This document shows positions 1-64,000 of a DNA stretch of 64,000 nucleotides, in pieces. The stretch's first letter is position 1; each line of letters starts with the position of its first letter. Origin of the DNA: Chitinophaga pinensis (GTDB lineage Bacteria; Bacteroidota; Bacteroidia; B-17B0; Aurantibacillaceae); contig CAMAPT010000011.1 of assembly GCA_945860225.1 (NCBI GenBank), forward strand, positions 1-64,000. The letters run 5' to 3'. A program made the position numbers and the translations under genes. The notes under the pieces were generated by a model. That model saw nothing but the letters and a program-made list of their open reading frames with translations, had not been told where the DNA came from and did not search any database.

Positions 1-3000
1 GTGATATTAGGAACGTTAATTCGGTTATTGATACTACCATTAAACTTGTATGCATTATTAGAGTTTCCAAAGCGATCTGTTTCCAAAGTCGCGCCAACTA
101 CCAAACCATGATAACCATTTCCACTTTCATCGTTAGCATTCCCATTAAACGGCCACCAACCCATTAAACCAGCAGAAGGCACATAATCAGGAACTACATT
201 AGGAGTTACGGTTGATGTAGATTCGATGTCGCTATACCATTGGTAAGTCAAATTTTGACCTGTGGCTGAAACACTTAATGTAGGGGCTCCATTGCTTAAA
301 GTCGTTATTTGACTGGATGACTGAGAAGTAATAGAAGGAAGATCACACAAAGTTTTAAACTGACTGACATTTTCTGAACTATTATAAGCGCGATTAGGAA
401 TACAATATTCATACACAGCCATATAATAATTTGTTCCAGAAAGCAATCCTGATACTGCAACTGTAGAAGCCGATGTTCCATTGTAAATACATTGCTGACC
501 GCTACCTGAATAGACAGTGTTCGAGGTAGGATTTTCACCCAATAACGGGTCATTAAATACATTAACAGTATTAAGGTATATGACTCGACCAACACTAGTG
601 CTGTTTATCCACGTAATATTAGCCGTTGTTTTGTCTAGAGAAGAAATGGTAAGAGCAGGTATTTTTGTATATGGGGCTGCGCAATTGCTCGATACAACTA
701 TTGATTGTGAAGAAGTAACTGCCGGACAACCAGTTACAGCCAACGAATAGGTAACAGTAACCGTACCAGAACTCGCTGCTGTAAAACTTCCCGTCGCTGA
801 GTTAATGGCTCCAATCGCTGCATCAGATAAACTCCACTCACCTCCCAAAACAGAAGAGTTAAACTGTAACGAATTACCAATCTCAACAGTCGCACTTGGA
901 GATATAGAAATGGTTCCGGCACTAACCGGGCAAACATACGTAATTAGAACCTGGCCAGGTCTTCCGTTACCCCCTGTATTTGTGGTGTTTGTTCCTACAG
1001 CCACAAAAGCACCTGAGCCACCACTACCGGCACCAATACCTTGATTACCAAGACCATTATTTTGACGCGCACTACCACCACTACCTCCTCCGCCGTTACC
1101 AATTCCAGATATAGAGCCAACCGCCGATTCTCCATTAAACCATTTAGAAGCTCCTGCGCCACCAGCTCCACTGGTTAATGAGCTACCTGTGCCTCCATTT
1201 CCTCCAGCATACACTATTTGCCCAATAGACAGAGATGCTGAGGGAGCAATGGCTCCTAAAACAGTATTAGACGGAACTCCAAGGCCTCCTTTAGCTAAAA
1301 TACCTTGCAAAGTTGAAGTTGGTACCCCTGAAACAGATGATAGCTTCACATAAGAATCATTACCAGCCACAGCGACAGAGTTCGTTGAGCTAACTCTACT
1401 TGCCCCAACTGAATACGACAAGGAAGTTTGACCGGGCGTAAAAGTCATTATAGTTTGAGCATAAGAACCTCCCGAACCTCCTCCTGCTCCGCCACATCCA
1501 TTACAACTTAACCGTCCTCCAGGACCTCCACCTCCCCAAGCCTCTACCCATGCCATGGTAACACCCGGAGGAATACTCCATGTTCCCATACCACCAGATG
1601 TAATATTATTGGTATAAACAGAGGGATAACCTGAACCTGAGTTAATTGTTACCCTCACCGTATCACTTACTTGACAATCACCATTTTTACCTATTACATT
1701 GTAAACGGTCGTTTCATAAGGCATCACCACAACCGAAGAGGAAGTGTAATTTCCTGGATGCCAAGCGTATGAATTAGCTCCTGCGGCTGTTATGGTAGCT
1801 GATGTGCCGGCATTAATGGAGAAAGAAGATGCTGAAAAAGTTAAGTTTGGTAAAGCGTTTACTACAACATTTATAGTTTGAGTTCCTAAACAGCCTGAAT
1901 CATTTTTTCCCAAAACTGAAAAAACAGTTGAAACTGATGGTGTCACCGTTACCAAAGAACTAGTAAAAGACCCAGGCATCCAAGTGTATGTATTAGCGCC
2001 ACTTGCCGTTAAAATTACTGGACTATTGGGGCAACTAGATGTTTGCGAGGCTATTGTGAGCGTGACTGAGGGATTTGGAGTAATAGTAAAAATACCAGCA
2101 CTAATTGAACTAGCATCAGGCCTTACCACTTGAATGCTTCCGGAAGAAACAACACCAAGGGTGGCTATTATTTGATTATCACTATTTACAGTAAACGAAT
2201 TAACAGCAATGGTTCCAATATTAACTGCAGAAACTCCTGTAAAATAAGACCCTGATATTGTGAGTGTAACTGCGGATAAAGAGCATGCTGATGATGGAGA
2301 AAATGAAGAAATGACAGGACTAGGAGGGGTAGCTATTGCAAAGTACTTATCTACACTATTTAATGGAATGACTGAATTTGTGGCAACTACATTTCCTGAA
2401 ACACCTCCACCGAACGAAGTATAATCGCCACTTTGTGAACTCGAAGCTGCAATAATATTATTGATTGCAAGTCCATTATCTGTTAACTTTACTATGCCAC
2501 TTGTCAAAGTACCACTTTTATAATCCAAAAACCAATTACGAGGAGAAATTGAATTAATAGTCGTATCAAATGTGTTAGCACCATTAGGGGAAGTCGAAAG
2601 CTCAACAATCGCTTCACTCATACAAGAAACTGAATTAAGCTCAAAGGGCGCATATTTTGTAGCATCGCCAATAGGAAAAAAATGGTTAGCCCCATTTGTT
2701 AAATATCTTCTAAAAGCACCATTTATATAGCTTGATGAGGAATAACCGCTCACTGAACCTCCTAAACCCAACAGTAAGTAATTAGTGGTGGAAGTATTTA
2801 ATAAACCATTTACAAAAACTAAATTACCATTTACAGTTCTTGTTTGACTTAAATTAACACCCGCTGGATTATTTATAATTAAATTTCCTGAAACTGAAGG
2901 AAGACCCGTACCTGTATTTTGAGTTGCAGTCCCATTAAATTCATAATTTGCACCAGAATTGAATACTCTTGAACCACTAACTTGAATCGCTCCATTTGAA

Positions 3001-6000
3001 CCCAAAGTTGAAATACCATTTACATGTGCAGTTTTTAACGTTGCTCCAGCATTAACAACAAAACTTCCTGTTGAACCATCAATTACACCGCTAACCAAAT
3101 CAAGAGTTGCCCCTGAAGCAACACTCATATTTATTAAATTTGTTGCAATTGTTCCACCCGTTCTGTTATAAATTGTATTTCCATTAAAAACAAGCGATTG
3201 GATAGCTGAATTGAGAGTGTTTTTTATAATTCCTCCTGTAAACGTAAAATTTTTGTTAATTTCTAATTTAGCTCCGTAAGTAGAAGAATTTGGAGAATTA
3301 CAAAAATCTAACACACCTCCATTTTGTGTAAAATTTCCATTAATTCTAGCTACAACATTTCCTCCAGAACCCGAGCTATTTCCTTCGTTGATATTAAAAG
3401 TCCCATTATTTAAAATTAAATCCCCTTCTATAATTAATCCAGTCTCAGTAGCTGAGCCGGAAGAGCCTACCTGAAATACTCCTCCATTCTGATAATAATT
3501 TCCTTTAATTGTTAAATAGTTAAGCGTATTATTAAGACCTCCAAATTTACCAGTACCGGTATTATTAATGGTTAAATTACCACTATAAGTTGCAGCAGCT
3601 TCAATAGAAACATAACTACTTTGATTCGCACAATCCCAAATCACATGATGAAAAGATTGCCCAAGACCAGTGCAATTTCCATTTGTTACTCCGGTTACTT
3701 TCAATGTCGATCCATTTTCCCAATTTGCAGAGGGCACAGTTCCCGAATTACAGTCATGCTGAAAGATTCCTCCATTTAAAACAGAGCAAATGCCCAAACT
3801 TGTTAAAAATGCATTCTGATTCTTGAGGGTTGCATTAGCTGTAATATCTATTGCTCTCGGTGTGAAATAAAAATTTACAGGAACTGTAAATATTGTGTTA
3901 TTATTTCCATCACCCAATATTACTTTTGAGCATAATCCATTTACAGTCCAATTATTATTAATAGTGGGTGCAGAATTGTTTACTATATAAAAAATACTAC
4001 TAGGCACTGTAAAGCTAGTAGGTGCGGTGCCTGAACCATCAGCGTTTGTTCCCCATGTAGATAGTTGATTTAAAAAACCTGTTGATTTAGAATAGTAGTT
4101 TATTGGTACTGAACAACATAAGGTTAATTTAGTTAATAGCTTAGAAGGAGATTCCGTACATCCACCATAAGCCCACACATATAAACTGTAATTTGTGGAA
4201 CAATTTAAACTATTTTGACTGTATGTTGTGTTTAAACCTAAATCAATGGCAGAGGCATAATCATTAATGGTATTGTATTTATAACCTAGCGCACCTGCTG
4301 TTTGTTGCCAATTCCAAGTTATTGCTGTTTCTGTGGATGAATGAACTCCCGCTGTGGGAGCACTTAATGTGTTACTACAGCAAGCCAAATCTTCTTGTTC
4401 ACCAGCCGTAAAAACACCAAAATCAGTAACCGATTTTGAAAATTCATTAGTGCTAACATTAGCGGCATTCATGCATATCCAAGCAGAGCTAAGAAATTTT
4501 CCACCATAAAGAGCATTTTCGTTTCCAACGATATCAGCATTAGTATAATCACAAGTCACATTACAACTAAATGTACTAATACCACTTGAAGCAATGGTCC
4601 AATACCTATTGATATAATTATTTGTACTATTATTATTCGCAAATTTTTGATTAGCTACTTTTATCGTTACAAATCCCAAAGCGTATGTTCCTGACGTAAA
4701 ATTTAAGGAAACTGGACTATAGTCAGACGTACCGGTATTATCGCCAATAGGAAAGTTGTAAGTTCCATTTGCAGTTATGTTTCTTTTCAACACTCCTCCT
4801 CCATCAGCTAATATCATTCTTGTTGAATAAGCGCCAATTACCTCGTTGTTTAAGGTTAAAGTGTTAGTTGAAATATTAAGATTTCCAGATACTAAATTGA
4901 GATTGCCATTGATTGTAGTATTGCTGGCTAAAGTTACTCCTTGACTCCCGCTAACATGTAAATCATAAAAACTAGTTGAAGAGGCACCACTTATTACTTG
5001 ACTGGAGGTGCCATTCATCCTAACTGTACTTGTTGTGGTGTAAGAAAAAGTTCCATTATTAATAAAATTACCTTTAATAGAATGACTTAAAGATGTTCCT
5101 GCAAAAAATGTATTTCCTGTTGAAATCGTGAAATCCCCTCCTATATCTAATGCACCTGCTGCAGATTTTATATTGCTACCGGAGCATTTCAAATTATAGT
5201 AGCTACCTTGACTTATTGTTTGAGCTGCAGTACCCGCATAATCAATGGTACTACCATTTGCTATAATTCCGAACGAAGGAATATTTGCATTTTGAATCGT
5301 TAAAGTGCCATTATTTGCAACATCTATTGTTCCAGATACCGAACTTGTTGAAGGAATAGTAAAATTACAAGAGTTCACTCCATCACCAACCACTATTTTG
5401 GATGCTGTACCAGAAACAGTCCAGGTTGCTGATATTGTTTTAGAAGCCGAATTTCTTATATTAAAAACTTGATTATTGCTAGTAAAATCAGTAGGAGAAA
5501 ATCCAGTCCCATCAGGATTTGTGCCCCATGTTGAAAGTAAATTTAAGTTACCTGAAGATTTAGAATAGTAATAACTCCCTACATTGATAGTCCCTGAAGC
5601 AGTTACGTTAGTCCCCCCAACACATCCTCCAGTTAAAGTGATGGAATAATTAAACTTACCATTAACAATTGGTGTTCCACTAATTACAATCTCATTATTA
5701 TTCCAATTTCCATTTACGCCAGCAGGTAATCCACCAAATGTGGCGCCTGTTGCACCGACTGTGCTATAAGTAATTATACTTATTGGGGTATTAATTGCTA
5801 CATCTTGAAGATTTGTTCCTGTAGCCGATGTCAAATTAATTTTATTTTTATCACATACAAACAATAATAATTCTCCATTAACAATTGCCAAGGATGCCGA
5901 CTTTGTTAAACCTACTCCTGAACCATTAATTGTTAAATTTCCTAATGTTCCAGTAACGCCATTCGAAGCACCACTTTTAGAAATTAATGTATATGTTCCG

Positions 6001-7682
6001 ACTGACAAAACACTTGTGGTTGTAACCGTGATAGGCGTATTATTAAGAACAAGCTGTCCATTCGAAATACCAGTAACTAGCAAAGGTGGGATAGTACCTC
6101 CTGCGTATGAACTAAAAACTAATATGCCTGAGGACATAATGACATCCTTTGATGTTGCTGTATTTAAAATACTAGAGGCGTTATTACCTGAGGCTGAAAC
6201 TCTTAATGCTTGAGAAGCTGATAAAGTAAAACTAGAAACTCGTTCTGATATATCTAATTTTGCTCCAGAATTAATTTGAACAGTCTCTGATGAAATGGAA
6301 CCATTTCCCATTAAAGCTAAATCACCTTGAGAAATTATGGTAGCTCCTGTATAAGAACTTGAGCCAGTTAATTGAAGTTTACCATTCCCAGATTTAGTCA
6401 AAGAATACAAAGAACCTGTTATGTTTCCTCCAATGGTTAAAACGCCCGCACTCACATCTATCTGACGATTACCTGTTAAACTAAAAGATGCTGTGCCAAG
6501 ATTCAAATCATTTGAACCTTCAAAAACAAAATTTCCTCCTAATCTTATCGGATAATTATCAAGAGTCATTAAAGAACCAGAATTATTATCTATAGATCCG
6601 CCATTTATTGTGAATATACCAGATGTATTTCCTAAAGCAGAAGATTTTTTAATGTTAAGAAGTCCAGCATTTAATGTAACCCCCCCACTAAAAGTATTTG
6701 AACCAGATAGGGTTAATGCTCCAGAGCCTGACTTACTAATTCCTGCAATTCCTGAAATTACATTTTCAATTTCAAGATTATTGTCGTTTACCGTAATCGT
6801 TTTAAAACCTGTTCCAACAATATTAAATACCCCTAAACCTAAGTTCATGGAATTTGTACCATTAAATGTGAAACTATTTACTAAATTTATTGGATAATTT
6901 TTTAGTGTAAGATTGCTTCCTGATGTATTATCTATAATTCCCCCATTAATTGTAAATGTTCCAGCAACATCACCTAAAGCAGAAGAGTTGTTTATATTAA
7001 CTCCACCTTGACTTAAAAGGAATCCACCAGAAAAAGAGTTATTTCCAGACAATGTTAACGCACCAGCTCCAGAACCTGTTTTTTCTAACTTTTTGCCGCT
7101 CCCTATAATGTCAGCAGCAATAATTAGTCCCCCTGTATTAGTAATTAAAATTAGATTAGTAGTAGGATTATTTAATCCCAAGGTGAGAGGATTATCTACT
7201 GTTGAAAAATATTGATTACTAGTAGATTGATTATAAATAATGGTATTACTATAACTACTTACGGTATTACTTCCGTTTAAATACATTATACCATTTACAG
7301 AACTAGTATTGATAATGTTTCGACTTCCTAAAGCTGATATTCCAAAATGCAAAACCCCAAGATAATATTGACCACCTAAAGCATTAATATTAATCGAAGT
7401 AGTTAATTGATTTCCATTATTAAAATAAGCAATGGATGAATTGCTTGTAACTGAATTACTGCCTGGCACTGCAGAAAATGACCAATTACCATTTGTATTC
7501 CAATCGTTAGAAATAGCTCCAGACCATGTATTTTGACACCAACCTGAGTAACTAAAAAATGTTATTAGTGCGGTGATTAAATGTTTTTTATGAATTATTT
7601 TTCTATAAAAAAACAAAAAATCGAACAAAGCAATTGAACTACTTAATTTCTTTATATGATTTGGGAATAAATATTGAATCAT
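1..7682 (-). CDS. Giant multidomain secreted adhesin, N-terminal 2560 residues (3' end outside window)
   Basis: A single minus-strand frame appears open from an ATG at 7682 to the left window edge; I translated most of it and saw no stop. The start is followed by an unusually long 35-residue lead, then a signal-peptide-like stretch ending FFSYSGWCQ and a WSGAISNDWNTNGNWS motif common in Bacteroidota surface proteins. In order I see: autotransporter-type strand repeats (GALTLSGNNSFSGG, GALTLSGSNTFSGG) at about residues 200-480; two copies of a module starting YYSKS...LSTWGTN-DG at about 700 and 1195; an IPT/TIG-like segment near 1785; Ig/PKD-like segments near 1870-2010; a glycine-rich domain (VEAWGGGGPGGR) at about 2015-2245; Big2- and FN3-like segments; and the start of a LamG-like lectin fold near 2510. 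The C-terminus, where a type IX sorting domain would be expected, is not in the window. Role as cell-surface adhesin or polysaccharide binder is inferred from the domains. Confidence 0.85.
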   Translation of the reverse strand, partial: MIQYLFPNHIKKLSSSIALFDFLFFYRKIIHKKHLITALITFFSYSGWCQNTWSGAISNDWNTNGNWSFSAVPGSNSVTSNSSIAYFNNGNQLTTSININALGGQYYLGVLHFGISALGSRNIINTSSVNGIMYLNGSNTVSSYSNTIIYNQSTSNQYFSTVDNPLTLGLNNPTTNLILITNTGGLIIAADIIGSGKKLEKTGSGAGALTLSGNNSFSGGFLLSQGGVNINNSSALGDVAGTFTINGGIIDNTSGSNLTLKNYPINLVNSFTFNGTNSMNLGLGVFNIVGTGFKTITVNDNNLEIENVISGIAGISKSGSGALTLSGSNTFSGGVTLNAGLLNIKKSSALGNTSGIFTINGGSIDNNSGSLMTLDNYPIRLGGNFVFEGSNDLNLGTASFSLTGNRQIDVSAGVLTIGGNITGSLYSLTKSGNGKLQLTGSSSYTGATIISQGDLALMGNGSISSETVQINSGAKLDISERVSSFTLSASQALRVSASGNNASSILNTATSKDVIMSSGILVFSSYAGGTIPPLLVTGISNGQLVLNNTPITVTTTSVLSVGTYTLISKSGASNGVTGTLGNLTINGSGVGLTKSASLAIVNGELLLFVCDKNKINLTSATGTNLQDVAINTPISIITYSTVGATGATFGGLPAGVNGNWNNNEIVISGTPIVNGKFNYSITLTGGCVGGTNVTASGTINVGSYYYSKSSGNLNLLSTWGTNPDGTGFSPTDFTSNNQVFNIRNSASKTISATWTVSGTASKIVVGDGVNSCNFTIPSTSSVSGTIDVANNGTLTIQNANIPSFGIIANGSTIDYAGTAAQTISQGSYYNLKCSGSNIKSAAGALDIGGDFTISTGNTFFAGTSLSHSIKGNFINNGTFSYTTTSTVRMNGTSSQVISGASSTSFYDLHVSGSQGVTLASNTTINGNLNLVSGNLNISTNTLTLNNEVIGAYSTRMILADGGGVLKRNITANGTYNFPIGDNTGTSDYSPVSLNFTSGTYALGFVTIKVANQKFANNNSTNNYINRYWTIASSGISTFSCNVTCDYTNADIVGNENALYGGKFLSSAWICMNAANVSTNEFSKSVTDFGVFTAGEQEDLACCSNTLSAPTAGVHSSTETAITWNWQQTAGALGYKYNTINDYASAIDLGLNTTYSQNSLNCSTNYSLYVWAYGGCTESPSKLLTKLTLCCSVPINYYSKSTGFLNQLSTWGTNADGSGTAPTSFTVPSSIFYIVNNSAPTINNNWTVNGLCSKVILGDGNNNTIFTVPVNFYFTPRAIDITANATLKNQNAFLTSLGICSVLNGGIFQHDCNSGTVPSANWENGSTLKVTGVTNGNCTGLGQSFHHVIWDCANQSSYVSIEAAATYSGNLTINNTGTGKFGGLNNTLNYLTIKGNYYQNGGVFQVGSSGSATETGLIIEGDLILNNGTFNINEGNSSGSGGNVVARINGNFTQNGGVLDFCNSPNSSTYGAKLEINKNFTFTGGIIKNTLNSAIQSLVFNGNTIYNRTGGTIATNLINMSVASGATLDLVSGVIDGSTGSFVVNAGATLKTAHVNGISTLGSNGAIQVSGSRVFNSGANYEFNGTATQNTGTGLPSVSGNLIINNPAGVNLSQTRTVNGNLVFVNGLLNTSTTNYLLLGLGGSVSGYSSSSYINGAFRRYLTNGANHFFPIGDATKYAPFELNSVSCMSEAIVELSTSPNGANTFDTTINSISPRNWFLDYKSGTLTSGIVKLTDNGLAINNIIAASSSQSGDYTSFGGGVSGNVVATNSVIPLNSVDKYFAIATPPSPVISSFSPSSACSLSAVTLTISGSYFTGVSAVNIGTIAVNSFTVNSDNQIIATLGVVSSGSIQVVRPDASSISAGIFTITPNPSVTLTIASQTSSCPNSPVILTASGANTYTWMPGSFTSSLVTVTPSVSTVFSVLGKNDSGCLGTQTINVVVNALPNLTFSASSFSINAGTSATITAAGANSYAWHPGNYTSSSVVVMPYETTVYNVIGKNGDCQVSDTVRVTINSGSGYPSVYTNNITSGGMGTWSIPPGVTMAWVEAWGGGGPGGRLSCNGCGGAGGGSGGSYAQTIMTFTPGQTSLSYSVGASRVSSTNSVAVAGNDSYVKLSSVSGVPTSTLQGILAKGGLGVPSNTVLGAIAPSASLSIGQIVYAGGNGGTGSSLTSGAGGAGASKWFNGESAVGSISGIGNGGGGSGGSARQNNGLGNQGIGAGSGGSGAFVAVGTNTTNTGGNGRPGQVLITYVCPVSAGTISISPSATVEIGNSLQFNSSVLGGEWSLSDAAIGAINSATGSFTAASSGTVTVTYSLAVTGCPAVTSSQSIVVSSNCAAPYTKIPALTISSLDKTTANITWINSTSVGRVIYLNTVNVFNDPLLGENPTSNTVYSGSGQQCIYNGTSASTVAVSGLLSGTNYYMAVYEYCIPNRAYNSSENVSQFKTLCDLPSITSQSSSQITTLSNGAPTLSVSATGQNLTYQWYSDIESTSTVTPNVVPDYVPSAGLMGWWPFNGNANDESGNGYHGLVVGATLETDRFGNSNNAYKFNGSINNRINVPNI

Positions 7683-7845
7683 ACGAGATTAATTCATCAA
7701 TGTGCTCAAATTACAAACACTTGCTTTTTAATAACTTTTAACTTTCAAATGTAAATAAATATTCGAATAATATCTAAAACTTATTGAGCTTTAAATGCAA
7801 GAATAAAATAAAAAAATGGGAATTATAAGGAATTATTGGTAAATG

Positions 7846-7868
7846 AAAAAGCCCACTAAAAAGTGGGC
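7846..7868 (-). terminator. Intrinsic terminator after tRNA-Asp
   Basis: A 7-bp perfect stem (GCCCACT/AGTGGGC) with a four-base loop is followed on the minus strand by five T residues. It lies six bases past the 3' end of tRNA-Asp. The plus strand also ends in a T run, so it could act in both directions. Confidence 0.8.
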
Positions 7869-7874
7869 TTTTTG

Positions 7875-7948
7875 CGGTCCGGACGGGACTCGAACCCGCG
7901 ACCTCCGCCGTGACAGGGCGGCATTCTAACCAGCTGAACTACCGGACC
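7875..7948 (-). tRNA. tRNA-Asp (GTC)
   Basis: The minus strand folds into a 74-nt cloverleaf: acceptor GGTCCGG pairing with CCGGACC, T-loop GGTTCGAGTCC, anticodon loop with GTC. CCA is not encoded. Confidence 0.95.
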
Positions 7949-8075
7949 AAAATCGTTTTGTGATTTCGAGTACAAATTTACAACTAATTTCTTATCCACC
8001 AAATTTTTTTTTAAAAAAAACTTTTTATTTACTTAACAAGTGCCTCAGCAATCGCTTTGTTTTCGGTGTTATTCT

Positions 8076-8140
8076 TGTCACTTCGAGCGAAGTCGAGAAG
8101 TGTTCGATTCGTCCAGGTCTCGACTTCGCTCGACCTGACA
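8076..8140. repeat. Imperfect inverted repeat, 22-bp arms
   Basis: Arms 8076-8097 and 8119-8140 are reverse complements with two mismatches (TGTCAcTTCGAGCGAAGTCG against TGTCAggTCGAGCGAAGTCG), and each arm itself contains the near-palindrome CTTCGAGCGAAGTCGAG. It lies in the 247-bp gap between tRNA-Asp and the next gene and has no T run suited to a terminator. It looks like a dispersed intergenic palindromic repeat. Only one copy is seen in this window. Confidence 0.6.
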
Positions 8141-8195
8141 TTTACTAATTCTCAACGCGTGAGTAAATCACTACCCATTTGAACACGATATTTTT

Positions 8196-11100
8196 TTAAT
8201 CAACAACTTCAGCATAACTATTTTTAGGAATATATCTGGGTCGGTGTTTATAATAAAATTCAGAGCAAACTTCCTTAATAATTTGCTCTGTAGACTGACC
8301 TTGTTCTATAGCTCTCTGAATATCAATTACTTCAATAGCAGTTACTAACTCTTCTTTTTTAGGCTTATTGACATAAGCATACGCCAGCGTTTTTTCTTTG
8401 GTATCATTATTTACCCGATGATAAAAATACATATCTCCCTCATCTTGATTATTTTTGACATGTTTTTTTTCAATAAAATAAAGGCTATCGGCTTGCAAGC
8501 TTTGATTTCCTGTTTCACCGCTTTCAAATTCAATTCCTGATATAATATTGTCAGCTATTTTCACTTTACAAAATTCAATTTGAGAAAGTTTAGATTGATC
8601 AAATTTATCGATAAGATTTAGTTTTAATAGTGCTTCATAGGTTTTAAACATGGTTTTATTATTATTACTAAAATATTTCCATATACTATCCGGAACCTGA
8701 ATAGGATGTTTTAAAGCCATTAAATATATATTCAACAAAATTGATTCATCTTTTATCTTAAATAGTTTGTCTATATACTGTTTCACTCCAGCGTGTGTTT
8801 CGTAAAATGGAAACAAAACGGAAGCGTATCGCTCTGTCATAGTGTGATAAATAGGATATGTTTTTTGCCCCTTCATCTCAGCATACTCATTCATCATTTC
8901 CAATTGGTCATCCAACGATAAAAACGCTTCTTCACTCCCCTCGTTCCATTCATTTTTATTGGTTTTATGAGCTGATGCGTAATAACGTTTCAATTCATGA
9001 CTAGCCTCTGTCAAAATCTCCGGAACATGAACCTCATATTGTTTGGCCGGAACTAGCTCACGAATCACCAGATTCGAAAATAATTTGTAAATAGGTGTTT
9101 TATATTCATCTAATGTTGTTAGCGATAATAAGGAAGGAAAATAATTAACACATAGTTCCAATGAATCGTAAAGTGGACTCATGGAATTTTCAATACTTTG
9201 CTCGTTACCGGTTAAAGGTGTTTTCGTTTTTAGGAGTTCAAGAAATGTATCACTACTCTTTTGAGTTTTCAAATATCCTAATCCATTTAAAATAGCCATT
9301 TGAATAAAACTCGAATCCTCATATTGATTATAAAGCGATTTGAAAACCGGAATGAATGCCTCCTGACGTAAATTTCCGGTGTTAAACAATAAAACAGCCC
9401 TTGTTGCTTCGTTAACTTTAAAAAACTCAGGCGATTTAAGAAAAGAAAGTAATTCTTCGGCATTTTTTTTATGTAAACTGATTTGAAAAGACCCTAAAGA
9501 TTGCCTAGAAGCATATCGCTTTGAGCTATCTTTGGAGGTTAAGTCTGTTAAGAGTTCGGGGATTTTATTTTTAAAAATCGATTTCCTTGGATCGGGAGCT
9601 TTATGCCTAAAAGATTTAAAAAAACTGTCCGTCCAAAGTGTCAATCCTCTAGTTGAATCGTATACTGCAGACAAACAAAATAATGTCCCTCCTTCTAAAA
9701 TATACTGACGTTTAATCACTCTTGCAGATCCCTTATCACTTAATCTCATTTCCAGAGTCTCTCTGTTTCCACACTTATTTAAAACTGCATGAGAAATAGT
9801 AAATGTACTATTTGAACGAATGTGAGTTTTTATATCATTCCAAAAAGTCATAGAATCCCTATAATCGTAGTCATTATATTTTGTTCGTTCAATAGAAATG
9901 TGTTCACCTGAAGTGGGAGAGTAATAAGTTTTTGTTCCCGAATCGAAATTAAACGCCTCATTCATGGTCTTAGGTTTATTTTCATCTTCAAGCTGATGAT
10001 AAAATGAAAGCAATGATTCTTGTATTTGATTATTTGAACCTTCCATAATTTCATCGACCACTGTAAACCCTAAATCATCATCTGTGATAAGACGCATGGG
10101 ATAGATATGCTTAAAATCTATAATCTGAAAAGAATTTATAAAATCATCCGGTTTAGCTATTTCTCTGCTTTTATCTATCAATTCATAAACTAAATAATAA
10201 TGCACCCCATTAATAACCAATTTGGCATATAAGCTTTTATTCAGTTCTTTATTTTCTGCCGAAAAAAACACACATGGTAAATGCTGTTCAGTCGCTAGTT
10301 TTAATTGAATATTCGTTGCATAACCAAAATTTTTCAAAGTATACTCAGCTAATAATCTTAGTTCAAACGAATCTTCTTCCAAACAAGTAAAATCATTATA
10401 ATAATAATGCATCACTCCCCTACAAGTATTTGATGACTTATCGTAAGCAAAGAGTTCCTCTGCAAGACCATGAGTGTAATTCCGTTTACTATTTGTGTAA
10501 TGGTAAGTAGGGGGTATTGACACAGAGAAACCTTTAGTAGCTGGAAAAAACGAAATAAGAGATTGATTTTTTTTAAGACGAAAATGAATTGAATTAAAAA
10601 ATCGCTTTGCTTCATTGCCCTCCACATAATTCTCCTTACCACTCATTTTAAAAATAATCATTTCTGTTTCAGTAAAATAGATTTTATAGCGTTGCAAATC
10701 CCCCTTTATGGTTTTATTCAACACATCTATTCCGATAATCCCTGATTCATCAACGAAATGTTTTTTTGACAGTATTTTTCCGGGAACACCCTCGTATAAT
10801 AAACTATCAATTTTTAGACTTAACTTTTCTGGTGAATGATTAATAACAGACCCATAGGTCATTTGTCTGCAAATACTATAATAAGCTCCATTCGACATAT
10901 CAGTAGTCAGATGATAGGTATATCCTTTTAAACTTGCTATAAGAATTGGTTTTTCAAACAAATTAAAAGAATACAAAGAATCATCCGCATATTGAATAAT
11001 TGAAGGCCTTGTTTTTTCAAGTCGATCTACCCTTTTTCTTATTTTAGAACCGCTTTTTGTAGTCGTGCTAGCAACTGCTCTAACCGTGTATCCTTTCTTT

Positions 11101-11930
11101 CTCAGTATTTCTATAATCCCTTTTTTACCAGGTAAATGAGCAGCCCCCACCCCTGCAAATAAACTCTTTGAGCGGCAAATCGAATCAATATGGTGGGCCA
11201 TAATCTCATTTCTATCATCAATTAAATACTTTTGTGTGTATTTAGTGGCATAAGTTAAATGCATTAAACTATCTAGTTGATCTAGATCTTCGTACCTGTA
11301 AGCATCGTTGATGCCTACTCTAATATGATGAAGATTAATTTTAGGATTATTATCTGTTGACCGATTTCTAGGATAGTTGATAGATCCTTTACCTGTCATT
11401 ATGAGCGAAGTTTTAAAATTTTCGAGGCTAACAATCGTTTTATTTAGTCTTGTACCTGTTTGGTAAATATATAAGTCTAAATAGGTCGATTCTTCATAAT
11501 CTTCATAACCTTCATTGGTTCTGTATAATAATCCATTAATGATTAAAGGTTCCTGAGCTAAAATTTCAGAATATCTTAAATTATCAGGTATATTTAGTTT
11601 AAAAGCCTCCCTGTAAAAATCTGTATTTAAATTGGTATTCGGATTATTGTAGGCCTCCAACATACCTATATCCTTCATGTTTTTCAACCATTGATCGGGA
11701 TTAGTTTCCAAACCTACAACATCCACTTGAGATAAGGCGATAAAAAACGAATCAGAAAGATGATAGGCTTTCTTTTCGCTAACATGCATAGTACCATATA
11801 AATAGGATGACTTTTGTAAACCATTCCCACTAATTTCCCAAAGCAAACCCTGATATTGCTTTTGAGCCACACATGGCCATTGAAACAAGAAAATACATAT
11901 TAGGCTAGCAACTCTATAAAATAAATTCAT
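8196..11930 (-). CDS. Exported TraB/GumN-family protein with ~900-residue C-terminal extension
   Basis: I place the start at 11930 rather than at an ATG 33 bp upstream, because from there the protein begins directly with a signal peptide (MNLFYRVASLICIFLFQWPC) giving 1244 residues. The first ~300 residues match the TraB/GumN fold: LLWEISGNG, YLYGTMHVS and, near its end, GAAHLPGKKG, the paired GTxH and GAxHLxG motifs of this metalloprotease-like family (TIKI/TraB/PrgY). Typical members are about 300 residues, so the rest is an added region in which I recognise no family; it contains helical stretches resembling HEAT-type repeats (about residues 800-1000). The product is probably periplasmic or surface-attached. 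Substrate is unknown. It stands alone between a tRNA and ftsY. Confidence 0.8.
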   Translation of the reverse strand: MNLFYRVASLICIFLFQWPCVAQKQYQGLLWEISGNGLQKSSYLYGTMHVSEKKAYHLSDSFFIALSQVDVVGLETNPDQWLKNMKDIGMLEAYNNPNTNLNTDFYREAFKLNIPDNLRYSEILAQEPLIINGLLYRTNEGYEDYEESTYLDLYIYQTGTRLNKTIVSLENFKTSLIMTGKGSINYPRNRSTDNNPKINLHHIRVGINDAYRYEDLDQLDSLMHLTYATKYTQKYLIDDRNEIMAHHIDSICRSKSLFAGVGAAHLPGKKGIIEILRKKGYTVRAVASTTTKSGSKIRKRVDRLEKTRPSIIQYADDSLYSFNLFEKPILIASLKGYTYHLTTDMSNGAYYSICRQMTYGSVINHSPEKLSLKIDSLLYEGVPGKILSKKHFVDESGIIGIDVLNKTIKGDLQRYKIYFTETEMIIFKMSGKENYVEGNEAKRFFNSIHFRLKKNQSLISFFPATKGFSVSIPPTYHYTNSKRNYTHGLAEELFAYDKSSNTCRGVMHYYYNDFTCLEEDSFELRLLAEYTLKNFGYATNIQLKLATEQHLPCVFFSAENKELNKSLYAKLVINGVHYYLVYELIDKSREIAKPDDFINSFQIIDFKHIYPMRLITDDDLGFTVVDEIMEGSNNQIQESLLSFYHQLEDENKPKTMNEAFNFDSGTKTYYSPTSGEHISIERTKYNDYDYRDSMTFWNDIKTHIRSNSTFTISHAVLNKCGNRETLEMRLSDKGSARVIKRQYILEGGTLFCLSAVYDSTRGLTLWTDSFFKSFRHKAPDPRKSIFKNKIPELLTDLTSKDSSKRYASRQSLGSFQISLHKKNAEELLSFLKSPEFFKVNEATRAVLLFNTGNLRQEAFIPVFKSLYNQYEDSSFIQMAILNGLGYLKTQKSSDTFLELLKTKTPLTGNEQSIENSMSPLYDSLELCVNYFPSLLSLTTLDEYKTPIYKLFSNLVIRELVPAKQYEVHVPEILTEASHELKRYYASAHKTNKNEWNEGSEEAFLSLDDQLEMMNEYAEMKGQKTYPIYHTMTERYASVLFPFYETHAGVKQYIDKLFKIKDESILLNIYLMALKHPIQVPDSIWKYFSNNNKTMFKTYEALLKLNLIDKFDQSKLSQIEFCKVKIADNIISGIEFESGETGNQSLQADSLYFIEKKHVKNNQDEGDMYFYHRVNNDTKEKTLAYAYVNKPKKEELVTAIEVIDIQRAIEQGQSTEQIIKEVCSEFYYKHRPRYIPKNSYAEVVD

Positions 11931-12025
11931 ATACACAAATGAGGATACCATTAAAGGTACCATAAAATGCGTGAACTTAAAAAAGATTTAAATTTAAAAC
12001 AATGTTTGTTTTAACAGTTGAGCTA

Positions 12026-13006
12026 TTAATTGGTATTAAACAAACTATCTACAAATTCTGAACGATTAAATACTTGTAAATCATCCATTTTTTCGCCAAC
12101 ACCAATATACTTAACCGGTATTTTAAATTCATCAGAAATACCAATTACGACACCACCCTTAGCCGTTCCGTCTAATTTTGTTAGTGCCAAAGATGTGACA
12201 TGGGTAGCAGCTGTAAATTGCTTGCATTGCTCAATAGCATTTTGTCCCGTACTTGCATCTAAAACTAATAAAACATCATGAGGCGCATCAGGAATAACCT
12301 TTTTCATAACATTTTTAATTTTAGTTAACTCATTCATTAAGTTAATTTTATTGTGTAATCGCCCTGCGGTATCAATAATAACGATATCAGCCCCTTTAGC
12401 CTTGGCACTACTTAATGTATCATAAGCCACACTTGCAGGATCGGCATTCATCCCTTGAGACACTATATCAACACCAACTCGCTGACTCCAAATAGTTAAT
12501 TGCTCCACGGCTGCTGCTCTAAATGTATCAGCTGCCCCTAAAACGACGTTATAACCAGCCTGCTTAAACTGATGAGACAATTTACCAATCGTCGTTGTTT
12601 TCCCTACGCCATTAACACCAACTACCATAATCACATACGGTGTTTTTTCACCGGTTGATAAATTAGGTAATTTTGGAATCTCGAACGATGTTGTATCCAA
12701 TGAATTATTTTCAGTTAACAAGGCCGCAACCTCTTCTTTCAGGAGATTATTTAATTCTCCCGTTCCAACATATTTATTTGCCGCAACGCGATCCTCAATA
12801 CGTTTAATAATCTTTAGCGTAGTATTTACACCGACATCACCTGTAATCAAAACCTCTTCTAGATTATCTAATACGTCAGCATCTACGGTGGATTTTCCGG
12901 CAATGGCCTTAGCTAACTTTCCGAAAAAACTTTCCTTAGTTTTAGATAATCCCTCGTTTAAACTTTCCTTTTCTTTTTTACCGAATAATTTATTAAAAAA
13001 TCCCAT
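12026..13006 (-). CDS. ftsY: Signal recognition particle receptor FtsY
   Basis: SRP-type GTPase that docks ribosome-SRP complexes at the inner membrane. Visible motifs: P-loop GVNGVGKTTTIGKL (about residues 128-141), the DTFRAAAVEQL stretch, DTAGRLHNK (G3) and TKLDGTAKGG (G4 and following). The N domain is short, with only a brief charged N-terminus, as usual for Bacteroidota FtsY (326 residues). The ATG lies 5 bp after the stop of the SIMPL gene, so the two are probably co-transcribed. Confidence 0.97.
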   Translation of the reverse strand: MGFFNKLFGKKEKESLNEGLSKTKESFFGKLAKAIAGKSTVDADVLDNLEEVLITGDVGVNTTLKIIKRIEDRVAANKYVGTGELNNLLKEEVAALLTENNSLDTTSFEIPKLPNLSTGEKTPYVIMVVGVNGVGKTTTIGKLSHQFKQAGYNVVLGAADTFRAAAVEQLTIWSQRVGVDIVSQGMNADPASVAYDTLSSAKAKGADIVIIDTAGRLHNKINLMNELTKIKNVMKKVIPDAPHDVLLVLDASTGQNAIEQCKQFTAATHVTSLALTKLDGTAKGGVVIGISDEFKIPVKYIGVGEKMDDLQVFNRSEFVDSLFNTN

Positions 13007-13011
13007 AATGC

Positions 13012-13746
13012 TTATAATTCAAATGAAAGTTTGACTGTTATACTTGCTGTTTTATGTTTCGATTTCGTATTAAACGAACCACCCCATGAATAATCTTCAT
13101 TGGTATTTTGACCAGTTATTTGAAATACTCCCATTTCCGCTTCTTTTAAATTTTTAATATGACTTTTTGCATTTTCTGCGATGCTTTCGGCCCTTCTCAA
13201 AGCATCCTGTGTTGCACCTTTAAGAAGCTCTAATTTCAAGTCGGCTAACTTTGTATAATAATAATCTGGCTCATCTGCTGTAAATTCAATGCCTTGTTCT
13301 ATTAAATTTCCCACCTGAGTAGTTGATTTTTCTACAGCTGCTAAATTTTTCGATTCGACCACAACTTCTTGAAGCAAATTAAAACCATCAAAAATACTTC
13401 CTGTGGCATTACCCTCATTATTGTATAATTGTTTGTAATTCCTATTAATCTTTAGAGATGAAAACGAAATTTCTTTATCATTAATACCATTACTTTTCAA
13501 GAACGACTTAACGGCCTCTATATCACTTTTCATCAATGAATTAGCCTCACTTAAAGTAAAAGCATTTCTAGAAAAAGAAGCCTTCCACACGATTAAATCT
13601 GAATCGAAATTTTCAGTACCTAAACCTGTTACACTAATATTATTAAAACCTACATGCGTTTTTTCCCAACTAGATGCTAATTTAAAGCTAATAATAACTA
13701 ATGCTAAGCCTATAATGGAAGATGAAATGATTTTGGATTTATTCAT
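13012..13746 (-). CDS. SIMPL-domain (DUF541) protein
   Basis: 244 residues. An N-terminal hydrophobic segment (IIGLALVIISFKLASSW) acts as signal peptide or membrane anchor and is followed by the SIMPL pattern: an early VTGLGTENFDSDLIVWKASF strand, the mid-region RRAESIAENA helix, and C-terminal ITVKLSFEL. The family is envelope-located with no defined enzymatic activity. It precedes ftsY by 5 bp. Confidence 0.85.
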   Translation of the reverse strand: MNKSKIISSSIIGLALVIISFKLASSWEKTHVGFNNISVTGLGTENFDSDLIVWKASFSRNAFTLSEANSLMKSDIEAVKSFLKSNGINDKEISFSSLKINRNYKQLYNNEGNATGSIFDGFNLLQEVVVESKNLAAVEKSTTQVGNLIEQGIEFTADEPDYYYTKLADLKLELLKGATQDALRRAESIAENAKSHIKNLKEAEMGVFQITGQNTNEDYSWGGSFNTKSKHKTASITVKLSFEL

Positions 13747-13850
13747 GAAAAAATTAATATTTTTTAAATTGTTTCTGATTCAACATGTTTTCGTTTATCG
13801 AACAGCAGGGCTATGAGTGATTAGCAACCATTTATTTTTTGAATTCTCCT

Positions 13851-13891
13851 TAAAACAAAAAAATTTCTTCCTCATAAAGAAAGAAATTTTT
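13851..13891 (-). terminator. Terminator of the rpmB-rpmG-DUF4295 operon
   Basis: An 11-bp AT-rich stem (AAAAATTTCTT/AAGAAATTTTT) is followed on the minus strand by TTTTGTTTTA, 24 bp after the DUF4295 stop codon. Confidence 0.65.
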
Positions 13892-13914
13892 CGAAATCAT
13901 ATCTATTAAAAAAT

Positions 13915-14067
13915 TTACTTTTTTAAATAGTCTGCCACTAATTCATTTTGAACTATTTCCTCTCTGAATGCATAAGCACCAGTTTTAGGAGACTTAACCA
14001 CTTTAATCACTTTAGTAAAACTATTTCCTTTACCTGTTTTTAACGTTGCAACTACTTTCTTTGCCAT
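13915..14067 (-). CDS. DUF4295-family small protein
   Basis: A 50-residue basic protein, beginning MAKKVVATLKTGKGNSFTKV and ending VADYLKK. It is the third gene of the L28-L33 operon, 21 bp downstream of rpmG. The family is known from Bacteroidota, where it sits beside rpmG; a ribosome-associated role is plausible from position and charge but is not shown here. Confidence 0.85.
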   Translation of the reverse strand: MAKKVVATLKTGKGNSFTKVIKVVKSPKTGAYAFREEIVQNELVADYLKK

Positions 14068-14088
14068 TGTATTTTAGTTTTATCGAGA

Positions 14089-14271
14089 TTATTTAATTTC
14101 TTTATGAACTGTCATTTTTCTCAAGATTGGATTGTATTTTTTCAATTCAATACGATCCGGAGTATTTTTCTTATTTTTAGTCGTAATATAACGAGATGTT
14201 CCGTGTTTACCACTATCCTTGTGCTCAGTGCACTCTAAAATTACTTGAATTCTATTACCTTTCTTTGCCAT
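14089..14271 (-). CDS. rpmG: Ribosomal protein bL33
   Basis: 60 residues with the L33 signature: [29 protein letters not shown] and the C-terminal [17 protein letters not shown]. It lacks the paired zinc CxxC motifs, so it is the zinc-free form. Second gene of the operon, 19 bp after rpmB. Confidence 0.97.
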
Positions 14272-14290
14272 TTTTATTTATTTTAATGAA

Positions 14291-14527
14291 TTAAGCTAAA
14301 ATTCCGCCTTCAACAGCATCCTTTAAACAAGCAAAAATTCCTTTTTTATTAATATTCTTGATAGCCGAAGTAGACACGCGAAGAGTTACCCACTCACCAG
14401 TTTCCGGAACAAAAAACTTTTTAGTTTTTAAATTTACTTTAAATTGACGACGGCTTTTAGCGTTAGAGAAAGAAACGTTATTTCCTTTCATTGCTTTTTT
14501 ACCTGTTAATTGACAAATACGTGACAT
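14291..14527 (-). CDS. rpmB: Ribosomal protein bL28
   Basis: 78 residues beginning MSRICQLTGKKAMKGNNVS, with SRRQFKVNLKTKKFFVPE and a final GGILA typical of Bacteroidota L28. First gene of the rpmB-rpmG-DUF4295 operon; a consensus promoter lies about 40 bp upstream. Confidence 0.97.
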   Translation of the reverse strand: MSRICQLTGKKAMKGNNVSFSNAKSRRQFKVNLKTKKFFVPETGEWVTLRVSTSAIKNINKKGIFACLKDAVEGGILA

Positions 14528-14568
14528 GTTATAATATTCTTTAAATGTTATCCATTAAAATAGGGACG

Positions 14569-14598
14569 CAAATATAGTATTTCTTTTTTAACCTACAA
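14569..14598 (-). promoter_or_regulatory. Promoter of the rpmB operon
   Basis: Minus-strand TTG at 14598-14596 and TATATTTG at 14576-14569, separated by 19 bp, match the Bacteroidota housekeeping consensus. The predicted start of transcription is about 35 bp before the rpmB ATG. Confidence 0.7.
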
Positions 14599-14654
14599 AA
14601 AATTGTATGTTTTTTTCTAAAAATCTTATACTTGCGTCCTTAAGCAGTTAAATT

Positions 14655-16535
14655 TTATTTAGAAAAACGTCTTCTACGTTCTCCACCTTCACGATTTCCA
14701 CCAAACGATTTTTCTTCTCTTGGTTTATCATATGAACGTCTTTCTCCACCACCTACTCCACCTTCGCGGTTAAATGATTTACGCTCTCCACCTTCACGAT
14801 TTCCACCAAATGATGAACGACGCTCTCCGCCACCGTATGATTTGCGTTCTCCGCCACCATAAGATTTACGCTCTCCGTTTCCATAAGAACGACGGCCATC
14901 TTCTCTTGAACCGCCTCCGTAAGAACGTTTTTCTCCATATCCTCCAGAAGATTTTGCTTTAGAAACTTCAAAAGAAATCACGCGCGCATTAAATTCGATA
15001 CCTTTTTTATTTAAAGCTAAAAATTCATCCACACATTTGTTTTCTGTTTCAAAAAACGAGAAACTATTTTTAACATCAACATTAAAAATTAAACGTGGAT
15101 TTAAACTAGTAACTTCAGCTAAAAAGTCTTTAATCGAATTTCTATTAAATCCATCCAACTGCCCCATATTTACAAAGAAACGTGTTGTTTTACCATTATT
15201 TCCGCCTTCATTAGAAATATTTAAATCTTGTGAATTTTGGTAATAGGTATAGAATCTATTGAATTCTTCAGAAACAAAACGTTTAATTAATTCTTCTTTA
15301 GATAAATCTTTCAATTCATCGTAAATTTTCGGAAGATATTTCTCAATCTCTTCATCTTTCACCTCAACGTCGTGCAATTTGGTCACTAGATGAAATAATT
15401 GTTTTTCACATACAGCAACTCCATCTGGAACTACTGCTTTAGTAAACGAATTTTGAATAATACGTTCAATGTCTTTTATTTTTCCAGATTCTCTTGGAGT
15501 GACAATAGCAATAGATATACCTGTTTTACCTGCACGACCTGTACGACCACTTCTGTGTGTATAGTTTTCTGCTTCCTCAGGTAAATTGTAATTAATAACA
15601 TGAGTTACATTATTCACGTCTATTCCACGAGCGGCAACATCTGTAGCAACTAACATCTGTAACGTACGGCTACGGAAACGCTTCATTACCAAGTCACGTT
15701 GAGCCTGAGATAAATCTCCATGCAATGCATCTGCATTATAACCATCTTTGATTAAATTATCAGCAACTTCTTGAGTTTCTGCTTTTGTACGGCAAAAAAC
15801 GATACCAAAAATATCAGGATAAAAATCAGCAATTCGTTTTAACGCAGCATATCTATCACGTTGATTAACTAAATAATATAAATGCTGAATGTTTTCGTTA
15901 CCTTGATTTTTCTTTCCAACACTAATTTCTATGGGAGTTTCCATGTATTTACTTGCAATACGCTCAACCTCGCGAGGCATTGTTGCTGAAAATAACCATG
16001 TGTTTTTTGTAGGTGGTGTGTTACCTAAAATCAAATCCAAATCATCTTTAAAGCCCATGTTTAACATTTCATCAGCTTCATCTAACACAACAACATCAAC
16101 ATGTGATAAATCGATCGCCTTGCGATCTATTAAATCTACTAATCGACCTGGAGTTGCAACAACCACTTGAGATCCTGTTTTTAAATCTCTAATTTGTCCC
16201 ATAATAGGCGCACCACCATAAACAGCAGTTACTTTTAAGCCGTTAAGATACTTAGAATAGTTAATTAAGTCCTTGCTAATTTGCACACACAACTCACGAG
16301 TGGGAGCTAAAATTAAAGACTGGGTAAAACGAGAGTTTAAATCAAGTTTCATTAATAATGGCAGGCCAAATGCTGCTGTTTTACCTGTTCCTGTTTGAGC
16401 TAACGCTACCATATCGGTAGATTTTCCTTGCAATTGAGGAATAGTTTGTTCTTGGATAGGCGTAGGATTTTCGAAGCCCATCTCGGTCACGGCTTTTAGG
16501 AGCATTGGCTCCAAGCCTAATTCTTGAAATGTCAT
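14655..16535 (-). CDS. DEAD-box RNA helicase with DbpA-type RNA-binding domain and Gly/Arg tail
   Basis: 626 residues. Core motifs in order: Q motif FENPTPIQEQTIP, motif I AQTGTGKTAAF, PTREL, TPGR, motif II DEAD (VVVLDEADEMLNMGF), SATMP, and motif VI HRSGRTGRAG. A DbpA-like RNA-binding fold follows (TTRFFVNMGQLDGFNR ... INFNARVISFEVSK at about 455-535). The last ~90 residues are repeats of the GGGERKSYGGGERR type, an RGG-like flexible RNA-binding tail common in Bacteroidota DeaD/CsdA helicases. Likely role: RNA remodelling in ribosome assembly or cold adaptation. The structured leader upstream would fit control at the mRNA level. Confidence 0.93.
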   Translation of the reverse strand: MTFQELGLEPMLLKAVTEMGFENPTPIQEQTIPQLQGKSTDMVALAQTGTGKTAAFGLPLLMKLDLNSRFTQSLILAPTRELCVQISKDLINYSKYLNGLKVTAVYGGAPIMGQIRDLKTGSQVVVATPGRLVDLIDRKAIDLSHVDVVVLDEADEMLNMGFKDDLDLILGNTPPTKNTWLFSATMPREVERIASKYMETPIEISVGKKNQGNENIQHLYYLVNQRDRYAALKRIADFYPDIFGIVFCRTKAETQEVADNLIKDGYNADALHGDLSQAQRDLVMKRFRSRTLQMLVATDVAARGIDVNNVTHVINYNLPEEAENYTHRSGRTGRAGKTGISIAIVTPRESGKIKDIERIIQNSFTKAVVPDGVAVCEKQLFHLVTKLHDVEVKDEEIEKYLPKIYDELKDLSKEELIKRFVSEEFNRFYTYYQNSQDLNISNEGGNNGKTTRFFVNMGQLDGFNRNSIKDFLAEVTSLNPRLIFNVDVKNSFSFFETENKCVDEFLALNKKGIEFNARVISFEVSKAKSSGGYGEKRSYGGGSREDGRRSYGNGERKSYGGGERKSYGGGERRSSFGGNREGGERKSFNREGGVGGGERRSYDKPREEKSFGGNREGGERRRRFSK

Positions 16536-16594
16536 TTGTTTTTGTTTAAATTATTTATACTGACTGCTTAATAAGATCTAATTTCCGCAGTAGC

Positions 16595-16633
16595 TGTAAA
16601 GGAAATTCTGTCCGACGTTGGACTGTCTTTACA
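16595..16633 (-). promoter_or_regulatory. Structured leader of the DEAD-box helicase mRNA
   Basis: On the minus strand TGTAAAG (16633-16627) pairs with CTTTACA (16601-16595) and encloses a GTCC/GGAC hairpin (16623-16610) with an AACGTC loop. The element lies 60 bp upstream of the helicase ATG. Autoregulation or cold response is inference from the gene type. Confidence 0.45.
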
Positions 16634-17115
16634 AAATGGAGTGCAGGTATCAAATCTGATTGCCTGACAAAGGTAGAACTTTTTTATCGAATAAAAAAAA
16701 TAAACTCAAAAAAACTTTATCAATTAGCTTCAAAGATTACAGGAATTGTATTATTTTTAATTATAACCAATGCATTTAACCTTAGTTAAATAAGGAATTA
16801 ACCACATAATATTGTTTTTTAAATATAAAAAAATAACTTTGTTAGAATTTAGTGAAATAAACGATAAATTATTATTGTTTTAACGATGAATTAATTATAT
16901 TTTTGTGATAGTTCGTGTATTTAATACAAATAATTAAGCATTCAAACATGTTATTTTATATTTGATTTGTTGTGATCTTTTATGAATTATTATAATTAAA
17001 AAAATTAACATACAACTTTAACGCAAAAAATAGATAAATAATTTAATCATTAGACTATACTATCTTCTAACATCCAAACACATAAAATACTTAAGCCTCT
17101 AAAAAAACGATACTT
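16634..17115. other. Divergent intergenic region, AT-rich
   Basis: About 480 bp between the helicase leader and the SPOR gene. I see no coding frame. It is extremely AT-rich and holds a plus-strand promoter candidate (16875-16905) and a second TATATTTG box at 16957-16964. Confidence 0.6.
16875..16905 (+). promoter_or_regulatory. Candidate promoter for the SPOR gene
   Basis: TTG at 16875-16877 and TATTTTTG at 16898-16905 with a 20-bp spacer fit the Bacteroidota consensus. It would give a leader of about 200 nt; the box at 16957-16964 is an alternative without a good upstream TTG. Confidence 0.45.
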
Positions 17116-18309
17116 ATGAAAAAAATACTTACACTAATAGCAATTGCCAGTTTTTCTTCTCTATTTTCTCAAATTACGATTAATACCAATTTTCCGTCCA
17201 TGATGGATGTTGGTTCATCAGTTGAGTTGGATGTTAAAATTAATAAAGGCGCGTTAGTTAGTTTTGCTAAATATCACATTGATGTTCCAGTGGGTTATTC
17301 AATTTACTTAATTGATGCTAAAGGTGGGAGTTTTACCTTTGAAAATCAAAGAGGTAAAATTGTTTGGGTTTCGGTTCCTAGTGATCCTGAGTTTAGTGTA
17401 AAATTGAAACTACAAGCTAACGAAAATGCTGTTAGCCCTGGAACTTTTGCACAAAAATTTTATTATATAGTAGATAATGAAAAAAAGGAAGTTAGTGCTT
17501 CACCAGCTGTAATTACTATAGGAAAACCAAATCCTTCTGATATTGCGGCAAGTAACCCTACTGATACAAAAACAAATACTGAGCCAACTAAAACACAAGA
17601 AACTTTAACTTCTTCAAATACTGATAACAAATCTGCAGAGAATACTACTAATAAAAACGAAAAACCAACCACTGATGTAGTTGCTTCATCGAATTCTACA
17701 GATTCAAAAAACACCACTGCCCAATCTTCCAATTCAAACAATCAATCAACTTCTGCCGACTCTAAAACGGTATCTAGCTCTAAATCTTCTGAATCAAACG
17801 TTGCAGCAACAGAAACACCAAAAACAGAAGGTAAATCTGCAACATCAGCTGTAAAAACTGATGAAACTGCTAAGGCTAACAATAATCTAACATCAACTAC
17901 AAAACAATCTGATTCTAAAACAACAGATTCTAAAAATGCAAGCCAAGCAACAGCTTCAAATACGAGTAATACAAATTCAGAATCTAAACCTTCTGGAAAT
18001 TCAAAACCTGCCGCAACTAAAAATACAGATTCTAAAACCACAACATCAAACGAAACCAAAGTAGCTGATAATTCTGTTGCGGGTATGACCTTCAAAGTGC
18101 AGATTGGTGCCTACTCTAGCCAACCCGCAAAAAGTTTATTTACTAAAGCAGGAAAAGTTAACATTGATTTAATAGAAGGTATGTACAAAGTTACAACCGG
18201 AAACTTTAATACCTTAGAAGATGCGCTTAAATATCGTGATGAATTACAGACTAAAGGATTTAATGATTCATTTATTGCTAAATACAAAAACGGTTCTCGT
18301 ATAAACTAA
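17116..18309 (+). CDS. SPOR-domain exported protein with Ser/Thr/Asn/Lys linker
   Basis: 397 residues. A signal peptide (KKILTLIAIASFSSLFSQ) precedes a beta-rich domain (about residues 20-135) and a linker of roughly 190 residues made almost only of S, T, N, K, A, E and D. The C-terminal 75 residues are a SPOR domain (MTFKVQIGAYSSQPA ... EGMYKVTTGNFNTLEDALKY), which binds denuded peptidoglycan glycan strands. It is therefore likely periplasmic and tied to cell-wall sites. A strong terminator follows. The repetitive linker has A-rich codons, which reflects composition rather than transfer. Confidence 0.88.
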   Translation: MKKILTLIAIASFSSLFSQITINTNFPSMMDVGSSVELDVKINKGALVSFAKYHIDVPVGYSIYLIDAKGGSFTFENQRGKIVWVSVPSDPEFSVKLKLQANENAVSPGTFAQKFYYIVDNEKKEVSASPAVITIGKPNPSDIAASNPTDTKTNTEPTKTQETLTSSNTDNKSAENTTNKNEKPTTDVVASSNSTDSKNTTAQSSNSNNQSTSADSKTVSSSKSSESNVAATETPKTEGKSATSAVKTDETAKANNNLTSTTKQSDSKTTDSKNASQATASNTSNTNSESKPSGNSKPAATKNTDSKTTTSNETKVADNSVAGMTFKVQIGAYSSQPAKSLFTKAGKVNIDLIEGMYKVTTGNFNTLEDALKYRDELQTKGFNDSFIAKYKNGSRIN

Positions 18310-18351
18310 ATCACATTTCTATCAGATATCAATTTTAATTCAATAATTAAC

Positions 18352-18400
18352 AAAAACTACTAAACGACAATCTTCATGATTTAGTTTAGTAGTTTTTTTA
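18352..18400 (+). terminator. Intrinsic terminator after the SPOR gene
   Basis: A 14-bp perfect stem (AAAAACTACTAAAC/GTTTAGTAGTTTTT, 18352-18365 and 18384-18397) ends in a T run, 43 bp past the stop codon. Confidence 0.9.
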
Positions 18401-18486
18401 TGTCTAAAAAAATGTTTAGTATTGTTTCATATTGCTTGAATATTATCAAAATAGATTTAAATATTACAGTATATTAATTTTTAAAT

Positions 18487-19422
18487 ATGGTATTTGCGGT
18501 CATAGACTTAGGAACAAACACATTTAACCTTCTGATAGCAGAAAAACAAGCAGATAATACATTTAAAAAGTTATTTAAAACCAAAATCCCAGTTAAATTA
18601 GGCGAAGGTTCAATTAATTTGGGATTTATATCAGCCATACCTTTTCAAAGAGGTATAGAAGCGTTACAAACCTACAAGGGCTATTTAAACAAATATAAAG
18701 TTCAACAAACCTTTGCATTTGCAACATCGGCAATTCGATCTGCGTCAAATGGTCGTGATTTTGTAGAACAAGCTCGCGAACATACTGCTATTGACATCAC
18801 CATTATTGACGGCAGTGAAGAGGCAGAGCTCATTTATCATGGGAATAAAATGGCTGTGAAAATGGACGAAAAAATTTCTCTAATCATGGATATTGGAGGA
18901 GGCAGTACGGAATTTATCTTAGCTAACAATAATACCATTTTTTGGAAAGAAAGTTACTTACTGGGCGCAGCTCGTTTACTAGAAAAATTTCGACCATCAG
19001 ATCCAATCACTTCTTCAGAAATAAATGAATTTAATGATTATTTGCGACAAAAACTCCACACTTTATTTGAAGCGATTCGTTCTTTTAAGCCTGAATCATT
19101 AATTGGGTCATCTGGAGCATTTGACTCTATTGTTGACATGATAGGAGAAGAATTTAATACTATTACTTTAAATGAATTACTTACTGAATATCCAATAGAA
19201 TTATCAAAATATATTTACGTTAGTAATAAAATCAAAAAATCAACTCTTAAAGAAAGACGAGAGATTAAAGGACTAATTGATATGCGTGTCGATATGATTG
19301 TTATTTCTGTATTATTAATTGATTTTATATTGACTGAATTAAAGTTAAAAAACATAAGAGTGTCTACGTTTTCATTGAAAGAGGGTGTAATCAGTCAGAA
19401 ATTAGGATTATCACTTTCTTAA
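18487..19422 (+). CDS. Ppx/GppA-family phosphatase (exopolyphosphatase)
   Basis: 311 residues of the ASKHA-fold Ppx/GppA domain: phosphate-1 motif FAVIDLGTNTFNLLIAE at the N-terminus, ATSAIRSASNG, and phosphate-2 motif LIMDIGGGSTEF near residue 140. It lacks the C-terminal HD-like domain of E. coli Ppx and GppA, as is usual for the short form. Members hydrolyse polyphosphate or pppGpp; which substrate applies cannot be told from sequence. The next gene starts 37 bp downstream. Confidence 0.9.
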   Translation: MVFAVIDLGTNTFNLLIAEKQADNTFKKLFKTKIPVKLGEGSINLGFISAIPFQRGIEALQTYKGYLNKYKVQQTFAFATSAIRSASNGRDFVEQAREHTAIDITIIDGSEEAELIYHGNKMAVKMDEKISLIMDIGGGSTEFILANNNTIFWKESYLLGAARLLEKFRPSDPITSSEINEFNDYLRQKLHTLFEAIRSFKPESLIGSSGAFDSIVDMIGEEFNTITLNELLTEYPIELSKYIYVSNKIKKSTLKERREIKGLIDMRVDMIVISVLLIDFILTELKLKNIRVSTFSLKEGVISQKLGLSLS

Positions 19423-19459
19423 TTTTTTGCAACTATAATCTTTCCGTAATTTTGAATCA

Positions 19460-20023
19460 ATGGCCGAACACAATTCATATAACCTGATGGTTTCGAGCAA
19501 TGTAGATCAAAAAGCATTCTTGAAACATACATGGTTGGTTATTTTACATGCTACCCGAACTCCTCCTCATATTGGCATCTTAATAGATGGGAATTACAAT
19601 TCGTTGACTATTAAAGGCCATGAACTCAATGTTAATATTGAAGCCTTATTAAGAACCATTCAACAAAAAAAAATAGAAACGCTATTCATTCAGTTAAATA
19701 AACATCCAGTATTTAGTGGCGAATATCAGAAAGCAATTTGTCAGCATTATATACAACAATTTCCTCACGTCAAAGATAACGAAGCGTCTTGTCTCAATCC
19801 AATCAAACTATTTTTAGAAGAATTTTATGGTATTAAAGAACAAAAAAAAGAATTATTGTTCGAATTAATTGAACGCGTTAAAGAAAACAATTACATATCT
19901 TGTACTTGGTCATTGAATCTTGATAATCATTTAAAAAACAATCATTTTTCACTCCCTGTATATTCGCCCAAACTTTTACAGGACATCATCAAATCTGAAC
20001 GAAACAACCATTTTCCTCAATAA
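19460..20023 (+). CDS. Conserved hypothetical protein, coupled to a GNAT gene
   Basis: 187 residues, no signal peptide or membrane segment. I do not recognise a family. The N-terminal half has alternating hydrophobic strands (KHTWLVILHATRTPPHIGIL, HELNVNIEALLRTI), suggesting an alpha/beta cytoplasmic protein. Its stop TAA shares its last base with the ATG of the following acetyltransferase gene, indicating translational coupling and probably a joint role. Confidence 0.7.
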   Translation: MAEHNSYNLMVSSNVDQKAFLKHTWLVILHATRTPPHIGILIDGNYNSLTIKGHELNVNIEALLRTIQQKKIETLFIQLNKHPVFSGEYQKAICQHYIQQFPHVKDNEASCLNPIKLFLEEFYGIKEQKKELLFELIERVKENNYISCTWSLNLDNHLKNNHFSLPVYSPKLLQDIIKSERNNHFPQ

Positions 20024-20544
20024 TGTTTATTGAATCTGAACATATTTATTTACGAGCAATTGAATCATCTGATGTTGACTTATTATATAATATAGAAAAT
20101 GATATCTCAATTTGGAAAATCAGTCAAACTATCACGCCCTTCAGTAAAGAAATCTTACAATTATATCTTGATTCAAGCCATCAAGACATATATACTACTA
20201 AACAACTTCGATTAATGATTTGCCTAAAACAAACTAATGAGGCTGTTGGAACAATTGATTTATTTGATTTTGATCCTATGCATCTTAGAGTGGGAATAGG
20301 TATTTTAATATTTAAAAACTTTAGAAAAAAAGGGTTGGCCTATGAATCGATTGAATTAGTAAAAAATTATGTTCGAAATATCTTAATGCTTCATCAAATC
20401 TTCTGCAATATCAGTGCATCTAATGCGGATAGTATATTATTATTTGAAAAATCTGGATTTGAAAAATTTGGAATAAAAAAACAGTGGAATAAAATTTCAG
20501 CCTATTGTTTTGAAGATGAGTATTTATACCAATTAATTTTTTAA
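20023..20544 (+). CDS. GNAT-family N-acetyltransferase (RimL/SpeG-like)
   Basis: 173 residues. Starts IYLRAIESSDVDLLYNIEND, the usual first strand and helix of RimJ/RimL-type enzymes. The acetyl-CoA site region is GIGILIFKNFRKKGLAYESI (about 92-111), followed by the ISASNADSILLFEKSGFEKFG motif. Acceptor is unknown; ribosomal protein, polyamine and small-molecule amines are all possible. Start overlaps the previous stop. Confidence 0.88.
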   Translation: MFIESEHIYLRAIESSDVDLLYNIENDISIWKISQTITPFSKEILQLYLDSSHQDIYTTKQLRLMICLKQTNEAVGTIDLFDFDPMHLRVGIGILIFKNFRKKGLAYESIELVKNYVRNILMLHQIFCNISASNADSILLFEKSGFEKFGIKKQWNKISAYCFEDEYLYQLIF

Positions 20545-20626
20545 AAACTACATTAAGTGAATAGATAACATTTTTTCTGTAAAAATAGAATTACCTTTTT
20601 TCAAAATAAAAAACTTGTAAATGACA

Positions 20627-20654
20627 AACGGCAACCGATTTCTCAGTTGCCGTT
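20627..20654 (-). terminator. Hairpin downstream of initiator tRNA
   Basis: A 9-bp perfect stem (AACGGCAAC/GTTGCCGTT) five bases past the encoded CCA. The following minus-strand sequence (TGTCATTT) is only weakly T-rich, so it may be a terminator or a processing hairpin. Confidence 0.55.
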
Positions 20655-20659
20655 ATCAA

Positions 20660-20734
<75 letters not shown>

Positions 20735-20797
20735 ATATGTTAAGTTTTATTACTTTTAAAGGGTATTTTTGATTTAAAAAAAGAACGTTTTTTTATT

Positions 20798-21739
20798 GTG
20801 GCACAAAGATATAATTCTTTTCTTTGTAAACAAATTAAATTTACAATTATTTCACATTCTATTCATAAATCAGGCTTTGTAAGCATCGTAGGTTGTCCAA
20901 ATGTTGGCAAATCTACCCTAATGAACGCTCTTGTAGGCGAACGTTTAAGTATCATCACATCAAAAGCGCAAACAACCCGGCATCGTATAATGGGAATTGT
21001 GAGTGGTGATGATTATCAAATTGTATTCTCTGACACACCTGGTATTTTAAAACCAAATTACAAATTACAAGAAAAGATGATGGAATTCGTTATTTCTGCC
21101 TTTAACGATTCTGATGTTTTTTTGCTTATTGTAGATATTTATGAGGATATAGTTTTAGAAGAGAAATATTTAGAACAACTAAAAAACACTAAAACTCCTG
21201 TCATTTTACTTCTAAATAAAATTGATATGGCAACTCAAGAAGTTTTAGATACAAAAGTTGCTGAATGGAAAGAAAAATTGCCAAATGCAGATATTATCCC
21301 TATTTCTGCATTAAAAAAATTCAATCTTGAAAATGTAATGTATCGCATCACTCAGCTTTTGCCTCATGGAGAAGCTTTTTATGATAAGGATACATTAACG
21401 GATAAGCCTGAGAAATTTTTCGTTTCAGAAATTATACGAGAAAAAATACTTTTACAATACAAAAAAGAAATACCTTACAGTGTAGAGGTAATTGTTAATT
21501 CTTTTAAGGATGAAGAAAATATTTTGAAAATTCAAGCTGATATTCTGGTAGAAAGAGAAAGTCAAAAAGCAATTATCATCGGACATAAAGGTGAATCACT
21601 AAAAAAGGTAGGAACTAGAGCCCGGACGGAAGCTGAAACTTTTTTTGGTAAAAAAATATTTTTAGAATTATTCGTGAAAGTGGCAAAAGATTGGAGAAAT
21701 AACGACGCTAACTTAAAACACTTCGGTTACAACAGTTGA
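20798..21739 (+). CDS. era: Ribosome-assembly GTPase Era
   Basis: GTPase plus C-terminal KH domain, acting in 16S rRNA maturation. G1 GCPNVGKSTLMNAL, switch region TTRHRIMGI, G3 DTPG, G4 NKID, G5 ISALKKFNLE; KH motif IIGHKGESLKKVGTRARTEAE. No ATG lies near the expected start. The GTG at 20798 gives 25 extra residues before KSGFVSIVG, whereas Era usually has about 5; an ATT at 20849 or 20861 in the same frame would give a normal N-terminus, and a promoter-like TTTCTTTG just before would then lie in the leader rather than in the gene. True start uncertain. Confidence 0.95.
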   Translation: MAQRYNSFLCKQIKFTIISHSIHKSGFVSIVGCPNVGKSTLMNALVGERLSIITSKAQTTRHRIMGIVSGDDYQIVFSDTPGILKPNYKLQEKMMEFVISAFNDSDVFLLIVDIYEDIVLEEKYLEQLKNTKTPVILLLNKIDMATQEVLDTKVAEWKEKLPNADIIPISALKKFNLENVMYRITQLLPHGEAFYDKDTLTDKPEKFFVSEIIREKILLQYKKEIPYSVEVIVNSFKDEENILKIQADILVERESQKAIIIGHKGESLKKVGTRARTEAETFFGKKIFLELFVKVAKDWRNNDANLKHFGYNS

Positions 21740-21777
21740 TCTTTCGTCAACAATTTTTCACTTTTAAAGGCAAATTC

Positions 21778-23961
21778 CTATTGAATTACTAGTTTTTTAG
21801 TAATTCGTTGGTTTTTTGCTTCTATATTAATGAAGTAAATTCCAGGAGCTAATTGCTGATTTGAATTAAGGATATAATTTACCTTGCCTTCCGCATCAGG
21901 CATTTTAATAGTTTCTTCTAAAACTCTTCCCGTTAAATCAATCAAACTTATTTTGGTGTTGGTATGATTGTTTAGTGTAAATTCTAATACCGAACTCGAC
22001 TGTGTGGGATTAGGAAATAGGATTAATTCCATCTCTTTTTCTAATTGTTCTAGAGATGTTATTTTATTGCCTGAAATATTAATTTGATCAACATAAATAT
22101 TATTAGCCTTTCCAACGTTCACATCTGTTTTGAAAAAGAAACGAAATTTAACATTTGGTTTATTATTTAACACGGTTAACAATCCTGCAGGAATCGACCT
22201 CAATGCCCATTGAGCAGAAGTTGGCACAAAGGCGGTGGTTAAAGTACCTCCGGTAACCGATGCCATAGCGTCGGGTGTTTGAATTCCTAATACCTTAGAC
22301 CAAGTTCCTCCACAATCTAGCGAATATTCAACCTTGAATGTATCTAATTGCGTGGCGGTTCTTTTTGCATAAGCATAATAAAATGATAAAGTAATTCCAC
22401 TAGTATTCGTAAAATCAAACAGTGGTGTTTCAAGTATATCAATATGACCAGCCGTATTAGTAGCCGAAGCATTATCAATGAATAAACTTTTTAAGGTTCC
22501 ATTTGCTCCTGCGGATGAATTCTGTTGCCAAGTAACAGTAGATGAATTTAAATTATTTACGCTAATTTCTGCTGGAATGGTAGGACCTTCGAAATCATAC
22601 AAAGCAGAACCTACAATACCTGAACCTGAATTAACAATATTGATATATGACGTTTTTGAAGTTGCAATAACCGAAGCGCTATTACTGGCCTTTAAGCTAA
22701 CAGAATAAGTTCCCGGATTTGGATAGGTAACCACTTGCGAAAAAGAGGTTGACGAAGCAGGTACTCCTCCTTCAAACGACCACAATAAAGTGCCATTTTC
22801 ACCAACTTGACTCAAACTTGTATACGTAATTGAATTGTTAGCACAATTCATCAATTTATTAACCGAAAAATCGGACGTAGGAGAACATGTATAGCCATTT
22901 GATAAACCTGTAAAGAGTAAATTAGAAGATGATGACAGATTATTTCTTCCTCCTACATTGCTAACAAGGGTGGATCGCATTCTGTCTATTTGACCTTGAG
23001 TAAACATTCGAGGACATGAAGAGTAATCCATTATATTTTCAACATTAGCATTTCCTGATGGGTCGCATGTATTTCCTCCAATGCTTGTTGGACAAGAACT
23101 AAAATAACCTTTAGTAATTGGTGTATCAGACACATTATCATCTCCACAGGAAATACCAGGCTGATTGGTATTTCCAAAAGTATGAGCTAAATTAAGCCAA
23201 TGTCCTATTTCATGACTCATAGTTCTGGAATCGGTTGAATTATTTTGTGCTAACTGATTTCTAAGAATGACGATAGCATCCCCCATGTTTCCGTTTGAGG
23301 TAAAAGGAGTTGAACCCGGCAAATAGGTGTAACCACCGATAAATGCGCCTGAGGTGGTCGGACAAGTATAAGTACCTGATGCGCTGGAAATACATTCAAC
23401 CACATAAACATTAAGGTATCTGTTAGTCGGCCATCTATTCGCACCAACCCCAGAGTATTTAAAATTAGGGGTGATTTGACTCCAATACATGTTATCCTCA
23501 TTGTGTCTTATAATGCCATTTGAACATTTTCCTAAAGGATCTCGTTGGGCTAATGCGAACTTAATTTCTGCATCCTGATATAATGAAGCAAATTGAGGAG
23601 AAATAGAATTAACATCAGATCCTTTTTTGCCAAAATCATTATTGATGTATGAAATTAAATTAACAAATACTTGATCTGAAATGATTTGAGTACCCATAAT
23701 ATGAAAAACAACAGGAACAGTATAAATGGGAGTTGCCGTTTTATCTAATGATTTCCTTTTTAATAAGATTTGAGCGTAATCAGCTTCTAATTGAGCTTGC
23801 TTGATGAGATAGTTTTCTTTTAATGCTGAATTATTTTGAAAACCATACTCCATTGCCTCATAAGTTGCACATGGTAACATAGCACTTTTTGATGTTTGAG
23901 CGAAAAATTTTGCGCTAACAAATAAACAAATTAAAATATATAATAAGCAAAAACGAACCAT
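21778..23961 (-). CDS. Secreted M43-type zinc metalloprotease with PKD domain and type IX sorting domain
   Basis: 727 residues. Signal peptide (LLYILICLFVSAKFFAQ), a prepro region, then a pappalysin-like (M43) catalytic domain with the extended zinc motif HEIGHWLNLAH near residue 250, and a DYSSCPRMFTQGQIDRMR segment containing the region of the Met-turn. A PKD-type domain (GTYSVSLKASNSAS) lies near 420 and a carbohydrate-binding-like beta domain at about 460-630. The last 80 residues are a type IX secretion sorting domain (LFPNPTQSS ... GIYFINIEAKNQRITKKLVI). Likely an extracellular or surface-attached protease. Convergent with era. Confidence 0.93.
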   Translation of the reverse strand: MVRFCLLYILICLFVSAKFFAQTSKSAMLPCATYEAMEYGFQNNSALKENYLIKQAQLEADYAQILLKRKSLDKTATPIYTVPVVFHIMGTQIISDQVFVNLISYINNDFGKKGSDVNSISPQFASLYQDAEIKFALAQRDPLGKCSNGIIRHNEDNMYWSQITPNFKYSGVGANRWPTNRYLNVYVVECISSASGTYTCPTTSGAFIGGYTYLPGSTPFTSNGNMGDAIVILRNQLAQNNSTDSRTMSHEIGHWLNLAHTFGNTNQPGISCGDDNVSDTPITKGYFSSCPTSIGGNTCDPSGNANVENIMDYSSCPRMFTQGQIDRMRSTLVSNVGGRNNLSSSSNLLFTGLSNGYTCSPTSDFSVNKLMNCANNSITYTSLSQVGENGTLLWSFEGGVPASSTSFSQVVTYPNPGTYSVSLKASNSASVIATSKTSYINIVNSGSGIVGSALYDFEGPTIPAEISVNNLNSSTVTWQQNSSAGANGTLKSLFIDNASATNTAGHIDILETPLFDFTNTSGITLSFYYAYAKRTATQLDTFKVEYSLDCGGTWSKVLGIQTPDAMASVTGGTLTTAFVPTSAQWALRSIPAGLLTVLNNKPNVKFRFFFKTDVNVGKANNIYVDQINISGNKITSLEQLEKEMELILFPNPTQSSSVLEFTLNNHTNTKISLIDLTGRVLEETIKMPDAEGKVNYILNSNQQLAPGIYFINIEAKNQRITKKLVIQ

Positions 23962-23999
23962 TGTATCAAGACTAGCAAATATTTTATAAAAAACTAACT

Positions 24000-24923
24000 C
24001 TATTTTTTCGAACTAGGATCAATTTTATTGAGTGCCATCATCTGTTTCATGGTTTTATCCATTCCTTCAATACTACCGTCTAAGAAAATGACATTGCCTT
24101 TTCCTTCTTGTGCAAAATTTTTAACGGCCTCTGTCCACATACTAAATAAAATTAAAGACGAATCTAATTTGGCTTCCTCCATTTCTTTGGCGGCGCCAGC
24201 CATACCTTTAGCGACTTCTTGCCTAAACAATGCAATACCTTCACCTTTTAAACGAGCGGCCTCTTTTTCTGCCTGTGCCGAAATTTTAATAAAATTTCCT
24301 TCTGCTTCTGCGGCCTTAGTTCTAGTAATCAGCAAAGCTTGTCCTTCATTTTCAGCAGCAGCTTTTAAATTGTTACTAGCTACCACTTTTGCCATTGAAC
24401 GCATTACCTCCTCATCAAAAGTAATGTCATTTAATTGTAAATCTATTAAATGATACCCCCATTCTTCTAGCATAACATCTAATTGTTCTTTTACAGCTTC
24501 CACAATATCTCTTCTCAAGGACAAAACTTCTGATTGTTTTTTAGTAGCTACAAAAGCTCTTACTGAACCTTCAATTGATCGAACTAAAGCCTGCATCAAA
24601 TTTTTATCATCTACAAACTTAAAAGCCACATTTTTAATCGTTTCTTCAGATTGATTAACGACAGCGTATAGCAACATCGCCGTAAAATTCACATTAGCTT
24701 GGTCAATGGTTACAGCTTGAAAACCCAACTCGGCACTGCGATTTTGAATAGAAATTTTTCTATAAACCTTTTCAATTAAAGGAATTTTCATACTTAATCC
24801 CGGAGTTAGAATACGCTTGTATTTTCCAAAAACAGTAATAACAGCCACCGTGCCTTGCTGAACAGTGACGAATGACATAGGCAGTAATATAATTATAACT
24901 ACGAGTAGGATAATAATTGGCAT
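24000..24923 (-). CDS. SPFH/band-7 (stomatin-like) membrane protein
   Basis: 307 residues. One N-terminal membrane segment (IIILLVVIIILLPMSFV), then the SPFH domain starting TVQQGTVAVITVFGKYKRIL with PGLSMKIPLIEKV, and a long Ala/Glu/Lys coiled coil (about 180-260). The arrangement is that of QmcA/HflK-type proteins that form membrane microdomain cages. No NfeD gene is adjacent. Divergent from the TPR gene. Confidence 0.9.
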   Translation of the reverse strand: MPIIILLVVIIILLPMSFVTVQQGTVAVITVFGKYKRILTPGLSMKIPLIEKVYRKISIQNRSAELGFQAVTIDQANVNFTAMLLYAVVNQSEETIKNVAFKFVDDKNLMQALVRSIEGSVRAFVATKKQSEVLSLRRDIVEAVKEQLDVMLEEWGYHLIDLQLNDITFDEEVMRSMAKVVASNNLKAAAENEGQALLITRTKAAEAEGNFIKISAQAEKEAARLKGEGIALFRQEVAKGMAGAAKEMEEAKLDSSLILFSMWTEAVKNFAQEGKGNVIFLDGSIEGMDKTMKQMMALNKIDPSSKK

Positions 24924-24987
24924 AGGCTTTTAAATAATAAATAGTTTGTGTAAATTTAATCATCCAAAGCTAGAAACAAAACTTTTT

Positions 24988-26046
24988 ATGCGCCTCAAAC
25001 TTTGTTTTATATTCTGGATTTTATTGAATTTAATTCATTTTGAATTACTATGCCAATCTGATACAACCAAAGTTATCAGTGAAGAAATGACTCTTTATTC
25101 TTCAGCTTGCAAATTAATCGATTCAACTCGGTATAAGGAGGCTATATCTGTTTTAAAAAAAGCGATTAAACTAAAACCAGATTACACGGATGCCTTCAAT
25201 AAAATGGCATTTGCTAAGCTAAAATTAATGGATTATAAGGGTGCTGAAAAAGATTTAAATACAGCATTCAGAATTTCTCCTGACAATTTTGATACTAAAA
25301 AATCTTTAGGCATTCTATATTACGAAACCAAGCGATTTCCCGAATCAAAAGCAATGATTGATTCAGCTATTCTTATTAATTTATTTGATTGGGAGTTGTT
25401 CTATTATCAAGCCAAATTAATGTTTGAGGGAAAAGCTTATAAATTAGCTTTTGATGCTTGTACAAAATCTATTGATTTAAATCCTAAATCATTTGAGGTT
25501 GCTTATTTAAAATGCGAAATTAGATATGCGATGAAAGAGTATGCGTATTGTATTAAAGAAATATCCGAAGCTATTTCTACTATGCCAGCAACAAATCCAC
25601 CTTATAAAGCCTACAAATTAAGAGCTAAAGCAAGGTTTGAAGTTAAAGATTATAAAAATGCTTTGAAAGATTGGAATGTTTATTTAGAAGCTTTTCCTGA
25701 TGAAGAAGAGGCCCTTGTGTTGCGAGGTGCGTCAAAAATAGAAACCGGTGATTATACAGGTGCTATTGTTGATTTTGATGCTGCAATCAGAATTAACCCT
25801 GATAATCCGGTGAGTTACAACTATCGTGGTGTAGCGAAAGGAGAAAATAGGCAGTTTGTTGAAGCGTTAAAAGATTTTGATTACTCCATAAAACTGAAGT
25901 ACAATTATGCCGGGGCATTTGTGAATAGAGCCGCTGTAAAATTTGCCAGTAAAGACAAACGAGGTGCATGCGATGATTTGAATAGAGCTGATAGCCTAGG
26001 GGATGATATGGCTATTCAATTAATCGAAACATACTGCAAATACTGA
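24988..26046 (+). CDS. Exported tetratricopeptide-repeat protein
   Basis: I use the ATG at 24988, since it opens directly on a signal peptide (RLKLCFIFWILLNLIHFELL) and gives 352 residues; an upstream ATG at 24946 adds 14 unneeded residues. The rest is about nine TPR units with the W-LG-Y-A-F-A-P pattern, for example YTDAFNKMAFAKLKLMDYKG and NPDNPVSYNYRGVAKGE. Such proteins serve as protein-binding scaffolds in the periplasm; the partner is unknown. Confidence 0.85.
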   Translation: MRLKLCFIFWILLNLIHFELLCQSDTTKVISEEMTLYSSACKLIDSTRYKEAISVLKKAIKLKPDYTDAFNKMAFAKLKLMDYKGAEKDLNTAFRISPDNFDTKKSLGILYYETKRFPESKAMIDSAILINLFDWELFYYQAKLMFEGKAYKLAFDACTKSIDLNPKSFEVAYLKCEIRYAMKEYAYCIKEISEAISTMPATNPPYKAYKLRAKARFEVKDYKNALKDWNVYLEAFPDEEEALVLRGASKIETGDYTGAIVDFDAAIRINPDNPVSYNYRGVAKGENRQFVEALKDFDYSIKLKYNYAGAFVNRAAVKFASKDKRGACDDLNRADSLGDDMAIQLIETYCKY

Positions 26047-26134
26047 GCTAAAGCAAGCACCATTTAAATTTATGATTCCCCGAATAATTACATATAATCT
26101 TTTATCTTTAACTTCTAATAGATAACTATTTTTC

Positions 26135-26545
26135 ATGAAAACAGCCGTATTTAGAAAAGCCAACTTCAATTCAGCGCACCGACTCCATAATCCAAAATTT
26201 GACGAGCAAATGAATAACGAAATTTTTGGCTTGTGTAATAATCCAAATTTTCATGGGCATAATTATGAACTTATTGTCAAATTAGTAGGAGAAGTGAATG
26301 AAGAAACGGGTTATGTATATGACTTAAAAAAACTGAATGATTTGATTAAGGATGAAGTTATTGAAAGATTTGACCACAAAAATTTAAATCTTGATACTGA
26401 AGAATTCAAATCATTAAACCCAACTGCAGAAAATATTGCTCGCATTATTTATGAATTATTGCGTGTAAAAATTGAAAATAAATACAATTTAGAAATCACT
26501 CTTTATGAAACTCCGAGAAATTATGTGGTTTACCCAGCCAATTAG
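26135..26545 (+). CDS. queD: 6-carboxytetrahydropterin synthase / PTPS family (QueD-like)
   Basis: 136 residues. Zinc-binding histidines are visible in SAHRLHNP and HGHNYEL, the catalytic Cys in GLCNNPNF, and YVYDLKKL plus FDHKNLN match the family. This enzyme turns dihydroneopterin triphosphate into a queuosine precursor; a true pyruvoyl-tetrahydropterin synthase is the alternative. The facing neighbour is a queuosine-precursor transporter, which supports the queuosine assignment. Confidence 0.88.
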   Translation: MKTAVFRKANFNSAHRLHNPKFDEQMNNEIFGLCNNPNFHGHNYELIVKLVGEVNEETGYVYDLKKLNDLIKDEVIERFDHKNLNLDTEEFKSLNPTAENIARIIYELLRVKIENKYNLEITLYETPRNYVVYPAN

Positions 26546-26582
26546 TTTGTTTTAGATTCAAGCAAACCTGAGTTAAACCGTC

Positions 26583-27239
26583 TTATCGCAATTTATTTGA
26601 TAGAAACTTACCTATGGCATAATGTCCTAAATAAACCAAAGGAATTAAGGAAAGGGCAACTAGTAATTTAAAAGCATATCCCCAACTTGCATTGACTAAA
26701 AAATCGGAAAAAGCCCATTTACCGGGCAATACAAATGCAATAAATTGAACTACAAACGTATCTACCAATTGACTCACCATCGTGCTACCGGTTGCTCTTA
26801 GCCAAATAAGTCGATTCCCTGTCATTTTCCTAAAAGTCCAAAACACATAAACATCAATTAACTGCGAAAATAAAAAAGCTACCAGACTCCCTACAATAAT
26901 CCATTGTGATTGCCCAAATACAGTATTAAACACTTCATCAGACACCGGCGAAAACGACGTTGCTTCTATCCTCAAAGCAATAGTGAGGATGATGAACATA
27001 AAAGATATCAACGCTACTGTAATGTAAGTCAATTTTTTTACGCCATCCTTGCCATAATACTCATTGATTAAATCCGTTAAGAGAAATATAACAGGCCACA
27101 ATATAATACCTATGCTTTGGGTAAAAAGTCCAAAAAATTGCACAAGCTTTCCTCCTATTAACTCAGCCACTATGGCATTCGTAATAAAGAAACCGGCTAA
27201 TACAAGAAAAACTATATCTTTTTTGTTTTTTAAATCCAC
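26583..27239 (-). CDS. Queuosine precursor transporter (YhhQ/DUF165 family)
   Basis: 218 residues, about six membrane segments, with family stretches FGLFTQSIGIILWPVIFLLT DLINEYYGK (split here by a space) and SQLVDTFVVQFIAF. YhhQ proteins import preQ0/preQ1-type bases. It is convergent with queD with only a 37-bp gap, so one organism segment holds both synthesis and uptake functions. Downstream of prfB on the same strand. Confidence 0.88.
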   Translation of the reverse strand: MDLKNKKDIVFLVLAGFFITNAIVAELIGGKLVQFFGLFTQSIGIILWPVIFLLTDLINEYYGKDGVKKLTYITVALISFMFIILTIALRIEATSFSPVSDEVFNTVFGQSQWIIVGSLVAFLFSQLIDVYVFWTFRKMTGNRLIWLRATGSTMVSQLVDTFVVQFIAFVLPGKWAFSDFLVNASWGYAFKLLVALSLIPLVYLGHYAIGKFLSNKLR

Positions 27240-27358
27240 AAGGGTAATGTTAGGAATAAATAGTTATGTAAAAACATGTCAAATGGTTTATAGTTTATAC
27301 GAAACTGAAAGAAAAAATAACTTTAAGTTAGATATAAAAATGTCATTTTGCGACTCGT

Positions 27359-28451
27359 TTATTTACGTTTTCCCTGACTCATCAAGAATGTTTTCAATAG
27401 CTCGTCAATATTACCATCTAATACACTTTCAGCATCAGTAATTTTCAATTCAGTTCTATGGTCATTCACCATTTTATATGGATGCAAAACGTAACTTCTG
27501 ATTTGCGAACCCCACTCAATTTTCATCTTTCCTTCTTCTACTGCATCCCTCGCTTCATTACGTTTTCTCATTTCTAATTCATATAACTGAGAACGAAGCA
27601 TTTGCATCGCTTTTTCGCGATTACCCAACTGGGAGCGTTCTATCTGACAAACTACTACAATACCGGTTGGCTTGTGAGTTAATTGCACTTTCGATTCCAC
27701 TTTATTAACATTTTGCCCCCCTGCTCCACCACTTCGCGATGTAGACATTTCTATATCGTTTGGATGGATATTAATTTCTATTGTATCGTCTACTACAGGG
27801 TAAACATATACAGACGCAAAAGAGGTGTGTCGTTTCGCATTACTGTCAAATGGACTTATACGAACCAAGCGATGTACACCATTTTCTCCTTTTAAATTAC
27901 CGTAGGCATATTCACCATCTATTTGAATGGAAACTGATTTTACTCCTGCCACGTCACCATCCGTACGATCCAATTCAGATAACTTAAATCCATTTTTTTC
28001 GGCCCACATCATGTACATACGCTCGAGCATACTAGCCCAATCGCAACTTTCGGTACCTCCTGCTCCGGCATTAATTTGCAATACACAACTTAAGGCATCA
28101 TCCGGAGAATTCAACATATTTTTAAATTCAACATCATCCAAAATTTTCAATGCCACCTGATATAATTCTTCGGTATCTGCCTCAGAAGCATCTCCTGATT
28201 TGAAAAATTCGTACATGGTATCTAAGTCTTCAACGGCTGAAGTTAATTTATCATAAGCAGTTACCCATGATTTGCGTGATTTAACTTCTTTTAAAACAGC
28301 CTCTGCTTTTTTAGAATCGACCCAAAAATTAGGGTCTAAAGTTTTTTCTTCGAGTTCTTTTAACTCATGACTTTTCTTATCGTAGTCAAAGAAACCCCTT
28401 CAGAGCGGCATATCGTTCGTGAAGGTCCTTAAGTTGATCGGTAGTAAACAT
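27359..28451 (-). CDS. prfB: Peptide chain release factor 2, with programmed +1 frameshift
   Basis: RF2 recognises UGA and UAA stop codons. The ATG at 28451 opens a 21-codon frame ([20 protein letters not shown]...) ending at an in-frame TGA (28388-28386). Skipping one base after CTT continues as [12 protein letters not shown] into the main frame, giving 363 residues, the normal RF2 length. The codon-recognition motif SPF (VRISPFDS) and the hydrolysis motif GGQ ([11 protein letters not shown]) are both visible. Read without the shift, the gene would wrongly start at 28216 and lose domain 1. The frameshift lets RF2 level control its own synthesis. Confidence 0.96.
28385..28400 (-). promoter_or_regulatory. 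RF2 programmed frameshift signal
   Basis: Minus strand reads AAGGGG TTT CTT TGA C: a Shine-Dalgarno-like hexamer, three bases, the slippery CTT, the UGA stop and a following C. The spacing is the same as in the E. coli prfB cassette (AGGGGG UAU CUU UGA C). Confidence 0.95.
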
Positions 28452-28581
28452 TCAGCGAAATTAGAATTTATTATCATAAATAAAAACAAAACAGTTCTCT
28501 ATTTTCAGCAATTGTATACTACTCCGTTTTTATACTTCTTATTTTTTTCATCTACCTAATCGGCTTATTATGATAATTACA

Positions 28582-28589
28582 TACATTTG
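28582..28589 (+). promoter_or_regulatory. -7 promoter box of the coiled-coil lipoprotein gene
   Basis: TACATTTG matches TAnnTTTG, 25 bp before the chosen ATG at 28615. No clear TTG sits at the usual distance upstream. Confidence 0.5.
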
Positions 28590-28614
28590 CAAACCAAAAA
28601 ATAATACTAAAAAC

Positions 28615-29481
28615 ATGAAAACCTTAAAATTATTTTTAGCTGTTACAGCAATTACTTTATCCGGCTTATTTACTATATCGTGTGGTGGATCTGAAAAAGA
28701 TGAAAATCCATTAGCAGATAGCTTGTCTGGAGTAAATGGCGAATTATCAGGCAAATTATCTCAAAAAGAAGCCGCCATCCAAGAATTTGTTAACTCATTT
28801 AACGCTATTCAAGAAAATTTGACAGCGATTAAAGAAAAAGAAAAAATTGTTACTGTCCGTTCCCAAAATGGCGACGTCAAGAACATGGAGCAAAGCATTC
28901 AGGAAGATATTCAGGCGATTTATGATTTAATGGCTAAAAATAAAAGCAGAATTAATTCTCTTAGTAAAAAATTAAAAGCTTCTAAATCAAAAATTTCAGG
29001 ATTAGAACAAATGATTGCCACATTGGAAGCTCAACTTGAAGCAAAAGACGGAGAAATTACTGCTTTAAAATCTCAATTAGAGGCTAAAAATATTGAATTA
29101 AGCAACATTGTAATGAATTTAGAAGTTGTAGAAGCTGAAAGCACAGCTAAAACTGAAAAATTAAATACCGCCTTTTATGCGTTTGGCACTTTTAAAGAGC
29201 TCAAAGAAAAAAATGTCATCACCAAAGAAGGTGGTTTTATTGGAATGGGTAAATCGGCTAAATTAAAAGATGATTTCAATAAAGAATATTTTACAAAAAT
29301 TGATATTTCTCAAGTCAACTCCATTCATATTGGTGCCAAAAAAGCAAAAATTATTACCAATCATCCTACAAGTTCTTACAAATTAATTTTATCTGGCGAG
29401 AAAAATGTTGAGAAAATTGACATCTTGAATGCAGAAGATTTTTGGTCAAACTCAAAATACCTAGTTATTATTACAGAGTAA
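28615..29481 (+). CDS. Coiled-coil lipoprotein
   Basis: The ATG at 28615 (288 residues) is chosen over 28570 because it opens on a lipoprotein signal (FLAVTAITLSGLFTISCGG, lipidated Cys at about residue 22) and because a promoter box falls between the two. Residues about 50-190 are coiled coil with heptads (ISGLEQMIATLEAQLEAKDG), followed by a compact C-terminal domain with YAFGTFKELKEKNVI and SYKLILSGEKN. This architecture is frequent in Bacteroidota but has no defined function. A terminator follows. Confidence 0.85.
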   Translation: MKTLKLFLAVTAITLSGLFTISCGGSEKDENPLADSLSGVNGELSGKLSQKEAAIQEFVNSFNAIQENLTAIKEKEKIVTVRSQNGDVKNMEQSIQEDIQAIYDLMAKNKSRINSLSKKLKASKSKISGLEQMIATLEAQLEAKDGEITALKSQLEAKNIELSNIVMNLEVVEAESTAKTEKLNTAFYAFGTFKELKEKNVITKEGGFIGMGKSAKLKDDFNKEYFTKIDISQVNSIHIGAKKAKIITNHPTSSYKLILSGEKNVEKIDILNAEDFWSNSKYLVIITE

Positions 29482-29500
29482 ACTAGTTTATCAAATCAAT

Positions 29501-29540
29501 AAAGAGACTGTCTCAAAAAGAGGCAGTCTCTTTTGTTTTA
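29501..29540 (+). terminator. Intrinsic terminator after the lipoprotein gene
   Basis: Stem AAAGAGACTG/CAGTCTCTTT (29501-29510, 29524-29533) followed by a T-rich run, 20 bp past the stop codon. Confidence 0.85.
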
Positions 29541-29648
29541 GTCATATCGAATACCTTGAAGATATCGGATAAACACTATTTAGGTCTTAGCTGCACTAAA
29601 CCCAAGCATGCAAAATAATTTTAGTCAACCTCTCTAAAAAAATAGTTT

Positions 29649-30380
29649 TTAGGATGAAATACTATTTACCATTTCCTGCATCACCTGATACGATTTAAAA
29701 TCAGATAGCCCTGAAATATGCATTTTATAATAACTTAAAAGGCAATCAAGTAATAATAAACGTTCGGTTCTGTTTATTTTTTTTTGTTCAAAAAGTGAAT
29801 ACGAAAATAAATCGGAAAACAACTGAGATTGCAAATAATCAAATCCTAAAGGATAACTTTTAATGGTTGCAAAAAATTTCCCTTCTACGGTATCAAAATA
29901 AGGTAATGTTTCACTACGATTGTTGGTCGGATAAAACCCTAAATGCTTCGTTAATTCAAATAAAAAATAAATATGGGTATCTAAATAGCCATCTTGCACA
30001 TTATCTAGCCACTGGTAAGTGTGACAAATTAAATCAAATAAATGAGGATTGGACATTTGCTCCTTAACACACTTATACAAAATTTCATTCAAAAACGAAG
30101 CGATGCACATCTTAGAAAAATTGATTTGCAAATCTGTGTAAACAAATAAGCACTTTGCCTCGCTCAATTGCTGAATTTCCTTATTTTCTTTTACAGAAAT
30201 AACACATTCTATTTGGGTTAAAGGTTGAATAACTCCTGCTTTGATTTTGGCTTTGGGTCCGTTACCCACATGAATATTTGCCGTTATTAAACCAAAATCT
30301 TTGGTATAAATTTTAGATATCAGTTTTTTATCGGCATATTTCACATTATACAAAACAATACCTTGCGTGGTATGCAACAT
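29649..30380 (-). CDS. recO: DNA repair protein RecO
   Basis: 243 residues. N-terminal OB fold (TTQGIVLYNVKYADKKLISK, KDFGLITANIHVG) and the helical C-terminal domain (KMCIASFLNEILYKCVKEQ). The zinc-finger cysteines of some RecO proteins are absent, as in many Bacteroidota. RecO loads RecA with RecR in recombination repair. The ATG shares its first base with the TGA of the upstream porZ-like gene (TGATG), so the two are translationally coupled. Confidence 0.92.
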   Translation of the reverse strand: MLHTTQGIVLYNVKYADKKLISKIYTKDFGLITANIHVGNGPKAKIKAGVIQPLTQIECVISVKENKEIQQLSEAKCLFVYTDLQINFSKMCIASFLNEILYKCVKEQMSNPHLFDLICHTYQWLDNVQDGYLDTHIYFLFELTKHLGFYPTNNRSETLPYFDTVEGKFFATIKSYPLGFDYLQSQLFSDLFSYSLFEQKKINRTERLLLLDCLLSYYKMHISGLSDFKSYQVMQEMVNSISS

Positions 30381-32692
30381 CAGTTGATAATCATTAATTT
30401 AGTAGAGGCTGACTTTTCACCATCGGCCGAAGAGCAAAACACCAAATATATACCACTAGCTACTTTATTTCCACTAAAGTTTAATTGACTCCATTCTACT
30501 TGCCCACCCTGCGAAGTGGCCGACCAAACCAAATTACCATATAAATCAGTTATTTTTAAATCTGTTTGATCTACCAAACCAGTTATACAAACCGGCCCCG
30601 AATAACCAGGTCGCACAGGATTGGGATATGCCTGAACATTTGTAAACTCTTCATAGCCCTTTATATTACTAATTCTGTATGATTGTACGCCTTTGTCTGT
30701 AGCAATAAATACATCTCCTGTCGTTTCATTGATGGCTATATCATTAATACGATTAGAGTAAAGCGGGCTATTTTCGGCGGTGAAATGGTAAATGTCTTTT
30801 TGTCCATCTTCCGATAAACAATACACACCGGATGCTTGTGTTCCTATCCATTTTCTGTTGGTACCATCTACCGTAATGGAGGTTATCACATCATTTTCGA
30901 GCAAAATTTGGACATGTCCATCTTGCTCTATCAGTATTTGCTGACTATCCCAATTACCCCCTTTAAATATATTTTCGGGAGTATAAAATACAGTAATTCC
31001 CTTTGCAGTTCCTACCCATATATGTCCGTTTTTATCTTCGCACACCGAATAAATATCCACAGAGGGTAATCTGCCATTACCTACTGCTGTATTTAATAAT
31101 TTTGTATTAGATGAATTTGGCTTAGACAAACCAAGCACATCTTTGTAAACCATTAATCCTGTGTTTCTGGGTAATACAATCCAAGCTTGATTAGTTTTAT
31201 CAAAAATAATTTTAGAAATAGTGGGAGATGATATGATTGAGCTAAAATCCAGATGTGCCCAGGTATTATTATTCTTCAATACACTAATTGCCCTGCTACC
31301 AAAGGTAATGGAAGCCCATAAATTTGAATTTTTATCGTAACTCACACCAGTAACGCGCAAATCAGAACCACCTCCTATACCTTGCAATGGACTATTAGTT
31401 GTATTATAAACCGCTTTAACGTTTCCGTCTTTCACTTCCATAATACCACTATTCATGCATCCAAAAGCTATGTGGTTTTTATCGCGAGGATCGATGGATA
31501 CAGAATTAATATCCGGTATATTGGGCGTTGGAGAAACGTACTTCCACGAATAATCCGAAAAAATACTTGCTTTCGAGTTATTATATTGAGCATCGTATGT
31601 CTCGCCTAAATCTATTGGAGCTAATGCCAATATATCATCCATGGCGTCCAAATCTTTTGAAAAATTATTGTAAGCGCCTTCTAGTGTAATGGGCTCATTG
31701 GGATAATAAGGGCCATACCCTGAAGATTTAATCAATCCGTATCGGGCATCCGCAAACCAAAGTTTTAAATCTGCTTCATAACACACATCATTAATCATGG
31801 CATTATCAAATCCATAATTTGATGTAAAATTAGGTGATGTTCCATCTGTATTAATTACCGATACACCCCACTGATCATTTACCAATAATTTATTATAACT
31901 TGAATAATCGTACAATTTTTTATTCGTGCTATTTGATTTGTAAGGGTATCTTCTCCACGAAGCTCCATTGAATTGGTAAATAGTATCGGCCAAAAGTTTG
32001 TTTGGTTTAGAATAGTTTGCCAAAATTAACCCCTTAAAATTAACAATAGAATTATAGGCGCCGGAGGGAATTCCTTGATGTAAAGATTTCCAATTTTGAT
32101 AATAACTCAGATTCTCCGAAATTTTACCGTAAAAAATACCCGAAGGTGTGGCTGCAAAAATAGCGGTGTCGGTAGTGGTTACTTGGTTGACTTCGAGATT
32201 AGACTGGGCCGTACCCAAATAATACGTATCCTTAACTTCCATTTTTTGAGTATCAAACACAATGATACCAAAACCACAAGCTATGTAAGCTAAATGTCCC
32301 TTAAAATGAACCTCGTTAATGTTTTTTTTACCTTGAATAATTTTTCTTTTGATGTCAGAAACATTAATGATTTTACCATCGGGTTTAATGACATCGATAT
32401 TGGTGTTGTCGTAAACTACTAATAAATAATTATTGTATTCGTTTTTCCTTAATAGTTTTACCCCAATATCTGACAAGCCATTTATTTTGGTAAGTTTTTC
32501 AACACTATTATCTTCCGTATTGTAAGTAGCTAAACCAAATCCATTTGAAACATACACCAAATTGCCCACCTTAGCCACGCTATTGGCATTATTATAAGAT
32601 AGGTGGTCTACCCATTGGCCAATCTTATACTGTGAAAAAGAAAAATAACTCAAAAAAAGAAATAGTACTAAAAAACTTTTTTTACTTTGCAT
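30380..32692 (-). CDS. porZ: PorZ-like beta-propeller protein with type IX sorting domain
   Basis: 770 residues. Signal peptide (SFLVLFLFLSYFSFSQ), then two-component-regulator-type propeller blades: YKIGQWVDHLSYNNANSVAK at the N-terminus, SVCEDKNGHIWVGTAKGIT, ITVDGTNRKWIGTQASGVYC and INDIAINETTGDVFIATDKG. It ends in a type IX sorting domain (AYPNPVRPGYSGPV ... KVASGIYLVFC). This architecture and the link to recO match PorZ, a component of the type IX secretion attachment complex in Porphyromonas. Assignment rests on domain order and neighbour, so the symbol is probable rather than certain. Confidence 0.8.
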   Translation of the reverse strand: MQSKKSFLVLFLFLSYFSFSQYKIGQWVDHLSYNNANSVAKVGNLVYVSNGFGLATYNTEDNSVEKLTKINGLSDIGVKLLRKNEYNNYLLVVYDNTNIDVIKPDGKIINVSDIKRKIIQGKKNINEVHFKGHLAYIACGFGIIVFDTQKMEVKDTYYLGTAQSNLEVNQVTTTDTAIFAATPSGIFYGKISENLSYYQNWKSLHQGIPSGAYNSIVNFKGLILANYSKPNKLLADTIYQFNGASWRRYPYKSNSTNKKLYDYSSYNKLLVNDQWGVSVINTDGTSPNFTSNYGFDNAMINDVCYEADLKLWFADARYGLIKSSGYGPYYPNEPITLEGAYNNFSKDLDAMDDILALAPIDLGETYDAQYNNSKASIFSDYSWKYVSPTPNIPDINSVSIDPRDKNHIAFGCMNSGIMEVKDGNVKAVYNTTNSPLQGIGGGSDLRVTGVSYDKNSNLWASITFGSRAISVLKNNNTWAHLDFSSIISSPTISKIIFDKTNQAWIVLPRNTGLMVYKDVLGLSKPNSSNTKLLNTAVGNGRLPSVDIYSVCEDKNGHIWVGTAKGITVFYTPENIFKGGNWDSQQILIEQDGHVQILLENDVITSITVDGTNRKWIGTQASGVYCLSEDGQKDIYHFTAENSPLYSNRINDIAINETTGDVFIATDKGVQSYRISNIKGYEEFTNVQAYPNPVRPGYSGPVCITGLVDQTDLKITDLYGNLVWSATSQGGQVEWSQLNFSGNKVASGIYLVFCSSADGEKSASTKLMIIN

Positions 32693-32769
32693 GCCATTAA
32701 AACGTAACTGAAAACATAATATTGCAACTAACGAGCATAAATTTAATACTTATATTTGTTAATCAATTT

Positions 32770-32841
32770 GGCTTTGTAGTACAATGGATAGTATTTGGGT
32801 TTCCGAAGCCCGCGATCTAGGTTCGATTCCTAGCAAAGCCA
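32770..32841 (+). tRNA. tRNA-Arg (CCG)
   Basis: 72-nt cloverleaf: acceptor GGCTTTG/CAAAGCC, T-loop GGTTCGATTCC, anticodon loop TTCCGAA. CCA not encoded. A TATATTTG box at 32751-32758 is a likely promoter element. Confidence 0.95.
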
Positions 32842-32843
32842 CA

Positions 32844-32887
32844 AAAAAAGTGTAGAAAAATGTTTTTTTCTACACTTTTTTGGTTTT
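32844..32887 (+). terminator. Intrinsic terminator of tRNA-Arg
   Basis: Long stem AAAAAAGTGTAGAAAAA pairing with TTTTTCTACACTTTTTT, ending in a T run directly after the tRNA. Confidence 0.9.
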
Positions 32888-32904
32888 AATCCCAATTATC
32901 CTCA

Positions 32905-32936
32905 TTGATTTATTGTAAAATAATTTCCTATATTTG
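32905..32936 (+). promoter_or_regulatory. Promoter of the candidate structured RNA
   Basis: TTG at 32905-32907 and TATATTTG at 32929-32936 with a 21-bp spacer fit the Bacteroidota consensus. The predicted start is at about 32942, exactly where the first paired stem of the RNA begins. It lies after the tRNA-Arg terminator, and no protein gene follows it on this strand. Confidence 0.65.
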
Positions 32937-32940
32937 TGAT

Positions 32941-33030
32941 AGCTAATGAGTTTAACGCTTACAAATCTCATCCCATGATGGGTGATGCCAGTACTGGCAC
33001 GGGGGCGTTTGGATTTTTTAGCTTTTTTTA
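32941..33030 (+). ncRNA. Candidate small structured RNA next to DUF3800 gene
   Basis: About 85-90 nt. Nested pairing is visible: an outer stem AGCTAA (32941-32946) with TTAGCT (33018-33023); a middle stem AACGC (32954-32958) with GCGTT (33005-33009); inside it two hairpins, CCCA-TGA-TGGG (32972-32982, extended by CAT/ATG) and the palindrome GCCAGTACTGGC (32987-32998). The outer stem is followed at once by a run of seven T, as in an intrinsic terminator. GC content is far above the surroundings. The element ends on the stop codon of the DUF3800 gene, which is tail-to-tail. Published comparative work described several RNA motifs associated with DUF3800 genes; whether this is one of them is not shown here. 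Confidence 0.6.
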
Positions 33031-33714
33031 TTCCTCTTCATAAAGATTAATTACACTTCCGTATTTATCTTTTAAAGCATCGAAATATCTGCTTTCGCCT
33101 TTTAATAAATTACGTTGTACTGCCCACATTAAATAATCAATAATACTTAATTCAGCCATTTCACTACTTGGCACAATTTCCAAAGTGTATTTTATTTTCT
33201 GTTCAGAGTTTAAGGCTTTTTTAACAGCTTCTTCAAAACGGTGGATAGAGTTATTGCCACGTTGCGATAAATAAAGATTGTAATCTTTTGTATTGTCCGT
33301 TAATACTTCTTTTAGTAAATGATGTAATACATCAAAATAAAATTCGGTAGGATTATTATTATGTTTTCGATTGAATATATTGAGATTCTTTTTAGCAATT
33401 ACAATATTTGCTTTAAAACCCGGAAGTTCTCTCAACATTTCAAAAAACTTCGCTCTTATTTCAGGATGGTCTGCACGCGCATGAACATACCAGCCTTTTT
33501 GATTGCTAACTGAAGGAATTGTATTATACATTTTATCAGCTTTAATGTTCTCTATAAACGAAACAACGGCCTTTCTTAATGCTTTACGGTTATCTGTTTG
33601 AATTAATCCAATTATTAAATATGGCTGAAATCCTTCTGTGCCAACCAATAATTTATTTCGGTTAGCAAAGAAAAATGGGTCCCCACTTTCATCTATAAAC
33701 AAATACGACTTCAT
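33028..33714 (-). CDS. DUF3800 protein
   Basis: 228 residues, no signal peptide. Family features: N-terminal FIDESGDPFFF with acidic residues, PYLIIGLIQ strand, and C-terminal ELSIIDYLMWAVQRNLLKG followed by RYFDALKDK, the usual place of the second conserved Asp. DUF3800 is thought from its acidic motifs to have a ribonuclease-H-like fold and is often found in accessory or defence-type contexts; the activity is not known. Here it stands alone apart from the structured RNA whose 3' end meets its stop codon. Confidence 0.85.
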   Translation of the reverse strand: MKSYLFIDESGDPFFFANRNKLLVGTEGFQPYLIIGLIQTDNRKALRKAVVSFIENIKADKMYNTIPSVSNQKGWYVHARADHPEIRAKFFEMLRELPGFKANIVIAKKNLNIFNRKHNNNPTEFYFDVLHHLLKEVLTDNTKDYNLYLSQRGNNSIHRFEEAVKKALNSEQKIKYTLEIVPSSEMAELSIIDYLMWAVQRNLLKGESRYFDALKDKYGSVINLYEEE

Positions 33715-34244
33715 TAATCAAATTGCAATCATTTAAAATTGTAATGCAAAATACAAATTAAATTGCTAGTTAAACAAAAACCAAAAATCTATATTAACTG
33801 AAGGAATATTTCTAAGAGTTAAAGATTTAATGCGATGACAGGTTGCAATATTTACAATAGCTGAGATGTCCATCACAGAATATTCGGGGCAGTTTATCAA
33901 CTCGAAAAAAAAGAAGATTAACAATACACGAATACTGTATTTACGAACAAATAAATTTTGAATATGTTTGGAGATATTTAAGGGAGGGTATTAATGGTTA
34001 GAAATATACCGCTTTAATTCAGAAAGCACCTCAATATCCTTTAGTAACTGGTTCGAGATTTTGTCTGTGAAGTCCACACCAACAAAGACAAGCCTTTCAG
34101 GAAACTGAGAGGCTTTTTTGTTTTAGGTTTGTTTAAAAATAGTTTAAACAAATATTAAATTTAAATTCATCTACAATACAATTTCTTGAGCACTTGCATT
34201 CGGATATCATTTCTAGGTTAATGGAACTGCTATTCATTTTTTAG
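33715..34244. other. Non-coding stretch with gene remnants
   Basis: No intact gene. A minus-strand frame without start codon at about 34135-33991 has protein-like composition (FPERLVFVGVDFTDKISNQL ... RYISNH then stop), suggesting the end of a lost gene. A plus-strand terminator-like hairpin lies at 34090-34119. Otherwise AT-rich with nothing recognised. Confidence 0.45.
34090..34119 (+). terminator. Orphan terminator-like hairpin
   Basis: AAGCCTTTCAG pairs with CTGAGAGGCTT (one G-T pair) around a GAAA loop, followed by six T. No plus-strand gene precedes it, so it probably survives from a lost transcription unit. Confidence 0.5.
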
Positions 34245-34403
34245 AGGTCAAGTCAAAATGCGAGGGATAACAATTGCTTTGGATATGGAGAATCGAAATT
34301 AAAAAATGGTTGTGCTTGTGAGGGAGCCGTAAAATCAACTTGTACCGAAGAGGAACATCAACAAAATAGAAGAACTGAGTTCATCATATTAAAAACTCAA
34401 TAA
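34245..34403 (+). pseudogene. C-terminal remnant of an OmpA-family protein
   Basis: The plus frame reads RDNNCFGYGESKLKNGCACE, then GAVKSTCTEEEHQQNRRTEF and IILKTQ to a stop. GYGESKL and CTEEEHQQNRRTEF are the end of the OmpA/Pal peptidoglycan-binding domain. Upstream the frame closes at 34242 and the rest of the domain is missing. The 150 bp after it, to 34551, holds no intact gene. Confidence 0.75.
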
Positions 34404-34551
34404 ACTGCCATTTCAAAAGACAATTGGCTAATGCAGCATTAAGATTAGTGGATGTTTTGAATGTTTCTTTTAAGCAGACTGATGTTTTAGGAAAATAAAA
34501 AGGATTTGCTTATGTGGCAGCAAAGGATAGTGGTAAGCATTAGAACTTATT

Positions 34552-36087
34552 TTATTTTTTCGTTCCTTCCACTATAACTGCTGAACCTGATTTTATATGA
34601 TACACTTTTTCGGTTATTTTTGTTGCCTCTGGTTTTTTAACGGTACTGGCATAATTAAATTCAGCAATCAATTCATCTTTACTCACCTTTAATACGAGGT
34701 AACCATGATCTTTATTATTGCAATATTTCATGTGAGGATTATTTTTTAAATATAGTTCTTTTGCCTCTGCTACTTCTTTATCAGTAACATATTCATCATC
34801 GTTAGCCGATGTAATACTCGTTACCACAAATTCAATAGCAGCATTGTCACTTATGTCTTGAGTACCTTGCAAATTTGTTTCCATGGCAAATGAACAATGG
34901 TAATCACCCGTTACAATCACTAAGTTTTTTAATTGACGTTTCTTTAAGTAGTTTACAAATTTTTCACGCTCATAGGGATAGCCATCCCATCCATCCATGT
35001 ATAAAGCACCCTTTATTTTGTCAGGTTGAAACATAGGTCCAAAAGGTACTTGGTTACCCATTATATTCCAGCAATACGATTTATCTAATGAATGTGTTAA
35101 CCAGTTATATTGCTCTCTTCCTAATATGCTGCGAGTTGTATCAAAATAATTTGGCGCACTCATGCTATCTACCTGCAAGGTTCTGCCTTCAATTCGTGTA
35201 TCCAATAATAACAAATTAATGAGTTTACCAATGGCAAACGAACGGTATAAATGACTTTCTGGCTTTTTATTTACGGGGAGCCATTCATAATAAGCTTTAG
35301 TGGCAGCTGCTTTGCGGGTATACCAATCGCCCTCATTTTTTTGATGATTTTGTGCCCCATCCATATAGGCATTATTGGCAATTTCATGGTCATCCCAAGT
35401 TGTCATAAAGGGCTTTAACTGATGTAATTTCATCAAGTCTTTATCCAAGCGGTAAAGCGAATATCTGGTACGATAATCATTTAATGAAATAATTTCTTTA
35501 TTAGGCACGTTTATTCTGCCAATGGAAGTATCACCATATTTGCCAACGGCATATTCATAAATATAATCTCCTAAATGTACTACCACGTCAATAGCTTTGT
35601 CTTCAGCCATAAAACGGTAATTATTAAAGTAACCCCATTCATAATTACTGCACGACGCAAAGGCAATGGTAGAGGTGTTTAAGTTATCACTCAAGGTTTT
35701 GGTTTGCCCGACAATGGAACTGCTATTGTTATAAGAAAAACGGTAATAGTAAACCGTGTAAGGTTTTAATTTGGTAACATTTATTTTTGTTGAAAAATTA
35801 GATTCGTCTTTGGTAGTCACAATGCCCGTTTGACGACTTTGTTTAAATGTAGTATCTGTTGCTATTTCCCAACTTACAAGGGCCTCCTTTATATTTTTAT
35901 CTAAAGTTAACTTTGTCCAAATAACTACCGAGTTTTGAGTGGGATCGCCACTAGCTACACCATGATAAAAAGGTGCTAAGGATTTGTTTAAATGAGGAAG
36001 TAGTTCGGTGTCAATATTTAAATTATTTTGACAAAGCAAGGAATTTGCAAACAAAAACAGGATCAAGGCAAGGATAGTATATCTCAT
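34552..36087 (-). CDS. PhoD-type alkaline phosphatase/phosphodiesterase
   Basis: 511 residues with a signal peptide (ILALILFLFANSLLCQ). N-terminal Fn-like domain beginning HGVASGDPTQNSVVIWTKL, then the PhoD catalytic domain: ASCSNYEWGYFNNYRFMAED (metal Cys/Asn region), VVHLGDYIYEY, TTWDDHEIANN and VTGDYHCSF, all metal-ligand motifs of the calcium/iron PhoD family. It releases phosphate from phosphomono- or diesters outside the cytoplasm. No sorting domain is seen, so a periplasmic or outer-membrane location is likely. No Pho-box-like element was identified. Confidence 0.92.
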   Translation of the reverse strand: MRYTILALILFLFANSLLCQNNLNIDTELLPHLNKSLAPFYHGVASGDPTQNSVVIWTKLTLDKNIKEALVSWEIATDTTFKQSRQTGIVTTKDESNFSTKINVTKLKPYTVYYYRFSYNNSSSIVGQTKTLSDNLNTSTIAFASCSNYEWGYFNNYRFMAEDKAIDVVVHLGDYIYEYAVGKYGDTSIGRINVPNKEIISLNDYRTRYSLYRLDKDLMKLHQLKPFMTTWDDHEIANNAYMDGAQNHQKNEGDWYTRKAAATKAYYEWLPVNKKPESHLYRSFAIGKLINLLLLDTRIEGRTLQVDSMSAPNYFDTTRSILGREQYNWLTHSLDKSYCWNIMGNQVPFGPMFQPDKIKGALYMDGWDGYPYEREKFVNYLKKRQLKNLVIVTGDYHCSFAMETNLQGTQDISDNAAIEFVVTSITSANDDEYVTDKEVAEAKELYLKNNPHMKYCNNKDHGYLVLKVSKDELIAEFNYASTVKKPEATKITEKVYHIKSGSAVIVEGTKK

Positions 36088-36217
36088 TTTTTTTCTAGTA
36101 AATCTAGGAACAATTATAAAATGGTGTATTACCGTATTGTTAATATTCCTTTTGAAAGTGTTTTAAAAAATACTGTAGTTTGGCCAGTGGCCGGTACCAG
36201 AAACTAAAGCAATATCA

Positions 36218-36511
36218 TTAGCATTTGCCGTTCCATAAACAGTACCAGCATTTCCGCCAACTCCACCGGTAATCATGATATTTCAAGAATTTAGAAATGT
36301 AGGTAAGTTTTCCATCATATTGTCTTAATTTGAGTGTAAACCAAAAATCATAATCATCATCTTTTCTCTTAATGATAATATTATTGTTGTAAGAAAAGCA
36401 ATTGTCTTGGCTTAATAAATAATCTATTTCAAATTGACTTTTGATTGAACTTAGGCTTTTAAAGTACCTCTCATGCTGTCTTTTATAATAAGGGTTATGA
36501 GGATTACACAT
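36218..36511 (-). CDS. Doubtful small hypothetical protein
   Basis: 97 codons opening MCNPHNPYYKRQHERYFKSL. No family recognised. The last ~15 codons (RWSWRKCWYCLWNGKC) look like an out-of-frame read: the alternative frame from 36277 to 36168 gives a plausible Gly-rich protein end (GGVGGNAGTVYGTANANDIA). Directly upstream another frame reads KNAPPDFGIRCV, like the end of a different gene. The whole 36.15-36.6 kb stretch may be decayed coding DNA. Confidence 0.25.
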   Translation of the reverse strand: MCNPHNPYYKRQHERYFKSLSSIKSQFEIDYLLSQDNCFSYNNNIIIKRKDDDYDFWFTLKLRQYDGKLTYISKFLKYHDYRWSWRKCWYCLWNGKC

Positions 36512-36871
36512 CTAATTCCAAAGTCAGGCGGAGCATTTTTAGGAATTAGTACTTGCAATTTCACAAATAGTTTTGCGGCAAAATTAAGATCATAATCATT
36601 CGAAAATAAGTAAATTTACTCGCAAGCCCAAATATCTGCGATGTCAATTTTCAAATAATCAAAGTTTTCTATATCAGACATTCTATATTAAATTAAATTA
36701 GAGTTTGCTTCATCAATTACTTCGTAAAAAACAACTTTAATAATCATATTATTAATCTCATTTTTTAATTCTTATTAATGAAAGCAAAATCATTTTTGTA
36801 CATTACTAATATTATTAAAATGCGCTTAAAAACAATCTAAATTTGTTATCATAAACTTTTAAAAACAAAAA
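36512..36871. other. Intergenic region without recognisable gene
   Basis: AT-rich. Apart from the short KNAPPDFGIRCV-like frame at its left end I see no gene, terminator or clear promoter. Confidence 0.5.
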
Positions 36872-37381
36872 ATGAAAACAAAAATTTTTATTACTGTATT
36901 TACAGTATTCACATTGCTAATTTCTTGTAAAAAAGGAGATAAGGGCGACACAGGACCAATTGGAGCAGCTGGAACATCTGGAATAAACGGAAATGCTAAT
37001 GTTAAAGCCTTTTATTTTGGAAAGGATTCGATTGATGCCTCTCATTCAGCGTTGGTTTTAGCATTACCAGCGACGGTTACTTCTAATATGATAGATTCTA
37101 GTGCTGTATTAGTTTATCATAAGATAACAGGATTATGGTTTTCATCTCCAGGATTTGGGCTTAATGCTGCTTATCAAACAAGAGTATACACGCAAGTAAC
37201 AGATGTTTATCTGAAGGCTTTAAATCCAGATGGTACAGGATACTCAGGAGTGAAATACGTGTTCGAGAAATTAAAAGTAATAGTAATTCCTTCGTCTGAT
37301 TTTTCAGGTTTTAGAAAAAAACCAGTAGACTTTAGGGATTATAGTGCTACCATGAAATATTACGGTTTATCAGAAGATTAA
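36872..37381 (+). CDS. Lipoprotein with short collagen-like repeat
   Basis: 169 residues. Lipoprotein signal (IFITVFTVFTLLISCKKG), then six Gly-X-Y triplets (GDKGDTGPIGAAGTSGING) directly after the lipidated Cys, and a beta-rich C-terminal domain of about 130 residues. This collagen-linker design is common in Bacteroidota surface lipoproteins; function unknown. Confidence 0.8.
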   Translation: MKTKIFITVFTVFTLLISCKKGDKGDTGPIGAAGTSGINGNANVKAFYFGKDSIDASHSALVLALPATVTSNMIDSSAVLVYHKITGLWFSSPGFGLNAAYQTRVYTQVTDVYLKALNPDGTGYSGVKYVFEKLKVIVIPSSDFSGFRKKPVDFRDYSATMKYYGLSED

Positions 37382-37477
37382 TATAAAATGTCATTTTAAA
37401 AGAGGCTGTCTCAAAACAGAGATAGCCTAAAAAAAGACTATTTTTTATTATCTTTAAGCAACAATATATTATAAATT

Positions 37478-37711
37478 ATGACAACAAAAGTCATTCGGAC
37501 TAAAGTCCATCAATACATTGACGAGGCAGACAGTAATGTGCTAGAAGTAGTTTATAGATTACTCGAATTATATCGCCAAAGTAACTCAAGTATGTTGACA
37601 GACGAACAACAAAAAGAAGTACTTAAGAGATCCGAATTGTATAAATCAGGTAAAATAAAAGGATATTCTTTAACAGAAGTTAGAAAAAGAATAAAACAAA
37701 AACTAGCTTAA
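37478..37711 (+). CDS. Addiction-module antitoxin component
   Basis: 77 residues. N-terminal helix KVHQYIDEADSNVLEVVYRLLE and C-terminal SGKIKGYSLTEVRKRIKQKL, the tail that wraps a RelE/ParE toxin in this small-antitoxin family. The toxin frame begins 3 bp later, the usual tight arrangement. Confidence 0.75.
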   Translation: MTTKVIRTKVHQYIDEADSNVLEVVYRLLELYRQSNSSMLTDEQQKEVLKRSELYKSGKIKGYSLTEVRKRIKQKLA

Positions 37712-37714
37712 AAA

Positions 37715-38020
37715 ATGGCCTCGAATAAATAAATTATTCTTGAACAAGCTGTTATTGAACTCGAAAACGCATGTTTATACTATAACAACAAGGTTTCTGG
37801 CCTAGGATTTGAATTCGAAGAAGAAGTGGCAGCCTTACTCAAATTGATTAAGGAAAATCCGGGTATATTCCCTATAAAATTTGCACACATTCATGAAGCT
37901 GTCATAAAACGTTTTCCATTCGTTATAAATTATGAAGTTTCTGGAAATCAAATTATTGTTTCTGCCATTTTTCATGTTAAGCAAAACCCCACAACAAAAA
38001 TCAAAAGAAAACGTAAATAG
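37715..38020 (+). pseudogene. RelE/ParE-type toxin with in-frame stop at codon 6
   Basis: From the ATG at 37715 the frame reads MASNK then TAA (37730-37732) and continues as IILEQAVIELENACLYYNNK, VSGLGFEFEEEVAALLKLIK, ENPGIFPIKFAHIHEAVIKR, FPFVINYEVSGNQIIVSAIF, HVKQNPTTKIKRKRK. That is a full RelE/ParE toxin, including LKRFPF-I-Y-V and the final F-H-x-x-x-x-P motif. Only the first few residues are cut off. It may be inactivated by a nonsense mutation, initiated at the ATT after the stop, or reflect a sequence error in an AAATAAATAAATT tract. Confidence 0.75.
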
Positions 38021-38040
38021 TTTTTTTATTATTAAAGACT

Positions 38041-38090
38041 CCCACTCTCTTTTGGAGAGGGGTCGAGGGTGAGGCTGGTTCTCGATACGA
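38041..38090. repeat. Intergenic palindromic repeat
   Basis: CCCACTCTCTTTTGGAGAGG forms an imperfect hairpin and is followed by GGTCGAGGGTGAGG. GC-rich island in an AT-rich gap. Sequences of this type are dispersed in many Bacteroidota genomes; no second copy in the window. Confidence 0.4.
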
Positions 38091-38205
38091 AAATTCAAAG
38101 AGAGACAGAATTTTCTACTCGAACTAGCAGCTAAAATCCTTACTATTTTTTATCAGGCCAAATATACCTCTGCGTCATTAATAAGCTTATTTTTATGCGC
38201 TGAAA

Positions 38206-39756
38206 ATGAGCTTAAGAAATATACCTAAACCACAACTTAGTACTTTTAAAGGCTTTTGGCTTTATATGGCCTTATGTTGCCTTCAGTTCACTAGTTTAGC
38301 TCAAACCTCAACCGATAATAGTAAATACATCAACATTAGGCATGCTAAACGATTGGTATTTGATAAGGCATTGGGCATTGATGCCAAACGCTTGATTGGA
38401 GATGTGGAATGTGAACATGATGGCACCGTTATGCGCTGCGACAGTGCCTATTTGTATGAAGACAAAAACATGGAGGCTTTTGGGCACATCAGCATCATAA
38501 AGGGCGACAGCGTATTTGTATATGGCGATTCGTTGAAATACCAAGCTAAAACCAAATTAGCGAACCTAAAAGGTAATGTGCGTTGTATTGAAAAAGATAT
38601 GACCCTCACCACCAATACCCTCATTTACGACGTTAGCAAGTCGGTAGCGAGTTATTACAATGGTGGTAAAATTGTGAATAAAGAAAATACCCTAACTAGC
38701 AAAAACGGGCATTATTACTCATCCAACAAAGAATTAACGTTTCATTACGATGTGGTTTTAACCAATCCCGACTATAAAATGCGCAGCGACACCTTGCGGT
38801 ACAATACCAATAACAAAACCTGCTATTTTATAGGTCCCTCTATTATTACCAGTAAAGAAAATCATATTTACTGCGAAAACGGCTGGTACGATACCCGAAA
38901 AGAAATAGCGCGATTCAGTAAAAATGCCATCATAACTACCAAAGACCAAAAATTATTGGGTGATAGCTTGTTTTACGATCGAAAAAAAGGTTATGGTAAA
39001 GCCACGCGCAGAGTTCAGGTGATAGATACCACCAACAAATCCATTGTATGGGGCGACTATGCCGAACATTTTGAAAAAGGCAACCGAGCCATTGTGACCG
39101 GACATGCCTTATATGGCAGAAAAATAGAAAAAGACACTTTATTTTTATCGGCAGATACTTTACTATATGACAAACCCGATTCTGCCCACTCTTTTGTAAA
39201 AGCCTACAAACATGTAAAACTCTACAAAAAAGATTTTCAGGGCTTATGTGATTCGCTTACTTACCTCATTCACGACTCGCTCATGACCATGTACAACGCT
39301 CCTATTTTATGGACTAATAACGGCCAAATAACGGCCAAACTTATTAAAATTACCGCCGGGCAAACGAGTGTAAGGCACTTCGAATTATTGCATCAAGCCA
39401 TTGTGATTCAAAAAGTGGACAGCCTTGATGACCAAAAATTCAATCAACTAGAAGGCAAAAAAATGGAAGGCATATTTGCCAATGATTCCATCAGAAAATT
39501 AAATGTGATAGGCAATGCCGAAATGATATACTACATCAAGCAAAATAAAACGTATAAGGGCGTTAATCAAACAAGTTGCAGCGATTTAACGGTGTGGTTT
39601 AATGCCGAGGGGGTTGATAGAGCGACATTCAGAAAAAAACCGGAATCAACCATTTTTCCGGCAAAAGACGTCAACGATTCGACCATGCGTTTGAAACATT
39701 TTGTATGGCTCGAAAACAAACGTCCGAAAACAAAAAGTGATTTATTTGTTAAATAA
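38206..39756 (+). CDS. OstA-like protein (LptA/LptD N-terminal type)
   Basis: 516 residues. Signal peptide (LYMALCCLQFTSLAQ) then repeated beta-jellyroll blocks characteristic of OstA-like proteins: IDAKRLIGDVECEHDGTVMR, CDSAYLYEDKNMEAFGHISI and GDSLKYQAKTKLANLKGNVR. The family relates to LptA and the periplasmic part of LptD, so a role in lipopolysaccharide transport is likely, though the protein is longer than LptA and has no barrel. Confidence 0.88.
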   Translation: MSLRNIPKPQLSTFKGFWLYMALCCLQFTSLAQTSTDNSKYINIRHAKRLVFDKALGIDAKRLIGDVECEHDGTVMRCDSAYLYEDKNMEAFGHISIIKGDSVFVYGDSLKYQAKTKLANLKGNVRCIEKDMTLTTNTLIYDVSKSVASYYNGGKIVNKENTLTSKNGHYYSSNKELTFHYDVVLTNPDYKMRSDTLRYNTNNKTCYFIGPSIITSKENHIYCENGWYDTRKEIARFSKNAIITTKDQKLLGDSLFYDRKKGYGKATRRVQVIDTTNKSIVWGDYAEHFEKGNRAIVTGHALYGRKIEKDTLFLSADTLLYDKPDSAHSFVKAYKHVKLYKKDFQGLCDSLTYLIHDSLMTMYNAPILWTNNGQITAKLIKITAGQTSVRHFELLHQAIVIQKVDSLDDQKFNQLEGKKMEGIFANDSIRKLNVIGNAEMIYYIKQNKTYKGVNQTSCSDLTVWFNAEGVDRATFRKKPESTIFPAKDVNDSTMRLKHFVWLENKRPKTKSDLFVK

Positions 39757-39823
39757 CAAGTTTTCAAAGCACTTATTTCATTACTGTCATTATTTGTATA
39801 TTTAACCTTTAATTTTAAAAGAC

Positions 39824-40570
39824 ATGAAGTTATTAGAAAATAAAGTGGCCATTATTACTGGCGCATCAAGAGGAATCGGAAAAGGCATTGCCATAAAATT
39901 TGCAGAACAAGGTTGCCATATTGCATTTACATATTTAAGTTCGGTTGAAAAAGCCAAAGCATTTGAAGCCGAATTAGCCGCATACGGCATTAAAGCAAAA
40001 GGATACCAAAGCGACGCAGCTGATTTTAAAGCGGCCGAACAATTGGTAAACGACGTGGTTACTGAATTTGGAACGGTAGATGTGTTGGTAAACAATGCCG
40101 GAATTACGCGCGACACATTATTAATGCGCATGAGCGAACAGCAATGGGATGAAGTGATTAATGCTAACCTAAAATCTGTATTTAATTTAACTAAAGCTGT
40201 TCAAAAACCCATGCTAAAAGCCCGCAAAGGCTCTATCATTAATATGAGCTCGGTTGTTGGCGTAAAAGGAAATGCCGGACAAGCCAATTATTCGGCTTCT
40301 AAAGCGGGTATTATTGGGTTTACTAAATCCGTGGCTTTAGAGCTAGGTTCTCGCAATATTCGCAGCAATGCGATTGCTCCGGGTTTTATAGAAACTGAAA
40401 TGACCGGCGCACTTGATGAAAAAGTAGTTCAACAATGGAGAGAGTCTATTCCTTTAAAACGAGGAGGATCCGCTGAAGATGTGGCTAATTTGACTTTGTT
40501 TTTAGCTAGTGATATGAGCGCATACATTACCGGACAATGCATCAACGTGTGCGGTGGAATGTTAACCTAA
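39824..40570 (+). CDS. fabG: 3-oxoacyl-[acyl-carrier-protein] reductase
   Basis: 248-residue short-chain dehydrogenase. TGASRGIGKGIA cofactor loop, NNAG, active-site Ser in NMSSVVG, and YSASK with catalytic Tyr/Lys. The N-S-Y-K set, IAPGFIETEMT and GQCINVCGGM at the end match FabG, which reduces beta-ketoacyl-ACP in fatty acid elongation. Other SDR functions cannot be fully excluded. Confidence 0.93.
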   Translation: MKLLENKVAIITGASRGIGKGIAIKFAEQGCHIAFTYLSSVEKAKAFEAELAAYGIKAKGYQSDAADFKAAEQLVNDVVTEFGTVDVLVNNAGITRDTLLMRMSEQQWDEVINANLKSVFNLTKAVQKPMLKARKGSIINMSSVVGVKGNAGQANYSASKAGIIGFTKSVALELGSRNIRSNAIAPGFIETEMTGALDEKVVQQWRESIPLKRGGSAEDVANLTLFLASDMSAYITGQCINVCGGMLT

Positions 40571-40640
40571 TCTATCAGATTTCTGATTTAAGTAGCATAC
40601 TTTAAATCTAGAATCTAATTTCTAAAAACTTTAATTATAA

Positions 40641-42680
40641 ATGGAATTCATCTCTAATTATCCTTGGTATTGCACCCTGTTATGTTTGGTAGCAGGGTTT
40701 GTTTTTTCTGCCATGCTGTATTTTAGAGATAAACACCATACTGAAAGATCTAAACCACTGAGATACAGCCTTGCTATTTTACGCTTTATGTCAGTGAGCA
40801 TAATAGCTTTATTGTTATTAGATATTTTCATTAAGCAACTTATTACCGAAACACAAAAACCGATCATTATTGTAGCGCAAGATAACTCTTCGTCAATTAT
40901 TGCAGGCAAAGATTCGAATGATATACAAACCACCTACAAAAACGCCTTACAAACATTCATTAACAACATTAAAGAAAAATACGAAGTTAAAACGTACCAA
41001 TTTGATAACGAATCTAAAACTTCAACCTCTTTTGACTATAAGGGTAAGGAAACGGATATTTCAAAACTATTAACAGATATAGAAAATAATTACGCCAATC
41101 AGAATATTGGTGCTATAGTGATAGGTACAGACGGAATTTATAATAAGGGAACAAATCCACTAAATCACATTCAAACACTCAACGCGCCCATTTACACCAT
41201 TGCGTTGGGCGACACGCTGCCCATAAAAGATGCTTGGATTCAACAACTGAATCATAATCAGGTAGCTTATTTAGGCAATTCATTTCCGCTAGAAACTGTT
41301 ATAAAGGCCGTTGATTTAAATAATAAAACCATTACAGTTACGGTTTCTCAAAATGGAAAAATAATCAAATCTGAAACTATTACCATCAACTCCAATAATT
41401 ATACTCAAGCCTTAAATTTCACGTTAGAGGCTTCCCGTCCGGGTATTCAAAAATATACCGTCACGATGTCTGATTTGACGGAAGACCTCAACAAACAAAA
41501 CAATATCCAATCGTTTATTATTGATGTGATTGATAACCGAGAAAAAATATTGATTTTGGCTAACGCCCCTCACCCTGATATTGCAGCCATTGAACAAAGT
41601 ATTTCCTCCTCTCAAACGTATGAAGTTGAAGTCGCTTTACTGAATGATTTTACAAAACCACTCAAACCATATTCGTTAATTATTCTTCATCAAATTGCTA
41701 ATTTACCTCCACGTATTTCAAACGAATTGAATGCCAGCAAACAATCTGTTTTTTCTGTGGGTTACCAACAAGCTAATAAAATAGCTAATACTGAAAAAAC
41801 GAACGATGCAGAAGGTATTTATCAACCCAATTTTTCATTATTTAACCTCAGCGATGAATTAAAAGCGTATATATCAAATTTTCCGGCAGTTAGTTGTCCG
41901 TTAAAAAACACTCCAAACAAGCCGGGAGACCAAATACTGATAGCGCAAAAAATTGGGGCGATAGCTACCGATGAACCACTACTAACTTTTACAGAAATAA
42001 ATGGTGTAAAATCGGCTCATTTTATAGGCGACGGCTTTTGGCGATGGAGAATGCGTGATTTTGCTGATCACAAAAATCATCACTTATTTAATGAACTCAT
42101 CAATAAAACAGTGCAGTACTTATCGGTAAAAGCCGATAAAAGTTTTTTTAGAGTATTTACGAAAAAAACAGTCAACGAAAATGAATCGATTGATTTTACG
42201 GCCGAAGTTTATAACCAAAGCTATGAGTTGATTACCGAACCTGAAGTGAGCTTGCAAATTAAAGATAGCGACGGTAAAAACTATGATTATACCTTTAGTA
42301 AAAAACAAACTATGTACGCTCTTTCTGCCGGAAAATTTCCTGCCGGAGAATACCGTTATGAAGCCAAAGTAAAATCGGGCGATAAACTCTATACCAAATC
42401 AGGTTTGATTATTGTTAAAGAAATCGTTTCCGAAAAAATTAATACCGTTGCTAATCATGCGTTACTTTATCAAATGGCTCAACAAAGTGGCGGAAAATTA
42501 GTGTATAAAAATCAACTAGCTCAATTAGAAAAAGAAATTTTGGCAAACGACACGATTAAATCCATTACATACAGCCATAAACAATTAACTGATTTGATTC
42601 ATCTTAAATGGATTTTCTTTATCATTCTGGTTCTCTTATCTACCGAATGGTTTTTAAGAAAATACAATGGCAAGGTATAG
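40641..42680 (+). CDS. Membrane protein with von Willebrand-A-like domain
   Basis: 679 residues. Two N-terminal membrane helices (CTLLCLVAGFVFSAMLYF, SVSIIALLLLDIFI), a vWA-like periplasmic domain with the metal-site-like PIIIVAQDNSSSIIAG and AIVIGTDGIYNKGTNP, a middle glutamine-amidotransferase-like segment (LILANAPHPDIAAIE), and one C-terminal membrane helix (WIFFIILVLLSTEWFL). This is the layout of the BatA-related proteins common in Bacteroidota; function unknown. The last helix is followed by the tandem repeat array. Confidence 0.85.
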   Translation: MEFISNYPWYCTLLCLVAGFVFSAMLYFRDKHHTERSKPLRYSLAILRFMSVSIIALLLLDIFIKQLITETQKPIIIVAQDNSSSIIAGKDSNDIQTTYKNALQTFINNIKEKYEVKTYQFDNESKTSTSFDYKGKETDISKLLTDIENNYANQNIGAIVIGTDGIYNKGTNPLNHIQTLNAPIYTIALGDTLPIKDAWIQQLNHNQVAYLGNSFPLETVIKAVDLNNKTITVTVSQNGKIIKSETITINSNNYTQALNFTLEASRPGIQKYTVTMSDLTEDLNKQNNIQSFIIDVIDNREKILILANAPHPDIAAIEQSISSSQTYEVEVALLNDFTKPLKPYSLIILHQIANLPPRISNELNASKQSVFSVGYQQANKIANTEKTNDAEGIYQPNFSLFNLSDELKAYISNFPAVSCPLKNTPNKPGDQILIAQKIGAIATDEPLLTFTEINGVKSAHFIGDGFWRWRMRDFADHKNHHLFNELINKTVQYLSVKADKSFFRVFTKKTVNENESIDFTAEVYNQSYELITEPEVSLQIKDSDGKNYDYTFSKKQTMYALSAGKFPAGEYRYEAKVKSGDKLYTKSGLIIVKEIVSEKINTVANHALLYQMAQQSGGKLVYKNQLAQLEKEILANDTIKSITYSHKQLTDLIHLKWIFFIILVLLSTEWFLRKYNGKV

Positions 42681-42707
42681 GTGCTGTTTTTTTTCGAATG
42701 TACAAAT

Positions 42708-42975
42708 ATGAAATAGCCATGTTTTCCGAAACACAAGCACAAATGAAGATAAACTGGCTAAACCATATGACAACTAAAAAACAATAAAATCTGCATATGA
42801 AATAGCCATGTGCTGCGCGCACAAAAACAAATAAAGATACATGGCGTATACCATATGACAACTAAAAAGCAATAAATATCTACATATGAAATAGCAATGT
42901 GCTTCGCGCACAAAAACAAATGAAGATACATGGCGTATAACATATGACAACTAAAAAAACAATAGATATCTACAT
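42708..42975 (+). repeat. Three tandem ~89-bp repeats, locus 1
   Basis: Units start at 42708, 42797 and 42886 (periods 89, 89, 90). Each begins ATGAAATAG and ends ATCTACAT or similar. The last runs into the ATG of the next gene at 42976. Units 2 and 3 differ at about seven positions; unit 1 is more diverged. Inside are an inverted repeat GCCATGT/ACATGGC enclosing a GTGC/GCGCAC hairpin whose three loop bases vary (TGC, TTC; ATC at locus 2), and short open frames. The same unit occurs at 56461-56638. Confidence 0.92.
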
Positions 42976-43245
42976 ATGAAAAACTATCAGTTGACAGATT
43001 GGCAAGATTACTGGAAAATTTTTGACGAGTTGATTGAACAATTAACTTCTGAAAATAAAATAGAAATTGTTGCTGAATTTGAAGAGGCTCAAAAATATGT
43101 AAACGGCTTGACAGACGGCTGGTATGAATTTAAGTTTGCGTTAGAAAAATCTATAAATTCAAATAAGCAAAATATGACCGAAGAACAATACCAAATTGCA
43201 GAATTTTTACTGACGACTCTAAACAAATCATTAATAAACAGATAA
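42976..43245 (+). CDS. Conserved small hypothetical protein
   Basis: 89 residues, acidic, helical, no signal peptide (MKNYQLTDWQDYWKIFDELI ... TTLNKSLINR). Family not recognised. Its start codon and second codon lie in the last copy of the 89-bp repeat. Confidence 0.75.
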   Translation: MKNYQLTDWQDYWKIFDELIEQLTSENKIEIVAEFEEAQKYVNGLTDGWYEFKFALEKSINSNKQNMTEEQYQIAEFLLTTLNKSLINR

Positions 43246-43346
43246 GAAGAAAAACGCTCTATAGCTCTGGTTCAGTTATCCGCAGATACATTTGTGGTTC
43301 ATCCAACAGTTATCCTCCAAATCCTTGTAGCTGCCTAATGATTAAC

Positions 43347-44885
43347 TCACTTCTTCTTCGGAATTAATAACCTTTGCCCTGGTTTTAATGGTTTCTTCAG
43401 TTTAATATGGTTAAGCTTTGCGATAATTTTGTGACTAACCTTATATTTTTTCCCTATTTGCGATAAACTTTCACCTTGTTTCACAATATGTACCTTATAG
43501 GTCGATTTTCCGACAACCGTTTCATTTTCTCCCTGTGTGGAATCCGCTAAATCGCTTTGAGCTTTACTTAAGCTATCCGTTTTAGCTTTCGGAATCAACA
43601 ACCTCATGTAAGTTTGAACGCTATCTTGCAACAACTGTAAATTTAAAGAATCGGACACATTCACCTGATTGTAGGCTTTCAATAACGACCAAGTAAATAA
43701 CTTTCCTTGCAAACCATACCCTGATTTAGAAAAATGTAATTTATCTGATAACGCTAATTGATGTTTTTGCCAAGCGTGTAAAGAACCCCAACCACCCATC
43801 GCCTCATTCAAATCAAACAACGAAATACCACAATTTTTGGCAATGACCCCTAGTTGACGATTGACATTAACTTGATGAGGAGGGATTCGGTTTTGACTTC
43901 TAGAATCGGGTGCGGTGGTTAGAATAATGGCTACATTTGGCAATGCAGACTGTATTTTTCGAATATAAGATTCTACTGCCAAACGGTATTCGAGCGTATC
44001 AAGTTGATAATTATATGCTTCGTTCGTTCCAAAAGAAAAAATAATCATATCAGGATGAAGATGGCTAATTTGTTCAATGGCCAATGGAGCCTGATTGATG
44101 AAATGTGGAAATTGGGCCCCCACCACCCCACAATGATGATAATTAACGCCTCTGTTACGTTTAGGTAAAAACTCATACCCCAAAAAACCATAATGATTTT
44201 GAACACTTGAGGTGGAAACGGCAGAGATAGAAAAAGTTCGAACAGAATCAGCGTTTGAAAACAAACTTACCCCCCAACCCGATGGATAGGATTTAATAGA
44301 ACGTAACTCGAAGCCTTTATTAAGTTGCGTGGAGTATGAGGCTGAGTCGGTGGTATGCCAAATACGAATATCCCGAAAAGCAGGTCCTTCGAATTTTTCG
44401 TTAAGGGTAACCGCAATAGTTGCATTCGAATCTCTTGTAAAAGCCCCATAACCAACTAAACCAAGGGGTTCTGCCAAATTTTGCGAAAGGGTTTTAAGTC
44501 CGTTCCATTTTCCGGTTGTTTTTATAGCCGTTCCTCTAGGACCATAACTTTTTGCCAACGCGTATGGAAACAACATGCCTTGTCCAGCATCTCCAAACTC
44601 GCCTTGTAAATGTTTACGGATTGAGCCGCTAAAAAAATCACCTTGTACATGACTATCGCCAATATGAATGATGGTAAACAAGGTATCAGCATTCTTCAAT
44701 TTGTTACTTAATTGATTTTTTCGAACCGAATTTAACTTGATAAAGGCTTTTTTTAAATTAGGAGTCAACTCTATAGACGGAACAGAATACCCAACTTTTA
44801 TAGTCGTATCCTTCAAATCTAATTGGGCTATGGCAACCCTGAAAAAAGAAAAAAGAAATATCAATAAAAATAATGAGTTTTGCAT
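43347..44885 (-). CDS. SGNH/GDSL esterase-like protein with LysM domain
   Basis: 512 residues. Signal peptide (LFLLIFLFSFFRVAIAQ). SGNH blocks: IHIGDSHVQGDF (Ser nucleophile), SFGTNEAYN (block III Asn), and DKLHFSKSGYG (block V Asp/His). The C-terminal ~45 residues are a LysM peptidoglycan-binding domain (HIVKQGESLSQIGKKYKVSH). Third gene of an operon with an MBOAT acyltransferase, 6 bp behind it. Likely an O-acetyl transferase or esterase acting on a cell-surface polysaccharide and held at the wall by LysM. Confidence 0.9.
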   Translation of the reverse strand: MQNSLFLLIFLFSFFRVAIAQLDLKDTTIKVGYSVPSIELTPNLKKAFIKLNSVRKNQLSNKLKNADTLFTIIHIGDSHVQGDFFSGSIRKHLQGEFGDAGQGMLFPYALAKSYGPRGTAIKTTGKWNGLKTLSQNLAEPLGLVGYGAFTRDSNATIAVTLNEKFEGPAFRDIRIWHTTDSASYSTQLNKGFELRSIKSYPSGWGVSLFSNADSVRTFSISAVSTSSVQNHYGFLGYEFLPKRNRGVNYHHCGVVGAQFPHFINQAPLAIEQISHLHPDMIIFSFGTNEAYNYQLDTLEYRLAVESYIRKIQSALPNVAIILTTAPDSRSQNRIPPHQVNVNRQLGVIAKNCGISLFDLNEAMGGWGSLHAWQKHQLALSDKLHFSKSGYGLQGKLFTWSLLKAYNQVNVSDSLNLQLLQDSVQTYMRLLIPKAKTDSLSKAQSDLADSTQGENETVVGKSTYKVHIVKQGESLSQIGKKYKVSHKIIAKLNHIKLKKPLKPGQRLLIPKKK

Positions 44886-44891
44886 CTGATT

Positions 44892-46376
44892 TTAAAATTG
44901 GAAATAAATAAATGGCTGAACAACCTCATCCTTGAATTGAATAATTATTTGTAACGCAATCATGACCCATAAAATCCAGGTAATAGTTGGCAATAATTGT
45001 ATTTTTTTAAACACTAGTTCTTTCATCTTTACCGGAACAAATAATATCAAAGAAGCTATTAATAACACATAACAAATTTCGGGGCGGGAGTACCAAAATC
45101 CCACAAAATCTTGAAATTGAATATTAAATAATATTTGTTCGATGCTAGTGAAAGCCGAATTAAAAGAAGTAGCCCTGAAAAATATCCAACAAAACCCAAC
45201 AAAATGAAAAGTTAGTAAAATAGAAAATACCTGAGTATACCATTTTTTAGTCGCCCCCGGAAAAAACTGTTTCCATACTTTATGAATGATTAAGGCTAAA
45301 CCATGAGCAAATCCCCAAAAAACAAATCGCCAATCGGCACCATGCCAAAATCCACCCACCAACATCGTCACTAAAAGAAACAAATAAGTATTAAAAACAC
45401 CTTTTCGATTGCCACCTAATGGTATGTACACATAATCTCTTAACCAGTTACTCAATGAAATATGCCATTTTCTCCAAAATTCAGTAATATTGGTTGCTGT
45501 ATAAGGGTTCTCGAAATTTTCCTTTAAACGATATCCTAACAACAACGCAATACCTATGGCAATATCTGAATATCCTGAGAAATCAAAATAAATTTGAAAA
45601 CTATAGGCATACATCGATAATAAATTTTCTCCACCTGAAAATCCGGAAGGAGTTTGATGAATAATATCGACATACTTAGCTAAATAATCGGCTATGAATA
45701 ATTTTTTGAGTAACCCAATAATAATTCTCAATAAACTTTCTTTGTATAGCGTTGCATTAATAATTTGAGGGTACACAATTTGAGGCAAGAAATCTTTAGC
45801 CCTAACAATGGGACCAGCCACCAAATGAGGGAAAAAAGTCATATAGAAAGCATAATCCGTAATGTTTTTGGTTGGAGGGATTTCTTTTTTGTAAACATCT
45901 ACCAAATAACTAATGGACTGAAATGTATAAAATGAAATACCAATGGGTAAAAACAAATCATGTTCGGTAAAAGATGTACCTAAAAACTGATTAAAATTTT
46001 GAATGAAAAAATTAGCGTATTTAAAGTATAGTAAAAAAGAAAGACTATAGGATAACGATAACCAAAGCAGGATTTTTTTTGTGAGCCCTTGCTTATTGTG
46101 AATAGCTAAAGCAAACAAATAATCGCTAATAATCATTAATACAAACAGTGATAAAAAAGGGCCACTTGATTTGTAATAAAAAAATATACTGAACAGGATA
46201 ATGTATATTTTACGCCAAGTATTGGCTTTTGCCAACAAGGAATAAATGATCAAAAAAACGCCGAAAACAGCCAAAAAACTAAATTCTGTAAAAAACCAAG
46301 GCTCTGTGGTGGAATAAGCAAACCATTCTTTCAAAGTCTCTACTTTGAAAATATTTAACCAAAAAGGATTTTGCAT
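44892..46376 (-). CDS. MBOAT-family O-acyltransferase (AlgI-like)
   Basis: Start taken at 46376 (MQNPFWLNIFK, 494 residues), one base after the TGA of the preceding gene; an ATG at 46403 would overlap that gene. About ten membrane segments. MBOAT signatures: FWRKWHISLSNWLRDYVYIP, and GGFWHGADWRFVFWGFAHGL with the catalytic His. Such proteins move acetyl groups across the membrane for periplasmic transfer to polysaccharide. Between two SGNH genes. Confidence 0.93.
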   Translation of the reverse strand: MQNPFWLNIFKVETLKEWFAYSTTEPWFFTEFSFLAVFGVFLIIYSLLAKANTWRKIYIILFSIFFYYKSSGPFLSLFVLMIISDYLFALAIHNKQGLTKKILLWLSLSYSLSFLLYFKYANFFIQNFNQFLGTSFTEHDLFLPIGISFYTFQSISYLVDVYKKEIPPTKNITDYAFYMTFFPHLVAGPIVRAKDFLPQIVYPQIINATLYKESLLRIIIGLLKKLFIADYLAKYVDIIHQTPSGFSGGENLLSMYAYSFQIYFDFSGYSDIAIGIALLLGYRLKENFENPYTATNITEFWRKWHISLSNWLRDYVYIPLGGNRKGVFNTYLFLLVTMLVGGFWHGADWRFVFWGFAHGLALIIHKVWKQFFPGATKKWYTQVFSILLTFHFVGFCWIFFRATSFNSAFTSIEQILFNIQFQDFVGFWYSRPEICYVLLIASLILFVPVKMKELVFKKIQLLPTITWILWVMIALQIIIQFKDEVVQPFIYFQF

Positions 46377-46377
46377 A

Positions 46378-47319
46378 TCAATATCCACGGAATTTAGCAG
46401 CATGCAAAGTCATAATTTGTGATTTAAACGAGTAATTACGTTTAACTGGCCTTTTTAAGGCAATTTTATATTTAGATGAGAGGTGCATCCAACTAGCTAT
46501 ACTATCCATCCAAATTCGATAACCTTGATTACTCGGATGCCTTCCATCAGAGCCTCTAGGTAATTGTAATCCGTTAGTCATAAAAAAGCTACCTGAATCT
46601 GCCGCACTTTCAAACACTTTGTTAATGCCAAAATCTTCCATATAATTAGCAGGACCAATCCAGGCATAAGGAATGCCATTCATTTTTTGGGCTAACAAAT
46701 CGGCAGCTTGCTTTCTTCGTTTTAAATCTTTGGCATAAAGCTCATTTAATCCTAATACCAAAAACACATACGAGGGTTTATATTTTTGAAGAACGCGTGT
46801 GATGGTGTCTGAATGCGCAAAATTAAAGATAGTTGCAGAATTCCAAACAAAAGATAAAACTAGCTTATGACCGTTTTCGATGCAATAATCATTAAGCGGA
46901 AAACACAAGCCCCCGCATTCAGAATCACCTATAATCATCACCCGATGTTTAGTAGTATCAGATATATCATAATTTGAAAAAGCATGTGTGGCTATTAGAC
47001 GACTTGTGTCAGACAAGCCCGAAAATGCCTCTTTTGAGGGCATCAAGGTATCAATACTTGCCTTTAATTGTTTAGAATCGGCGGCTAAAGGTTCTTTTAC
47101 TGGCTCAAACTCTGAAAAGAGTTCATCGATGGATTCTTCTTGGTTTTGAATTTTTCTGATTTCAATACCGCAAATTTCGAAAGTATTTGAATTGTTGCTA
47201 TATAAATACAACAACAATGTTGGTAAGGCAAAACTGAAACCCGCCAATAGTATAAAAAAACGTGACGGCTTTTGGACAGAATCTTTATTATCATAATATT
47301 CGTTAGAGGAAGCTGTCAT
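46378..47319 (-). CDS. Membrane-anchored SGNH-fold protein of acylation operon
   Basis: 313 residues. One N-terminal membrane helix (FFILLAGFSFALPTLLLYLY), then an SGNH-like domain: MIIGDSECGGLCF (GDS block), VLGLNELYAKD, and DGRHPSNQGYRIW with the block V Asp-x-x-His. Periplasmic orientation fits AlgJ/AlgX-type partners of an MBOAT protein. First gene of the three-gene operon. Confidence 0.85.
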   Translation of the reverse strand: MTASSNEYYDNKDSVQKPSRFFILLAGFSFALPTLLLYLYSNNSNTFEICGIEIRKIQNQEESIDELFSEFEPVKEPLAADSKQLKASIDTLMPSKEAFSGLSDTSRLIATHAFSNYDISDTTKHRVMIIGDSECGGLCFPLNDYCIENGHKLVLSFVWNSATIFNFAHSDTITRVLQKYKPSYVFLVLGLNELYAKDLKRRKQAADLLAQKMNGIPYAWIGPANYMEDFGINKVFESAADSGSFFMTNGLQLPRGSDGRHPSNQGYRIWMDSIASWMHLSSKYKIALKRPVKRNYSFKSQIMTLHAAKFRGY

Positions 47320-47420
47320 TTTTTTAGGTACTCATCTATTCCGAATCAAAAAAGTGATAAAGAATTGAGGTGGTTTTATCAAGTTTCTTTTGATCAAGAA
47401 GTAATTGCGTTTTTCATGAA

Positions 47421-47450
47421 TTAAAAATCCCCTCAATGATTGAGGGGATT
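47421..47450 (-). terminator. Terminator of lpdA
   Basis: Perfect 11-bp stem AATCCCCTCAA/TTGAGGGGATT with a three-base loop, followed on the minus strand by a T run, 16 bp after the lpdA stop. Confidence 0.9.
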
Positions 47451-47465
47451 AAACAATACTCTAAA

Positions 47466-48854
47466 TTACAAATGAATGACTTCGCCGTAAGCCGCTGCAG
47501 CTGCCTCCATAATAGCTTCACTCATAGTAGGATGCGGATGAACCGTTTTAATTAATTCATGACCCGTTGTTTCTAATTTACGAATAGCTACAATTTCAGC
47601 AATCATCTCCGTTACATTAGCACCAATCATGTGAGCTCCTAAAATTTCTCCATATTTTGCGTCAAAAATCAATTTGATAAAACCATCTTTTGCACCAGAA
47701 GCACTTGCCTTACCAGATGCCGAGAATGGAAATTTACCGACTTTTAATGTATAACCGGCATCTTTAGCTTGTTTTTCAGTCATACCCACGCTTGCAACTT
47801 CTGGTTGGCAATAGGTACAACCCGGTATATTTTTGTAATCAATTGGTTCAGCATGTAAACCTGCAATTTTTTCAACACAGGTAATTCCCTCAGCACTAGC
47901 CACATGCGCTAAGGCCTGACCAGGAACGCAATCTCCGATAGCATAATAACCGGGAACATTAGTTGCATAAAATTTATCAACCAAAATTTTACCTTTATCA
48001 GTAGCAATACCCACTTCTTCTAAACCTAAACCTGTAATATTAGCTTCGATACCCACAGCAGATAAAACAACTTCGGCTTCCAAGACCACATTTCCTGTTT
48101 TGGTTTTTACATTCACCTTACTGATATCTCCTTTAGTATCTACACTTTCAACAGATGCTTCTGTCATAATATCGATACCTACTTTTTTGAAAGATTTTTC
48201 CAATTGTTTAGAAACCTCTTCATCTTCTACAGGCACAATATTTGGTAAAAATTCCACAATAGTAACTTTGGTACCCATAGTTGCATAAAAATAGGCAAAC
48301 TCAACTCCAATAGCTCCCGACCCTACAACTACTAATGACTTAGGTTGTTTTGGCAAGGTCATAGCTTCACGGTAGCCAATAATTTTTTTACCATCTTGAG
48401 GTAAATTAGGTAATTGGCGAGAACGAGCTCCGGTAGCAATAATGATGTGTTTACCTTCCAAAGTTGTTAATTTTCCGTCTGCAGCTTTTACTTCAATTTT
48501 TTTACCTTTTTTTACGGTAGCAGTTCCCATGATGACATCAATTTTATTTTTTTTCGTTAAAAATTGAATGCCTTTACTCATACCATCAGCAACATCACGA
48601 CTACGTTTAATCACAGCGCTGAAATCAGCCTTTACATTATCTGCACTTATTCCATATTCTTTGGAATGATTTAAATACTCAAATACCTGTGCGCTTTTCA
48701 ATAAGGCCTTGGTAGGAATACAACCCCAGTTTAAACAAATACCACCAAGACTTTCTCTTTCAATAATGGCAGTTTTTAATCCTAATTGAGAAGCACGAAT
48801 AGCGGTTACATAACCACCGGGTCCACTTCCTATAACAATAACATCGTAATTCAT
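47466..48854 (-). CDS. lpdA: Dihydrolipoyl dehydrogenase
   Basis: Start taken at 48854 (MNYDVIVIGSGPGG), 462 residues; an ATG 30 bp upstream is not needed. FAD site GSGPGGYV, redox disulfide CLNWGCIPTK, NAD site VVGSGAIGVEFA, FAD site YAIGDCVPG and C-terminal active-site His in HPHPTMSEAIMEA. E3 subunit of pyruvate and 2-oxoglutarate dehydrogenase complexes. E1 and E2 genes are not next to it; it has its own terminator. Confidence 0.97.
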   Translation of the reverse strand: MNYDVIVIGSGPGGYVTAIRASQLGLKTAIIERESLGGICLNWGCIPTKALLKSAQVFEYLNHSKEYGISADNVKADFSAVIKRSRDVADGMSKGIQFLTKKNKIDVIMGTATVKKGKKIEVKAADGKLTTLEGKHIIIATGARSRQLPNLPQDGKKIIGYREAMTLPKQPKSLVVVGSGAIGVEFAYFYATMGTKVTIVEFLPNIVPVEDEEVSKQLEKSFKKVGIDIMTEASVESVDTKGDISKVNVKTKTGNVVLEAEVVLSAVGIEANITGLGLEEVGIATDKGKILVDKFYATNVPGYYAIGDCVPGQALAHVASAEGITCVEKIAGLHAEPIDYKNIPGCTYCQPEVASVGMTEKQAKDAGYTLKVGKFPFSASGKASASGAKDGFIKLIFDAKYGEILGAHMIGANVTEMIAEIVAIRKLETTGHELIKTVHPHPTMSEAIMEAAAAAYGEVIHL

Positions 48855-49223
48855 ATAATTAAATAATTTATGTTTAATAGTCAATTTTATAGTCTTTTAA
48901 CCTTTATGTTATTTGCACTGAGCGACACGAGAGGCTTTTATAGTACTATATTTTTTGAGCGGCGCTAATATAAAGTTTTTTTTAAAAGCCCTAAAAGCCT
49001 GTTTATAATTTATAGAATTTTATTAAAAACCTTATAAATAAGGAATTGTGTAAATTTCATCCTAATTTATTGAATTTTATATTTTAGCAAATCACAAAGG
49101 AATATGTAAATATTCTGATGTCATTTTAAACTTTAGTGTAACTTTACTTTTACTAAAAAATGAATAATAACTCATCAAATGTGAGTTATTTAAGCATATC
49201 AAAAACTAATAAAAAAAGTAGTT
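48855..49223. other. Divergent lpdA-gap intergenic region
   Basis: About 370 bp, AT-rich, holding the leaders of lpdA and gap. No coding frame and no unambiguous consensus promoter are visible; a GAGCGGCGCTAATATAAAG patch is the only GC-rich part. Confidence 0.5.
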
Positions 49224-50228
49224 ATGCAAAAGATAAATGTTGCCATTAATGGATTTGGCAGAATAGGAAGAGTATTTTTCAGAATTGCTTTTGAAAATCC
49301 ACTTATTAATATCGTTGCCATAAACGATATTACAGATTCTGCAACTTTAGCCCACTTGTTAAAATACGATTCTGTTCATGGACGATTTCCAGGTAAAATT
49401 TCACACGACGCGAATCATTTGTACATAAACGACAAGACTATAAAAATATTTGGTTCAAAAGATCCTGAACAATTACCATGGAAAGCCCTAGATATCGATA
49501 TTGTGATTGAATCGACAGGCTTATTTTTGGATAAAGCCTCTGCGCAGAAGCATTTGAATGCGGGTGCAAAAAAAATTATTTTATCAGCTCCAGCCAAAGA
49601 TGATGATATCAAAACCATTGTATTAGGTGTAAATGACGAGCTCTTATCATCTGAAGATACCATTATATCAAATGCCTCATGCACTACTAATTGTGCGTCA
49701 CCAATGCTTAAAGTACTAAAACAATGGGGTATTGAAGAAGCTTATGTTACAACTGTGCACTCCTATACAGGTGACCAACGTATACACGACGCTCCTCACA
49801 AAGATTTAAGAAGAGCGCGCGCAGCAGCCATGAGTATTATTCCTACTAGCACTGGAGCGGCTAAAGCTCTTGGTAAAATTTTTCCTGAACTCGAAACTAA
49901 ATTAGGCGGATGTGGCATGCGTGTACCTGTTGCTGACGGCTCATTAACCGACATTACATGCGTACTAACGAATTATCCGAGTGTAGAGGAAATAAATACT
50001 GCTTTTAAACAAGCGTCTGAAACAGATTTAAAAGGTATTTTAGAATATACTGAAGATCCTTTAGTATCGGTAGACGTTATTGGGAATAAACACTCTGTTG
50101 TATTTGATTCTGATTTTACAAGTGTAGTAGGAAACTTAGTTAAAATTATTGGTTGGTATGACAACGAGTTTGGTTATAGTTCAAGACTAGTTGATTTGAC
50201 TTTAAAAATTCAATCTCTTACAAATTAA
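49224..50228 (+). CDS. gap: Glyceraldehyde-3-phosphate dehydrogenase, type I
   Basis: 334 residues. NAD fold NGFGRIGRVFFRIAF, catalytic Cys in SNASCTTNCASP (about residue 153), the HSYTGDQRIHDAPHKDLRRA segment, and WYDNEFGYSSRLVD at the end. The Asp near residue 34 (INDITD) suggests NAD rather than NADP. Glycolysis and gluconeogenesis. Confidence 0.97.
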   Translation: MQKINVAINGFGRIGRVFFRIAFENPLINIVAINDITDSATLAHLLKYDSVHGRFPGKISHDANHLYINDKTIKIFGSKDPEQLPWKALDIDIVIESTGLFLDKASAQKHLNAGAKKIILSAPAKDDDIKTIVLGVNDELLSSEDTIISNASCTTNCASPMLKVLKQWGIEEAYVTTVHSYTGDQRIHDAPHKDLRRARAAAMSIIPTSTGAAKALGKIFPELETKLGGCGMRVPVADGSLTDITCVLTNYPSVEEINTAFKQASETDLKGILEYTEDPLVSVDVIGNKHSVVFDSDFTSVVGNLVKIIGWYDNEFGYSSRLVDLTLKIQSLTN

Positions 50229-50307
50229 TCAAAAAATAATTTTAACCACAGTGTTACTTATTGATGAATTGCTGATTATAGGAAATGAGTAATTCATTTT
50301 ATTTGAT

Positions 50308-53043
50308 ATGAAAAAACTTTTCCTTTTATTTTGTTTAGTCTCTTTTTCTTCATTCGCCCAAAAAATAACGGTTTCGGGAGATATACAAGACACTGCAGCT
50401 AAAAGTCCACTTCCTAATGCCTTAGTGATGGCTATCAAGCTTATGGATTCTACCTTAGTTGATTTCACGAGGTCTGATATAAATGGCTATTTCAAATTAA
50501 AACCATTACAGATAGACACCTATCAGGTTATAATAACGCATCCGAAATTTAGCGATATGGGATATTTTATTTTTGGAGATAAACGAAATATGGAATATCA
50601 TTTTGGTAAAATTATCCTTCAACCCAAACACGTAGCTCTCGAAGAAGTCACCATTTTCGCATTCAAAGACCCCATTTATTATAAAGGCGACACTCTAGTT
50701 TATACTGCCGATTCTTTTAAAACCAAAGCCAATGCAACTGTAGAAGATTTATTAAAAAAACTGCCGGGACTAAAAGTTGATAAGGATGGTAAAATTACCT
50801 CACAGGGAAAAACGGTAGATAAAGTATTGGTAGATGGCGATGAGTTTTTTGGCACCGATCCTACTCTTGCAACTAGAAATTTAAATGCTAATTCAATAGA
50901 ATCAGTTCAATTGTATGAAAAGAAAAACGAAGATGCTTCTAATTCAAGCACCGGAGAAGAAACTCAAAAAATATTGAATCTGAAATTGAAAGACGAGGCA
51001 AAGAAAGGCTACTTTGGAAAAGTAAGTGGCGCCAGTGATTTTCAAAAATTCTATGAAAGCGAAGTATTAGGGAATTATTTCAAGAAAAAATTAAAAATCT
51101 CTGTTTTCGGCTTGGCGAGTAATACGCCCAATTCAAATTTTAATTGGAGTGATGTCAGTTCGTATGGATTAACGAATGAATATGAGAGTTTTCAGGACAA
51201 TGATGATTCTTATATTTCTTATTCTTACAATCAAACACAGGGTATCCCAAGAGCTTTAAAATCAGGCATATACTATAACGACAAACTATTTAAAGACACA
51301 AAAGTAAATTTAAATTATTCTTATAACCAACATGTCGTTCATTCAAAAACAACGAGTAACTCTCAATACTTTTTAACCGATACGAGTTATAGCAGTTCAA
51401 ATTCGCTCGAAAATAGTCAAAAAAAAGAATCGCATAGCCTCAATTTAAGTATTGAACAACGCATCGATTCATTAACTGACATGGTGTTTAGTTCAAAAAT
51501 TAAACTATTATCAGGTTTATCCACATCAAATGATATCACTGATTTTTTGAGAAACGACCTTGTCAAAACAAGAAATACATCAATCAATTTCCGAGATATA
51601 AACAATTCTTATGACATAACAAACTCTATCAAATTATCAAAACGTTTTGATAAACGAGATCGATTATTAACTCTTTCTTACAACAATGCACTCTCAGAAA
51701 ATAACGCGGACGGTGTTTTAAAAACGGATAATTATTCCTACACAGATTCTACTAATGTATTAAAGGCTGTTAATCAAAAAAAAGAAAATTATGGTCATAA
51801 TCAAAATCACAACATCGGAACATCTTTTACTGAACCAATTACAAAAAAAATAAAGTTAGAAACCTCTTACGATTTCATGTATTACAACAGTTTACAAAAT
51901 AAAACATCGTTTAATAACATTGGAGGAGAATACGCCCAAATAGACTCATCTCTGACAAACCATTTTGTAAACAATAAACAAATAAATCGTGCTGGACTAA
52001 AATTCATTTACGAAATTAAAAAAATGCGTTTTACCATTGGAGCCAGAGCACGACATGTTTATGTAAAAAACACTAATTATTTTAAGCAGCAAGAAATTAC
52101 ACAAAACTTTAACAATGTTCTTCCTTTTTCAACCTTACGCTACAAATTTTCGGATAATACAACCTTTAATTTAAATTATACAACTAATTCTAATAATCCA
52201 ACAATTAATCAATTGCAGCCTGTAATAGATAATAGTAACCCCAATTTTATTAATATAGGAAACCCTACTCTTTTACCTACATTTAGCCACCATTTTGACC
52301 TTAATTTTCATTCATGGAAATCCGTAAGCGGAAAATATACCTGGCTCAGATTATCATACATCAATACAACAAAAGATATCACAATGGCCACTCATTATGA
52401 TACTATTGGAAGAACCATTTCTCAAGCCATCAATATTGACGGCAATTACCGAATTAATGGCTATATAGGTACTAGCATACCGTTTTTTTCTAAAAAATTA
52501 AATTTTAATCCTGGTTTTGATGGTTCGTATTCTAACAATAACAACCTAATAAATGGCTTAAAAAATACAACTAAAGCCCTTAACAGCACTTTCAAACTTG
52601 GATTGAGCGTAGAATTTGAAAATTTGAGCGGTGGAGCAGATGCTTATTATGCCTATAATAGTTCTGAATCTACTCTAAATATTACCAGTAATAAACCTTA
52701 TGGTTCTCAAGGTGTTTCGGCCTATTTGAGTGCCAAATTACCTAAAAAAATTACTTTAGAAAGCGATGCGAATTATACCATTAATAGCAACCGAACCGAT
52801 GGATACAACATCAACTTCCTAGTTTGGAATGCCTCCTTATCGAAAACCTTTCTTAAAAGAGACAATTTAATTATTGGGATTTATGCTTTTGATATACTAA
52901 ATCAAAATATCAGCGTCAATCGATTTATAAATAGTAATATTATTACTGACACCAAAACCAATATTATATCGCGTTATTTATTATTAAAAGTAACTCTCAA
53001 ACTAAATAGTAATAAAACAAAAGAAGAGGAAGATGAATATTAA
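50308..53043 (+). CDS. TonB-dependent-receptor-like outer-membrane barrel protein
   Basis: 911 residues. Signal peptide (LFLLFCLVSFSSFAQ), a carboxypeptidase-regulatory-like domain (about 20-105), a plug-like segment (ATVEDLLKKLPGLKVDKDGK, TVDKVLVDGDEFFGTD), then a long barrel of the Bacteroidota OMP-beta-barrel type. No SusD gene follows; instead a GLPGLI gene overlaps its end by 11 bp. Ligand unknown. Confidence 0.88.
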   Translation: MKKLFLLFCLVSFSSFAQKITVSGDIQDTAAKSPLPNALVMAIKLMDSTLVDFTRSDINGYFKLKPLQIDTYQVIITHPKFSDMGYFIFGDKRNMEYHFGKIILQPKHVALEEVTIFAFKDPIYYKGDTLVYTADSFKTKANATVEDLLKKLPGLKVDKDGKITSQGKTVDKVLVDGDEFFGTDPTLATRNLNANSIESVQLYEKKNEDASNSSTGEETQKILNLKLKDEAKKGYFGKVSGASDFQKFYESEVLGNYFKKKLKISVFGLASNTPNSNFNWSDVSSYGLTNEYESFQDNDDSYISYSYNQTQGIPRALKSGIYYNDKLFKDTKVNLNYSYNQHVVHSKTTSNSQYFLTDTSYSSSNSLENSQKKESHSLNLSIEQRIDSLTDMVFSSKIKLLSGLSTSNDITDFLRNDLVKTRNTSINFRDINNSYDITNSIKLSKRFDKRDRLLTLSYNNALSENNADGVLKTDNYSYTDSTNVLKAVNQKKENYGHNQNHNIGTSFTEPITKKIKLETSYDFMYYNSLQNKTSFNNIGGEYAQIDSSLTNHFVNNKQINRAGLKFIYEIKKMRFTIGARARHVYVKNTNYFKQQEITQNFNNVLPFSTLRYKFSDNTTFNLNYTTNSNNPTINQLQPVIDNSNPNFINIGNPTLLPTFSHHFDLNFHSWKSVSGKYTWLRLSYINTTKDITMATHYDTIGRTISQAINIDGNYRINGYIGTSIPFFSKKLNFNPGFDGSYSNNNNLINGLKNTTKALNSTFKLGLSVEFENLSGGADAYYAYNSSESTLNITSNKPYGSQGVSAYLSAKLPKKITLESDANYTINSNRTDGYNINFLVWNASLSKTFLKRDNLIIGIYAFDILNQNISVNRFINSNIITDTKTNIISRYLLLKVTLKLNSNKTKEEEDEY

Positions 53044-53761
53044 AACGATATTATTTTACCTGGCAGGCATCTGGATTTCTTCACTCAGTGGATTTTCGCA
53101 AATAACCTATGGGAAAATTACGTATGAACGAAAAACTAACTTGTATAAAAAATTTAAGAATAATAGCGAGGTAAAAGAATGGATAAAAGAAGATGATAAA
53201 AACAAGATAGACGTTTTCGAATTGTATTTCGATGATTCGCTCTCTCTTTTCAAACCTCAAGAAAGTGAATTAGTCGAACAAATGAGTTGGACCACAACAA
53301 AAAATGTAGTTTATCAAAATCACTCCTCCAAGACGCGTTTCACCGAAAAAAAAATATGGGGCGAATTATTTTTATTAGCCGATTCAGTGAGAAATTTTTC
53401 ATGGAAAATGACTGAAAACAAACGTATTATTAGCGGCTATCAATGCAGAAAAGCTATTTGGAAAGCAAATGATAGTACTAGAATTTATGCGTGGTTCTGT
53501 CCTGAAATCATTCCGTCCATTGGGCCCGAAAGCTTTGTAGGATTGCCAGGTGCTATATTAGGATTAGCAACAGAAGATGGGGGCATAATTTATTTTGCCA
53601 AAACAATAGAGGCAATAAAGCCAGAATTAACAACATTAACACGAAAAAAAAACAAACAAAAAATTTATCAAACCTCTGAATTAAAAACGCAATTAATAAA
53701 GGATTTTGGAAAAGAAAAATGGGGTAAGGCTATGATTTATAATAATTTTGAAATTTGGTAA
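53033..53761 (+). CDS. GLPGLI-family protein
   Basis: 242 residues with a signal peptide and the naming motif region as FVGLPGAILGLATEDGGI (about 170). Also typical: ITYGKITYERKTNLY at the start and ISGYQCRKA in the middle. The function of the family is unknown. It overlaps the barrel gene, a pairing common in Bacteroidota, so the two probably act together at the outer membrane. Confidence 0.92.
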   Translation: MNIKTILFYLAGIWISSLSGFSQITYGKITYERKTNLYKKFKNNSEVKEWIKEDDKNKIDVFELYFDDSLSLFKPQESELVEQMSWTTTKNVVYQNHSSKTRFTEKKIWGELFLLADSVRNFSWKMTENKRIISGYQCRKAIWKANDSTRIYAWFCPEIIPSIGPESFVGLPGAILGLATEDGGIIYFAKTIEAIKPELTTLTRKKNKQKIYQTSELKTQLIKDFGKEKWGKAMIYNNFEIW

Positions 53762-53861
53762 ATCTATCATTTGCATTTTTTGTCAATAAATCGTTTTTTT
53801 ATTTCTCTTTTATCAATCAACTAGCAAAAAAAATCCTAAGTTTATGGGCTAATTTTTTTTC

Positions 53862-55370
53862 ATGTTGGAAACTCAAGAACCTATAAAAACTCGACAGCTT
53901 TATCCTTATCAAGAAGAGGCCGTTAATACAATTTTTAATAAACTAAAAGACGCAAAGCCTAACGAAAATATTTTATTTCAACTACCAACAGGAGGAGGAA
54001 AAACAGTCATATTTTCAGAAATAGCTAAACGCTATATACTTCATTTCAGTCGAAAAGTTTTGATTTTAACTCATCGTATTGAATTAAGTAAACAAACGTC
54101 CAATGTATTGGCGAGTATCGGCATAAAAAATAAACTCATTAATTCTGAAGTAAAAAATTTATCTCAACAAACCGACTACCAGAGTTTTACAGCTTTAGTA
54201 GAAACTCTCAATAACCGATTGCAAGAAGATGAAGAATTTTTAGATGACATTGGCTTAGTGATTGTAGATGAGGCTCACTACAACTCTTTTCGCAAAATAT
54301 TTCACTATTTCGAAAATGTCAACATATTAGGTGTAACAGCCACTCCTCTAAGTAGCAATAAAAAATTACCACTTTACCAAACCTATAAGGAAATTATCGT
54401 TGGAGAAAGCATTGCTTCATTAATTGATCAAGGCTTTTTGGCAGAAGGCGTTACCTACTCATCAGACGTTAATTTAAGTGCATTGCGCATAGGCAACAAT
54501 GGAGAATTTACCACGGGCTCACACGAAATGCTATATACCCAAGCATTAATGCAAGGTAAATTATTAGACGCTTATGAAGAAATAGGAAAAGGAACAAAAA
54601 CATTAATTTTTAACGCTGGTATTTTAACAAGTATTGCCGTTTATAATATGTTTAAAGCCAAAGGTTACCCTATCAAATATTTAGACAGTACCTTTAGCGA
54701 CAGAGACAGGGTAGAAACATTAGAATGGTTTAGAAACACGAAAGATGGCATTTTGAGTTCGGTAAGTATTTTAACTACCGGATTTGATGAACCAGAAGTA
54801 GAAACCATTATACTAAACAGAGCTACCAAATCTCTTACACTATACCACCAAATGATTGGTCGTGGTTCACGTGTATTACCAAATAAGAAAAAATTCAATA
54901 TTGTTGATTTAGGGAATAATGCTCGCCGATTTAATCTTTGGCAATTTCCTATCGACTGGAAGCATGTATTTGTAGCGCCTCATATGTATTTGGAACAACG
55001 CTATAAAGATGAATGGGATTATGAATTAGAAAACGACTACGAATTACCTGAAGATATTAAGGCTCGTTTCTTAAATTCATCTGCAGAAGCCTTTGTTGTG
55101 AGAGAACGGTATTTACAATGCTTAAGAAAAGGAATAAAACCACAAACCGTATTAGACCAATCATTAGACGACCATTTTGGAAGAATAAAAGATAATGCAG
55201 CCGATTTTGATGAAGCTTTCGAATTATTTGATCTCTTAAATGAAGAAGTGAAATACCGTGTTAAGCAATTTGCAAAATGTATAAATGCAACCAATAATTA
55301 TACAGATTATCAAACACAAACATACATTAGCAAACTCAGACGTCGATTAATTGGGTGGTTTGTAGAATAG
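53862..55370 (+). CDS. Superfamily 2 DEAH helicase (RadD-like)
   Basis: 502 residues. Motif I QLPTGGGKTVIF, Ia THRIELSKQ, II VDEAHYNSF, III VTATPLSS, IV-V region ILTTGFDEPEVE, VI HQMIGRGSRVLPN. The helicase core is that of the type-III-restriction/UvrB-like branch, as in RadD; a ~110-residue helical tail follows. Restriction modification subunits are not nearby, so a DNA repair role is more likely. Confidence 0.85.
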   Translation: MLETQEPIKTRQLYPYQEEAVNTIFNKLKDAKPNENILFQLPTGGGKTVIFSEIAKRYILHFSRKVLILTHRIELSKQTSNVLASIGIKNKLINSEVKNLSQQTDYQSFTALVETLNNRLQEDEEFLDDIGLVIVDEAHYNSFRKIFHYFENVNILGVTATPLSSNKKLPLYQTYKEIIVGESIASLIDQGFLAEGVTYSSDVNLSALRIGNNGEFTTGSHEMLYTQALMQGKLLDAYEEIGKGTKTLIFNAGILTSIAVYNMFKAKGYPIKYLDSTFSDRDRVETLEWFRNTKDGILSSVSILTTGFDEPEVETIILNRATKSLTLYHQMIGRGSRVLPNKKKFNIVDLGNNARRFNLWQFPIDWKHVFVAPHMYLEQRYKDEWDYELENDYELPEDIKARFLNSSAEAFVVRERYLQCLRKGIKPQTVLDQSLDDHFGRIKDNAADFDEAFELFDLLNEEVKYRVKQFAKCINATNNYTDYQTQTYISKLRRRLIGWFVE

Positions 55371-55414
55371 TTTTTTTCTTTATTTATGAGTAATTTTGAT
55401 ACCATCTTTTACAG

Positions 55415-56446
55415 ATGAAAAAACTACTTGCCATAATTTGTTTTGTTTTTTTTATTACTGCTTGTTCTGTTGATTCTGAAATAAAGCCAATACTGAAAAA
55501 AGACGATGTACTAGAAATTATTCCTCAAGGCTGGCCTCAACCAAGTTACAATTTTAATAATAATCCTCTTACCATAGAGGGTTTTACTTTGGGTCGGACT
55601 CTTTTTTACGACCCAATACTATCTGCAGATAACGCGATATCTTGTGGCTCTTGCCATCAGCAATTTGCCGCTTTTTCGCATTCCGGACACGACGTTAGTC
55701 ATGGCATAGATGGCTTACTAGGAACTCGCAACGCACCTGCTATTCAAAACATTAACTGGAATTCTTCCTTTATGCACGATGGTGGTATTTTAAATATAGA
55801 AGTCATGCCTTTGGCTCCTATTACCAACCCTGTTGAAATGAATGAAAACATGCCTCACCTCATATCTAAACTCTCTGTGAGTGCTAAATATAAACAATTA
55901 TTTAAAGAGGCTTTTGGAGACGAACAAATCAACTCGCAAAGAATTTTTAAAGCAATTACTCAATTCATGGGAACTTTGTATTCATATAATAGTAAATATG
56001 ATCGCGTTAAATCAGGTAAAGAAAATTTCACTTCTACAGAAGCAACTGGCTACGAATTATTTACTCAAAAATGCGTTTCTTGCCACACAGAACCTTTATT
56101 TACAGACCATTCTTTCAGAAATATAGGACTTAAGGTAAATGACTTATATAATGACAGTGGACGAGCACATATTACCGGAAATCCTTCAGATAAATTCAAA
56201 TTCAAAACGCCATCCTTAAGAAATGTCGAAAAAACTGGGCCGTATATGCACGATGGTCGATTTACCTCATTAAATCAATGTTTAGATCATTACGTGTTTG
56301 GAATTAACAATAGTAATACACTTGATCCTTTATTAACAAACGGTATTTTTTTAACTAACCAAAACAAATCAGATATACTTGTTTTCCTTAAAACCTTAAC
56401 AGACAACCAATTTTTAACAGATAAACGTTTTTCTGATCCTAATTAA
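55415..56446 (+). CDS. Di-haem cytochrome c peroxidase, lipoprotein
   Basis: 343 residues. Lipoprotein signal (LLAIICFVFFITACSVD). Two c-type haem motifs, SCGSCHQQF and KCVSCHTEP, with GTRNAPAIQNINWNSSFMHD and TPSLRNVEKTGPYMHDGRFT, the MauG/CcpA pattern. It reduces hydrogen peroxide in the periplasm. Lipid attachment is expected from the Cys at about residue 17. Confidence 0.92.
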   Translation: MKKLLAIICFVFFITACSVDSEIKPILKKDDVLEIIPQGWPQPSYNFNNNPLTIEGFTLGRTLFYDPILSADNAISCGSCHQQFAAFSHSGHDVSHGIDGLLGTRNAPAIQNINWNSSFMHDGGILNIEVMPLAPITNPVEMNENMPHLISKLSVSAKYKQLFKEAFGDEQINSQRIFKAITQFMGTLYSYNSKYDRVKSGKENFTSTEATGYELFTQKCVSCHTEPLFTDHSFRNIGLKVNDLYNDSGRAHITGNPSDKFKFKTPSLRNVEKTGPYMHDGRFTSLNQCLDHYVFGINNSNTLDPLLTNGIFLTNQNKSDILVFLKTLTDNQFLTDKRFSDPN

Positions 56447-56460
56447 TTCAAAAAAATCAG

Positions 56461-56638
56461 ATGAAATAACGATGTTGCATTCAGAGCAAAAACAAATGAC
56501 TAAACATGGTTATACCATATGGTAAATAAACAACATTAAAAATCTACATATGAAATAGCCATGTGCATCGCGCACAAACATAAATGAAGATACATGGCGT
56601 ATACCATATGACAACTAAAAAACAATAAATATCTACAT
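56461..56638 (+). repeat. Two tandem ~89-bp repeats, locus 2
   Basis: Units start at 56461 and 56550, both 89 bp. The second is nearly identical to units 2 and 3 at 42797-42975; the first is diverged. The array begins 14 bp after the peroxidase stop and its last ATCTACAT runs into the ATG of the next gene at 56639. Confidence 0.92.
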
Positions 56639-57019
56639 ATGAAAAAAATCATCAATTTCATCATCTTCACAACAATTGGTTTATTCATATTTACTAGTTG
56701 TAAAAAAAATCAATTAGGAGGAGATGCCTCTCTCTCAGGAATCGTGATGCATCATAATAAACCTATCTCTAATGCTAAAGTTTATATCAAATTTAACACC
56801 ACCGAATTTCCGGGAGCTGACTCGACTATTTATGACAGCTTTGTACAAGCTGATGGAAATGGAAATTACAGCATTCCTTTTTATAAAGGTTCGTATTATG
56901 TATTTGCCATTGGACGTGATTTAGCTATAACACACCCTTACCTTGTTAAAGGGGGACTATCTATTTCTGTAAGAAACAGAGAAAAATTAACCAAAAACAT
57001 TGCCGTAACAGAAGATTAA
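56639..57019 (+). CDS. Small lipoprotein with carboxypeptidase-regulatory-like fold
   Basis: 126 residues. Lipoprotein signal (FIIFTTIGLFIFTSCKKN). The mature part resembles a transthyretin-like beta sandwich (ASLSGIVMHHNKPISNAKVY, QADGNGNYSIPFYKGSYYVF). Start codon lies in the last repeat unit. Function unknown. Confidence 0.82.
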   Translation: MKKIINFIIFTTIGLFIFTSCKKNQLGGDASLSGIVMHHNKPISNAKVYIKFNTTEFPGADSTIYDSFVQADGNGNYSIPFYKGSYYVFAIGRDLAITHPYLVKGGLSISVRNREKLTKNIAVTED

Positions 57020-57109
57020 ATTCGGTAAAAGGTTAAAAACAGCCCCAAATTCATTTTTTATAGTAGATATTTTTAATTATCTTCGCCACGCAAAAAATTA
57101 ATTTTTACC

Positions 57110-57868
57110 ATGTCTGAAGAAATCGAACAAATAGAACAAGTTGAAACTAATTATACATCCGAATCAGTTACAGAAAAAAAATCATCTTCCCGCCAATTAG
57201 ATTTGTTCGGACTTGAGGTGTTTTATGAAAATAACAAAAAAGCAATTACTTATGGTGGAGGAATTATTTTATCTATCATTGCTATTTTTAGTGTTTATAA
57301 TTTTTATTGGTTACCTGAACAACAAAAAGAAGCTAATAACGAAGCTTTTTTTGCTCAAACATATTTCGAAAAAGATAGCTTTTTAGTAGCATTAAACGGA
57401 GGCGTGAATGTTCAAACCGCTGATGGTCCTAAAGTAATGATGGGATTTAAAGACATTGCAGATACTTATTCAGCGACAAAAACAGGAAAACTGTCTAATT
57501 ACTATGCTGGTATTTGTCTATTACGCACAGGAAAATACGACGAAGCCATCTCTTATTTAGAAAATTATGAAGGTGATGATGAAATGTTGGCGCCCGTTGC
57601 CATTGGAGCCATTGGCGATGCTAACATGGAATTAAAAAAATTAGATGAAGCGATTAAATTTTATTTAAAAGCGGCTGAAAAGTCTAACAATGCATTCACA
57701 ACCCCAATCTACCTAAAAAAAGCAGCCTTTGCTTATGAACAAACTGCAAATTATACTGAAGCATTAGCAATTTACGAACGTTTGAAAAATGAATTTTCAA
57801 AAAGTACTGAAGCAAGAGAAATAGAAAAATATATTGCAAGAGTTAAAGTTCTTGGAAATATTCAATAA
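57110..57868 (+). CDS. Membrane-anchored TPR protein (YfgM-like)
   Basis: 252 residues. Acidic cytoplasmic N-terminus, one membrane helix (AITYGGGIILSIIAIFSVY, about 42-61), then TPR units (LSNYYAGICLLRTGKYDEAI, KLDEAIKFYLKAAEKS). YfgM-type proteins bind periplasmic chaperones at the translocon. Followed by a terminator, then ribH. Confidence 0.85.
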   Translation: MSEEIEQIEQVETNYTSESVTEKKSSSRQLDLFGLEVFYENNKKAITYGGGIILSIIAIFSVYNFYWLPEQQKEANNEAFFAQTYFEKDSFLVALNGGVNVQTADGPKVMMGFKDIADTYSATKTGKLSNYYAGICLLRTGKYDEAISYLENYEGDDEMLAPVAIGAIGDANMELKKLDEAIKFYLKAAEKSNNAFTTPIYLKKAAFAYEQTANYTEALAIYERLKNEFSKSTEAREIEKYIARVKVLGNIQ

Positions 57869-57888
57869 ATTAATTATCAATTTTAGTA

Positions 57889-57916
57889 AAAGGTGATTTA
57901 TAGTCACCTTTTTTTA
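57889..57916 (+). terminator. Terminator between TPR gene and ribH
   Basis: Stem AAAGGTGA/TCACCTTT with a seven-base loop and a T run, 20 bp after the TPR stop and 17 bp before the ribH ATG. Confidence 0.8.
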
Positions 57917-57932
57917 TTTAATACATAATCCT

Positions 57933-58448
57933 ATGGCTAGTGAACTAAAAAATCTTTCTACTTTCGAAGGCACAGAAATACCTAATGCCAGTAACATGAA
58001 ATTTGGTATTGTTTGGGCAGAATGGAATCATGGCATTACCGAACGATTAATGCAAGGAGCATATAACACTCTTCTTCATTATGGAGCAAAAGCTGAAAAT
58101 ATTGTCACGAAAACAGTTCCTGGAGCATTTGAATTAACCTTAGGCGCTCAATATATGGCCGAATTAAACCAAGTAGATGCAGTTATATGCATAGGTTGTG
58201 TCATTCAAGGAGATACGAAACATTTTGATTTCATTTGCGACTCAGTAGCCCATGGTATTACTCAACTCAATATTAAATTTAGTATTCCATTTATTTTTGG
58301 CGTCCTAACCGTTAATACACAAGAACAAGCCGAAGATAGAACTGGAGGTAAACATGGAAACAAAGGAGATGAAGCAGCTGTTACTGCCATCAAAATGCTA
58401 GGTTTGAAAGAAAGTTTCAACACCAACAAATCTAAAATTGGATTTTAA
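57933..58448 (+). CDS. ribH: 6,7-dimethyl-8-ribityllumazine synthase
   Basis: 171 residues. FGIVWAEWNHGITERLMQGA, TVPGAFELTLGAQYM substrate site, IGCVIQGDTKHFDFICDSVA with the catalytic His, and PFIFGVLTVNTQEQAEDRTG. Penultimate step of riboflavin synthesis. Other rib genes are not in the window. A terminator stands just upstream, so it may depend on readthrough or on a promoter in the short gap. Confidence 0.97.
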   Translation: MASELKNLSTFEGTEIPNASNMKFGIVWAEWNHGITERLMQGAYNTLLHYGAKAENIVTKTVPGAFELTLGAQYMAELNQVDAVICIGCVIQGDTKHFDFICDSVAHGITQLNIKFSIPFIFGVLTVNTQEQAEDRTGGKHGNKGDEAAVTAIKMLGLKESFNTNKSKIGF

Positions 58449-58460
58449 TTTTTTAAAAAA

Positions 58461-59321
58461 TTAAAATTTTGCACCGATTGTCATCGTTAATTGACCAGCG
58501 TAGAAATGATGATTAGCTTTACCATTACCTTTTCCTAAAACCAACACATTTGTATAGTTGGCATAAGACCCTTTTCCTGTAAATTCAAACACACCATATT
58601 TAAGAAACTCTACCCTTATACCGCTTTCAATACCACCAATATAACCAGCTACATGCCAGTTATTATTTAATCTTGTTCCAAGCATGGTAACATCTGTTCT
58701 TGGGTAAACCACACCCAAACCTGATTTAAAAATCATTCCAAAATTAAATTTATTTGAAATTTCATAAACCTTCCAACGTTTAATGAAATTCAGCATCAAA
58801 AAGTTTGCTCCGTCAGTATGCTCAAAATGTAAAAATTTATCAGGATCTAACAACGTATCCTTATCAACGTATTGACCATTAAATGAGCCCTTTACCCTAA
58901 CTTTTTGATAATTAGTAACCACATACTTAGCATGGTCATAATTTATTTCGATTCCAAAATCTTTTTTATTGTTAAAAAAATAACCTACTCGTGCCACAAA
59001 TTGCGGTATAGTAATGTTAATCACATCCTTTATTTGATTAAAATCCGATCTATCTTTTGCTTTAGCATCATAAATCGTAAAATCATAATCATGATATTTT
59101 CCGGTAGCCGGATAATAAGTATTTGAATGATCAACAAAATGAATATCGCTCTTACTATAAGCACATCGAGTGTATCCCCATAAAAAATAAAAATCACCTT
59201 GTTTCATTTTTTGAAGTAAAGGCTGGGTAGTCGTATTTTCATTTGATGAAGGATTAATTTGAGCTATTGAAAACAAATAAAAATATACAAAGACTAAAAA
59301 AAAGAAAAACCTCATTATCAT
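58461..59321 (-). CDS. Predicted outer-membrane beta-barrel protein
   Basis: The ATG at 59321 overlaps the tsaE stop (TAATG); an ATG at 59315 is equally possible. Signal peptide (FFFFLVFVYFYLFSIAQ), then alternating strands with aromatic ends (DFYFLWGYTRCAYSK, FLMLNFIKRWKVYEISN, FAGQLTMTIGAKF-like terminus ending in Phe). No family recognised beyond this. Coupled to tsaE. Confidence 0.75.
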   Translation of the reverse strand: MIMRFFFFLVFVYFYLFSIAQINPSSNENTTTQPLLQKMKQGDFYFLWGYTRCAYSKSDIHFVDHSNTYYPATGKYHDYDFTIYDAKAKDRSDFNQIKDVINITIPQFVARVGYFFNNKKDFGIEINYDHAKYVVTNYQKVRVKGSFNGQYVDKDTLLDPDKFLHFEHTDGANFLMLNFIKRWKVYEISNKFNFGMIFKSGLGVVYPRTDVTMLGTRLNNNWHVAGYIGGIESGIRVEFLKYGVFEFTGKGSYANYTNVLVLGKGNGKANHHFYAGQLTMTIGAKF

Positions 59322-59746
59322 TACTTGATTAATTTCGCACAAAGATAACGATTATCATTTTGAATATTAATCGTTATATAAATATAGGAATCTAAAAAAT
59401 CGAGGGCTAATTCGGGCCATTCGATAAATAAATAATTGGTAGATGATATATATTCATCAAAACCAATATCAAATAATTCTTCTCTATGCTTTAAGCGGTA
59501 TAGATCAAAATGAAAAATTTTATAATCAGCATGGGTATGGTATTCATTTACTATTGAATAAGTTGGGCTACTCATGGTATCTTTTACCCCTAAATAGTGA
59601 CACAGTGTTTTAATAAATGTTGTTTTACCTGAACCCATAGGTGCATCAAACAAAAAAATACGTTCTCCTGCTACAAAATCAATTAATTGCTTGGCCACCT
59701 CTGTATGCAGAGAAATATCTGAAATACTGATATTTAAATTTGTCAT
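59321..59746 (-). CDS. tsaE: tRNA threonylcarbamoyladenosine ATPase TsaE
   Basis: 141 residues. P-loop APMGSGKTTFIKTL, SPTYSIVNEY and FHFDLYRL, then FIEWPE, all family motifs. Energises t6A modification of tRNAs with TsaB/TsaD. Upstream of the barrel protein gene and overlapping its start. Confidence 0.95.
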   Translation of the reverse strand: MTNLNISISDISLHTEVAKQLIDFVAGERIFLFDAPMGSGKTTFIKTLCHYLGVKDTMSSPTYSIVNEYHTHADYKIFHFDLYRLKHREELFDIGFDEYISSTNYLFIEWPELALDFLDSYIYITINIQNDNRYLCAKLIK

Positions 59747-59815
59747 ATATTTTTACATCGTTTAAATATTCATTCTCAATTTAATTGAGCAAAAATGAAC
59801 AAATTTGATGAAAAT

Positions 59816-59846
59816 AAAAAACCCCTCTAAAATTAGAAGGGTTTTT
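59816..59846 (-). terminator. Terminator after the DUF1573 gene
   Basis: AAAACCCTTCTAA pairs with TTAGAGGGGTTTT, followed on the minus strand by a T run, about 20 bp past the stop codon at 59864. Confidence 0.85.
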
Positions 59847-59863
59847 AAAAATTTCATTGAATA

Positions 59864-60301
59864 TTACTTTCCGTCAGCGGGTGCTGCTTCTACCACCCCC
59901 TTAATTTTAACAACCTTACTAGGCTCTTTCGAGTTTGATGTAATAGTTACATTTTTCTCAAATGGTCCAGGGCGTTTAGTATCATATTTTACTTTAATAC
60001 TTACGGTTTTTCCTGGCAAAACAGGTTCTTGAGGCCAACCTGGTTTACCATCAATCGTAGTTGCCGTACAACCGCACTGACCTTGAACATTAGAAATCGT
60101 TAATGGAGATTTACCAACATTTTTCACTTTAAACTCGCGAACACCATTGGCATCAAATTTAACAGTTCCATAATCCACAACTTCTGATTCAAATTTCATT
60201 TCGGGTGCATTAGGGTCAATATTCGGAACAACTGATTCTTGAGCATTGACTGAGAAACCAATTCCTAAAACGAAAGCTGCTGCTGCTAATATTTTTTTCA
60301 T
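59864..60301 (-). CDS. DUF1573 exported protein (copy 1)
   Basis: 145 residues. Signal peptide (ILAAAAFVLGIGFSVNAQ) and one DUF1573 Ig-like domain: VVDYGTVKFDANGVREFKVK, NVQGQCGCTATT, PGKTVSIKVKYDTKRPGPFE. Paralogue of the next gene upstream. The Cys pair CGC is conserved in both. Function of the family is unknown. Confidence 0.9.
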   Translation of the reverse strand: MKKILAAAAFVLGIGFSVNAQESVVPNIDPNAPEMKFESEVVDYGTVKFDANGVREFKVKNVGKSPLTISNVQGQCGCTATTIDGKPGWPQEPVLPGKTVSIKVKYDTKRPGPFEKNVTITSNSKEPSKVVKIKGVVEAAPADGK

Positions 60302-60389
60302 ATCTATTATTTTAAATGGTTTATTAATTATATACTTTTTACTTTAGTTCTATATATGTATTGAAAACGATACTAAAAATTAAAACTAG

Positions 60390-60881
60390 TTATTTTTTCT
60401 CTAATGGCGCTCCTTTAGATGGCTGGTTTTGAGGAAATGCTTCTTCTACCACCTTCGCTGAAATATTTCCTGTAATCGTTAAAGTTTGCGTTCCTGTTTT
60501 TGAATTAGACTGAACAGTAACAGATTTATTAATAGGTCCTACTCTATTTGAATCGTACTTCACTTTAATTTCGCCAGTTTTACCGGGTAAAATTGGGTCT
60601 TTAGGACATTGAGGAACTGTACAACCACAAGATCCCTGACACATGGTTAAAATTAAAGGTTCTTTCCCCACATTTTTAAATTTAAATACGCACTCTCCAT
60701 TATCACCTTGGGATATATTACCGTAGTCGTGAACCATTTTATCAAATTTGATTTCAGCTAAACTAGTTGTTGCCGGAGCAGCTGCTCCGTGGTTATGCCC
60801 ATCATGTGCATTATGTTCTTGTGCAAAAGATACAACTGAAAAAGAAGCGATTAACCCAAATGTAAAAATTATTTTTTTCAT
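60390..60881 (-). CDS. DUF1573 exported protein (copy 2)
   Basis: 163 residues. Signal peptide (IIFTFGLIASFSVVSFAQ), a short His-rich segment (EHNAHDGHNHG) just after cleavage that might bind metal, and a DUF1573 domain (MVHDYGNISQGDNGECVFKF, CQGSCGCTVPQCP). Compared with copy 1 it adds the His segment and more cysteines. 88 bp upstream of copy 1. Confidence 0.9.
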   Translation of the reverse strand: MKKIIFTFGLIASFSVVSFAQEHNAHDGHNHGAAAPATTSLAEIKFDKMVHDYGNISQGDNGECVFKFKNVGKEPLILTMCQGSCGCTVPQCPKDPILPGKTGEIKVKYDSNRVGPINKSVTVQSNSKTGTQTLTITGNISAKVVEEAFPQNQPSKGAPLEKK

Positions 60882-61003
60882 ATTAAATTCTATGGTTGGT
60901 TAGATATTTCGACTTTATCCCAATATCGTGCCATAAATATAGCGCAGATATGGGTAACTATGATTAATTTTGCGAAAATTAACAAAAAATTTTAATACTT
61001 CAG

Positions 61004-63646
61004 ATGGAAATTGCAAAAACATATGATTCTGCTAAAGCAGAACAAACCTGGTACCAATATTGGTTAGAAAAAAAATTCTTTAAATCTACTCCAGATCATC
61101 GTACACCTTATACAATTGTTATTCCTCCTCCAAACGTAACAGGTGTTTTACACATGGGGCATATGTTGAATAATACCATTCAAGACGTATTAATACGTCG
61201 TGCTCGTATGTTAGGATTTAATGCTTGTTGGGTTCCGGGCACAGACCATGCGAGCATTGCGACGGAAGCTAAAGTAGTTGCTTTACTAAAAGAGCAAGGC
61301 ATAAAAAAATCAGATTTAAGTCGTGAAGATTTCCTAAAACATGCTTGGGATTGGAAAGAAAAATACGGCGGAATTATACTAGAGCAATTAAAAAAACTAG
61401 GTGCAAGTTGCGATTGGGATAGAACTAGATTCACTATGGACGAGGATATGAGTGAATCTGTTATTGATGTGTTTATCGATTTATATAATAAAGGTCAAAT
61501 TTATCGTGGTGTTCGAATGGTAAATTGGGATCCGCAAGGTTTAACTGCGGTGAGTGATGAAGAAGTTATTTACAAAGAAGCGCAAAGCAAATTAGTTTAC
61601 GTTAAGTATCAAATAGAAGGCAGTAGCGATTATATAACAGTCGCCACTACTCGTCCTGAAACAATTATGGGAGATACTGCCGTTTGTGTTAATCCTACCG
61701 ACGAACGTTACGCTCATCTAAGAGGTAAAAATGCAATTGTTCCGATTGTGAACCGAGTAGTACCAATTATTTTTGATGAATATGTAGACAAAGAATTCGG
61801 AACTGGTACGCTAAAAGTAACCCCTGCTCATGATATTAACGACTTTAACTTAGGACAAAAACATCAATTACCAAGTATTGACGTATTGACCCAAGATGGA
61901 AAAATAAGCGAGGCAGCAGGAGCATATATTGGGATGGATCGTTTTGCCTGCCGTAAACAAATTATTAAAGATTTGGAAGAACAAAGCATTGTTACAAAAA
62001 TTGAAGATATTAAAAATAAAGTTGGATATAGTGAACGAACAAATGCTGTTATAGAACCTAGATTGAGCATGCAATGGTTTTTAAAAATGGATACCATTAG
62101 CAAACCTGCCTTAGATAACGTGTTAAATGGGGAAATCAAATTAATTCCTGAGAAATTTGTAAATACCTATAAACACTGGATGGAAAATGTACATGACTGG
62201 TGTATCAGCCGACAATTATGGTGGGGACAACGTATTCCGGCTTGGTACGATTCACAAGGAAATACTGTGGTTGCTAAAACGAAAGAGGAGGCTGAGGAGA
62301 AATTAAGAATTAAGAATCCTAATTTAAAAATCGACGATATTAAACAAGATGACGATGTATTAGACACTTGGTTTTCTTCATGGTTGTGGCCAATAACCGT
62401 ATTTGATCCTCAGGTTATTAAAAATGGAAAAGACAAAGCAAATACAGATTTAAACTACTACTACCCTACAAATGATTTGGTAACTGCTCCGGAAATTTTG
62501 TTTTTCTGGGTTGCCAGAATGGCAATTGCCGGTTACGAATGGCTGGCAGAAAAGCCATTTACCAATGTTTATCTTACCGGCATTGTTCGCGACAAACTAG
62601 GTCGAAAAATGAGTAAAAGTTTGGGCAACTCTCCTGATCCGTTAGATTTGATTGAAAAATATGGAGCTGATGGCGTGCGTGTTGGTATGTTACTATGCTC
62701 TCCGGCTGGAAATGATTTAATGTTTGATGAAAGCTACTGTGAACAAGGTCGAAACTTTGCTAATAAAGTTTGGAATGCATTCAGACTCATCAAAGGATTC
62801 GAAATAGCAAACACTGAACAACCCGAATCTTCAAAAGCTGCCATTCAATGGTTTAATAATAGGTTATCAGAACAATTGGGAATCATTAATGATCATTATA
62901 GCAAATACAGAATGAGTGATGCGTTAATGACCACTTATAAATTAGTTTGGGACGATTTTTGTGCTTGGTATTTAGAAGCTATTAAACCAGAATTTATTGA
63001 TGGGAAAGCTCTTCCTATTGATCATACTACTTATTCTGCAACCATCCATTATTTAGAAGATTTATTAAAACTAATGCATCCATGGATGCCTTTTATTACT
63101 GAAGAAATATGGCACTTAATCAAAGAACGTGATGAAAAAGACTGCGTGATTATTTCCGAATGGCCTCAATCGTTGAGTCATTTAAACGAGCCACTTTTAA
63201 AAGAATTTGAAGTTGCTAAAGAATTGGTAACAATGGTCAGAAATGTGAGAGCTCAAAAACAATTGTCTCCGAAAGAAAAGCTAGATGTGATTGAAAAATC
63301 TGAATCATCTAAATCACATTTTGACAATACAATTATTAAATTGGCTAATTTATCTAGCTATTCTTACACTAAAGAAAAAGTCGAAAACGCCTTTTCATTT
63401 CAAATAAACACCACAGAATTTTACATCCCTTTATCAATGAATCTTAATAAAGAAGATGAAATTAATCGTTTGACAAAGGAATTAGAATATAATAAAGGCT
63501 TCTTGAAGTCGGTACAAACTAAACTATCGAACGAAAAGTTCGTGGCCAATGCAAAACCAGAAGTTATTGCCATTGAACGAAAAAAAGAAAGCGATGCTTT
63601 ATCTAAAATAAAAACTTTAGAAGAGCAATTATCTGTTTTAAACTAA
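61004..63646 (+). CDS. valS: Valyl-tRNA synthetase
   Basis: 880 residues. Class I signatures HMGH ([11 protein letters not shown], about residue 48) and KMSKS ([16 protein letters not shown], about 535); editing domain with [13 protein letters not shown]; anticodon-binding helices; and a C-terminal coiled coil ([20 protein letters not shown]) typical of bacterial ValRS. A TAATTTTG box at 60965-60972 is a possible -7 element. Confidence 0.98.
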
Positions 63647-63656
63647 TACTGAAATG

Positions 63657-63694
63657 ACTCCTATAACCTTATTTCAACATAAGATTATAGGAGT
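63657..63694 (+). terminator. Hairpin after valS
   Basis: ACTCCTATAA and TTATAGGAGT pair, with further pairing inside (CTTAT/ATAAG), 10 bp after the valS stop. The trailing T run is weak. Confidence 0.5.
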
Positions 63695-63812
63695 TATACT
63701 TTATAGGCAATTTTCATGTAAGTGAATATCAATTCTTAAAATTGAATTATACCCTATCTAACCTACTGATTTATCAGAATTAGTAATTACTCCTAAATAT
63801 TACAAACCGGTA

Positions 63813-64000
63813 TTATGCGATTGGTTTTTCATTTTTTAAGTTTATTCTTGCGAATTGTCTATTATTAACTTTTTGAATGATATAAATAAAGATTAAAACA
63901 AAAATAAAACCCTCAATTGTTTGTATCCAAAATGAGTTTTCTCCCGATGGCAATAATATTTTGTTTATGCTTGGAGTCCTCGCAAATAATTCAGCGAAAA
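63813..64000 (-). CDS. C-terminal end of a membrane protein (5' end outside window)
   Basis: A frame open from the right edge ends at 63813 with about 61 residues: FAELFARTPSINKILLPSGE, then a membrane helix (GFIFVLIFIYIIQKV) and a basic tail. Family not recognised. Convergent with valS. Confidence 0.55.
   Translation of the reverse strand, partial: FAELFARTPSINKILLPSGENSFWIQTIEGFIFVLIFIYIIQKVNNRQFARINLKNEKPIA

Follow-up and report, generated by a model that had tools for sequence, protein, structure and literature searches.

A folded RNA gene convergent with a DUF3800 gene in Bacteroidota: a candidate two-part ribonucleoprotein unit

Introduction

DUF3800-linked RNAs have so far been motifs without a function. 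Weinberg and colleagues reportedly described structured RNA motifs that adjoin DUF3800 genes and probably act in trans. Two of the DUF3800 RNA motifs have been named (PMC11701678). The DUF3800 family itself has an AlphaFold-predicted RNase H fold in which the catalytic residues are rearranged (PMC10910872), and some Cas12 and VI-F loci include DUF3800 proteins as accessories (PMC10910872, PMC12669027). Pairs of a protein and a small structured RNA are also described outside this family: RCd22, a structured RNA whose gene adjoins that of an Abi_2 protein, binds AbiF directly and so neutralises it, and abiF RNA motifs are conserved with the Abi_2 protein (PMC12373285). Phages can carry such RNAs, as pseudo-ToxI of phage PhiTE is an RNA mimic of ToxI (PMC3475682).

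Here, a compact unit of one RNA and one DUF3800 protein (<850 bp), present in scattered Bacteroidota genomes, is described from a 64-kb stretch of DNA, referred to below as the window. To our knowledge, its link to a retron effector family and the existence of a phage with the RNA only are new.

Results

Bacteroidota promoters follow the pattern TTG-n19-21-TAnnTTTG, and ahead of the RNA gene (Table 1) the two boxes, TTG at 32905 and TATATTTG at 32929-32936, are spaced by 21 nt, with the RNA start near 32941. In 15 of 19 chromosomal loci, the distance between the TAnnTTTG box and the RNA is constant to within a few bases, the background being 107 occurrences on both strands of the 64-kb window. 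At the other end of the gene, the run of seven T residues overlaps the stop codon of the convergent DUF3800 gene (33028-33030) and is kept among close relatives, while no T run follows the hairpin on the minus strand. The pairs themselves are also informative about the strand: of 538 pair cells, 105 hold a G-U pair when read on the plus strand, for which the minus strand would offer A-C, and pairing is 95% on the plus strand versus 76% on the minus. On the strength of these G-U cells, and in line with both the position of the promoter and the T run, the sequence comparison indicates that the molecule is a plus-strand RNA and not the terminator of the DUF3800 gene. The earlier note on this DNA had proposed a self-contained RNA gene with its own promoter and a T run that meets the DUF3800 stop codon, and had argued that it was not simply the terminator of that gene; all of these points were borne out.

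Table 1. Positions of the RNA gene, the DUF3800 gene and related features (window coordinates unless a locus is named).
Feature	Position	Strand	Remarks
Folded RNA gene, ~90 nt, own promoter and terminator	32935-33030	+	
Promoter, Bacteroidota-type (TTG ... TAnnTTTG)	32905-32936	+	read directly
RNA body: long stem P1 closing three-way junction	32941-33023	+	P1: 32941-32962 with 33001-33023
Hairpin P2 (CUCAUC / GAUGGG)	32967-32982	+	32967-32972/32977-32982
Hairpin P3 (UGCCA-GUAC-UGGCA)	32986-32999	+	32986-32990/32995-32999
T run, RNA end, overlaps DUF3800 stop codon	33023-33029	+	read directly
DUF3800 gene, 228 aa, convergent with RNA	33028-33714	-	PF12686 E 2.1e-5
Candidate type VII-A2 retron ncRNA	L051:2168-2262 (G277:C234)		outer stem GAGUUGCUCAA/UUGAGCAACUC, 11-bp
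Solo RNA copy	L102:4763-4835 (IMGVR_UViG_3300001202_000013)		after 33-aa ORF, before intrinsic terminator, near tRNA-Ala

It could be argued that the RNA does no more than control how DUF3800 is expressed, acting as a convergent antisense transcript, a read-through blocker or a bidirectional terminator, and the tail-to-tail layout with its overlap at the stop codon would suit such a role, as would the fact that the minus strand folds too (z -2.8). We nevertheless regard this as improbable: the minus strand would have A-C in place of the conserved G-U pairs, with the drop in pairing given above, the RNA has its own promoter, the overlap with the gene is just a few bases, conserved junction and loop bases would be unexpected of a simple terminator, and the phage copy described below has no gene to regulate.

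The folding energy of the element was -28.6 kcal/mol, and the z of -2.9 for this single sequence would be weak by itself; the comparison of loci decides. Among 17 aligned RNAs, compensatory changes were found in 16 of 32 pairs, with 36 compensatory cells observed versus 10.3 in shuffles, a covariation score of 0.309 versus 0.159 +/- 0.012 in shuffles and 95% of cells paired versus 40-53% with the partner slid, these counts being biased towards the model to which the alignment had been fitted. Covariation, named in the earlier note as a check on the element, is present on this measure; in a MAFFT alignment of ten members the score was already above all shuffles, and divergent members folded singly, free of any alignment, took the same shape. 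The signal is far above chance, and selection on the structure of the RNA is strong. Compensatory changes occurred in 12 of 21 pairs of P1 (alignment A5) and 3 of 6 pairs of P2, and P3 was the most conserved part of the RNA, with 100% of cells paired and a nearly invariant GUAn loop. P1 is irregular, with ~20 bp in the window and 11 bp in the phage copy. The four helices first described at the locus need redrawing, as the two inner hairpins stand, whereas the outer and middle helices are one irregular stem; the element is GC-rich in a relative sense only, its absolute content being 43% GC. When the RNA model was run on the 64 kb, it gave one match at 100 bits, the next scoring 11 bits.

While the helices vary with compensation, the junction and loop letters are almost constant. 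The conserved unpaired letters are A31, A33, C43, G53, the P3 GUAn loop and C69 (alignment columns), and most of the variable columns belong to the paired stem P1 or to the 5' margin. Column variability across the aligned RNAs revealed no variable guide segment, in that no free stretch varies. Such a conservation pattern would be expected of a protein-binding RNA and is the opposite of that of a guide RNA. This speaks against a guide, one of the roles suggested in the earlier note, since the unpaired positions are mostly conserved and none of the free stretches varies.

The main rival to the RNA-restrained nuclease proposed below is that the RNA is a working subunit (a scaffold, a cofactor or a guide to a fixed target) which activates DUF3800 as the ncRNA of OMEGA or CRISPR systems does. 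The strict pairing and high conservation of the RNA fit this equally well, and the accessory DUF3800 proteins of some Cas12 and VI-F loci also speak for it. Against it stand the lack of a variable unpaired segment usable as a guide and the RNA-only phage, which is harder to explain, though a dominant-negative copy is possible; on balance an activating subunit appears unlikely, while keeping an appreciable share of the probability.

The PF12686 match of the DUF3800 protein scored 25.7 bits against the curated cut-off of 21. Its best match in a defence library was PADLOC DUF3800_VII (1.3e-20), the type VII retron effector family, which distant DUF3800 members also match, and a further PADLOC match was to PDC-M04A (2.4e-9). 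A D8-E9 motif stands at the start of the protein, and D193 is invariant. An AlphaFold model built here from 8 close sequences was poor (pLDDT 48), and RNase HII and RuvC chains rank high against this low-confidence model, such structure matches being only consistent with an RNase H-like fold. A sequence search of solved structures with the DUF3800 protein returned none.

Separate searches for the RNA and for the protein across 87 family genomes returned the same 3 (p about 9e-6), and of 10 public loci located by protein search alone, 9 had the same element, 8 of them with the RNA directly at the DUF3800 stop codon on the opposite strand. Protein sweeps blind to the RNA (261, 256 and, class-wide, 395 genomes) added more loci, where the RNA was again present. 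In the 395 genomes of the class, separate runs of the RNA model and of the protein profile had one new genome in common (G277); G153 had a weak, partial DUF3800 match without an RNA match. A second site in G468 scored weakly with the RNA model (31.5 bits), and a protein search then placed a DUF3800 gene exactly there. Among the loci found by protein search, no intact DUF3800 gene of the subfamily was seen without the RNA, and relatives that lack DUF3800 also lack the RNA. DUF3800 homologues lacking the element in close relatives, which the earlier note gave as grounds for refutation alongside absent covariation, were not encountered. The earlier proposal that RNA and protein form one unit is thus upheld, and from these comparisons the pairing of RNA and DUF3800 appears real with near certainty.

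An intact RNA beside a gene broken by insertion, frameshift, stop or truncation was found at five loci (L010, L011, L087, L089 and L048), and both RNA and gene were damaged or lost at L086 and L009/L082. At L010, where the intact RNA still follows the remaining gene end, the interrupted DUF3800 gene has, in place of its middle part, ~1 kb that carries an unrelated 255-aa ORF (L010:3290-4430). This bias, by which the gene breaks first, would fit an antitoxin, although it is partly expected by chance, since the gene is ~7x larger than the RNA, and some of the breaks may be assembly errors, several of the genomes being MAGs. The RNA is also the better conserved partner, with 97% identity versus 82% for the gene in L004, and 84-87% versus 66-68% in distant loci.

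Two distant homologues (L090 and L091, with 34% and 30% identity) have RNAs of other sequence with the same fold in the same place. Models R1/R2 gave non-significant E values of 1 and 0.42 on these loci, and the sites were still the top two matches over 32 kb, while Rfam at loose thresholds gave nothing relevant for the divergent loci (no DUF3800 family to E 2-5). A second RNA class beside distant DUF3800 genes is suggested. P3 in both (L090:2265-2352, L091:1401-1478) is GAAGG-GUAU-CCUUC.

The left neighbour of the RNA gene is a tRNA-Arg with a terminator-like hairpin of its own, and the unit was at first thought to be inserted after this tRNA. Comparison within the genus showed that homology stops right after tRNA-Arg; empty-site analysis within the genus gave no defined insertion, no repeated tRNA end was found at the locus, and among the scanned loci only L004 besides the window lies close to a tRNA, so that insertion after tRNA-Arg does not hold as a general feature. 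The flanks of the unit are mostly ordinary genes and not defence islands. Two neighbouring features were recorded in passing: in the window (37478-38020), a small gene with a sub-threshold Unstab_antitox match (PF09720) followed by a small ORF, a possible toxin-antitoxin pair, and in Pedobacter sp. ok626 (L005:3839-4630), a rifampin ADP-ribosyltransferase (Arr-ms) gene adjoining the unit.

The patchy distribution and unrelated flanks, together with DNA similarity to distant relatives that breaks off at the promoter of the RNA and close to the start of the gene, might point to a small mobile element in which the RNA is an end structure for movement. No terminal repeats or target duplication were seen, however, there is generally one copy per genome, and the transcription signals and GU pairs indicate an RNA; this explanation is judged very improbable.

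Searching viral contigs for the pattern of P3 and junction gave nine matches. In one of them (IMGVR_UViG_3300001202_000013; 47.7 bits, E 7e-9), P1, P2 and the junction letters are present as well; the other eight look like chance. The phage copy folds with z -4.0, and its P1, unlike that of the other RNAs in sequence, is fully paired. The contig encodes terminase, portal, protease, capsid and a tyrosine-type integrase with Arm-DNA-bind_5, and a six-frame profile search at maximum sensitivity found no DUF3800 in all of its 38,113 bases (best E 0.28). Among phage and plasmid records, a protein search gave no match and a DNA search chance-level matches only. By analogy with known mimics, an RNA-only phage is what would be predicted if phages use decoys against a defence nuclease held in check by RNA, but there is just one such contig, and the RNA on it may be a cargo remnant.

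Discussion

The explanation that we favour, at a little above an even chance, is that the unit is a two-part ribonucleoprotein resembling a type III toxin-antitoxin or abortive infection system, in which a nuclease is restrained by its RNA and the phage copy is a decoy. The DUF3800 protein, with an RNase H-like fold, would be a toxic nuclease, and the folded RNA would bind it through the GUAn hairpin and the junction bases, leaving it inactive in the healthy cell. An infection that halts transcription or destroys the RNA would then free the nuclease and stop the infected cell, and some phages, having a copy of the RNA of their own as a decoy, would keep the nuclease silent. Among guide, substrate and antidote, the antidote fits best. 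Against this explanation weigh the mostly ordinary flanking genes, the lack of matches among phage and plasmid records, the partly chance-expected bias in gene breakage, the single phage contig and the single-copy RNA, which differs from ToxI in having no tandem repeats.

A wider proposal is less likely than not: DUF3800 proteins would form a general class of defence nucleases, restrained in their free form by a dedicated three-way-junction RNA and in retrons by the RNA-DNA hybrid made by the reverse transcriptase (RT), with solo phage decoys that imitate the fold directed against them. If the protein is toxic and silenced by the RNA, be it from host or phage, a long-orphaned class of RNAs would acquire a role in regulating defence, and phage copies on their own would make up a new group of anti-defence RNAs, for which the model offers a means of searching. 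With its compactness, its connection to retron effectors and a phage that has the RNA only, the unit leads to a concrete and cheap question, namely toxicity and its silencing by the RNA.

Of the described RNAs, the Rfam families DUF3800-I (RF02969) and DUF3800-IX (RF02968) resemble the element in being structured RNAs conserved beside DUF3800 genes. When compared through the Rfam 15 models, however, the window RNA lies below every one, with no match at gathering and no DUF3800 family even at E 10, and so it is not a member of the families against which the earlier note had suggested checking it. There is a small chance that it appears in the original motif publication despite its absence from Rfam.

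Type VII retrons (DUF3800 effector, RT and ncRNA) share with the unit an effector of the DUF3800_VII family and a DUF3800 gene immediately next to a structured RNA some 90 nt long, but in the unit the RNA has another sequence and is encoded on the opposite strand. G277 carries, on one contig and within 3 kb of each other, the unit and a DUF3800 and RT pair matching retron VII-A2; the candidate ncRNA of this retron starts at the DUF3800 stop codon, directly before the RT gene. The RT gene there is cut by the contig end, and a RES-domain-like gene precedes the candidate ncRNA. The unit might accordingly be viewed as a reduced retron, with the RNA as a shrunken msr and a DUF3800 effector that has lost its RT; DUF3800_VII is its nearest PADLOC family, and the G277 candidate ncRNA shares both its place at the stop codon and a long outer stem. 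Yet there is no RVT_1 match in the window's genome (G000, a Bacteroidota genome, 99.97% complete), so the window unit is not a retron; the strand order is opposite, the models give no match between unit RNA and retron RNA, and retrons may equally have recruited DUF3800. Descent from a retron is therefore rated a slim prospect.

Type III toxin-antitoxin systems (ToxIN) and AbiF with RCd22 likewise pair a protein with a small structured RNA gene, although the protein families of both are unrelated to DUF3800. ToxIN has a co-transcribed upstream repeat array, whereas the unit is convergent, with separate promoters, and the window has just one copy of the RNA, with no tandem repeats. The phage-borne RNA mimic known for ToxIN (PMC3475682) is the counterpart to be compared with the RNA-only phage contig, and AbiF with RCd22 is the nearest tested parallel to the proposed mechanism.
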